Shown here piece after piece: positions 1-37,155 of a stretch of 37,155 bases of DNA. Under the pieces are notes generated by a model that was not told the origin of the DNA, ran no database searches, and worked only from the letters and a program-made list of their open reading frames with translations. The DNA is from Acidimicrobiales bacterium. Lineage in GTDB: Bacteria; Actinomycetota; Acidimicrobiia; Acidimicrobiales; SZUA-35. Position 1 is the stretch's first letter. Each line of letters starts with the position of its first letter. The translations under genes were made by a program, and so were the position numbers. The stretch spans positions 198,460 to 235,614 of the forward strand of contig JAHDCV010000001.1 in assembly GCA_020629695.1 (NCBI GenBank), given 5' to 3'.

Positions 1-50
1 GAGCTGCGCTCGCTACGAACCTGAGCTGCGCTCGCTACGAACCTGAGCTG
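1..50. repeat. 22-bp tandem direct repeat, 2.3 copies
   Basis: Positions 1-22 and 23-44 are identical 22-bp units, and 45-50 begins a third. Each unit starts with a small dyad, gagc-tgc-gctc, so each copy could form a short hairpin. It lies just past the stop codon of the exporter gene and runs off the window edge, so the full copy number is unknown. A loosely similar string occurs at about 26070-26090, so it may belong to a dispersed repeat family; that part is a guess. Confidence 0.7.
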
Positions 51-57
51 GGCTCAG
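43..57 (-). terminator. Possible short hairpin at the end of the exporter operon
   Basis: The minus strand reads CTGAGC-CCA-GCTCAG, a 6-bp stem that overlaps the exporter stop codon. There is no following T tract. It may end the operon with the repeat next to it, but the stem is short. Confidence 0.2.
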
Positions 58-1088
58 AGGACGAGGACGCCGAGGTAGGCCACGGACGCGACCAACAGCC
101 AGGACCCCAGACCCAACACCAGCGGACGGCCGCCGAGGGTGCGGAGACGGGCCACACGCACGCCGAGGCCGAGCCCGAACAGGGCGGCAGCGAGCAGGAG
201 CTTCTCGACCGACTTGATGTCGGCGAGCGCCGCATCGCCCAGGACGCCGCTCGACCGGACGACGATGGCTGCGCCGAACAACGCGACGAACAGCGGCACG
301 ACGGGTGCACGAACCGATCCCCCGTCGCTCTCGTCATCGTCGTGTCGGCGTCGCGACAACGCCACGGCGGCCACGAGCGGCGCGAGCAACACGACACGGG
401 TGAGCTTCACCACCGTCGCCGCCTCGAGGGCGGCGTCACCGTCGGTCGCGGCCGTGGCCACCACCTGGGCGACATCGTGGACCGCCGCACCGACGAACGC
501 CCCGAAGGCCTCACCGTCGAGGCCGAACGGCCCGGCGAGCACGGGGAGGACGAGGATCGACAACGAACCGCAGAGCGTCACGAGCGCGACGGCGTAGGCG
601 GTCTCTTCCTCCTCGGCCTCGATGACGCCGTCCATCGCGGCGACGGCCGACGCACCACAGATCGAGTACCCCGTGGCGACCAGGAGGGAGAGGTTCTCAC
701 TCAGGCCGAGGCGGCGCCCCAACCAGCGGGTCCCGAAGAACGTCGCCGTCACGGTCACGATGACGACCCCGAGCCCCGACACCCCGAGTTCGACCACGTC
801 GGCGAAGGCCAAGCGGAATCCGAGCAGGATCACACCACCCCGGAGCAACCGGCGAGTGGCGTACTGCACACCGGGGCCGAACACCGCCGGCAGATCGACG
901 ACGTTGCCGACGGCGACGCCGAGGATGACCGCGGCCACGAGCGGCGACAGGGTCGACGAGACCGATGCCACCACGAAGGACGCGGCGAGACCGGCGCCGA
1001 CGACGGCGAGGCCTGCGGCATCGCGACGCGTCGGGATCACCGCACGCAACGGCGCGGCGATCCGAGCGACCGAGGGGTCCGCGGACAT
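54..1088 (-). CDS. YeiH-family putative sulfate/sulfite exporter
   Basis: Integral membrane protein of 344 residues, matching the UPF0324/YeiH family of putative sulfate exporters. About ten hydrophobic segments are visible. The family motif GYSICGASAVAA lies near residue 140 and HDVAQVVA near residue 205. A charged loop (RRRHDDDES) separates the last third. I chose the ATG at 1088 because an upstream in-frame stretch is arginine-rich, unlike a membrane-protein N terminus, and overlaps the monooxygenase gene. No clear Shine-Dalgarno is visible, so translation may depend on coupling with the gene 20 bases upstream. It is the last gene of a dehydrogenase-monooxygenase-exporter operon. An SsuD-like enzyme releases sulfite, so exporting that toxic product is the natural role; this is inference from context. 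Confidence 0.88.
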   Translation of the reverse strand: MSADPSVARIAAPLRAVIPTRRDAAGLAVVGAGLAASFVVASVSSTLSPLVAAVILGVAVGNVVDLPAVFGPGVQYATRRLLRGGVILLGFRLAFADVVELGVSGLGVVIVTVTATFFGTRWLGRRLGLSENLSLLVATGYSICGASAVAAMDGVIEAEEEETAYAVALVTLCGSLSILVLPVLAGPFGLDGEAFGAFVGAAVHDVAQVVATAATDGDAALEAATVVKLTRVVLLAPLVAAVALSRRRHDDDESDGGSVRAPVVPLFVALFGAAIVVRSSGVLGDAALADIKSVEKLLLAAALFGLGLGVRVARLRTLGGRPLVLGLGSWLLVASVAYLGVLVL

Positions 1089-1108
1089 CGACGAAGGTCG
1101 TTCGGAGC

Positions 1109-2209
1109 TCAGACGACGACGCGGTCGGGTTCGAACTCGAGTCGACCGTGTCGGATCCGCGGCAGGACGTGGCGTGCGAACAGATCGCACTCCGCTGCGT
1201 GGGGATATCCGGAGAGGATGAAGGCGTCGATGCCGGCCGCAGCCAGCTCGCCGATCTTCTCGGCGACCTGGTCGGGGTCACCGACGATGGCGGCACCGGC
1301 GCCCGAACGGGCACGGCCGACGCCGGTCCAGAGATGACGCTCCACGTACCCGTCCTCACCGGCCGACTCGCGCAGCTCGGCCTGGCGGGCCACCCCGGCA
1401 CTCGCGGAGTCGAGCGAACGCCGGCGGATGGCCTCCCCTTCGGCGGCGTCCAGCTTCGACAGCAGCCGGGCCGCGGCGGCGCGCGCTTCGTCCTCGGTCT
1501 CGCGCACGATCACGTGACTCCGCCACCCGTAGCGCAGGGTCCGCCCCTTGGCCGCCGCACGGGCATCCATGTCCGCCTTGACCTCGAGCACCTTCTCGGT
1601 GGTGTCGGGCCACATGAGGAACACGTCGGCGCCGGAGGCGGCGCAGTCGCGCGCCGCCGGTGAGAGGCCACCGAAGTAGAACAGCGGGCTCCGACCCGAC
1701 TCGGTGGCGATCCGTGGCGGATCGATCTCGAGATCGATGAAGTCGCCGTGGAACTCGACGGGCCGGCGGTCGAGCAGCTCCCGCAGGCAGTACATGATCT
1801 CGGTCGAGCGTCGGTATCGGGGCTCGGACGCCAGGCTCTCGCCGGGGAGATCGGACGAGATGATGTTGATCGTCAGCCGTCCCTGGAGCATCTGGTCGAC
1901 GGTGGCCATCTGTCGGGCCAGCTGGGGCACGACCAACTCGCCGCAGCGCACGGCGAGCAGCATCCGGATCTGGTCCGTGAGGGGGGCCATGCCGGCGGCG
2001 AACGTGGTGTTGTCGATGCCGAGCGCGTACCCGGATGGGAGCAGCACGTTGTCGAAGCCGTAGCGATCGGCGGTCAACACGATGTTGCGGCAGTGGTTCC
2101 AGGACGACTGGAGTCGAGTGTCGATCTGACCGAGGAACTCGTAGTCGTCGTCGCAGAGGGCCGAGAACCAGGCCATCTCCACCGGGGTGTCGTTCACGAA
2201 TCCACTCAT
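1109..2209 (-). CDS. SsuD-like LLM-class FMNH2-dependent monooxygenase
   Basis: 366-residue TIM-barrel protein of the luciferase-like monooxygenase family, closest by eye to alkanesulfonate monooxygenase SsuD. It carries SsuD-like landmarks: a glycine-rich GVGRARSGAGAAIVGDP segment and ILSGYPHAAE near the C terminus, plus LYFGGLSPAA in the middle. Family members use reduced FMN and O2 to split the C-S bond of a sulfonate, giving an aldehyde and sulfite. Length is normal for SsuD. The ATG at 2209 overlaps the previous stop by four bases (ATGA) and has GGAGG a few bases upstream, so the start is firm. No flavin reductase gene is present in the window, so reduced FMN must come from elsewhere. 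The exact substrate cannot be read from the sequence. Confidence 0.9.
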   Translation of the reverse strand: MSGFVNDTPVEMAWFSALCDDDYEFLGQIDTRLQSSWNHCRNIVLTADRYGFDNVLLPSGYALGIDNTTFAAGMAPLTDQIRMLLAVRCGELVVPQLARQMATVDQMLQGRLTINIISSDLPGESLASEPRYRRSTEIMYCLRELLDRRPVEFHGDFIDLEIDPPRIATESGRSPLFYFGGLSPAARDCAASGADVFLMWPDTTEKVLEVKADMDARAAAKGRTLRYGWRSHVIVRETEDEARAAAARLLSKLDAAEGEAIRRRSLDSASAGVARQAELRESAGEDGYVERHLWTGVGRARSGAGAAIVGDPDQVAEKIGELAAAGIDAFILSGYPHAAECDLFARHVLPRIRHGRLEFEPDRVVV

Positions 2210-3300
2210 GCCGGGCCTCCTTCGGATCCGAACATCTCGGACAACTCGACCGGTCGGCCCTCGTCGATCGACCGGTGTGCCGCCGCGCCGATCGCAACGG
2301 CCCAGGCGCCGTCGGCGAGGCTGACCTCGACCTCGCGCTCGCCGCGGATCGCGTCGAGGAAGTCGAGGTGTTCGAGGTAGCTGGACCCGTGATGCAACCC
2401 TTCATGGGCGATGCGATCGTCGTGCACGGTCTCGGTCGGCACGCCACCGACCCAGTGCACACCGCGTCGGCCGTGGCGGTACTCCGACGCCGGGAGCAGG
2501 GCCTCGACCTTGCCGGCGTCGCCGACCGCGATGACCTCCTCCTGATGGAGCGTCGCTTCGGCGAACATGCACAGGTCGAGCATCGCCCGGGCACCGGACG
2601 GGTAGTCGACGATCACGTACGCGTTGTCGAGGATGTCGGGGGTGCGACCGTCGTAGACCTCGTCGAGATGGTTGACCGACTGCGCACCGGATGCCATGAC
2701 CCGGGCGGGGCGCTCGTCGAGGATGAGGTTCATGAGGTCGAAGAAGTGGCAGCACTTCTCGACGAGGGTGCCGCCGGTGTTCTCGGTGAAACGGTTCCAG
2801 TCGCCGACCTTGGTCAGGAACGGGAAGCGGTGCTCGCGGATCGCCACCATGTGGGTCCGTCCCACACCACCGGATCGCACGGTCTGGATGAGCTTGGCCA
2901 CCGGCGCCATGTAGCGGTATTCCATGCCCACGGCGACCTTGGCCGATCGCCCCTCCGCCGCCGCGAGCAGGCGTTCGGTGTCGGCCACCGTCGTGCACAG
3001 CGGCTTCTCGATGAGCAGGTGCAGATCGGTGTCGAGCAGCTCGAGCACCTGATCGGCGTGCTGGTAGTTCGGCGACGCGACGACCAGGGCATCGCACACG
3101 CCGGCGTCGACCAGGGCGCGGTGATCCTGGAAGACCTCGACCGGCCCGGCGGCCGCGGCCTGCGCCTGGGCTTGGCTCGCCTCGTGGGGATCGGCGATGG
3201 CGGTGACGATGGCGCCGTCGACGGCGTTGAGGTTCTGGATGTGCTCGACACCCATCATCCCGGCGCCGACGATGCCGTAGCGGACGTCGTTGTCTGACAT
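2206..3300 (-). CDS. Gfo/Idh/MocA-family NAD(P)-dependent oxidoreductase
   Basis: 364-residue two-domain dehydrogenase. The N-terminal Rossmann motif is GIVGAGMMG (residues about 9-17), and the family EKP motif with its likely catalytic Lys99 is LLIEKPLC. A C-terminal substrate-domain segment, VEKCCHFFDL, follows. The family oxidises or reduces sugars, inositols and related polyols with NAD(P). The start is the ATG at 3300. An open frame continues far upstream, but that part overlaps the divergent LysR gene and has no family similarity. It is the first gene of the operon and is coupled to the SsuD-like monooxygenase by an ATGA overlap. A sugar-type dehydrogenase beside a sulfonate monooxygenase suggests a sulfo-sugar or other hydroxylated sulfonate as substrate; that is inference. 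Confidence 0.9.
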   Translation of the reverse strand: MSDNDVRYGIVGAGMMGVEHIQNLNAVDGAIVTAIADPHEASQAQAQAAAAGPVEVFQDHRALVDAGVCDALVVASPNYQHADQVLELLDTDLHLLIEKPLCTTVADTERLLAAAEGRSAKVAVGMEYRYMAPVAKLIQTVRSGGVGRTHMVAIREHRFPFLTKVGDWNRFTENTGGTLVEKCCHFFDLMNLILDERPARVMASGAQSVNHLDEVYDGRTPDILDNAYVIVDYPSGARAMLDLCMFAEATLHQEEVIAVGDAGKVEALLPASEYRHGRRGVHWVGGVPTETVHDDRIAHEGLHHGSSYLEHLDFLDAIRGEREVEVSLADGAWAVAIGAAAHRSIDEGRPVELSEMFGSEGGPA

Positions 3301-3350
3301 GGCTTCCCATCGGAGCACAGGCCGACCTGCCAAGGGAATGCCCCCAAGCT

Positions 3351-3378
3351 TTGACAGGTCATAGGCTCTGCCTATGAC
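3351..3378 (+). promoter_or_regulatory. Probable promoter of the LysR regulator gene
   Basis: A perfect -35 box TTGACA (3351-3356) is followed after 16 bases by TATGAC (3373-3378), four of six matches to TATAAT. The regulator start is 31 bases further on. The inverted repeat at 3356-3380 covers the spacer and the -10, so a bound regulator would block its own promoter. Confidence 0.5.
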
Positions 3379-3380
3379 CT
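3356..3380. promoter_or_regulatory. Inverted repeat, likely LysR-type operator
   Basis: AGGTCATAGG, five bases, then CCTATGACCT: a perfect 10-bp inverted repeat. It contains the T-N11-A core (T3362 to A3374) typical of LysR-type binding sites. It sits between the divergent regulator (start 3409) and the dehydrogenase operon (start 3300), where such regulators usually bind to repress themselves and activate the divergent operon. Confidence 0.7.
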
Positions 3381-3408
3381 CTCGGACCGCGGCACCCTGG
3401 AGGTCGCC

Positions 3409-4302
3409 GTGACGCCGTCGCTGGATCTGGCGAGCGTCGCACTCTTCCTGACCGTGCTGGAGCTCGGTTCGGTGTCGAAGGCCGCGCGACGCCATGACCT
3501 CTCCCAACCGTCGGCGACGGCACGGCTCGCCCGACTCGAGAGCGAGCTCGGCGTGGCGCTGCTCGAACGAGCACCCACGGGAACCGTGCCGACACCGGCC
3601 GGACAGTCGCTCGCCCGAGATGCCCGACGACTCCTCGACGCCGCCGACGACGTGGTCGAGACCAGCCGACAGCTGCGGACCGACGCCGCGGCGTCGGTCC
3701 GCATCGGCTCGGTGGCCGGTCTGGCGCCCGAGCCGCTCGGGGGGTGGATCCGATCCTGGGAGTGGCCTCGATCGGTCACCGTCGATCTGGTCGTCGATCA
3801 CGCTGCGGGGATCGCCGACGCCGTTCGACGCGGCGAGGTGGATCTGGGGTTGGTCGACGGCCCGGCCGAGCCGATCGGACTCCGCTCGGCGTCGATCGCG
3901 ACGGATCGTGTCGTGGCGGTGGTCGGGCCGCGCCATCGCTGGCACGGCCTGGCTCGGCCGGTCGGTGTCGCCCACCTCCTCGCGGAGCGGCTCGTCGTGA
4001 CCGAGCGTGGCGTCGGCACCGGCGACGTGGTCGACCACGTTCTCGGCAGCCGGCTGGACGACACCGACGTCCGGACCGTCCGCGGGATCGACGACGTCCT
4101 CCTCGCCGCGTCGACCTCCGACGAGATCGGGTTCGCCCCGGCCCGGTGCCTCGTCGAGCCGCTCGAGGCGCTCGACCTCGACGTGACCCTCTGGCAGCCG
4201 ATCCGTCTGGTCTGGCGGGGCCGTCGGCCCGAGCGCAACGCGGCCCGCGCACTGGTCGACCACCTCCGGTTCGGGCCGAGCCGTTCGCTCGACCGAACCT
4301 GA
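3409..4302 (+). CDS. LysR-family transcriptional regulator
   Basis: 297-residue regulator. The N-terminal winged helix-turn-helix is clear at residues about 5-62: VALFLTVLELGSVSKAARRH, then LSQPSATARLARLE and TPAGQSL. The rest is the periplasmic-binding-protein-like effector domain. Start is GTG at 3409 with GGAGG five bases upstream; an upstream ATG at 3374 is closed by TGA in the start region and cannot be used. It is divergent from the dehydrogenase-monooxygenase-exporter operon, with a T-N11-A palindrome in between. It probably controls that operon in response to its substrate or an intermediate, and represses itself. The effector is unknown. Confidence 0.92.
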   Translation: MTPSLDLASVALFLTVLELGSVSKAARRHDLSQPSATARLARLESELGVALLERAPTGTVPTPAGQSLARDARRLLDAADDVVETSRQLRTDAAASVRIGSVAGLAPEPLGGWIRSWEWPRSVTVDLVVDHAAGIADAVRRGEVDLGLVDGPAEPIGLRSASIATDRVVAVVGPRHRWHGLARPVGVAHLLAERLVVTERGVGTGDVVDHVLGSRLDDTDVRTVRGIDDVLLAASTSDEIGFAPARCLVEPLEALDLDVTLWQPIRLVWRGRRPERNAARALVDHLRFGPSRSLDRT

Positions 4303-4305
4303 ACG

Positions 4306-5103
4306 TCAGCCGATCGGCACCGCGACGACCACCACGTTGTCCTCGTAGGACCGGACCCGCGAATCGAACGGACCACCGCAGGTGATCAGCACCAGCTGCG
4401 GTGCACCGTCGCGTCGCCACAGGTCGGGCGGCAGTTCGTCCTTGCCGTGGCGGGCGACCGACACCACCTCGAACTGGAGCGTCGAGCCGTCGGCACGGTC
4501 CACCTCGACCACATCACCGACGACGGTGTCCCGGAGCGGGAAGAAGGCCCCCGGCCGGCCGTTGTAGTCGACGTGGGCGGCGACGACGGAGCTTCCGGGT
4601 CCCCCCGGCTCGGGGCCGAATCGATACCACCCGATCTCCGCCTCGGCCGGGACTTCGAGGTCGCCGTCCGGGCGGATGCCGACCTCGGTCACCGCGGCAT
4701 CGATCCCGACGCTGACGACCCGCAGCCCCACCGGCGCGGGGCGGTCGGGCACGACGAGGTCATCGAGCGAGGCGGCCGTCTGGATCGGGACGTCGGGGAC
4801 CGACCATCCTCCCGGATCCACGGCGCCGTCGAGCGCCGGTGGTGCCGATCCGTCGACCGGCTCGCCGTCGGAGACCTCGTCCTGGGCTCGGAGATCGCCG
4901 CCTTCGGACCGACCGACGTCGATGACTCCGGCGGTGCTCCCGCCCCCCGACACCTCGTCGGCGGGGAGGGAGCTGCAACCGGCCGCCAGCAGGGTGGCGG
5001 CCAGAACCGATCGGACCGGTCGCCTTCCCGACCACCACCGCCCCGCTCGGGCAGGGGGAGAGAGCACCCGGAACGGTGCGGCGGTGGACGCCGGGGAGGT
5101 CAT
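4306..5103 (-). CDS. Class F sortase, predicted lipoprotein
   Basis: 265 residues. The C-terminal half is a sortase domain of the class F type: AAHVDYNG with catalytic His177, ITCGGPFD with catalytic Cys242, and the arginine-containing DSRVRSYEDN just after. Sortases cut a sorting motif in an exported protein and join it to another molecule. The N terminus holds LLAAGC, a lipobox with Cys43, after a basic stretch, so this enzyme is probably lipid-anchored rather than held by a transmembrane helix. A low-complexity linker (about 44-115) separates the anchor from the catalytic domain. The Cys at position 43 is late for a lipoprotein, so the true start may lie downstream of 5103. It follows a DUF4397 surface protein by 35 bases, its most likely partner or substrate. 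Confidence 0.88.
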   Translation of the reverse strand: MTSPASTAAPFRVLSPPARAGRWWSGRRPVRSVLAATLLAAGCSSLPADEVSGGGSTAGVIDVGRSEGGDLRAQDEVSDGEPVDGSAPPALDGAVDPGGWSVPDVPIQTAASLDDLVVPDRPAPVGLRVVSVGIDAAVTEVGIRPDGDLEVPAEAEIGWYRFGPEPGGPGSSVVAAHVDYNGRPGAFFPLRDTVVGDVVEVDRADGSTLQFEVVSVARHGKDELPPDLWRRDGAPQLVLITCGGPFDSRVRSYEDNVVVVAVPIG

Positions 5104-5138
5104 GACGGTGCGTTCGCTCGGCGGACGGCGCGTCCGAC

Positions 5139-5978
5139 TCAGCGGCGGACGAACGAGGCGCGAGCGGTCCCGGCGACGACCGCGACACCGAGCACGCCGG
5201 CGGTCACGAGTGCGGGTACCGACGAGGGACCGGCCGGATCGAGCAGACCGCTGGTACCGGCGTTCACCTGCGCCGGGGCGGAATGGAGACCGTCGAAGGA
5301 CTGGGTGATCAGCGTGAACGAACCGCCGGCGAGATCGCCGATGGCGTAGACGACGAGGTTCGTGCCCTCGGCGATCGTGATCGGGGCGTCGACGAGGACC
5401 TCGGTCGTTCCGGCCGCGGCGAGGCCGGTCGGATAGGCGTCCGCCGGCAGCGCCACCACGGCTTCACCACCGTTGGCGAGACCGGTCAAGCCGTCGACGG
5501 CCGCACCCCCGGCGACGATGTCCACGGCCGGGGCCGCGGCGGTGTGGCGCACCGTGACCCTGCCCTCACCCGCGTCGATCGTGTCGAGATCGTTCACGAA
5601 GGCACCGAGGGTCGGGGCACCGTCGGCGTCGAGGTGGGCGACGACGCTGAGGTTCGCGCCGCCGGGCACGGCAGGGGTCACGTCGATCACGGCGTCGTCG
5701 GTCCGGTCCTCGGCACTCGCCGGGGCGTCGTCCGACGCGGCGAAGATCTGGATCCGGTAGTCGGCGGCCGGCAACGACAGCGGCCCGGCGATCGCCTCGG
5801 GCTCGAAGCCCTCGAGGGTCAGGTCCCCGTCGACGTAGACGTCGACGGTCACACCCGGGATGCCGTGGACGACGAAGACGTCCGAGGTGTCCTGGGCCGA
5901 GGCGCCGGGAGCGAAGAGCCCGATGGTGGCGAGGGTGGTGAGCAGGGCCAGCAGGGCCCGGAAGCGGGACGTCCGCAT
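5139..5978 (-). CDS. DUF4397-domain exported surface protein
   Basis: 279 residues. A signal peptide (FRALLALLTTLATIGLF, then GASAQ) precedes a DUF4397-type beta-rich region: VFVVHGIPGVTVDVYVDG, a second half beginning GRVTVRHTAAAPAVDI, and ITIAEGTNLVVYAIGD. The C terminus has a hydrophobic helix ending in FVRR, which looks like a membrane stop and positive tail. No LPXTG motif is visible before this helix; the nearest text is GLLDPAGPSS. Start ATG at 5978 has a strong GGAGG seven bases upstream and excludes a 27-residue extension that lacks signal-peptide features. It lies just upstream of the class F sortase in the same direction, so the two may act together. Function of DUF4397 is not known to me. 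Confidence 0.85.
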   Translation of the reverse strand: MRTSRFRALLALLTTLATIGLFAPGASAQDTSDVFVVHGIPGVTVDVYVDGDLTLEGFEPEAIAGPLSLPAADYRIQIFAASDDAPASAEDRTDDAVIDVTPAVPGGANLSVVAHLDADGAPTLGAFVNDLDTIDAGEGRVTVRHTAAAPAVDIVAGGAAVDGLTGLANGGEAVVALPADAYPTGLAAAGTTEVLVDAPITIAEGTNLVVYAIGDLAGGSFTLITQSFDGLHSAPAQVNAGTSGLLDPAGPSSVPALVTAGVLGVAVVAGTARASFVRR

Positions 5979-6146
5979 GATGTACCTCCGGAATGGGGAT
6001 GGGGTCGTGGGGGATTCGGCGCGGCGGCCCGATCCGGATGCACCTCCGCTCCCGGACACACGGGAGGTTCAGCTCGACGATGGTGCCAACGTCTGGCAGC
6101 GTGGCGGTCGACGCCACAGCGAGACCGCACCGGAGGGGACCGACCC

Positions 6147-7904
6147 ATGCCCGAGACATCGACACCATGGCAGCCGATCGGTGACGGGGCATGGGTGGGC
6201 AGCGACGCCTCCGACCGGTTCCCGACCTACACACGGGGCAACGCCGGCGAGGTCTACCCCGAGGTCTTCACCCCGTTGACCTACTCGATGGCGGGCGAGA
6301 TGGGTGAGCGCTGCATGCGTGCGGCGCTGGGCGACACCGGGCTCCTCACCGAGGCCGAACTCGACGCACCGATCACGACGTCGATCGGCTCGGGCGTCTT
6401 CGGTGGGTACGCCTATCTGAACCTCTCGGTCCAACGCCTCATCGCGGAACGACTGCCGGGCGGCAGTGCCGCCGACGCCGACGCCAACTACCTCGGGGTC
6501 GGCACCGCGATCCCACCGCCGGACCCCGATCTCCCCCGGGACCGTCGGGCCTCGGCGCGCGGCCTGCGGTACCTCTGGCGCACGGTCCGCCTGAAGAACC
6601 TGCCGCCACTCGAGGAGGACCGGGCACGCACCGATGCGTTCCTCGCTGCCCAGGTGGACCCCGCCGAGCTGACCGATGCGGAGTTGCGGGCCGAGGTGAC
6701 GGGGCATCTCGATCTCATCGAGGACCTCTTCCGCCACCACCTGATCATCAGCGGCCAGGCCGGCATCTGTGTGAGCGCCCTCGCGGCGATGCTCGAGCAG
6801 AACCTCGGGTCGCGCGACGCCGTGGGCGAGATCCTCGCCGGCATCGGCGACGTCGACTCCGCTGCGCCGTCGTTCGAGCTCTGGGACCTCGGTCGAACGG
6901 TCGCATCCGATCCGGGCCTCACGGCGATCTTCGACGACCCGGCACCGGATCGTCTGGGGAGACTGCGCACCCACGGCTCGGCAGCGTTCCTCGACGCGTT
7001 CGATGCCTTCCTGGAGCGCCACGGTGCACGCGGTCCGAACGAGTGGGACACCGCCTTCGACACCTGGGGCACCGATCCCGAACTCGCCCTGTCGTTGATC
7101 GATCGCATGCGTCTCACCGACGGCACCCGTGATCCACGAGCCCGTGCGGCCGACCTCGCCACACGGCGGGAGCAGCGCACGAGGGAGGTCCGCGAGTCGC
7201 TGCCGCGCCCGGCGCGAGGCATCTTCGATCGGCTCCTCCACGCCGCACAGGTGACGTCGCGTTCGCGTGAGCGGGCGAAGACCACCGTCGTCCAGGCCAT
7301 TCACGTCGGTCGCGAACGGGGCAAGGAGTTGGACCGCCGCCTCAACGCCCGACGGGGCGGACAGCCAGGGGATCTCTGGTTCATCGTGGAGGAGGAACTC
7401 GACGCCTATCTGACCGATCCTGCGTCCATGGACGGTGTGATCGCGGAACGACGGGCGATGCACGCCCGCCTCGACGAGCGCATCCCACCGTTCACCTTCA
7501 CCGGCGAGATCCCGCCGCTCGACACCTGGGAACGCCGAGACGTCGTCCGGGAACAACTGGGGACCGGCGAATCCCTCGATGGACTCCCGGGGTGCCCCGG
7601 TGTGGCCAGCGGGCGGGCCCGTGTCGTGACCGATCCGGGTGATCCGGGCGCCCTCGGTCCGGGTGACGTGCTCGTGGCCCCGCTCACCGACCCGTCCTGG
7701 ACTCCGCTGTTCCTCGCCGCCTCGGCCGTCGTGGTCGACGTGGGGGCGATCATGAGCCACGCGGTGATCGTCAGCCGCGAGCTCGGCATCCCGTGTGTGG
7801 TCTCGGCCACCGACGCCACCCGCCGGATCCCCGACGGGGCGATGATCGAGGTCGACGGCACCGCGGGCACGATCCGGCTCCTCGATGACGGCACCCCGGC
7901 ATGA
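6147..7904 (+). CDS. PEP-utilizing mobile (phosphohistidine swivel) domain protein
   Basis: 585 residues. The last 100 residues form the phosphohistidine swivel domain of PEP-utilizing enzymes: GCPGVASGRARVV, then GDVLVAPLTDPSWTPLF and MSHAVIVSRELGIPCV with the predicted phospho-His538. The first 480 residues are mostly helical and contain no ATP-grasp nucleotide-binding domain that I can recognise. It therefore resembles the central and C-terminal parts of rifampin phosphotransferase or PEP synthase without their ATP domain. Start ATG at 6147 has GGAGGGG eight bases upstream; the longer open frame upstream overlaps the divergent DUF4397 gene. Next to it is a SixA-like phosphohistidine phosphatase, which may act on the swivel histidine. 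The phosphoryl donor and acceptor are unknown. Confidence 0.82.
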   Translation: MPETSTPWQPIGDGAWVGSDASDRFPTYTRGNAGEVYPEVFTPLTYSMAGEMGERCMRAALGDTGLLTEAELDAPITTSIGSGVFGGYAYLNLSVQRLIAERLPGGSAADADANYLGVGTAIPPPDPDLPRDRRASARGLRYLWRTVRLKNLPPLEEDRARTDAFLAAQVDPAELTDAELRAEVTGHLDLIEDLFRHHLIISGQAGICVSALAAMLEQNLGSRDAVGEILAGIGDVDSAAPSFELWDLGRTVASDPGLTAIFDDPAPDRLGRLRTHGSAAFLDAFDAFLERHGARGPNEWDTAFDTWGTDPELALSLIDRMRLTDGTRDPRARAADLATRREQRTREVRESLPRPARGIFDRLLHAAQVTSRSRERAKTTVVQAIHVGRERGKELDRRLNARRGGQPGDLWFIVEEELDAYLTDPASMDGVIAERRAMHARLDERIPPFTFTGEIPPLDTWERRDVVREQLGTGESLDGLPGCPGVASGRARVVTDPGDPGALGPGDVLVAPLTDPSWTPLFLAASAVVVDVGAIMSHAVIVSRELGIPCVVSATDATRRIPDGAMIEVDGTAGTIRLLDDGTPA

Positions 7905-7911
7905 CGACCAC

Positions 7912-7917
7912 TAGGTT
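7912..7917 (+). promoter_or_regulatory. Possible -10 box before the SixA-like gene
   Basis: TAGGTT fits TANNNT and lies eight bases after the stop codon of the swivel-domain gene. It is followed after nine bases by a GTG that opens an eight-codon frame including its stop. No -35 match is evident. Confidence 0.25.
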
Positions 7918-7926
7918 CTCCGAGGC

Positions 7927-7950
7927 GTGAACGAGAATCTGCCGTGCTGA
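7927..7950 (+). CDS. Possible seven-residue leader peptide
   Basis: GTG opens a frame of seven codons (MNENLPC) closed by TGA at 7948, ten bases before the phosphatase ATG. With the TANNNT box at 7912 the transcript could begin at or near this GTG. Very short frames arise by chance, so this is only a candidate. Confidence 0.12.
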   Translation: MNENLPC

Positions 7951-7960
7951 CCCGAGTCCC

Positions 7961-8413
7961 ATGCTGATCCACCTGATCCGCCATGCCCACGCCGGCCAGC
8001 GCGGCCCCGGCGGGCGGGACATCTACCGCCCGCTGTCGGAGCAGGGTGTGGCCGAGGCGGATGCACTCGCCACGATGGTGGACGGCGACGCACCCGTGTT
8101 GTCGAGCCCGGCGACCCGTTGTGTGCAGACGGTCGAACCCCTCGCGGAGCGTCGCGGGGTCGAGGTCCGGGAGCATCACGATCTGTGGGAGGGCAGTCGC
8201 ATGGGCGACGTCATCGCCCTCATCCGGGCCGAAGCGACCGACGGGCTGGTGCTCTGCTCCCACGGCGACGTGATTCCCGAACTCATCGAGACCCTGGCGG
8301 CCGGAGGCACGAAGATCCGCGGCCGGTCCTGCGAGAAGGGCTCCATCTGGACCCTGACGATGGACGGTGACGAGATCACCGAGGCGAGCTACCAGGCTCC
8401 ACCCGACGTCTGA
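7961..8413 (+). CDS. SixA-like histidine phosphatase family protein
   Basis: 150 residues, close to the size of E. coli SixA. The family RHG-type motif is LIRHAHAG with the catalytic phospho-accepting His8; LSSPATRCVQTVEPLA and LCSHGDVIPELI supply the conserved second arginine and second histidine. SixA removes phosphate from histidines of phosphotransfer proteins in the cytoplasm. The start is the ATG at 7961, giving the motif at the very N terminus as usual for the family. It lies 56 bases downstream of a protein with a phosphohistidine swivel domain, a plausible target. It converges with the cytochrome c maturation operon, four bases apart. Confidence 0.88.
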   Translation: MLIHLIRHAHAGQRGPGGRDIYRPLSEQGVAEADALATMVDGDAPVLSSPATRCVQTVEPLAERRGVEVREHHDLWEGSRMGDVIALIRAEATDGLVLCSHGDVIPELIETLAAGGTKIRGRSCEKGSIWTLTMDGDEITEASYQAPPDV

Positions 8414-8417
8414 GACC

Positions 8418-9164
8418 TCAGCTCAACAGTCCACACGACGCCTGGGCGTCGACGCTGGCCACCAGGTCGAGCACGAAGGTCGGCGGATCCAGGTCGAGCA
8501 GTGTCTCGAGTTCGTCGCATGCCCGTGCGGCGTCTCCGCGGCGCGCCGCGATGATCGACCGGAAGGCGTAGGCATCGGGGAACGACGGGTCGGCGTCGAC
8601 CGAGCGGTCGAGCCGCACACTGGCCGCAGCCAGCAACTCGGTCGCCGCGGCGGTCTCCCCGGCATCCACCGCCGCGAACGCGGTGATCGCGACGAACCAC
8701 CCGCTGTAGCTCCAGGCCTCCGCGTTCCGGGGGTCCTCGGCGAGCACCCCGTCCAGGCATTCGATGGCATCGAGATAGGCCGCGCCTTGAGCCAGGCCGA
8801 TGCAGTCGCGGGTCTGGGTCCGGGCGGAGGCGTCGATCGAGCCGGTGATCTGGTCGTTCACGCCACGCTCACCGGTCGAACGAGCGAGCAGGAAGCCGGC
8901 GCCCAGCGCGAACACCGTCGCCAGTCCGAACCACAGCAGACGACGCGAACCGTCGGCGGTCGCGGTGCGACGAACTCGTGGGGTCGAACCGTCGAGTCGG
9001 CGGATGACCTCGGCCGCCCGCCGGGTGTAGTCGTCGTGCAGCGTTCGATGATCGTCGGGTGTGAGATCGCCGGCGGCGAGCTCGACATCGAGGTCGTCGA
9101 GCGACGTGAGCAGGAAGTCCCGCTCCGCCTCCAGAGCAGCCCGACCAGCGTCGACCGGATCCAT
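8418..9164 (-). CDS. CcmI-like TPR membrane protein of cytochrome c maturation
   Basis: 248 residues. The N terminus resembles the CcmI/CycH cytoplasmic region: LTSLDDLDVELAAGDLTPDD and a run of charged residues ending VIRRLDG. One transmembrane helix follows (about 74-93). The rest looks like two or three degenerate TPR helices that would face outside the cell: AYLDAIECLDGVLAEDP, SVRLDRSVDADPSFPDAYAF and ACDELETLLDLDPP. In System I, CcmI-type proteins hold apocytochrome for haem ligation. It is the last gene of the ccm operon and its first base is the last base of ccmH (TGATG). Similarity is weak, so the name rests partly on position. Confidence 0.72.
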   Translation of the reverse strand: MDPVDAGRAALEAERDFLLTSLDDLDVELAAGDLTPDDHRTLHDDYTRRAAEVIRRLDGSTPRVRRTATADGSRRLLWFGLATVFALGAGFLLARSTGERGVNDQITGSIDASARTQTRDCIGLAQGAAYLDAIECLDGVLAEDPRNAEAWSYSGWFVAITAFAAVDAGETAAATELLAAASVRLDRSVDADPSFPDAYAFRSIIAARRGDAARACDELETLLDLDPPTFVLDLVASVDAQASCGLLS

Positions 9165-9628
9165 CAGCGCTCCGTGCCGCGCCGGGCGGCCTCGACCAGA
9201 TCCCGGTCGGCCGAACTCACCGTGGTCGCCTCGACCCGACGTCCCACCACGAACGCCACCCCGACCGCACCGACGACGGCGACCACCACCGGCAAGACCC
9301 AGACGAGGGCGGCGAAGCCCTCACCGGGCGGGTTCAGCAACGACCCGGGCCACGCGGCGAGGATGTCGTCACGGATCTGATCGTCGGAAGCACCGGCCAC
9401 GACCTCGACCTCGATGAACGTGCGGATCGCTTCGGCGACCGAGGCGTTGGAGTCCGCGACCGACTGTCCATCGCAGACCGGGCAGGCGTAGGAGTCGTGG
9501 AGACGCTGGATCCGCTGATCTTCGGTCTCGACGCCGCGATCGACGACCGAGACGGCGAGCAGACCGACGACGGCGACGAACACGCCGGTCCATCGCACGA
9601 GGCGGCTCGTCATCGACCCGCCGCTCAT
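9164..9628 (-). CDS. ccmH: Cytochrome c maturation protein CcmH
   Basis: 154 residues. An N-terminal anchor helix (about 12-26) is followed by the CcmH core ACPVCDGQSVADSNA, with the redox CxxC at Cys49 and Cys52, and a second C-terminal transmembrane helix after PPGEGFAALVWVLP. CcmH reduces the apocytochrome haem-binding cysteines, working with CcmG outside the membrane. The start at 9628 overlaps the CcmG stop as ATGA; an internal ATG at 9613 is an alternative five codons later. Downstream it touches the CcmI-like gene. This is the short single-domain form; the TPR part is separate here. Confidence 0.9.
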   Translation of the reverse strand: MSGGSMTSRLVRWTGVFVAVVGLLAVSVVDRGVETEDQRIQRLHDSYACPVCDGQSVADSNASVAEAIRTFIEVEVVAGASDDQIRDDILAAWPGSLLNPPGEGFAALVWVLPVVVAVVGAVGVAFVVGRRVEATTVSSADRDLVEAARRGTER

Positions 9629-10212
9629 GGGACCGGGATCACGCTGCGCAGCTGCGCTTCGGTGACCGAACCCCGGAAGTGGGCCACGACCGTGCCGTCG
9701 GGACGCACGACGAAGGTCTCGGGCAACTGCGCCACGGCGAAGTCGATCGACGCACGCCCGTCGGGAACCACGTGCCAGTTCCCGCCTTCCTCGGCGAAGA
9801 ACGCGGCGGCCCGCTCCCCCGGTTCGTTCACGACGAGCGACAGCATCTGGACGTCGCTCGAGTCGGCCCAGCGTTCGAAGCTGACGAGCTCGGGATGCTC
9901 CACCAGGCAACCGGGGCACCACGTGCCGAAGAAGTTCACGACGAGCCACTGACCACGCGTCTGCTGGATGTCGAACCGGGCGCCGGTGATCACGTCCTGT
10001 CCGGTCACCTCCGGGACACGCTGGCCGAGCAGCGCCGACCCGCTGTCCCCGGCCGAGTCCTCCCGGGAGGACACGGCGATACCCAACACGATCACGAGAC
10101 CGAGCAACACGGCGCCGACGGCCAGCGCCGCCTTGCGCGCGCTCCCGCCACAACCGGGGGCGACGGCCAGATCGTCATGTGGCGATCCGGGCGGGGTCTC
10201 CGGGCCGGTCAT
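9625..10212 (-). CDS. ccmG: Thiol:disulfide oxidoreductase, CcmG/TlpA type
   Basis: 195 residues. An N-terminal helix (about 27-50) anchors a thioredoxin-like domain with NFFGTWCPGCLVEHPEL; the active-site cysteines are Cys99 and Cys102. The cis-proline loop is LPETFVVRPDG. CcmG passes electrons to CcmH or the apocytochrome. The CPGC sequence is unusual: thioredoxin has CGPC and CcmG/TlpA usually WCxxC with proline at the third or fourth position, so the redox potential may differ. Start at 10212 overlaps the CcmF stop as ATGA. Confidence 0.9.
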   Translation of the reverse strand: MTGPETPPGSPHDDLAVAPGCGGSARKAALAVGAVLLGLVIVLGIAVSSREDSAGDSGSALLGQRVPEVTGQDVITGARFDIQQTRGQWLVVNFFGTWCPGCLVEHPELVSFERWADSSDVQMLSLVVNEPGERAAAFFAEEGGNWHVVPDGRASIDFAVAQLPETFVVRPDGTVVAHFRGSVTEAQLRSVIPVP

Positions 10213-12170
10213 GCCGGTGTCGCCTGTTCGGCGAGTTCGGACGACACGACCGACACCGGCTCGGTCCCCCGCCGACGACGGCCGGGGAAGACCGCGAGCA
10301 CCGTGCCGGCGAACATGAGCATGCCGCCGGTCCAGATCCAGGTCACCATCGGCCGGATGACGACCCGGAGCCGAACGGGCTGACCGGGTTCCTGCACCGC
10401 ATCGGTCACGAGGAACAGATCCTCGGAGAAGCCGGGTCGAACCGAGGGTGTCGGCACGACGACCCCCTGCTCGCGGTAGAGCGTGGTCGCCGGCTGATAG
10501 ACGTCTTCGCCGTCGATCTGGATGTCGGCCCAGATCCGGATCCGACGGCTGTTCTGATCGCCGTCGCCGCCGAGATAGGTGAAGGTGTGTCCGTTGACGG
10601 TGGCGGTCTCGCCGACCTCGAGGCTCACGGTGCGATCGACCTTGTAGGCGTCGGCCGCGACGAGTCCGACGGCGACGAGCACGACGCCGATGTGCACGAT
10701 CATCCCGCCGTTGGTGCGACCGACGAAGCCCCGCCAACCGTGACGACGGGTGGCGAGCACGACCTGGCGGAGTGCCGAGCCGCCGGCGAACCCGCCGAGG
10801 CCGAACGCGAGCACCGGCGCCCAGCCGCGACCGCCGTACACCAGGGCCACCACCATCGCGACCACCCCGAGCACGGCCGGCCAGAACAACCGATCGGACA
10901 GCACCTCACCCGAGGCCTTGCGCCACGGCAGGATCGGCGCGGCGGCCATGAGGAACAACATCAGCAGCCCGAGCGGTTTGGCCATCGAGTCGAAGTACGG
11001 CGAGCCGATCGTGAGCCGCGACCCGTCCCACAACTCGGCCAACAGAGGGAACACCGTGCCGAGCAGCACGACGAAGGCCATGGCCCCGAACAGCAGGTTG
11101 TTCGCCAGGAACGAGGCCTCACGCGACAGCGGCGAATCGATCGACCCCGGTGAGCGGAGCTGATCGCCACGCCAGGCGATCAGGCCGATCGAGCCGAAGG
11201 TGACCACACCGAACAATCCGAGGAACCACGCCCCGATCGGACCGTCGGAGAACGCGTGGACCGAGTCGATCACGCCGGAGCGGGTGATGAAGGTGCCGAG
11301 CACGGTGAGGCAGAACGTCGAACAGACGAGGGCCAGGTTCCACACCCGCAACATGCCCCGACGCTCCTGGACCATCACGGAGTGCAGATAGGCCGTGCCG
11401 GTGAGCCAGGGCAGCAGCGACGCGTTCTCGACCGGATCCCAGGCCCAGTAGCCGCCCCAGCCGAGCACCTCGTAGCTCCACCACGCACCGAGCAGGATGC
11501 CACCCGTGAGGAAGCCGTAGGCGACCACGGTCCAGCGGCGGGTCTCGATCAACCAGCCCTCACCGAGTCGGCCGGTGATCAGCGCCGCCGTGGCGAACGC
11601 GAACGGCACGGTGAACCCGACGTAGCCGAGGTAGAGCATCGGCGGATGGAAGGCCACGAGCACGTGGTTCTGGAGCAGCGGATTCGGACCGCGGGGTTCG
11701 AACCCGACCGGGATGTCGACGGCGGTGAACGGGTTCGCCGGGCCGGCGACGAGGGCGTAGAAGAACGCCGACACACCGAGCATCACGACGAGCGCCCAAC
11801 CGAACAGGGCGTCGTCGTGACGGTCACGGAACTTCACGAGCATCGCGGCGGTGAACCCGCCCAGCACGAGGATCCAGAGCAGGAGCGAGCCCTCGAGGGA
11901 GGACCACAGCGCAGCGATGTTGTAGAGGGTCGGTGTGTTCGGGCTGCCGACCTGTTGCACGTAGTCGACGGTGAAGTCCCGCACGGCGAGCGCCCGCAGC
12001 ATGACCACACACATCACGACGCCGGTGGCCGACACGATCCAGGCCCACGTCCGCACGGTGCGCAACAGGTGCAGTCGAGACGTCGTGAGTGCGTACGCGC
12101 CACCGAGCACCCCGAGCACGGACCCCGAGAGCCCGACGACCGCGGCGGCGAGGCCGATCACGGAATACAT
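10209..12170 (-). CDS. ccmF: Haem lyase subunit CcmF
   Basis: 653 residues with about fifteen transmembrane segments, the usual size of CcmF. The tryptophan-rich haem-handling motif WGGYWAWDPVENASLLPWL is at about residues 237-255. Conserved histidine regions flank it: VLVAFHPPMLYLGYVGF before and GTAYLHSVMVQE just after. A soluble domain lies near the C terminus (about 530-615). CcmF ligates haem from CcmE to the CxxCH motif of apocytochrome c outside the membrane. The ATG at 12170 lies one base after the end of ccmE. Downstream it overlaps ccmG by four bases. All expected features are present. Confidence 0.96.
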   Translation of the reverse strand: MYSVIGLAAAVVGLSGSVLGVLGGAYALTTSRLHLLRTVRTWAWIVSATGVVMCVVMLRALAVRDFTVDYVQQVGSPNTPTLYNIAALWSSLEGSLLLWILVLGGFTAAMLVKFRDRHDDALFGWALVVMLGVSAFFYALVAGPANPFTAVDIPVGFEPRGPNPLLQNHVLVAFHPPMLYLGYVGFTVPFAFATAALITGRLGEGWLIETRRWTVVAYGFLTGGILLGAWWSYEVLGWGGYWAWDPVENASLLPWLTGTAYLHSVMVQERRGMLRVWNLALVCSTFCLTVLGTFITRSGVIDSVHAFSDGPIGAWFLGLFGVVTFGSIGLIAWRGDQLRSPGSIDSPLSREASFLANNLLFGAMAFVVLLGTVFPLLAELWDGSRLTIGSPYFDSMAKPLGLLMLFLMAAAPILPWRKASGEVLSDRLFWPAVLGVVAMVVALVYGGRGWAPVLAFGLGGFAGGSALRQVVLATRRHGWRGFVGRTNGGMIVHIGVVLVAVGLVAADAYKVDRTVSLEVGETATVNGHTFTYLGGDGDQNSRRIRIWADIQIDGEDVYQPATTLYREQGVVVPTPSVRPGFSEDLFLVTDAVQEPGQPVRLRVVIRPMVTWIWTGGMLMFAGTVLAVFPGRRRRGTEPVSVVSSELAEQATPA

Positions 12171-12171
12171 G

Positions 12172-12687
12172 TCAGCCGTCGGCGCCGTCGTAGGCGTCGT
12201 CCAGACGGTCCTGGTTCTCGGCTTCGTAGGTCTCGCTGTGCTTCACGAGGATCTGCTCGGACAGGAAGTGGCCGTCGGTCTCCCACCGTCCCTGGACGAC
12301 GACGGGGATGCCGACTTCGAACAGGTCGGACGGTTCGTCGCCCACGTGCACGATGTCGGCCTGCTCGCCGTCGAACCCGATCGTGAACAGCAACGCACCG
12401 TCGTCCCGCACCTCGGTCTCGGTCACCACCGAGCCCTGCATCCGGAACGTGTCGTCGCCCAGTTCCGCCTGCCGTTCGAGGGCTTCATCGACGTTGTAGA
12501 AGAACACCGTCGCCTGGGTCAGGGCGATCCCGAGCACGGCCACGATCGCAACGCCGACCAGACCGAGCAGGGCGTAGGCACCCCACGAGCGGCGTCGTGT
12601 CGGCGGCGTCGTGTCGGTCGCGTCGGTGCGCGGACGGAGATCGAGTTCGTCACCCGACGTCGCGCCCTCGTCGTGGTGATCAGTCAC
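12172..12687 (-). CDS. ccmE: Haem chaperone CcmE
   Basis: 171 residues. A cytoplasmic N terminus rich in acidic and threonine residues is followed by one transmembrane helix (about 37-58) and an OB-fold domain with FRMQGSVVTETEV and VQGRWETDGHF. The haem-attachment site reads VKHSETYEAEN: His150 is the predicted covalent haem ligand and Tyr154 the conserved axial-ligand tyrosine of the HxxxY form. The start is GTG at 12687, overlapping the CcmD stop by eight bases. CcmE carries haem from CcmC to CcmF. The acidic tail of about 15 residues after the site is short. Confidence 0.94.
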   Translation of the reverse strand: MTDHHDEGATSGDELDLRPRTDATDTTPPTRRRSWGAYALLGLVGVAIVAVLGIALTQATVFFYNVDEALERQAELGDDTFRMQGSVVTETEVRDDGALLFTIGFDGEQADIVHVGDEPSDLFEVGIPVVVQGRWETDGHFLSEQILVKHSETYEAENQDRLDDAYDGADG

Positions 12688-12817
12688 GGAGGAACCGCCG
12701 CCGGTCGGCCGGCACCTGCCGGGAGAGGGCTCGACCGCGACGCAGGGTCCAACCGACGTAGGCCGCCAGGACGATCGCGGAGATGCCGTAGCCGGCGACG
12801 ACGTACTCGACGAACAT
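12680..12817 (-). CDS. ccmD: Small membrane protein CcmD
   Basis: 45 residues: FVEYVVAGYGISAIVLAAYV forms one transmembrane helix, followed by a basic cytoplasmic tail (LRRGRALSRQ). This size, layout and position between ccmC and ccmE identify CcmD, which helps release haem-loaded CcmE from the CcmAB-CcmC complex. ATG at 12817 shares one base with the CcmC stop (TGATG), and GGAGGTGG lies four bases upstream. Confidence 0.85.
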   Translation of the reverse strand: MFVEYVVAGYGISAIVLAAYVGWTLRRGRALSRQVPADRRRFLRD

Positions 12818-13572
12818 CAGACCACCTCCGTCGCGGTGCGCTCGCCACGACGCTCGAGGATCGCCGACTCGAGGCCGGATCGATCCAACTCGTACTCGAG
12901 CCATCCCACCCGGAACCGGTGGATGATCAACCAGGTCGTGAACAGGGCCATGGCGATCGCACCCAGCGCGAAGGAGGTCAGCTGGGACCCGTCCATCTCG
13001 GTGTCGGTCAGGCTCAGCGTCGCCTCCTGATGGAGGCTGTTCCAGATCTGCACCGAGTACCGGGTGATCGGCACGTTGATGAAGGCGACGATCCCGAACA
13101 CGGCGGCACGGCGGGCACGCACCTCGGCGTCCAGATCCAAGCGTCGCACCACGAGGTAGCCCAGGTACACGAGGAACAGCAGGGTGGTGGCCGTGATCCG
13201 GGGATCCCACACCCAGTAGGTCCCCCAGGTCGGCCGCCCCCACAGCGCGCCGGTCACGAGCACCAAGCCCGCGAGCACGAGCCCGACCTCGGCGCCGGCC
13301 CCGGCCATCTGATCCCAGAACGCGGAGTTCTTGCGCAGCACGAGAATGCTGCCGACCAGCGTGACGGTGAAGCCGAGATAGGCCGACAGGGCGAGCGGGA
13401 CGTGGAGATAGAACAACCGGACCGACTCCGACTGGACCACGTCGGCCGGGGAGAGCACGAGCCCGTAGGTCAACCACACCACCCAGCTGACGGCCGTGGC
13501 CGCACCGAGCACGCGCGTCAGTCGGGATCCGGTGTGTTCCGGCGCACTCGGCGGCACGGCGATCGACGTCAT
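12817..13572 (-). CDS. ccmC: Haem exporter/transferase CcmC
   Basis: 251 residues, six transmembrane helices. The tryptophan-rich motif WGTYWVWDPRITATTLLFL begins near residue 115. The conserved histidines lie in FYLHVPLAL before it and WNSLHQEAT after it. CcmC presents haem to CcmE outside the membrane. ATG at 13572 overlaps the CcmB stop (ATGA); an in-frame extension further upstream lies inside ccmB and is arginine-rich, so I rejected it. Downstream it overlaps ccmD by one base. Confidence 0.95.
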   Translation of the reverse strand: MTSIAVPPSAPEHTGSRLTRVLGAATAVSWVVWLTYGLVLSPADVVQSESVRLFYLHVPLALSAYLGFTVTLVGSILVLRKNSAFWDQMAGAGAEVGLVLAGLVLVTGALWGRPTWGTYWVWDPRITATTLLFLVYLGYLVVRRLDLDAEVRARRAAVFGIVAFINVPITRYSVQIWNSLHQEATLSLTDTEMDGSQLTSFALGAIAMALFTTWLIIHRFRVGWLEYELDRSGLESAILERRGERTATEVV

Positions 13573-14270
13573 ACATCCTCCAGCAGGGCGCCGGCGCCCA
13601 CGATGCCGGCCACGGAATAAAGCAGTGCGAAAGCGACGAGTGCCCAGGTCCACGCTATGCCGCCGGAGCCGGCTCCGTAGAGCGCATCTCCGGCCGCTGC
13701 CGTGGCGCCGATCAGCACCGGTGCCATCGCCGGGAGGACGAGGAGCGGCCCGAGTGTGTCCCGGCCCCGCTGTCCCGCCACCACGGCGAGGAAAAGGGTA
13801 CCCGCCCCGGCGAGTGCGACCGTGGTCGAGACCATCACCACCACGAGGTGCAGCGGATCACCGATGGTCACGTCGAACATCAGCACCGCACCGGCACCGA
13901 CGACCAGCTCCAACACGACCAGCTCGGCGGCCACGACGACGGCTTTGCCTCCGAGGATCGCCGCCGGGTGCACACCGGCCACGAGCAGGGCGTCGAGGCT
14001 CCCATCGTCGGACTCCACGGCGAACGCCCGACCGACGACGAGCAGGAGCGCGAGCAACACCGTGATCCAGAACAGGCCCGGCGCCACCTCGGCGAGCACC
14101 GAGCGGTCACCACCCCGGACCTGGAGGGCGGGGTCGACACCGAACCCGAACAGCAGCAGCATCACGATGCCGAACGGGAGGATCTGGGTCGTGATGACCC
14201 CGGTCGCCCGCTCGATCCGCAGATCCTTCGCCACGATGCGCGCGGCATCACCAGCGACCGCAGCGATCAC
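13569..14270 (-). CDS. ccmB: ABC transporter permease CcmB
   Basis: 233 residues, six hydrophobic segments, typical CcmB length. Near the N terminus is KDLRIERATGVITTQILPF, and family-like FAVESDDGSLDALLVAG and GQRGRDTLGPLLVLP occur at about 85 and 170. With CcmA it forms the ABC module that powers release of haem-loaded CcmE. GTG at 14270 overlaps the CcmA stop (GTGA). Confidence 0.93.
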   Translation of the reverse strand: MIAAVAGDAARIVAKDLRIERATGVITTQILPFGIVMLLLFGFGVDPALQVRGGDRSVLAEVAPGLFWITVLLALLLVVGRAFAVESDDGSLDALLVAGVHPAAILGGKAVVVAAELVVLELVVGAGAVLMFDVTIGDPLHLVVVMVSTTVALAGAGTLFLAVVAGQRGRDTLGPLLVLPAMAPVLIGATAAAGDALYGAGSGGIAWTWALVAFALLYSVAGIVGAGALLEDV

Positions 14271-14953
14271 GACGCACCCGCTTCGGTCACCGTGCCGCCG
14301 ATCACGTCGAGCGTCCGATCGGCGACGGCGGGCATGTGATCCGCGTCGTGGGAGGCGACCACCACCGTGGCACCGGCACCCGAGGCGTCGGCGATGAGGC
14401 GGTCGACCATCGCCCGACCCTCGGCGTCGAGGCCGGCGTGGGGTTCGTCGAGCAGCCAGAGTCGCGGTCGACGGGCGACGAGCACGGCGAGGCTCGTCCG
14501 ACGCCGTTGCCCGGCCGACAGGGAGCCGACCGGGACGTCACCGAGGCGACCGTCGAGGCCGAACCGTCGCGCCGCGGCCTCGACGTCGACCGGGTCGGCC
14601 CGGTGGAGCCCGGCCCAGAACTCGAGGTTCTGTCCGACGGTGAGATCCTCGTAGAGGAAGGTGGCGTGACCGAGCAGCCCGACCTGACCACGCAACCATC
14701 GGCGGTCACCGAGGACCGACAGATCGGCGCCCAGCACCTCGGCCCGGCCGCGACGCATCGCCCCCAGCCCGGCCAGCAGCCTCAGCAAGGTGGTCTTCCC
14801 CGCACCGTTCGGGCCCCGGAGCCAGGCGACCTCGTTCGCGTGCAGGTCGAGATCCGCACCGGCGAGAGCCGGAAAACCGCCGAGCACACACACCACGTCA
14901 CGAAGCCGGGCTACCGGCGCGGCTCCCGAGTTCTCGGGTGGTTCAACAGTCAC
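14267..14953 (-). CDS. ccmA: ABC transporter ATPase CcmA
   Basis: 228 residues. Walker A is RGPNGAGKTT (about 44-52), the ABC signature SLSAGQRRR (about 143) and Walker B LWLLDEPHAGLD (about 165), followed by the switch histidine in VVASHDADH. It hydrolyses ATP for the CcmAB module. I chose GTG at 14953, nine bases after a TACCGT box; a longer frame to 15052 adds a basic stretch with no family match. First gene of the nine-gene ccm operon. Confidence 0.93.
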   Translation of the reverse strand: MTVEPPENSGAAPVARLRDVVCVLGGFPALAGADLDLHANEVAWLRGPNGAGKTTLLRLLAGLGAMRRGRAEVLGADLSVLGDRRWLRGQVGLLGHATFLYEDLTVGQNLEFWAGLHRADPVDVEAAARRFGLDGRLGDVPVGSLSAGQRRRTSLAVLVARRPRLWLLDEPHAGLDAEGRAMVDRLIADASGAGATVVVASHDADHMPAVADRTLDVIGGTVTEAGAS

Positions 14954-14962
14954 GGTGGCAAG

Positions 14963-14968
14963 ACGGTA
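14963..14968 (-). promoter_or_regulatory. Possible -10 box of the ccm operon
   Basis: TACCGT fits TANNNT and lies nine bases before the ccmA GTG, so the transcript would start at or within a few bases of the start codon. It faces the sortase promoter on the other strand. Confidence 0.35.
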
Positions 14969-15097
14969 GCGGCCGGCCGATCGTGGGCGCCGCGTCGCCC
15001 GCGTGCGCCCGCGACCGCTCGGAATCGGGGATGACGCTGCCCGGTTACTCAAGGGCGGTCCCGGGTCGTCCGACCTCTACACCGAACCGCTCTCTCC

Positions 15098-15103
15098 TAG
15101 GCT
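15098..15103 (+). promoter_or_regulatory. Possible -10 box of the class E sortase gene
   Basis: TAGGCT fits TANNNT and ends ten bases before the ATG at 15114. No Shine-Dalgarno is visible between them, which fits a leaderless or nearly leaderless message. Confidence 0.35.
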
Positions 15104-15113
15104 CTGGTCCCGC

Positions 15114-16256
15114 ATGTCCCCTCTCTCAGCTCGCATCATCGGTGGTGTCGGTCGCTCGCTCGTCTTCGCGGGTGTCGTCGTGCTGCTGTTCGCCGGCTTC
15201 CAGCTCTGGGGAACGAACCTCCACGAGAGCCAGGCCCAGAACGATCTCGCGAGCGACTTCGACGACCTGCTGAGCTCGGACGCGGCCGGTCAGCTCGAAG
15301 AGGTGCTCGCCGAGCTGGAGATGCAGGCGACCGAGGAGCTGGACCCGACCGTCTCCGACGGCACGGCCTCGGACGGCACCACGCCGGAACCGACCGTCAC
15401 CGAGATCCGCGCCGTCGTGCAGGATCTCGCCCCCGAGCTCGCCGAGGCGCTGCGCCCGGATCCGGGTGATGCCTTCGCGAGGATCGAGATCCCCGCGATC
15501 GGCGTCGACAAGACGATGATCGAGGGTGTCCGGCGAGACGACCTTCGCGACGGCCCCGGGCACTACCCCGAGACCCCGTTCCCGGGACAGGCCGGCAACT
15601 CCGCGATCGCCGGTCACCGCACGACCTACGGCGCCCCGTTCCACGATCTCCACCTTCTCGACCCCGGCGACGAGATCGTCGTGACCACGATCCAGGGTGC
15701 GTTCACGTATCGGGTCATGGCCCACAACGACGAGGCCGGCAACACCGTCGGTCACTTCATCGTCACCCCGCAGGACACCTGGGTCCTCGACGACCGAGGC
15801 GACAACCGACTCACCCTCACTGCATGCCATCCACTGCGTTCGGCTCGGCAACGCATCATCGTGACCGCCCAACTCATCACCGAGCCGGCGGTCACCATCG
15901 AGGTCCCCGACCCCGATCCGACCCCCATCGAGATCGCGTCGGAGGAGCTCGAGGACATCGGCTGTGTCGACTGTGCGCCGGGCAGTGACGGTGAACTCGC
16001 CGCCGACAGTCTCGACAGTGCGCAGAACAGTCTGAGCAACGACGAGAACGCGCTCGAGGCCTCGCTCGGCTGGCAGCGCTCCGAACTCGGTCCGACCCTG
16101 GCCTGGGGTGCACTCGCCCTCGCGGTCGTGGCGGCGGCGATGCTCATCGCCCATCGCTGGCGGAAATGGCTCACCTACGCCGGAGCCACACCGGTGTTCC
16201 TCGTGATGCTGTTCTTCTGTTTCACGCACCTCGACCGCCTGATTCCGGCGTTCTGA
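15114..16256 (+). CDS. Class E-type sortase with N- and C-terminal membrane helices
   Basis: 380 residues. An N-terminal helix (about 10-30) leads to an acidic linker and then a sortase domain: ARIEIPAIGVDKTMIEGV, AIAGHRTTYGAPFHDL with His168, and LTLTACHPLRSARQRIIV with Cys238 and likely catalytic Arg247. The spacing and the TLTxCHP form fit actinobacterial class E housekeeping sortases. An acidic linker of about 90 residues follows, then two C-terminal hydrophobic helices, so the enzyme is anchored at both ends, which is less usual. Start ATG at 15114 has the membrane helix directly after it. It is followed by a lipoprotein gene 14 bases on. Substrates with sorting signals are not in this window. 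Confidence 0.88.
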   Translation: MSPLSARIIGGVGRSLVFAGVVVLLFAGFQLWGTNLHESQAQNDLASDFDDLLSSDAAGQLEEVLAELEMQATEELDPTVSDGTASDGTTPEPTVTEIRAVVQDLAPELAEALRPDPGDAFARIEIPAIGVDKTMIEGVRRDDLRDGPGHYPETPFPGQAGNSAIAGHRTTYGAPFHDLHLLDPGDEIVVTTIQGAFTYRVMAHNDEAGNTVGHFIVTPQDTWVLDDRGDNRLTLTACHPLRSARQRIIVTAQLITEPAVTIEVPDPDPTPIEIASEELEDIGCVDCAPGSDGELAADSLDSAQNSLSNDENALEASLGWQRSELGPTLAWGALALAVVAAAMLIAHRWRKWLTYAGATPVFLVMLFFCFTHLDRLIPAF

Positions 16257-16258
16257 GC

Positions 16259-16264
16259 CAGACT
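16259..16264 (+). promoter_or_regulatory. Possible -10 box, leaderless start
   Basis: CAGACT ends exactly six bases before the GTG at 16271. The same hexamer with the same six-base spacing precedes the genes at 27741 (+) and 29560 (-). It would start transcription at the start codon itself. Confidence 0.35.
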
Positions 16265-16270
16265 GGCGCC

Positions 16271-17017
16271 GTGCCGCGCCGCCTCGTCGTCCTGCTCGCC
16301 GGTGTCGGCGTGATGCTCGCCGGCGCGTGTTCCCCGTCGGCTTCGGACTCGACCGCACCCCCGCCGACGCTGGTGATCATCGACGAGATCGACGTCGACC
16401 CCGTGCTGACGGCTCCGGGCGGGGCACCCGACGACGTGCTCGCGACCACCACCACGACGGAGCCACCACCACTCCCCCGCATCGTCGGGTGGTCCGGCAA
16501 CATCGATCTCACGGTCGGCCAGTGTTGGGATGCGGTCCCGGCATCGACCACGACCACGACCCTGCCGACCACGTCGAGTTCAGAACCCGAGACCACGACC
16601 ACGACCGCAGCGCCGACCACGACCGTGGCGCGGTCGGAGCCTCCGCCGACCACCGGGACCCTGCCCGCACGACCGGCCGCGGTCGCCGTGGTCGACTGCG
16701 CCGGCCCGAATGCGGGTCGGGCCTACGCCGTCATCTGCCTGGGGTCGGTCGATGACGAACTCGAGGCCGTCGGCTGCGACGCCGACGTGACGAAGATCGA
16801 CTGGCCCGGCGGTCGCACGGTGCAACGCGCCGGCGCCGCGGCCTGTCTCGCGGCATTCGAGCACGTCTTCGGCGAGACCTACACCACGTCACGTCGGGAC
16901 ACGGTCGAACTCATCCCGAACCAGGGCGTGTGGGAACTCGGACGCCGTCAGGTCGTGTGCACCGCGACCGAGCCGGCGCCGCTGCCGAGCTCGACCACCA
17001 TCACCGGATCGAACTGA
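16271..17017 (+). CDS. Septum-formation-family-like lipoprotein
   Basis: 248 residues. A signal peptide ends in the lipobox LAGAC with Cys20. A threonine- and proline-rich, low-complexity stalk (about 58-135) interrupts a domain that resembles the septum formation family of actinobacteria: LTVGQCWDA early, then AVVDCAGPNAGRAYAV, CLAAFEHVFGETY and WELGRRQVVCTA, with cysteines spaced as in that family. The threonine-rich inserts are probable O-glycosylation regions. I chose GTG at 16271 because it begins directly before the signal peptide; a longer frame overlaps the sortase gene. Its exact role is unknown; the family name comes from a proposed part in cell division. Confidence 0.72.
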   Translation: MPRRLVVLLAGVGVMLAGACSPSASDSTAPPPTLVIIDEIDVDPVLTAPGGAPDDVLATTTTTEPPPLPRIVGWSGNIDLTVGQCWDAVPASTTTTTLPTTSSSEPETTTTTAAPTTTVARSEPPPTTGTLPARPAAVAVVDCAGPNAGRAYAVICLGSVDDELEAVGCDADVTKIDWPGGRTVQRAGAAACLAAFEHVFGETYTTSRRDTVELIPNQGVWELGRRQVVCTATEPAPLPSSTTITGSN

Positions 17018-17056
17018 CCGACCGCCGGCCGCGATCCCCATCTCGCGGCAGCGACC

Positions 17057-17085
17057 TTTCCGGACCGGTCCCCGCCGATTACGGT
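17057..17085 (+). promoter_or_regulatory. Possible promoter of the DUF5317 gene
   Basis: TTTCCG (17057-17062) and TACGGT (17080-17085) are separated by 17 bases. A GGAGAGGGG ribosome site follows at about 17092, ahead of the GTG at 17110. The -35 match is weak. Confidence 0.3.
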
Positions 17086-17109
17086 TCCCGCCGGAGAGGG
17101 GACGTCAAC

Positions 17110-18075
17110 GTGCTGCTGACACCGATCGCCATCATCATCGGGCTCGGGATCGGGTTCGCCCGCGGCGGGACCTTCGGGCCGTGGCCGGCCTTCCCGGTCC
17201 GCCTGGTGCCCGTGCTCGCGACCGGTCTCGTGTTCCAGGCCGGCGCGGAGTTCCTGGACGTTCCGGCCCGTCCGGCCGTGGCCGCCGTCGGCTGGCTTCT
17301 GCTCGCCCTGGCCATGGCCGCGAACCTCCATCTCGGCGGCGCCGGCGTCATGGCACTCGGCATGGTCGCGAACGCGATCCCCATCCTGCTCAACGGGGCG
17401 GTACCCGTGTCCCCCGACGCCCTCGTCACCTCGGGACGACTGACCGAGGCCGAACTCGCGAATGCCACGGTCAATGCGCCGTGGGAGCTCGAGACGTCCG
17501 AGACCACCCTCGGCATCCTCGGCGACACCATCCCTCTCCGGATCACCGCCGACATCGTGAGTTTCGGTGACCTGCTCATCGCGGCGGGCTTGATCTTCTT
17601 CGTCATGAACGTGCTGATGTCGTGGGCCGCCGGCCGTCGCCACCTCGCGCTCGCACGACGCCAGCAGGCCGAACCGGAGACGATCGAACTCGCCGGTGGC
17701 GACACCGCGGCGCCGGCGGTCACCGCGATCGACCTGACGCAGGATCACACCGGGGCGGGCACGTCGTCCATCTGGTCCGACGAGTTCGAGACCGACCATC
17801 GCGACATCGCCGGAGCGAGCCCGTTCGACGACCCGCTGTTCGCCGATCCCACAGTCGGTGAGCACGAGTTCGCCGACACGGGCATGACCGGGGCCTGGCA
17901 GGCAGAGCACCCTGCGCCCTCGTCCGCCCGCTCAGCCGACACATCCGGCGGGATCTCCCTGGCCGACTGGTTGGGGGACACCGACGAGTCGATCCTGGAC
18001 CTCACGGGCGACGCACCGTCGGCTGCGGAACGTCACGGGGTCACCAACCTGCGGCGTCTCGATCCGGATCGCTGA
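17110..18075 (+). CDS. DUF5317-family membrane protein with acidic cytoplasmic tail
   Basis: 321 residues. The first 185 or so match the DUF5317 pattern: a short N-terminal helix (LLTPIAIIIGLGIGFARGG), PVRLVPVLATGLVFQAGAE, GMVANAIPILLNGAVPVS, TIPLRITADIVSFGDLLIAA, and a final helix FFVMNVLMSW. About 120 hydrophilic, acidic residues follow, with no domain I recognise and a composition like a disordered tail. The start is GTG at 17110 with GGAGAGGGG nine bases upstream. DUF5317 function is not known to me. Its last 35 bases overlap the convergent glycosidase gene. Confidence 0.8.
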   Translation: MLLTPIAIIIGLGIGFARGGTFGPWPAFPVRLVPVLATGLVFQAGAEFLDVPARPAVAAVGWLLLALAMAANLHLGGAGVMALGMVANAIPILLNGAVPVSPDALVTSGRLTEAELANATVNAPWELETSETTLGILGDTIPLRITADIVSFGDLLIAAGLIFFVMNVLMSWAAGRRHLALARRQQAEPETIELAGGDTAAPAVTAIDLTQDHTGAGTSSIWSDEFETDHRDIAGASPFDDPLFADPTVGEHEFADTGMTGAWQAEHPAPSSARSADTSGGISLADWLGDTDESILDLTGDAPSAAERHGVTNLRRLDPDR

Positions 18076-19228
18076 GCGCAACGACGATCGTCGCCCACGT
18101 CTGCGGAGTCGCCCCCCGGGCCGCGCCGGTGTCGGGATGCCAGAACTCGCTGAAGCCCGAGCGGACCACACCGGCGATCGTGCCGTCGGCGAGTGACCGG
18201 GCGAGCGGGAGGTCGCCCTGTCGAGCCGCGGCCAGGGCCAGCAGGTAGCCGAGCTGCGGCCAGACCGGACCTCGCCAGTAGCGGTCGGGGTCGTGGATCG
18301 GCTCCGTCCGGTCGACGCCGGCCGGGCCGAACGCCCCGCCCGACCGGTCCGCATCGGCGAGACGGGCCCGGACAGCCGGTCGATCTTCGACGAGCAGGCC
18401 GAGGCAGGCATCGGCGGTGACGATCCCACCCGCGGGTCCGTCGTGGTCGGTCCAGATGCCGAGCTCCTCCGACCAGCGGCCACCCACGACGGCCGCGAGC
18501 TCGTCCAACTCGGCATCGAAGTCGTGGTCTCCGGTGGCCGCCGCGTACTCCCGGCCGTTCCAGACGAGGAGTGCGTTGAAGCCGATGGAGCCGCGCCGCC
18601 ACGCCGAGGAGGAGATCGGCACACCGGTTGCGTCCGCCTCGACGCAGCCGACCAACTCGGCTTTCCGGAGGCGCCAGGCGTGTACGTCGAACGGACCGTC
18701 GCCGTCGTCCCAACGAGGGCTGTCGTCACAGCCCGTCTCCCACGGATGCACCACCGCGACGCGGCCGTCGGCGAGCCGACCACGGCGGCGCAGGAGGAAC
18801 GCGAGACCATCCCGAGCCGCCGCCACGATGGCGGGGTCCGGCGTCACGCCAGCTCGCACGAGGCACCGCAGGGCATGGCCGAACATCGGCGGCTGGGTGA
18901 TCGACGAGCGTCCCTCGACACCCCAGAAGCCGAGCGCGGCCCCGGGATCGTTCCAGTACCGCATGTGGGGCACGAACCCGCCCGGGCTGGCCGCGGCGGG
19001 GGCGTCGCCTCCGACGCCGAGCGCGTGCGCGAGCTCGGTGAGCCCCCGCTCGGGCGCGCCGACGTGCAACCACGCGATGGCGTGGAAACACGAGTCCCAG
19101 AGCCACTGGTGTGGGTACACCGTCGGATGGGGCACGCAGAACCCGGGGGCACGCCACGCCTCGTCGAGGATCCGTCGTGACACCGCGACGAGATCGCGGT
19201 GGGCAGACGGATCGAACGGGCTGGTCAC
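18041..19228 (-). CDS. GH63/MGH-like glycoside hydrolase
   Basis: 395 residues with the (alpha/alpha)6-barrel landmarks of the GH63 / mannosylglycerate-hydrolase type: QWLWDSCFHAIAW near 40, GRSSITQPPMFGHAL near 110, RYWRGPVWPQLGYLL near 318 and GFSEFWHPDTGAARG near 360. Family members cleave alpha-linked sugars such as mannosylglycerate, glucosylglycerate or trehalose-like compounds. No signal peptide is visible, so it acts in the cytoplasm. GTG at 19228 was chosen because the preceding in-frame sequence overlaps the divergent glycosyltransferase start. The glycosyltransferase on the other strand could make, and this enzyme break, the same solute. The substrate is a guess; the fold assignment is firmer. 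Confidence 0.78.
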   Translation of the reverse strand: MTSPFDPSAHRDLVAVSRRILDEAWRAPGFCVPHPTVYPHQWLWDSCFHAIAWLHVGAPERGLTELAHALGVGGDAPAAASPGGFVPHMRYWNDPGAALGFWGVEGRSSITQPPMFGHALRCLVRAGVTPDPAIVAAARDGLAFLLRRRGRLADGRVAVVHPWETGCDDSPRWDDGDGPFDVHAWRLRKAELVGCVEADATGVPISSSAWRRGSIGFNALLVWNGREYAAATGDHDFDAELDELAAVVGGRWSEELGIWTDHDGPAGGIVTADACLGLLVEDRPAVRARLADADRSGGAFGPAGVDRTEPIHDPDRYWRGPVWPQLGYLLALAAARQGDLPLARSLADGTIAGVVRSGFSEFWHPDTGAARGATPQTWATIVVALSDPDRDAAGW

Positions 19229-19274
19229 GGCTCGTATCGTGCCGAGATCGGCGAGACGGCGGCAACCTAGACCC

Positions 19275-20324
19275 ATGCCCACGGTTGCGCTCGTCTCGTT
19301 CCGCCTCGGCCTGACCGACGGCGTCTCGATCGTGTCCGAGCAGTGGTGTCGCTCGTTCCGCGACCGGGGCTGGACGGTCCGCACGGTCGCCGGGGAGGGC
19401 CCGGTCGATGTGATCGTCCCGGGTCTCGCCATCGCCGCGACGGTCCCCCCCACCGTGTCGGAACTGCAGGAGGCCCTCGTCGGGGTCGATCTCGTCGTCG
19501 TGCCCAACCTCCTCAGTCTCCCGATGAACCTCGCCGCCGGGGAGCGGCTCGCCGATGTCCTTCGTGGTCGTCCGACCGTGCTCCACCACCACGATCCGGC
19601 CTGGCAGCGGGAGCGCTACCGATCGATCGACTGGCCACTCGACGATCCGGCCTGGACCCATGTCGTCATCAACGACCTCACTCGACGGGAGTTCGCCGAA
19701 CGGGGTCGTGCGGCGCGACTGATCCGGAACTCCTTCGACGACCCGAGTGAGCCCGGCGACCGGGCCGCCACCCGCGCCGCACTCGGCCTCCGCGACGACG
19801 ACCGACTCGCGCTGCATCCGGTCCGGGCGATCGCCCGGAAGGAGATCGCGACAGCGCTCGAGATCTGTGCACGCATCGACGCGACGTACTGGCTCCCCGG
19901 ACCCGCCGAGGAGGACTACGACGACGAGCTGGAGCGCCTGCTCGCAGCCACCTCGATCCCGGTCGACCGACGGCCGCTCGGTTCGATCGAGGACCGCTAC
20001 GCCGCCTGCGATGTGGTCGTCTTCCCGTCGTCGTGGGAGGGCTTCGGCAATCCGCCGGTCGAGGCGTCGGTCCGTCGCCGACCGGCCGTCGTCGGGCCGT
20101 ACCCCGTCGCCGACGAGCTGATCGAGCTCGGATTCGGTTGGCATCGCTCGACCGACCTCGACGGTCTCGGTGCGTTCCTCGATCGGGTCGACGACTCCTT
20201 CCTCGACGATCAACGACGGCTCGCCCTCGACCGACTCGGGCCGCACCGCCTTGCCGCCGATCTCGACCGGCTCCTCGCCGATCTCGGCTACCCCACGGTC
20301 ATCGACCCGTCTTTGGCACACTGA
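19275..20324 (+). CDS. Family 4-type glycosyltransferase
   Basis: 349 residues. N-terminal Rossmann half begins VALVSFRLGLTDGVSIVSEQ, the usual opening of a GT-B, family 4 enzyme, and HHHDPAWQRERY occurs near 100. The C-terminal half holds HPVRAIARKEIATALE and the E-x7-E element EGFGNPPVE (about 258), which binds the nucleotide-sugar donor. No signal peptide. ATG at 19275 gives the family N terminus; longer reading frame upstream is antisense to the glycosidase. Acceptor and donor cannot be predicted. It is divergent from a GH63-like hydrolase with 46 bases between the starts. Confidence 0.87.
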   Translation: MPTVALVSFRLGLTDGVSIVSEQWCRSFRDRGWTVRTVAGEGPVDVIVPGLAIAATVPPTVSELQEALVGVDLVVVPNLLSLPMNLAAGERLADVLRGRPTVLHHHDPAWQRERYRSIDWPLDDPAWTHVVINDLTRREFAERGRAARLIRNSFDDPSEPGDRAATRAALGLRDDDRLALHPVRAIARKEIATALEICARIDATYWLPGPAEEDYDDELERLLAATSIPVDRRPLGSIEDRYAACDVVVFPSSWEGFGNPPVEASVRRRPAVVGPYPVADELIELGFGWHRSTDLDGLGAFLDRVDDSFLDDQRRLALDRLGPHRLAADLDRLLADLGYPTVIDPSLAH

Positions 20325-20331
20325 GGTGGCC

Positions 20332-20604
20332 ATGTCGAAGTTCGAGACCACGACCGACGACCCCGTCCTCCGACGCCGCGCCCGGATCGCCCGCGCCGTG
20401 TCGATCGGCCTCCGGGTCGGCTACGCCCTGTTCGCGCTCGCCATGGTCGTGTTCTTCGTCGGGCTCTTCAGCCGCTTGACCGATGCCATGGTGACCGTCA
20501 TCCTCATCTGCCTGGGTGTCGGATCGATCGTCCTCGCACCGGCGATCGTGTTCAACTACGCGGTCAAGGCCGCTGTCCGCGACGAGCAGGAAAACATCCC
20601 ATGA
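20332..20604 (+). CDS. Small two-helix membrane protein
   Basis: 90 residues: a charged N terminus (about 1-26), a first transmembrane helix VGYALFALAMVVFFVGLF, a short loop, a second helix VTVILICLGVGSIVLAPAIV, and a charged C terminus. No domain recognised. ATG at 20332 lies seven bases after the glycosyltransferase stop, and its stop overlaps the TetR start (ATGA), so it is co-translated with that regulator. Confidence 0.8.
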   Translation: MSKFETTTDDPVLRRRARIARAVSIGLRVGYALFALAMVVFFVGLFSRLTDAMVTVILICLGVGSIVLAPAIVFNYAVKAAVRDEQENIP

Positions 20605-21200
20605 TGAGCCGGCGGATGCCCCGGGCCGAACGACGAACCCAAGTGCTGCACGTCGCGAAGGTCGTGTTCGCCCGGCAGGGCTTCCACCGCACCACGATGA
20701 CCGACATCGCCGGGTCGGCCGGTGTGACCAAACCCGTGCTGTACCAGCACTTCGAATCGAAGACCGAGCTCTACCTGGCCGCCCTCGCCGACGTCGAGCG
20801 GAAGCTCACCGAGTCCCTGATCGCGGCGGCGCTCCCGATCGGCACGACCGAGGGTCGGCTCCGTGCCGGCTTCCACGAGTTCGCCCGCTTCACCACGACG
20901 GATCCGGACGGCCTGACCCTGCTGCTGTCCTCCCGGAGCAATCTCGCGGAGATCGACCCCGATGCGGGAATGGCCGCCTTCAGCCGCTCGCTCGCCCGGG
21001 AGATCGACCGGCTGTACGAACCCGAGGGCCTGCGACGTGACCACCACTTCGTCGTCGCCGGCATCATCGGCCTCGGCGAGGCGATGGCGAACCAGTGGCT
21101 CGCGTCCGACCGCTCGATGTCCGCCGGACGTCTCGGGGCGCTCATGGCCGAGCAGGCGCTGCGGGGCCTCCACCAGCCCGACGAGCTCGTCGAGGTCTGA
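20601..21200 (+). CDS. TetR-family transcriptional regulator
   Basis: 199 residues. The N-terminal helix-turn-helix covers about 8-55: AERRTQVLHVAKVVFARQGF, then MTDIAGSAGVTKPVLYQHFESKTEL in two parts, a textbook TetR DNA-binding region. The C-terminal ligand domain is helical and of unknown specificity. Starts at 20601 by overlap with the previous stop; a second ATG follows immediately at 20604 and could also be used. Likely targets are its own operon and the alpha/beta hydrolase 45 bases downstream; no operator palindrome was found by eye. Confidence 0.92.
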   Translation: MMSRRMPRAERRTQVLHVAKVVFARQGFHRTTMTDIAGSAGVTKPVLYQHFESKTELYLAALADVERKLTESLIAAALPIGTTEGRLRAGFHEFARFTTTDPDGLTLLLSSRSNLAEIDPDAGMAAFSRSLAREIDRLYEPEGLRRDHHFVVAGIIGLGEAMANQWLASDRSMSAGRLGALMAEQALRGLHQPDELVEV

Positions 21201-21231
21201 TCCGGGCTCGGGAGACGGGCGATGCCTCGTC

Positions 21232-21237
21232 TATCGT
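21232..21237 (+). promoter_or_regulatory. Possible -10 box of the alpha/beta hydrolase gene
   Basis: TATCGT fits TANNNT and ends seven bases before the ATG at 21245, with no Shine-Dalgarno in between. Transcription would begin at or next to the start codon. Confidence 0.3.
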
Positions 21238-21244
21238 CGCTCGG

Positions 21245-22129
21245 ATGCAGACCGCCACGGCCAACGGAATCGAACTCGCCTGGGACGCCTTCGGCGATCG
21301 CAACAACCCCGCACTGATCCTGGTCATGGGGTTCGGCGCCCAGATGACGGCGTGGCCGGAAGGTTTCTGCGAGCAGCTCGCCGACGCCGGCTTCTACGTC
21401 GTCCGCTTCGACAACCGTGACATCGGCTTGTCGCAGAAGTCCGACGGGCCGCCACCCGACGCCATGGCGATCTTCGGACGAGCGGTCGCCGGTGAGGACG
21501 TCTCGGCGGACGCCCCCTACTCGTTGTCGACCATGGCCGCCGACGTGATCGGGCTCATGGACGCGCTCGGGATCAACCGGGCCCACGTCGCCGGCGCGTC
21601 CATGGGCGGCATGATCGTCCAGCATCTCGCCATCGAACACGGCGAGCGGATGCGGTCGGTCACCTCGATCATGTCGACCACGGGCAATCCGGAGGTCGGC
21701 CAGGCCGACCCCGAGGCCATGACCGCATTGTTGACGCCGCCACCGGACGGGCCCGCCGAGGCGATCATCGAACACTCGGTCGGCATCTCGCGAGCGCTCG
21801 GCGGCCCGCTGTTCTCCGAGGAGGTCGCCCGCGAGCGGGCGACCGCTGCCTACCACCGCAGCCACAACCCGGTGGGGTCCGCGTTCCAGTTGGCCGCCAT
21901 CGCCGCGTCCGGTGATCGCACCGAGCGCCTGGCCGGGGTCGACGTGCCCTTCCTCGTGATCCACGGTCGGGCCGATCCGCTCATCACGGTCTCCGGTGGC
22001 CTCGCCACGGCCGAGCTGGTGCCGGGCGCCGATCTGGTGGTCTACGCCGACATGGGCCACGACATGCCCGAGTCCCTCTGGCCCCGCATCGTGGCCGACA
22101 TCGCCGGCCACGCCGCGTCGGCGGGTTGA
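21245..22129 (+). CDS. Alpha/beta hydrolase
   Basis: 294 residues of the alpha/beta hydrolase fold. Strand-oxyanion region ILVMGFGAQMTAWPE, then VVRFDNRDIGLSQKS, nucleophile elbow GASMGGM with Ser119, acid region VIHGRADPLI and the catalytic histidine in YADMGHDMP (His272). No signal peptide. This subfamily, with FDNRDxGLS, includes aclacinomycin methylesterase-like and epoxide-hydrolase-like enzymes; the substrate is not predictable. ATG at 21245 is the only start giving the family N terminus (TANGIELAWDAFGD). Confidence 0.9.
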   Translation: MQTATANGIELAWDAFGDRNNPALILVMGFGAQMTAWPEGFCEQLADAGFYVVRFDNRDIGLSQKSDGPPPDAMAIFGRAVAGEDVSADAPYSLSTMAADVIGLMDALGINRAHVAGASMGGMIVQHLAIEHGERMRSVTSIMSTTGNPEVGQADPEAMTALLTPPPDGPAEAIIEHSVGISRALGGPLFSEEVARERATAAYHRSHNPVGSAFQLAAIAASGDRTERLAGVDVPFLVIHGRADPLITVSGGLATAELVPGADLVVYADMGHDMPESLWPRIVADIAGHAASAG

Positions 22130-22133
22130 CGCC

Positions 22134-23210
22134 TCAGCGTGTGAAACGGCCCGAGTCGAGCAGGGCCGCGAACCCCTCGGAGGCCGTGTCCGAGGTGTCG
22201 TAGCGCCAATCACAGGCCGGGAACTCGCCGCCGGGGTGAACCTGGCTGAACAGCACGGCGAACTCGAGGCGATCGAAACGGGGATCCTCCAACGCCGTGC
22301 CCGCCGAACGGAACCAATCGCCCTTGCGACCCGGATCCGCCGGGTCCTCGGCCGAGCCGAACTCGGGCACGGCGAGCGCGAGGTCGGGGTACCGAGCCGA
22401 CCAGTCGAGGAACGGCTGGAGCTTGTCGGCCAACGGCTCCCACTCCCCGCCACCGCGACACGTGAACCAGTTGTACGGGTCGACACCGGCCACGTCGACG
22501 GCGTCGACCCCGGGGAACCAGTCGTCGGCCGTGCCGTCCGAGAAACGCGCCGGGGTCAGGATCCAGACGAAGCGGGCGTTGGTCACCCCTTCGTCGTCGA
22601 ACACCTGACGGAACCGACGCCATGCGGCCACGAACTCATCGGGTGAACCGTTCGCCCGGTTCTCGACCAGGTCCGGTTCGTGATTGAAGGTCACGTAGAC
22701 CGGTCGATCCAACTGTCCGATCCGGCGCGCCCAGATCCGCATGCCGAGATCGACCGCCGAGTCGGGTTCGGCTTCGGCGATGTCACGCCAGGGCAGGAAC
22801 GAACCGTCGTCCCACAGCGCTCGGATCGACACGTGGAGGGTGCGGCCCTCGTCGAGGAGTCGGGCGGAGCGTTCGTCGGGGAAGTCGGAGTCCCATCGCC
22901 GGAACTGGCGGACCAGCTCGAAGCGGTGGCCGAGATCGGCTTCGACGCGGGCGAGCAGATCCGGATCGGATCCCGACACCGAGATCCCCAACCACGTGTG
23001 CTCGGCCAGCGTCGAGGCCTCGGCCGTGTCGGCCGTGAGTACCACCGGCGGAGGCGCCATGGTCGAGCGTTCGGCACCCGAGGTCGTGGCGACGGCGTCG
23101 ACCGATGTCTCCACGGGCGACGCGGTGGTCGACGTACAGGACGCGGCGAGCAGGAGGCCGGCGAGCACGAGCCGGCCCCGCCCCCGACCGACCGACACCC
23201 GGACGTTCAC
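22134..23210 (-). CDS. GH26-like glycosidase lipoprotein
   Basis: 358 residues. Signal peptide with lipobox LLAASC and Cys25, then a short serine/threonine linker. The main domain looks like a GH26-type (beta/alpha)8 barrel: FNHEPD with the likely acid/base Glu178, VDVAGVDPYNWF, and LAVPEFGS with the likely nucleophile Glu283. GH26 enzymes cut beta-mannans and related polymers. It would sit outside the membrane, lipid-anchored. GTG at 23210 overlaps the trkH stop (GTGA), so it is translated with the potassium transporter, which is odd company for a glycosidase. The catalytic assignment is by motif only. Confidence 0.72.
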   Translation of the reverse strand: MNVRVSVGRGRGRLVLAGLLLAASCTSTTASPVETSVDAVATTSGAERSTMAPPPVVLTADTAEASTLAEHTWLGISVSGSDPDLLARVEADLGHRFELVRQFRRWDSDFPDERSARLLDEGRTLHVSIRALWDDGSFLPWRDIAEAEPDSAVDLGMRIWARRIGQLDRPVYVTFNHEPDLVENRANGSPDEFVAAWRRFRQVFDDEGVTNARFVWILTPARFSDGTADDWFPGVDAVDVAGVDPYNWFTCRGGGEWEPLADKLQPFLDWSARYPDLALAVPEFGSAEDPADPGRKGDWFRSAGTALEDPRFDRLEFAVLFSQVHPGGEFPACDWRYDTSDTASEGFAALLDSGRFTR

Positions 23211-24706
23211 GAGCGCCGCCCGCGCAGGCCGGGCACGGCCGCGAGCGCCAGCAGGACGGGGTAGATCTCGAGTCGGCCCAGCAACATCTGCACCATGGTG
23301 ACACCCCGAGCGACCCGACCGAGCGCGGTGAAGTCGTTGGTCGGTCCGATCTCCCCGATGCCCGGCCCGACATTGCCGAGCGAGGTGGCCGATGCGGCGA
23401 ACGCCGTGACGACGTCGACGCCGGTCATGGCGATCGCCACCGCGCCCGCACCGAAGATGGCGAGTGCGAGCACGAGGAAGCCGAGCACCCGGTTCGCGAC
23501 GTCGTCGGCCAGCACGCTCGGACCGATGCGGATGGGCCGGACGAGACGGGGATGCAACTGACGCAACGTCTCACGCAGTCCGAAGCTGCCCACGGCCAGC
23601 ACCCGGACCAACTTGACCCCGCCCGAGGTCGAGCCGGCCATCGCCCCGACCGGGAGGAGGAAGAACAGCAGGATCTGGGAGGCATCGCTCCAGGCGCCGA
23701 AGTCGACCGTGCCGTAGCCGGTGGTCGACACGATCGTGAGGACCGAGAACACCGAGCCCCGGAGGGCGTCGTGGTCGATGCCGGTCGTGCCGCTCTCGGC
23801 CAGCAGCGTGAAGGTGGAGGCGCCGGCGACGACGAGGGCGTAGGTCCGGAACTCGAGCGAGGCGAGAAGCGGGCCGGCGCTGCCTCGAAGCAGCCGATAC
23901 CAGAGCGTGAACGAGCCTCCGGCGATGAACATCGCCACGATGCAGATCCATTCGATGGCGGCCGAACCGAAGTGCCCGAGCGATCCGTTGTAGGGCGAGA
24001 ACCCACCGGTCGACACCGTCGTGAAGGCGTGGGCCACGCCGTCGTACAGCGACATGCCGGCCACCACGTAGGCCGCGACCAACAGCACGGTGAAGCCGAG
24101 ATAGACGACCCACAGGCGCGAGGCGGTCTGCCGGACCCTGGGGGTGAGTCGCTCACCGGTCGGACCGGGTGCCTCGGCCGACAGCAGGTCCATCCCACCC
24201 GCACCGACCGAGGGCAGCACCGCGACCACGAGCACGATCACACCCATCCCACCGAACCACTGTGAGATGGCCCGCCACATGAGGATCCCGGCGGAGTTGC
24301 CTTCGATCGGATGCAGCACGGTCGCACCGGTCGTGGTGAACCCGGAGATCGACTCGAACAGCGCGTCGTCGAAACGGTCGAGGGTGCCGGTCAGGAGGTA
24401 CGGCATGGCCCCGACGACCGCCAGGGCCAACCACGAACCCGTCACGACGACGAAGACGTCGACGATCCGGACCCGGCTCGGCACCGCGGTCTCCCACCAC
24501 GTGCCCGCACCGATGAAGAAGAACACCAGCCCGAGCACCAACAACGTCGAGGCATCCGGACCGCCGTCGAGGACGTCGACGATCCCGGAGAAGATCACGC
24601 CCAACCCCGCGACCGCCACACTGAGGCCGATCACGTGCCACACGAGACTCGGGCGGCCCTCGGAGCTGCCCCGCTGGATGAGCGTCGCGAGGGATCGTGT
24701 GACCAT
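23207..24706 (-). CDS. trkH: Potassium uptake protein TrkH
   Basis: 499 residues, membrane protein of the TrkH/KtrB family. All four pore-loop filters are visible: SGFTTTGATV, VSTGGFSPYNG, VSTTGYGTVDFG and SLGNVGPGIG, each containing the selectivity glycine. TWWETAVPSRVRI and other charged loops separate the helices. It conducts K+ together with the TrkA RCK subunit encoded directly upstream. ATG at 24706 shares one base with the trkA stop (TGATG). An open frame upstream belongs to the trkA region and was not used. Confidence 0.95.
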   Translation of the reverse strand: MVTRSLATLIQRGSSEGRPSLVWHVIGLSVAVAGLGVIFSGIVDVLDGGPDASTLLVLGLVFFFIGAGTWWETAVPSRVRIVDVFVVVTGSWLALAVVGAMPYLLTGTLDRFDDALFESISGFTTTGATVLHPIEGNSAGILMWRAISQWFGGMGVIVLVVAVLPSVGAGGMDLLSAEAPGPTGERLTPRVRQTASRLWVVYLGFTVLLVAAYVVAGMSLYDGVAHAFTTVSTGGFSPYNGSLGHFGSAAIEWICIVAMFIAGGSFTLWYRLLRGSAGPLLASLEFRTYALVVAGASTFTLLAESGTTGIDHDALRGSVFSVLTIVSTTGYGTVDFGAWSDASQILLFFLLPVGAMAGSTSGGVKLVRVLAVGSFGLRETLRQLHPRLVRPIRIGPSVLADDVANRVLGFLVLALAIFGAGAVAIAMTGVDVVTAFAASATSLGNVGPGIGEIGPTNDFTALGRVARGVTMVQMLLGRLEIYPVLLALAAVPGLRGRRS

Positions 24707-26067
24707 CAGGCGGAGAAGAGCGGACGGGCTGCGGCGAGTGCGTCGGGACGAGCGAACACGACGATGTGGTCGCCGGCGGTCAGCTCGGTCGAGCCGCGGG
24801 CGATCTCGCCGACCCCGTCGCCGCGCACGACGGCCCCGATGAGGAACTCGCGGGGCAGGTCGAGCTCGGCCAGGGTCTTGCCCACCGCCGCCGAGGCCGG
24901 ACCGATCTCGATCTCGTCGACTTCCGCATCGGATTCGAGGAACGTCGCCACGACCTGGACGAGCTCGCCCCGGGCATGACCGAGCACGGCATTGGCCGAC
25001 GCGGTCCGCGGCGACAACGAGGCGTCGATCCCGAACCGGCGTACGAGCGGAAGCAGGTCGAGACGATGGAGTACGGCGACGGTGAAGCGTGCGCCCTCCG
25101 CGGCGGCGTAGGCGCACGACAGCACGTTGGCCGCATCCTCTCCGGTGGCGGCCACGACGGCATCGGTCGAGCCGACGTTCTCCTCCGCGAGCAGGTCGGT
25201 GTCGGTGATGTCACCCCGGACGACGGTGACGCGCGGCATCCGTTCGGCCAACATCTCGGCCCGGGCGAGATCCCGCTCCACGAGCGTGACCGCCACGCCG
25301 GTCCGTTGGAGGCGTTCGGCCACGCGCGAGCCGATGGCGCCACCACCGAGCACCATCACACGCCGAGCCCGGGCCGACCGGAGGCCGAGCAGGCCGAAGA
25401 GCTGTGGCCGATCGGCGTCGGCGGAGATCACCCGCACGTGGTCGCCGGCGAGGATCCGATGATCGCCACGAGGGATCGTCGTCCGGCCGTCACGGGTGAT
25501 CGCGCCGAACAGGAACGGTTGCCCTTCCCCCGAGCTGCCGATCTCGGCGAGCGTCTGCCCGGCGATCGGGGCACCTTCGGACACCGAGGCGCCGATCAGG
25601 GTCAGGTGTCCGCCGGCCATCGGATGAACCTCATCGGCACCGGGCAGTCCGACGAGTTCGATGATCTCGTCGGCGGTGTCGCGGTCCGGGTCGATCACGA
25701 CGTCGACCCCGACGGCGGCGCGAAGCCCCTCGCCGGGTTGGTCCTGGAGCTCGGGTGACTGGATCCGGACGACCGTCGACGCGACCCCGGCCTGCTTGGC
25801 CAGCATGCTGGCCACCAGGTTCGCCTCGTCGTTGTCGGTGACGGCGGCCAACATGCGGGCGTCGGAGATCCGGGCGGCAGTGAGGTTGCGCGGCGAGGTG
25901 CCCGATCCGACGACGACCTGGACGTCGAGGCTCTCCCCGATGTTGGCCGCTCGAACCGGATCGGCCTCGATCACCACCACGTCGTGATGTTCGGCCAGAA
26001 GACGCTCGGCGAGGTAGTAGCCGATCTCCCCGGCCCCGACGATCACGATGTGCACACCCGAGAGCAT
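24706..26067 (-). CDS. trkA: Trk system regulatory subunit TrkA
   Basis: About 453 residues with two RCK units. The first NAD-binding motif is IVIVGAGEIGYYLAERL, the second VMVLGGGAIGSRVAERL near residue 225; each is followed by a C-terminal RCK domain (for example EIGPASAAVGKTLAELD). TrkA binds NAD(H)/ATP and gates TrkH from the cytoplasm. Three starts are possible: GTG at 26091, preceded by a strong GGAGGGGG but adding eight basic residues; ATG at 26067; GTG at 26055, which gives the family-typical N terminus MHIVIVGAG. I give the middle one and rate the start as uncertain; the protein itself is certain. Confidence 0.93.
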   Translation of the reverse strand: MLSGVHIVIVGAGEIGYYLAERLLAEHHDVVVIEADPVRAANIGESLDVQVVVGSGTSPRNLTAARISDARMLAAVTDNDEANLVASMLAKQAGVASTVVRIQSPELQDQPGEGLRAAVGVDVVIDPDRDTADEIIELVGLPGADEVHPMAGGHLTLIGASVSEGAPIAGQTLAEIGSSGEGQPFLFGAITRDGRTTIPRGDHRILAGDHVRVISADADRPQLFGLLGLRSARARRVMVLGGGAIGSRVAERLQRTGVAVTLVERDLARAEMLAERMPRVTVVRGDITDTDLLAEENVGSTDAVVAATGEDAANVLSCAYAAAEGARFTVAVLHRLDLLPLVRRFGIDASLSPRTASANAVLGHARGELVQVVATFLESDAEVDEIEIGPASAAVGKTLAELDLPREFLIGAVVRGDGVGEIARGSTELTAGDHIVVFARPDALAAARPLFSA

Positions 26068-26210
26068 CGCCGCTCGCGCTCGCCGAACCACTCACCCCCT
26101 CCCAAAATCCTCAGCCTGCGCGACGCCTGCCGTCGCCGCCTCGTGCAGATGCGACCACGCGCGGCGCAGCCCCGACCGGAGGCCGAGGCTGCTTGCCGGA
26201 ATCTGGGCGC

Positions 26211-26235
26211 CTCGGTGACGCGCGGCGTCATCGAG
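26211..26235 (-). terminator. GC-rich hairpin after the TrpB-like gene
   Basis: CTCGGTGACGC-GCG-GCGTCATCGAG: two 11-base arms with one mismatch around a three-base loop. It begins 13 bases past the TrpB-like stop codon on the minus strand. There is no T tract, as is common for actinobacterial terminators. Confidence 0.45.
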
Positions 26236-26247
26236 GTTGAGCGTTGG

Positions 26248-27609
26248 CTAGGCGATGACGGGCACCTTGGCCATGGCCTCGGCGATGTCGGCGTCGCGGT
26301 GGTCGTAGTCGACCATCTCACCCGACAGGAACGCGTCGTAGGCGGCCATGTCCATGTGACCGTGGCCGCAGAGGGCGGTGAGGATCACCTTCTCCTCGCC
26401 CGACTCCTTGCACTCGAGCGCCTCGCGGATCGCCGCGGCGATGGCATGGGTCGGCTCCGGCGCCGGCACGATGCCCTCGCTCTTCGCGAACTGGATGGCA
26501 CCCGTGAAGCACTCGGTCTGGCCGATCGCGATCGCCTCACACAGGCCGAGCTCGTAGATGTGCGACACGAGCGGCGCCATGCCGTGGTAGCGGAGGCCAC
26601 CGGCGTGGATCGGATCGGGGATGAAGGAGTGCCCCAGGGTGTGCATCTTCACGAGCGGCGTCATGCCCATCGTGTCGCCGAAGTCGTAGCGGTACTCGCC
26701 CTTCGTCAACGAGGGGGAGGCAGCCGGCTCGACGCAACGGATCGTGGGGTTCATCTTCCCCGCGAGCTTCTCCCGCAGGAACGGGAAGCTCAGCCCGGCG
26801 AAGTTCGAGCCGCCGCCCGTGCAGCCGACGAGCACGTCGGGGGTGTCGCCGACCTTCGCCAGCTGAAGCAGCGCCTCTTCACCGATGATCGTCTGGTGGA
26901 GCAGCACGTGGTTCAGCACGGACCCGAGGGCGTACTTCGTGTCGGGGTCCTGCACGGCGGCCTCGACGGCCTCCGAGATGGCGATGCCGAGCGACCCGGG
27001 ATTGTCGGGGTCCTGGGCGAGCAGCGACCGGCCGGCCTCGGTCTGGTCCGACGGTGACGGGTGCACCGAAGCACCCCAGATCTCCATCATCGTCTTGCGG
27101 TAGGGCTTCTGGGCGTAGGACGCGGCCACCTGCCAGACCTCACACTCGATGCCGTACTGGGCGGTGGCGAAGGCGAGCGACGAGCCCCACTGACCGGCGC
27201 CGGTCTCGGTCGTGATCTTCTTCGTCCCGGCCTTGGCGTTGTAGTAGGCCTGCGGCACCGAGGTGTTCGGCTTGTGGGAGCCGGCCGGCGAGACGCCTTC
27301 GTACTTGTAGTAGATCTTCGCCGGGGTATCGAGGGCCTTCTCGAGCCGGCGGGCGCGGTACAGCGGGCTCGGGCGCCACAGCTTGTAGACGTCGAGGACC
27401 TCGCCGGGAATGTCGACGTAGGAGTCGGTGGTGACCTCCTGCATGATCAGATCCATCGGGAACAGCGGAGCGAGATCGTCGGGACCGATCGGCTCGTGGG
27501 TGCCGGGATGCAGCGGCGGCGGGGGCGGCTCGGGCAGGTCCGGGATGATGTTGTACCACTGCGTCGGCATCTCGGATTCGTCGAGCAGGATCTTCGAGTA
27601 TTCGGCCAT
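26248..27609 (-). CDS. TrpB2-type tryptophan synthase beta-like PLP enzyme
   Basis: 453 residues. The PLP-binding lysine is Lys113 in AGSHKPNTS, the glycine-rich phosphate loop is [11 protein letters not shown], and the N terminus ([18 protein letters not shown]) is the extended form of the TrpB2 group, longer than standard TrpB. TrpB2 proteins make tryptophan from indole and serine, or act as a stand-alone beta subunit. No trpA or other trp genes are adjacent, so its role may be indole salvage. ATG at 27609 has GGAGGG a few bases upstream; a longer frame to 27714 is not supported. Confidence 0.92.
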
Positions 27610-27659
27610 GGGGGCCCTCCGGGTTCGCATCGTCAGCCGCCGCTCGGCCGACTCGGCCG

Positions 27660-27665
27660 ACACTA
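27660..27665 (-). promoter_or_regulatory. Possible -10 box of the TrpB-like gene
   Basis: TAGTGT fits TANNNT and would give a leader of roughly 45 bases. The leader holds two GTCGGCCGA direct repeats but no clear attenuator or T-box. Confidence 0.25.
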
Positions 27666-27728
27666 GATCAGGCACCGCGGACCCACCCGTCCGGCGCCGG
27701 GCGCTTCGCCTCACCGTCGGAGAGCAGG

Positions 27729-27734
27729 CAGACT
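27729..27734 (+). promoter_or_regulatory. Possible -10 box, leaderless start
   Basis: CAGACT ends six bases before the ATG at 27741, as it does before the genes at 16271 (+) and 29560 (-). No Shine-Dalgarno lies between. Confidence 0.35.
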
Positions 27735-27740
27735 GGGCCC

Positions 27741-28814
27741 ATGACCGCCACCGCCGACCGTGCCGTGATCGCTCCGCCGGCCGAGCCGGACCCGGTCCCG
27801 GCGACTCGGCGGGAGAACCTCGTGGTCGTCGTGTTGACGGTGTGGCTGCTGGCCGGACTCTCGATCGACGGCTACGCCCATGCGAACATCATCGAGCTCG
27901 ACGCCTCCGGCACCGCCTTGACGGAGGACTTCTTCACCCCGTGGCACGCGATCTTCTATGCGGCCTTCACTTCGATCGCGGCCTACATCGGCTGGATGGC
28001 GTGGCGGCGTCGACGCCCGGGGCCACTCATCGGGTGGATCCCCGCGGGCTACGGCCTCGCCGTGGTCGGGCTCGGCGTGTTCGGACTCGGCGGGATCGGT
28101 GACGGCATCTGGCACACGATCTTCGGCGTCGAGGTCGGGATCGACGCGCTCCTCTCCCCCACCCATCTGATGCTGCTCACCGGTGGCGGCATGATCGTCA
28201 CGGCTCCCATCCGATCCCGACTCGCCGAGGGGCTCGACAGCCGACCCTCGAGCTGGGCCCGCGACGGTGCGACGGTCGTGTCGTTGACGGCGGTCACCGC
28301 CGGCGTCGCCTTCTTCCTCACGTTCGGCTGGGGCTTGTCGTTCTGGTGGGCACCCCAGGTTCGGTTCATCGAAGGCGACGGTGCCAGCGAGATCCTGGTG
28401 GCCAGAGCCGTGACGGGCGCGATCATCACGAGCCTGGCGCTCGTCCTGCCGGCGTTGTGGGCTCACCGGCACGGACTGTTGCCCGCCGGCGGCATCACGG
28501 TGATCTGGGTGCTCGCCGTGCTCGCCGAGTCGGCCGCGTTGAGTCAGCCCGACTGGTCGGTCCCACCGGTCCTGATCGGTGCCGTCGTCGCGGAGGTGCT
28601 GCGTCGACGGACGGGCACGCCGGCCGCGCTCGTCGTCGGTGTCGCTGCGATCTGGATCGTCTGGTGGCTCCGGATCGTGATCGAACCGATCCCGATCCGA
28701 TGGCCGGCGGAGATCTGGGGCGGTCACATCGGCTTCACCACGTTGATCACCGCCTGGGTGGTGATCGGGACGACTCGCTTCTCCGGCGGTCAGCCGAGGT
28801 CGGCTTCGAGCTGA
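27741..28814 (+). CDS. Polytopic membrane protein with conserved-looking His/Asp pairs
   Basis: 357 residues, about nine hydrophobic segments; no family recognised. What stands out are polar and histidine residues next to the helices: [11 protein letters not shown] (about 42), [12 protein letters not shown] (about 69), [20 protein letters not shown] (about 117) and LSPTHLMLL (about 138). Such buried His/Asp clusters often bind a metal or haem, but this is only a suggestion. The start is ATG at 27741. It converges on the next lipoprotein gene and overlaps its end by 25 bases. Confidence 0.8.
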
Positions 28815-29560
28815 TCGAGCTGCGCCCGTTCGGCGGCGATCGCCTCGGCGGTGATCACCGAGTCGACGACCTCGAGCACGCCGGCCGTCGTGCGGAGCGC
28901 CTCGATGCTGCCGGGCGGCACGTCGTCGGCTTGCACGAATGTCGGGAGCTGACCGGGTTCGACCGGACCCGAGTCTGTCGGAAGCCGGCCCGAGGCCCGG
29001 AGGGCATCGAGCGCACCGGCCTCGTCGACGAACGCCACGTCGTTTGCTCCCGCGCCCTCGAGGACGCGGATGATCTCGTCGCGCACGTCCTCGCCCGCTC
29101 CCGGGAGCAACCAGACAACGATCGCGCGCGGCTCGGCGAGTCGTGCCTCGGCCGCGTCGAGCTCGGCGCGTCGCTCGGCGATCTGCTCCGCTCCGGGTGG
29201 GCGGGTCACCTGCAGGACCCCGGCGATGCCGACGACCGCGGCTTCGACTCCGTCGACGTCGTCGGTCGCGACCTGGAACTGGGTCGGCAACGCCGACGGA
29301 TCGACGTTGCCGAGCATGGCCGGGTCATCGGCGAACGCCGTCTGGAACGCCGCCAGGCTGGCGGCGGTGTCGAGGTACTGGTGGGTGGCGCCCAGATCGT
29401 CCAGCACCTCCCGCACCTCATCGACCGCAGCCTGGTCGGCGTCGGGCGTGAGCCACACGACGGCATCGACCCGGTCGGGGGCGACGGCCTCGTCACTGCC
29501 CGCGCACGCACCGAGAACCAGCACCGCGGCGAACAGCAGGACGATCGGTGAGGAGCGCAT
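28790..29560 (-). CDS. Lipoprotein with two FtsX-extracellular-like domains
   Basis: 256 residues. Signal peptide with lipobox LGAC (Cys19). Then two repeated units, about 32-118 and 143-235, each with the pattern of the FtsX extracellular domain: a beta strand (AVVWLTPDAD / IVVWLLPGAG), a helix ending in a short strand and D/E-x-A, a long helix, then LPTQFQVATDDVDGVEAA or LPTFVQADDVPPGSIEAL followed by a GV.EV/GVLQV end. There are no transmembrane permease helices. FtsX uses this domain to engage peptidoglycan hydrolases or their regulators. Here the domain is free and lipid-anchored. ATG at 29560 follows CAGACT by six bases. Domain assignment is by pattern, not by search. Confidence 0.7.
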   Translation of the reverse strand: MRSSPIVLLFAAVLVLGACAGSDEAVAPDRVDAVVWLTPDADQAAVDEVREVLDDLGATHQYLDTAASLAAFQTAFADDPAMLGNVDPSALPTQFQVATDDVDGVEAAVVGIAGVLQVTRPPGAEQIAERRAELDAAEARLAEPRAIVVWLLPGAGEDVRDEIIRVLEGAGANDVAFVDEAGALDALRASGRLPTDSGPVEPGQLPTFVQADDVPPGSIEALRTTAGVLEVVDSVITAEAIAAERAQLDQLEADLG

Positions 29561-29566
29561 CGGAGC

Positions 29567-29572
29567 AGTCTG
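29567..29572 (-). promoter_or_regulatory. Possible -10 box, leaderless start
   Basis: CAGACT followed by GCTCCG and then the ATG at 29560: the same hexamer and six-base spacing as at 16259 and 27729. Confidence 0.35.
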
Positions 29573-29600
29573 CCCCGTGGGCGCCTCGCCACCGCCGCGC

Positions 29601-32600
29601 CTACCAGGTGTCGACCATCGGGCGCTTCTTGCCCGTCCGCGGCGGAGGCGGCGGTGCGGCTCGGAGCGCCGTGGTGATCCAGCGACGTGAGTCGGCCGGA
29701 TCGATCACGTCGTCCAGCTCGAAGTAGGTGGCGTAGCTGACGGCCTTGCCCCGCTCGTAGAGGCGGTCGACCATCTTCTGGAACTCCGCCGCCCGCTCGG
29801 CCGGGTCCTCGATGGCCTCCAGTTCGTTGCGGTAGCCGAGCCGAACGAATCCCTCCAGACCCATACCGCCGAATTCACCCGTCGGCCACGAGACCGTGAA
29901 CAGGGGCGCCTTGAAGCTGCCCCCGGCCATCGCCTGGGCGCCGAGTCCGTAGCCCTTGCGGAGCACGATCGTCATCACCGGCGTGTCGAGGCTGGCGGCG
30001 GTGTTGAACAACCGGCCGGCGTGGCGCACGAGGCCGTCAGCCTCGACGTCGGGCCCGACCATGAAACCGGGGGTGTCGCACAGGAACAGCAGCGGCAGAT
30101 CGTGGGCGTCGCAGAGCTGCATGAACCGCGCCGCCTTGTCCGCGCCGTCCGGGTCGATCGCTCCGGCGAGATGGGCCGGATCGTTGGCGATGATCCCGAC
30201 GGGGCGGCCCTCGATCCGTGCGAGCGAGGTGACCATGCCGAGTCCCCACGTCGACCGCAGCTCGAGCACCGAGTCGACGTCGGCGAGGCCGTCGATGACG
30301 GCCCGGACGTCGTAGATCCGGAGTCGGTTCTCGGGGATGAGATGACGGAGGCGGCGCTGGTCGGGTACCTCGTAGTCGGTCACCGGTCCCTGGAAGTACG
30401 ACAGATACCGCTTCGCCGCGTCGACCGCCGCCGCGTCGTCACTGACCGCGAGGTCCACCACACCGTTGCGGAGGTGCACCTCCCTCGGTCCCACCTCGTC
30501 GGGGGTGAACACACCGAGGCCGCCGCCCTCGATCATCGCCGGGCCGCCCATGCCGAGGTTGGCGTCCTCGGTGGCGATCACGACGTCGGCACACCCGGCG
30601 AGCGCCGCATTCCCGGCGAAGCACCGGCCCGAGACGATCGCGATCAACGGCACCAGCCCGGAGAGATCGGCGAAATAGCGGAAGGCGAGGCAGTCGAGTC
30701 CGGCCAGGATCGATGAGTCCGTGTCGCCGGGCCGTCCTCCTCCGCCTTCGGCGAACAGCACCACGGGGAGCCGCAACTGTTCGGCGAGTTCGAACAACCG
30801 GTCCTTCTTGCGGTGGTTGTTGTGTCCCTGGGTGCCGGCCAGCACGGTGTAGTCGTAGGAGACCACGATGCAATCGGTGCGGACCCGGGCCTCGAATCCC
30901 GATCCGTCGGGCAGCGTGACGCCGTTGATCGACCCGATCCCACCGACGAGACCGTCGGCCGGCGTCTTCGTGATCAGTTCCTCGAACGGTCGGCGGGCCC
31001 GTTGCGCCGCGATCACCAAGGGGCCGTACTCCACGAAGGTGTCCGGGTCGACCAGGTCGGCGAGGTTCTCACGTGCCGTGCGGCGCCCCAGACGGTGCCG
31101 CTTGGCAACGGCGTCGGGCCGGGCGGCGTCCTGCCCCAGTTCGTGACGCTCGACGACGTCGGCCAGGTCCGGGCGGATGTGGGCCGGATCGAGCTCGATC
31201 ACCTCGGCGACCTCCCCGCCGGTCGCTTCGTCGGCCGTCTCCAGCCGAGCCAGCAGGTCGCCGGGTACGACGGTGTCGCCCGGTGCGACCTCCCAACGCA
31301 CGACTCGAACGGCCCGGTCGGCGCGCAGCTCGTGCTCCATCTTCATCGCCTCGAGCACGGCGAGCGTCGCACCTGCCGGATGGACCGAGCCGGCCTCGGC
31401 GTCGGTGGCGACCACGGTGCCCTGCATCGACGCCACCAGGTCCGCACCGTCGGGATGTGGAGCCCAGCCGACGACATCGACGGGCTCCTCGTCGGGTGCG
31501 AGATCGATGAGCACCTCGTCCAGCAGGCGGGTCGACCAGTTGCCGCCAGCCACATCGGGTTCGGCCAGCACGTCGATGAGCAGGGGCGCGATCGACACCG
31601 GCGCGATCTCGGTCTCCCGGAGCGCGGCGACGAGGCGTCGACGAGCGGGTTCCCATGCAGGGTCCCGGGTCGTGACGATGACCTTGCCGACGAGCGGATC
31701 GAACCCGCCGGCGGCGTCCGAGATCGGCGCGGCATCCACCCGGACGCCCGGGCCGCTGGGCCACACCGCCGACATCGGCGGTCTCGGGTCGGGCAGCAGC
31801 ACACCGTCGAGCCCGAGCCGTTCGGTCGTGATCCGAGCCTGCACCGACCGCCCGACGGGGGCGTCGGGGTCGGGAAGATCCAGATCGGCGAGCGCCGCAC
31901 CATCGGCCAGCGCGAGCTGGCACTCGACGAGATCGACACCATGGATCTCCTCGGTGACGGTGTGTTCCACCTGGAGTCGGGGATTGACCTCGCAGAAGAC
32001 CAGCGCCTCGGGCTCCGACGGCCGATCGGCATCGAGCAGGAACTCGACGGTCGCCACACCCCGGAGCCCGGCGGCGCGCCCGATCGAGGTGGCCGCCTCG
32101 ACGAGGCGACGACGCACGACCGGATCGAGCTCGAGCGCCGGCGCGGTCTCGACGACCTTCTGCCGGCGACGCTGCAGACTGCACTCCCGCTCCCCCAGAT
32201 GTGCGACGTCGGTCCCGTCACCGAGGATCTGGACCTCCAGGTGCCTGGCGCGGCTCACGAGCCGTTCCACGAACACCCGGTCGTCGCCGAAGCCCGAGGC
32301 CGCCTCGGACCGGCATCGGTCGATCGCGCCGGCGAGTTCGCCCGCCGATTCGACGATCCGTTGACCTCGACCACCTCCACCGGCGACGGCCTTCACGATC
32401 ACGGGGTAGCCCACCTCTTCGGCGAAGGCCATCGCCCCGTCCAGATCGATCGATGCGTCGGTGCCCTCGACCACCGGTGCACCCGCGACGACGGCGAGAG
32501 CCCGTGCGGCGACCTTGTCGCCCAGGAGACGGAGCATCGCCGCGTCGGGGCCGACCCAGACGAGGCCGGCGTCGGTGATCGCGGACGCGGCCTCGGCCGA

Positions 32601-32855
32601 CTCGGCCAGGAAGCCGTAGCCCGGGTGGACCGCCATCGCCCCGACACGGTCGGCGGCGTCGATGACGGCATCGACGTCGAGAAACGCCGACGGACCGTTT
32701 CCGTCGAGCAGGATCAACTCGTCGACGAAGCGCCCGTGCCCGTCGTCCCCGGGGATGGCGAGCGCCGCGACCCGCATCCCCAGCCGGCGGGCGGTGCGTG
32801 CGATCCGCACGGCGATCTCTCCACGGTTCGCGATGAGCAGAGTGGGTCGTGGCAC
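29601..32855 (-). CDS. Single-chain acyl-CoA carboxylase (BC-BCCP-CT fusion)
   Basis: 1084 residues. Biotin carboxylase occupies the first 450 or so: IANRGEIAVRIARTARRLGM, AVAGGGGRGQRIV, ERECSLQRRRQKVVETAPA and NPRLQVEHTVTEEIHGVDL. The biotinyl domain follows with LAVLEAMKMEHEL, biotin on Lys505. A carboxyltransferase domain fills 570-1084, with the crotonase-like GHNNHRKKDRLFELAEQ, GGGRPGDTDSS and GMGGPAMIEGGGLG segments. Order BC-BCCP-CT in one chain is as in the long-chain acyl-CoA carboxylase described from mycobacteria, which makes malonyl- or 2-substituted malonyl-CoA products. GTG at 32855 is preceded by AGAGGA. It lies beside a carboxylate-type symporter, which fits acyl-CoA metabolism; substrate specificity is not readable by eye. 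Confidence 0.92.
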   Translation of the reverse strand: MPRPTLLIANRGEIAVRIARTARRLGMRVAALAIPGDDGHGRFVDELILLDGNGPSAFLDVDAVIDAADRVGAMAVHPGYGFLAESAEAASAITDAGLVWVGPDAAMLRLLGDKVAARALAVVAGAPVVEGTDASIDLDGAMAFAEEVGYPVIVKAVAGGGGRGQRIVESAGELAGAIDRCRSEAASGFGDDRVFVERLVSRARHLEVQILGDGTDVAHLGERECSLQRRRQKVVETAPALELDPVVRRRLVEAATSIGRAAGLRGVATVEFLLDADRPSEPEALVFCEVNPRLQVEHTVTEEIHGVDLVECQLALADGAALADLDLPDPDAPVGRSVQARITTERLGLDGVLLPDPRPPMSAVWPSGPGVRVDAAPISDAAGGFDPLVGKVIVTTRDPAWEPARRRLVAALRETEIAPVSIAPLLIDVLAEPDVAGGNWSTRLLDEVLIDLAPDEEPVDVVGWAPHPDGADLVASMQGTVVATDAEAGSVHPAGATLAVLEAMKMEHELRADRAVRVVRWEVAPGDTVVPGDLLARLETADEATGGEVAEVIELDPAHIRPDLADVVERHELGQDAARPDAVAKRHRLGRRTARENLADLVDPDTFVEYGPLVIAAQRARRPFEELITKTPADGLVGGIGSINGVTLPDGSGFEARVRTDCIVVSYDYTVLAGTQGHNNHRKKDRLFELAEQLRLPVVLFAEGGGGRPGDTDSSILAGLDCLAFRYFADLSGLVPLIAIVSGRCFAGNAALAGCADVVIATEDANLGMGGPAMIEGGGLGVFTPDEVGPREVHLRNGVVDLAVSDDAAAVDAAKRYLSYFQGPVTDYEVPDQRRLRHLIPENRLRIYDVRAVIDGLADVDSVLELRSTWGLGMVTSLARIEGRPVGIIANDPAHLAGAIDPDGADKAARFMQLCDAHDLPLLFLCDTPGFMVGPDVEADGLVRHAGRLFNTAASLDTPVMTIVLRKGYGLGAQAMAGGSFKAPLFTVSWPTGEFGGMGLEGFVRLGYRNELEAIEDPAERAAEFQKMVDRLYERGKAVSYATYFELDDVIDPADSRRWITTALRAAPPPPPRTGKKRPMVDTW

Positions 32856-32891
32856 GGAGGGTCCTCTGGGCGGGTCGAGAGGCGGAAGACC

Positions 32892-34631
32892 TCAGGCGTT
32901 CGGAGCGTGGTCCAGGGTGCCCGGATCGGGCAAGTGCAGGATGGCGAGATGCTGGCGCGCTCGCGCCGGTGGCTCACCATCGAGCCGCGAGATCACGATC
33001 GCGACGCCGAAGGCGAGCGGCACCGACCATGCGGCCGGCGCCGCGGCGAGGGCACCGAGCCAACCGTCGCCGAGCACACCCGACATGGTCGAGGCGATCG
33101 CCATCGTGGCGGCCCCGCCGCCGGCCAACATGCCCGCCGCTGCTCCACGCTTGGTCAGGTCGGACCACCAGATACCGAGCACGAGCAGCGGGCAGAACGA
33201 CGAAGCGGCGATCGCGAAGGCCCACCCGACCAACACGTTGATCTGGAACGGTTCGGCACCGAGTCCGAGCACGACCGCCACCGCGGCAGCACCCCACACC
33301 GCGATGCGGAACTGGCGCACCCCTCCACCGACGAGATCATGCGAGATCGCCGAGGCGACCGAGATCATGAGGCCCGACGACGTGGACAGGAAGGCAGCCA
33401 CGGCACCGGCAGCGACGATGCCGGTCACCCATCCCCCGGCGTCGGTGCCGAGGATCGCCGCCGGTAGCAGCAGCACGGTCGAGTCCGTCTCGCCCGTCAC
33501 CAACAACTCCGGGGTGTAGAGCCGACCGAGTGCGCCGAGCAGCGGCGGCCAGACGTAGAACATGCCGAGCAGTCCGACCACGATCACGGTCGTCCGACGG
33601 GCATCCGATCCGGTGGCGTTCGTGTAGAAGCGCACGAGCACGTGCGGCAGCCCCATCGTGCCGAGGAACGTCGCGAACATGACCGAGTAGACGAAGTAGA
33701 GCGGATGCCCACCTCCCGGTCCGCCGGTGAGAGGAGCGGCCCACCGTGTGCCACCGGTCGCGTCGATGCCCTCCCGGTGGGGCACCAGCCCGTCGGCGGC
33801 GAACTCCACGATCGTGCCCTCGACCGCCGTGTGGGTCCCGATGCCGAGCACGGCGAGAGCGTCGGTGCCCGTGGCCGTTGGTGGATCCCCGCCGGCGTCG
33901 GTCACGACGCCCTGCAGCGTCGTGATCCCGATCGGCTCCTCGACCACGAACACGGTGTCGCGCCGGAACTCGACCTCCGTGGCCTCGGCGAACCGAGGGG
34001 CGTCCGGTTGGGTCAACGATCGGGTGTCGTCAGCCATCCAGGCCACGAACAGGATGATCGCCGGGATGGCCATCGCCAACACCATGATCACGTACTGGAA
34101 CGCCTGGACATACGTGATGCCCCGCATGCCACCGGCGGTGAGGTTGAGCGCGACCACCAGGCCGACCAGCACGACGCCGACCCAGTACGGCGCGCCCGTG
34201 ATCGCCCGCACGGTGATGCCCGCTCCCTTCATCTGAGGCAGGAGATAGAGCCAGCCGATGATCAGCACGAAGGCGGCCGCGATCCGCCGCAGACCGGTCG
34301 AGCCCAACCGTCCCTCCGCGAACTCCGGGATCGTGAACGAGCCGAACCGGCGCAACGGCGCCGCGACGAAGAGCAGCAGGAGCAGATAGCCCGCCGTGTA
34401 GCCGGCGGGGAACCACAACATGTCGGCGCCGAAGACGAGCACGAGGCCGGCGAGGCCGAGCTGGGTACCCGCCGAGAGATACTCACCTCCCACGGCGAAG
34501 GCGTTCCACACGGGATGCACCGCCCGTGACGCCACGAAGAAGTTCGACGTGGTCCGGGCGAAGCGGAGTCCGAACGTCCCGACCCCGAGGGTCAGCACCG
34601 TCACCAGCACGACCGCCAGCGTGGCGATCAC
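32892..34631 (-). CDS. Sodium/solute symporter, acetate/monocarboxylate type
   Basis: 579 residues of the SSS family, about 13 helices. Family landmarks: ASRAVHPVWNAFAVGGEYLS with the early Na+-binding helix, GSFTIPEFAEGRLG, LPQMKGAGI, LNLTAGGMRGITYVQAFQY and ATFLGTMGLPHVLVRFYT. This layout is nearest to ActP/MctP monocarboxylate carriers. A hydrophilic insert of about 100 residues (ending GGPGGGHPL, before a helix) lies between two helices, outside the membrane if the usual topology holds. GTG at 34631 overlaps the previous stop (GTGA). With the upstream small membrane protein and LytTR system it forms a sensor-transporter unit; the next gene downstream is the acyl-CoA carboxylase. Confidence 0.92.
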   Translation of the reverse strand: MIATLAVVLVTVLTLGVGTFGLRFARTTSNFFVASRAVHPVWNAFAVGGEYLSAGTQLGLAGLVLVFGADMLWFPAGYTAGYLLLLLFVAAPLRRFGSFTIPEFAEGRLGSTGLRRIAAAFVLIIGWLYLLPQMKGAGITVRAITGAPYWVGVVLVGLVVALNLTAGGMRGITYVQAFQYVIMVLAMAIPAIILFVAWMADDTRSLTQPDAPRFAEATEVEFRRDTVFVVEEPIGITTLQGVVTDAGGDPPTATGTDALAVLGIGTHTAVEGTIVEFAADGLVPHREGIDATGGTRWAAPLTGGPGGGHPLYFVYSVMFATFLGTMGLPHVLVRFYTNATGSDARRTTVIVVGLLGMFYVWPPLLGALGRLYTPELLVTGETDSTVLLLPAAILGTDAGGWVTGIVAAGAVAAFLSTSSGLMISVASAISHDLVGGGVRQFRIAVWGAAAVAVVLGLGAEPFQINVLVGWAFAIAASSFCPLLVLGIWWSDLTKRGAAAGMLAGGGAATMAIASTMSGVLGDGWLGALAAAPAAWSVPLAFGVAIVISRLDGEPPARARQHLAILHLPDPGTLDHAPNA

Positions 34632-35020
34632 GTCTGCCGCTCGATCCACTCGCGTTCGACCTGCTCCGCCGCCCGGCGCTGGCGGTCCCCGACCCACAGC
34701 AGGAACGGGAACACGCCGGGGCCGAGGATCACCCAGGCGAGCGGCGGCAACGGTCCGAGGCGGACCGTGCCGAGGTCGGTGGTGAAGAACACCAGCGGCA
34801 GCACCAGGAACGGGATGACGAGCAGGGCGAGATTCGACAGCGCGAGACGGCGTTGGGCCACCACCAGGCGCTCGACCGCCTCGGGTTGCGCCGGCCAGCC
34901 ACGGACCCACGGGTCGACGCTGCGCGATCGCCCGAGTCGACGAGCCGCCGAGGTGCGCGGGTGCACCACGATCTTGCGTTCGCCGACGACCGGCTCCTCC
35001 GGCTGATCCGACGGTGTCAC
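34628..35020 (-). CDS. Small membrane protein partnered with the symporter
   Basis: 130 residues: a basic, soluble N terminus (about 1-58), then two hydrophobic helices (LSNLALLVIPFLVLPLVFF and LAWVILGPGVFPFLLWV) and a charged C terminus (REWIERQT). Position and size are like the small DUF485-type companion of ActP-type symporters, but the sequence is not a clear match. The GTG at 35020 lies seven bases after the regulator stop, and the stop overlaps the symporter start. Confidence 0.75.
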   Translation of the reverse strand: MTPSDQPEEPVVGERKIVVHPRTSAARRLGRSRSVDPWVRGWPAQPEAVERLVVAQRRLALSNLALLVIPFLVLPLVFFTTDLGTVRLGPLPPLAWVILGPGVFPFLLWVGDRQRRAAEQVEREWIERQT

Positions 35021-35027
35021 GGGACCG

Positions 35028-35834
35028 TCAGCGCTGTCGCGACGGCGGCGCGAGACGATCCCGGAGCGCCCGCCGATGGCGCCGACTCACCGGCAACTCG
35101 ACACCCGCCACCACCACGGCCTGGCCGGAGGCCACCGTCCGGATCTGGGTGATGGCGGACTCGCGCACCAGGAAGCTGCGGTGGATCCGCAGGAAACCGT
35201 GTCGCTCCCAGGCCGTCTCCAGCGTGGAGATGGTCTCGCGAACCAGATGGGACCCGGCGTCGTGATGCACGCGTACGTAGTCCCCGGAGGCCTCGGCGTA
35301 GATGACGTCGTCGCGCTCGATCACGTGGGTCACGTCACCGACCCGCGACCGCAAGCGAGCGCACGGCGCGGAGTCGTCGGCCATCGCCGCCGCTGTCGGC
35401 TGCCGCCCGCGCACCCGTGCCAACGCTGCCTCGAGCCGGACGGGGTCGACGGGTTTCGTCAGGTAGTCGACGGCGTTGACCTCGAAGGCCTGCAGGGCGT
35501 GTTCCTCGTGCGCCGTCACGAACACGATGTGGGGCGGCCGCCGGAACTTGGCGAGCAACTCGGCCAGCTCCATGCCGCCGATCCCCGACATCTGGATGTC
35601 GAGGAACACACAGTCCACGACGGGCTCACGGCCCATCACCTGCAGGGCGTCCTCGCCCGACGACGCCTCACCGACGATCTCGACCTCGCCGGTCTGGGTG
35701 AGCAGCCACCGGAGATCGCCCAGCGCCAGCGGCTCGTCGTCGACCAGCACCACACGCATCGCCGGAAGGGCACGGCTCGGTGAGTCGGAGCGGGAGGTTG
35801 CCCCGTCGTGGGTACCCCGGCCGGTGACGGTCAT
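35028..35834 (-). CDS. LytTR-family response regulator
   Basis: 268 residues. Receiver domain from about residue 26 (MRVVLVDDEPLALGD) with phospho-acceptor Asp79 in CVFLDIQMSG and the Lys in VDYLTKPVDP. The C-terminal LytTR DNA-binding domain shows VIYAEASGDYVRVHHD and FLRIHRSFLVRESAITQI. ATG at 35834 overlaps the kinase stop (ATGA), so the N-terminal 25 residues are likely translated; Met26 gives the standard receiver start and is the alternative. It probably activates the symporter genes directly downstream. Confidence 0.93.
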   Translation of the reverse strand: MTVTGRGTHDGATSRSDSPSRALPAMRVVLVDDEPLALGDLRWLLTQTGEVEIVGEASSGEDALQVMGREPVVDCVFLDIQMSGIGGMELAELLAKFRRPPHIVFVTAHEEHALQAFEVNAVDYLTKPVDPVRLEAALARVRGRQPTAAAMADDSAPCARLRSRVGDVTHVIERDDVIYAEASGDYVRVHHDAGSHLVRETISTLETAWERHGFLRIHRSFLVRESAITQIRTVASGQAVVVAGVELPVSRRHRRALRDRLAPPSRQR

Positions 35835-36946
35835 GTCGCGTGCACTCCTGGGTGGAACTTCGGAACCCGCATTGTGACACGGGTCCCGACACCGTCGCCG
35901 GTGGCGATCTCGAGGCCGTATTCCGGACCGAACGTCGACCGCAGTCGCTCGTCGACCGACAACAACCCCACATGTGGCGTCGAGGTCCGGTTGGTCATCG
36001 CCGCCTGCAGTGCGTCGGGATCGGTGCCGACCCCGTCGTCGTCGACGGTGATCAACGCATGCGCCCCGGAGTCGGCGGCTTCGATCGTCACCCGGCCATG
36101 GCCCTGCCGTTGCTCCAACCCGTGCCGGATGGCGTTCTCGACGAGAGGCTGCACGCAGAGGAAGGGCAGCGTCACGCCGAGCACCTCGGGAGCGATCATC
36201 AGACGCACACTCATCCGATCGGCGAATCGGGCACGTTCGAGTTCGAGATACATCTCGACGAGTCGGAGCTCCTCGGCCAGGGTCGTGAACGCGGATGTCG
36301 TCCGGAATGTGTGGCGCGTGAAGTCGGCGAAGGTCGAGATCAGCGACCGGGCCTCCAGCGGATCGGTGTTGATGAGCGCGGCGATCGCCGTGAGGGAGTT
36401 GTAGAGGAAGTGTGGGCTGATCTGGGCCTGGAGTGTCCGGAGCTCGGCCTGGGCCACCTGGGCCTTCGCCCGCTCCAACTCGGCCAGCTCGACCTGCTGG
36501 CCCACCAGATCTCCGAGCTCCCGCAACATCGGGGACAGCAGGTCGTCGGCGCCGAAGGTGACTCCCTGGATCGTGCCGACGACGAGACCGTCGATGAGCA
36601 GCGGCGCGATCACGAGCTGTGCGTCACGGCCCCCCACGGTGACGTCGTGTGCCGTCGGCGTTCGGCCGGGCTGACGGTCGAGGACCTCGCCCGTCGCCCG
36701 GACGATCTGGGACCGGTCCGGGAGCTCGCCGGCTTCGGCGGCGACGGCACCGTCGAAGGTCACCGCGACACCCGTGGCCGGGAGCATCTCGAGCATGGTG
36801 TCGGCGAGAACCTGCGCGCCGTCCACGTCCAGATCCGAACGGATGGCCCGAGCGATGCGGTTGACCGACGACAGCAACGAGAGATCGTCGGGGGCGGAGC
36901 CGGGCACGGGGGGCCGCGGGGTCTCGCTCGGACGACGTCGCAACAC
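35831..36946 (-). CDS. LytS-type sensor histidine kinase, no membrane segment
   Basis: 371 residues. N-terminal GAF-like sensing region (about 25-150), a short coiled segment AKAQVAQAELRTLQAQIS, then the His_kinase domain with the phospho-acceptor His179 in ISPHFLYNSLTAIAAL, the N-box CVQPLVENAIRHGLE, and DDDGVGTD and GLLSVDERLR. No transmembrane helix, so the signal is cytoplasmic, perhaps a metabolite or redox state. The start is GTG at 36946, six bases after TACGTT; the longer frame to 37120 is proline/arginine-rich and crosses a hairpin, so I rejected it. First gene of the operon. Confidence 0.9.
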   Translation of the reverse strand: MLRRRPSETPRPPVPGSAPDDLSLLSSVNRIARAIRSDLDVDGAQVLADTMLEMLPATGVAVTFDGAVAAEAGELPDRSQIVRATGEVLDRQPGRTPTAHDVTVGGRDAQLVIAPLLIDGLVVGTIQGVTFGADDLLSPMLRELGDLVGQQVELAELERAKAQVAQAELRTLQAQISPHFLYNSLTAIAALINTDPLEARSLISTFADFTRHTFRTTSAFTTLAEELRLVEMYLELERARFADRMSVRLMIAPEVLGVTLPFLCVQPLVENAIRHGLEQRQGHGRVTIEAADSGAHALITVDDDGVGTDPDALQAAMTNRTSTPHVGLLSVDERLRSTFGPEYGLEIATGDGVGTRVTMRVPKFHPGVHAT

Positions 36947-36952
36947 GGAACC

Positions 36953-36958
36953 AACGTA
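36953..36958 (-). promoter_or_regulatory. Possible -10 box of the kinase operon
   Basis: TACGTT fits TANNNT and lies exactly six bases before the GTG at 36946, with no Shine-Dalgarno. This supports a leaderless message and the chosen start. Confidence 0.35.
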
Positions 36959-37039
36959 GTGCCACCCGTCACAGCCACGGCCATCGAGCACCGAGGTGTC
37001 GATGATCGGCGGATCCCGCTCGGCCAACGGTCGACGCGG

Positions 37040-37069
37040 CTCGGCCGCCCGGAGGTCCGGGCGGCCGAG
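37040..37069 (-). terminator. Perfect 14-bp GC-rich hairpin
   Basis: Arms CTCGGCCGCCCGGA and TCCGGGCGGCCGAG match perfectly around a two-base centre. It begins 20 bases after the stop codon of the partial gene at 37090. No T tract. It would end transcription from that gene before the kinase promoter. Confidence 0.6.
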
Positions 37070-37089
37070 GTCTGGAGGTCGAGGTCCGT

Positions 37090-37155
37090 TCAGGCGTCGA
37101 TCAGCTCGCAGTGGAACCACTCGTCTCCGGCGTCATCCCACTCGGCGTCATCCCA
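37090..37155 (-). CDS. C-terminal end of an acidic, unidentified protein (partial)
   Basis: Only the last 21 codons are inside the window. They read ...AEWDDAGDEWFHCELIDA and stop TGA at 37090. The end is very acidic and repeats a WDDA unit (WDDAEWDDAGDEW). The codon use fits a real gene and a strong hairpin follows, so I think it is coding, but the rest lies outside the window and no function can be given. Confidence 0.5.
   Translation of the reverse strand, partial: WDDAEWDDAGDEWFHCELIDA

Follow-up and report, generated by a model that had tools for sequence, protein, structure and literature searches.

The outside (extracytoplasmic) domain of FtsX, the ECD, is known as part of the division machine that switches cell-wall hydrolases. 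In the FtsX of Mtb, residues F61, F110, F113 and F122 are described as the cluster that grips RipC (PMC10694151), and for pneumococcal FtsX the lower lobe of the domain is described as binding the coiled coil of PcsB (PMC6355983). The window analyzed here, a stretch of 37,155 nucleotides from an Acidimicrobiales bacterium (assembly GCA_020629695.1, contig JAHDCV010000001.1), contains on its minus strand a gene (28790..29560; 256 aa, ATG start, matching the whole ORF exactly) for a predicted lipoprotein with two FtsX-ECD units. This protein resembles the FtsX ECD (PF18075; 4n8n, 6tpi, 6mk7) in that its unit 1 exceeds the Pfam cut-off, both units are predicted to have the same fold, and unit 1 keeps the hydrophobic residues of the lower lobe. 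It differs in having no transmembrane (TM) helices, no ABC3 permease part and no adjoining FtsE, in carrying two units in tandem behind a predicted lipid anchor, and in the degenerate lower lobe of unit 2. With FtsEX-RipC, FtsEX-EnvC and FtsEX-PcsB it shares the outside domain and possibly a coiled-coil partner, whereas it is without ATPase coupling and is not located beside ftsE or ftsX; unlike in FtsEX-RipC, no RipC-like protein is present among the NlpC/P60 matches of the genome (n = 1).

Gene, predicted lipid anchor and the two outside units

The N-terminus of the protein, MRSSPIVLLFAAVLVLGAC, is compatible by eye with a signal peptide and the lipobox LGAC. The predicted signal peptide and lipobox cover aa 1-19 (29504..29560, minus strand), with Cys19 as the lipidation site; VLGAC at aa 15-19 corresponds to VLAGC (lipobox LAGC) in the ortholog, which is 71% identical and is encoded in the sister genome G001 (contig JAHDBV010000047.1, an Acidimicrobiales MAG). 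A 19-residue hydropathy scan found no hydrophobic segment beyond the signal peptide, and Pfam returned only FtsX_ECD up to E 10, with no permease family. These observations agree with an earlier note on this DNA, which had described a lipid-anchored protein with no permease, the anchor being a prediction from the lipobox. Because the permease domain and a neighboring ATPase gene were both looked for and were absent, the protein is an FtsX_ECD-domain protein and not an FtsX. That the gene is real is shown by dN/dS values under 1 for all of its segments (single ortholog pair, window gene against G001) and by a gene order and two junction lengths that are the same in the sister genome. A misread strand or frame was ruled out, as the coding composition and the selection pattern lie in the minus-strand frame.

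Unit 1 (aa 30-121; 29198..29473, minus strand) is identified by Pfam FtsX_ECD, by a family HMM and by its predicted fold. The Pfam match (PF18075, aa 34-117) scored 24.5 bits, barely above the cut-off of 23.5, and the ortholog scored 40.6 bits. Unit 1 is followed by a helix (aa 122-143; 29132..29197, minus strand; 124-142 in the model) that is repeated after unit 2 (aa 144-235; 28856..29131, minus strand) as the C-terminal helix (aa 236-256; 28793..28855, minus strand; 238-255 in the model). No Pfam match to unit 2 was obtained up to E 10. The family HMM, for which 22 FtsX ECDs were taken from the bacterial family to which the window genome belongs, gave 54.5 bits for unit 1, 7.6 for unit 2 and 10.1 for unit 2 of the ortholog, against best scores of 6.3 and 4.9 among 1000 shuffles of units 1 and 2 (938 and 844 of which, respectively, returned a score). 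The two units matched each other with 35.9 bits (phmmer; best of 1000 shuffles, 11.8) and in HHalign with an E-value of 3.5e-11 over 106 columns, extending over most of the helix that recurs behind both units. Unit 2 is clearly a copy of unit 1 that has since diverged, and its homology to FtsX_ECD follows from this duplication together with a family HMM score above those of the shuffles. The possibility that unit 2 is unrelated sequence was ruled out by the match to unit 1, the family HMM and the predicted fold. The earlier note had proposed two fused FtsX-extracellular-like domains, to be given up if a profile search found no FtsX similarity in either half; such similarity was found, and the two units stand, unit 1 by Pfam and the family HMM and unit 2 by duplication, family HMM and fold, but Pfam misses unit 2.

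In searches with alignment A2 both units scored highly as well, but A2 includes both units and is therefore not an independent test. The window protein alone had no match among PDB sequences, and the ten best PDB sequences found with the ECD profile were all FtsX. In NCBIfam the best match was FtsX_actino, whose 14.2 bits are far below the cut-off of 250, and a whole-genome search with PF18075 failed to pick up the window protein. In a tree of ECD units, units 1 and 2 grouped together (85/95, drawn open), with unit 2 on a long branch; 24 of the 30 inner branches of this poorly resolved tree are open, and its bootstrap had not settled.

An AlphaFold2 model built from only 2 sequences had a mean pLDDT of 77 and a pTM of 0.50, with low confidence in the signal region and a mean pLDDT of 65 at aa 191-200. 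The order of strands (E) and helices (H) is E33-37, H43-55, E59-63, H65-75, H80-84, E93-98, H102-109, E115-119 and H124-142 for unit 1, and is nearly repeated in unit 2 (E145-151, H157-169, E173-178, H180-190, E208-214, H216-223, E228-233 and H238-255), which in the model is without the short second helix of the lower lobe. The structure prediction suggested by the earlier note agrees with it, as both units matched solved FtsX ECDs: VIA-align gave Z 9.9 and an rmsd of 2.6 over 89 residues for aa 29-120 with 4n8n (Mtb FtsX ECD), and Z 10.3 and an rmsd of 2.4 over 90 residues for aa 145-236 with 6tpi (the periplasmic domain of E. coli FtsX). An FtsX ECD-like fold is thus predicted for unit 2. 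FtsX occupied 10 of the 12 top rows. The other two were the ferredoxin-like domain of DAHP synthase, with Z 10.0 on unit 1 and 11.4 on unit 2, equal to or higher than the FtsX scores. Ferredoxin-like folds are common. The best Foldseek E-value was just 2.1e-3 (8ymc, FtsX). Because the DAHP synthase domain scores equally well or better, the fold alone is insufficient for FtsX ancestry; the family assignment is carried by the sequence evidence, and the predicted fold supports it.

The lower lobe and a candidate hook function

In unit 1 the lower lobe (aa 64-92; 29285..29371, minus strand) contains F72, F76, M82 and L91. In a hand reading of the alignments, residues F110, F113 and F122 of Mtb FtsX align to F76, M82 and L91 in unit 1, to Y, I and L in the FtsX of the same organism, and to S (or a gap, as the alignments differ), D and L in unit 2, and there was no placeable counterpart of F61 in unit 1. 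By these alignments, the hydrophobic pattern with which FtsX grips its hydrolase is kept in unit 1 and mostly lost in unit 2. The dN/dS values of the one ortholog pair were 0.113 for the lower lobe of unit 1 against 0.275 for the corresponding part of unit 2, 0.185 and 0.379 for the whole units 1 and 2, and 0.108, 0.302 and 0.411 for the linker helix, the last helix and the signal, respectively. The lobe of unit 1 thus looks tightly constrained and unit 2 looser, in one pair only, as no more than two members of the close family are known. Since unit 2 has lost most of the lower-lobe hydrophobic residues, a symmetric clamp with two hooks is unlikely, and the mode of the FtsX dimer, with two hooks round one partner, cannot be copied.

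Because unit 1 keeps its hydrophobic lower lobe, it would most likely bind a coiled-coil envelope protein. We tentatively prefer, with well under even confidence, a reading of the protein as an FtsX-type hook that is lipid-anchored, is without the membrane and ATPase parts, and holds or titrates a coiled-coil envelope partner. In this mechanism the signal peptide would be cleaved, Cys19 would be lipidated and the protein would be positioned on the outer face of the membrane, where the lower lobe of unit 1 may bind the kind of coiled-coil envelope protein that the organism's own FtsX binds. A hook without ATP-driven activation would hold or titrate its partner, acting as a decoy or scaffold, and unit 2, a duplicate without the lobe, would probably serve as a spacer or an asymmetric lid. 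The regulator role proposed by the earlier note is accordingly putative, and plausible.

As for the partner, RipC was rejected as an obvious candidate, and the suggestion of the earlier note in this respect is a poor fit. The only NlpC/P60 match in the genome (a 97% complete draft), L066, carries a fused lytic-transglycosylase-like part and belongs to a flagellar-looking cluster with a FliI-like gene upstream (all by eye). Coiled-coil M23 proteins are the EnvC type of FtsX partner. The genome contains five M23 matches, and in three of the four that were read (all but L071), namely L067, L068 and L069, coiled-coil-like N-terminal stretches were recognized by eye. A coiled-coil M23 hydrolase or activator would therefore be the most plausible partner. 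The ftsX gene of this genome exceeds the Pfam cut-off and is located on another contig (C51), preceded by an FtsE-like gene (by eye). No division gene adjoins the window gene among the neighbors read, whereas for such a decoy of a hydrolase regulator one would expect some linkage to division. The neighbors, which are genes for a carboxylase, a symporter and, by eye, two-component proteins, and the non-FtsX protein whose fold scores equal or exceed those of FtsX likewise count against the hook.

Outside domains without a permease in related genomes

An alignment search with the ECD in the 39 genomes of the family returned 55 matches in 37 genomes, which were classified by frame into 36 rows of FtsX and 19 rows flagged as free. 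Two of the latter (G025:C382 and G035:C337), in which ftsX is cut by contig ends, were dropped by hand, and the remaining 17 rows correspond to 13 permease-less genes in 11 of the 39 genomes. These are five genes for two-ECD lipoproteins spread over four genomes (one each in G000, G001 and G032, and two near-identical copies on short contigs of G031), six genes adjoining a sigma-factor gene (G003, G014, G017, G022, G028 and G034), and two genes for TM-ECD-TM proteins, both in G015. One of the 13 genes, L054, was included by the local HMM and is below the Pfam FtsX_ECD cut-off. The sigma-linked proteins of the family are single-pass by hydropathy, except those of G003 (masked bases) and G022 (weak second hydrophobic segment). 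Eight genes were added from outside the family; they were chosen as non-FtsX-looking and not for sigma neighbors. The Pfam FtsX_ECD model was passed by 18 of the 19 other free-ECD proteins scanned, with L054 failing (the 19 leave aside the window protein and the second of the G031 copies; for the first gene of L056 the scan covered the part from within its ECD on).

A small sigma-70 gene adjoins 12 of the 21 permease-less ECD genes fetched. The ECD gene is directly downstream of the sigma gene in ten cases, namely L034 (7674-9661, minus strand), L037 (6830-9039, plus), L038 (5119-6967, plus), L039 (6602-9003, minus), L040 (4756-5798, plus), L041 (about 7993-9379, minus), L050 (3455-4656, minus), L060 (3456-4960, minus), L061 (2228-3582, plus) and the second gene of L056, and directly upstream in two, L058 (2778-4251, minus) and the first gene of L056 (L056 at about 4090-6544, plus). 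Part of this count is circular, because seven of the counted loci supplied the seed of the sigma HMM; Pfam sigma-70 region 4 was nevertheless found in all eight sigma proteins scanned, including those of the non-seed loci L050, L056 and L058, and region 2 exceeded the cut-off in five of the eight. From their size (158-204 aa) and regions 2 and 4 these proteins would be ECF-type sigma factors, and the Pfam Sigma70_ECF model matched only that of L060 among them. The same HMM gave no sigma match at 38 ftsX loci (177 kb; most about 3 kb). It also gave none in the window or at the ortholog locus, and none at five lipoprotein loci, of which two are one and the same contig. No anti-sigma domain was found by Pfam in the sigma-linked ECD proteins. 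The start and stop of the sigma and ECD genes often overlap, and several of the ECD proteins have a common short cytosolic motif like L..RA..I.V (by eye). The sigma-linked proteins are possibly sigma partners with an FtsX-type sensor. They resemble the window protein in their exported FtsX_ECD domain without a permease, but differ in their TM anchor, their cytosolic N-terminal part (masked bases in L038) and the sigma gene, none of which the window protein has.

The sigma adjacency indicates that the domain is reused in signaling-type architectures, and it favors the main rival of the hook, which we hold nearly equal to it and likewise consider possible at about one chance in three. According to this rival, the FtsX-type domain is a general extracytoplasmic module for binding proteins or peptides, and the lipoprotein is a sensor or ligand-presenting part unlinked to hydrolases. 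The contrast between 12 of 21 permease-less genes and none of 38 ftsX loci beside a small sigma gene, the six of 13 within the fully classified family, and the absence of linkage of the window gene to division genes all fit a general module. On the other hand, the lipoproteins themselves have no sigma neighbors, the window genome has no other permease-less ECD match (E <= 0.001, draft genome), and the hydrolase-gripping pattern is kept in unit 1.

Because relatives reuse it, several of them beside a sigma gene, the outside part of FtsX may be a reusable module that is not confined to division. A wider proposal, which we consider possible but less likely than not, is that the FtsX hook is a portable exported protein-binding module that was lifted from FtsEX several times in Acidimicrobiales-type actinobacteria, giving tandem lipid-anchored decoys as well as the outside sensors of membrane partners of ECF-type sigma factors, through which the state of a hydrolase could become transcription. 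The domain itself is already known; no description of permease-less FtsX ECDs, of the tandem lipoprotein form or of ECDs in sigma partners was found among the titles and abstract openings searched in the open-licence PMC literature. The hook occurs without its machine both here, where it is doubled and lipid-anchored, and in relatives, where sigma factors accompany it; whether it binds a partner by itself can thus be tested directly, and the sigma-paired ECDs suggest that hydrolase state might be passed straight on to gene expression. Should binding fail, the domain would be a more general envelope-binding fold, and the annotation 'cell division protein FtsX' by the ECD domain can mislead.

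Other forms were also observed. Short TM-ECD-TM proteins were found at L055 (3481-4083, minus strand; true ftsX at 1775-2749, minus) and L062 (1998-2648, minus); they resemble the first half of FtsX without the remaining permease, and one lies about 0.7 kb from a true ftsX. A sample of 198 genomes of the order (up to 25 candidates scored per genome) contained at least 13 with more than one match, and the additional match is not always permease-less. One of these second matches, L057 of G244 (1685-4858, plus strand), is apart from the main FtsX match and looks like a second FtsX-like permease because TM helices follow its ECD. In a sample of the phylum (up to 17 candidates scored per genome), G619 and G623 were the genomes outside the class with two matches. 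In one order with large actinobacterial genomes (the order of G544), each of the 60 genomes had exactly one PF18075 match; permease-less ECDs are therefore not general at that sensitivity, at which PF18075 missed the window protein too.

Genomic neighbors and distribution of the lipoprotein

The gene upstream of the lipoprotein gene on the same strand encodes a fused biotin carboxylase, biotin carrier and carboxyltransferase (acyl-CoA carboxylase by Pfam; 29601..32855, minus strand) and is a possible operon partner. It ends 40 nt before the lipoprotein gene, and this gap is identical in G001. The next gene upstream encodes a sodium:solute symporter (Pfam), followed by two-component genes for a LytTR-type regulator and a kinase (by eye). 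On the other side, a convergent gene (27741-28814, plus strand) encodes a membrane protein of 357 aa with no Pfam or NCBIfam match; it overlaps the 3' end of the lipoprotein gene by 25 nt (28790-28814), and both the neighbor and the overlap are retained in the sister genome. The conserved 40-nt placement after the carboxylase gene, together with the ACT and other ferredoxin-like domains among the fold matches, would suit a lipoprotein with an ACT-like ferredoxin fold that binds a small ligand (for example, an amino acid or acyl-CoA product) and serves the adjoining carboxylase and symporter genes. This is improbable, as no other Pfam family was matched up to E 10, FtsX accounts for the ten best PDB sequences of the ECD profile and 10 of the 12 top Z rows, and the carboxylase is expected to be cytosolic while the lipoprotein is extracytoplasmic.

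Full-length relatives of the window protein were found in two of the 39 family genomes. A scan of GTDB contigs with two peptide patterns gave no copy besides that of the sister genome, and no other full-length match was found among 395 sampled genomes of the class (up to six candidates scored per genome; G001 was outside the sample), in which the five matching genomes were the window genome and four with partial matches in frames of FtsX length. The protein thus looks genus-level. Such a narrow range, with no further ortholog in the class sample and unit 2 on a long branch, could also be expected of a minor structural or near-neutral lineage-specific lipoprotein left over from a duplicated FtsX fragment and having no specific partner, but there is little to recommend this, given that in the one ortholog pair all segments are under purifying selection, that the gene is intact in both genomes and that two other genera have similar two-ECD lipoproteins.

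The latter, from two further genera of the family, are L036 (7697-8608, minus strand) and the G031 protein, whose gene is present in a single draft genome on two short contigs that are nearly identical to each other (L051 and L052; L051 about 493-1270, minus strand). Like the window protein they have a lipobox signal (by eye), two FtsX_ECD stretches each and no permease, but they have other neighbors, and L036 keeps the lower-lobe aromatic residues in both units. A common origin of the tandem with that of the window protein is not supported by the ECD-unit tree. The lipoprotein gene of G031 adjoins thioredoxin-like and acyl-CoA-dehydrogenase-like genes (by eye).
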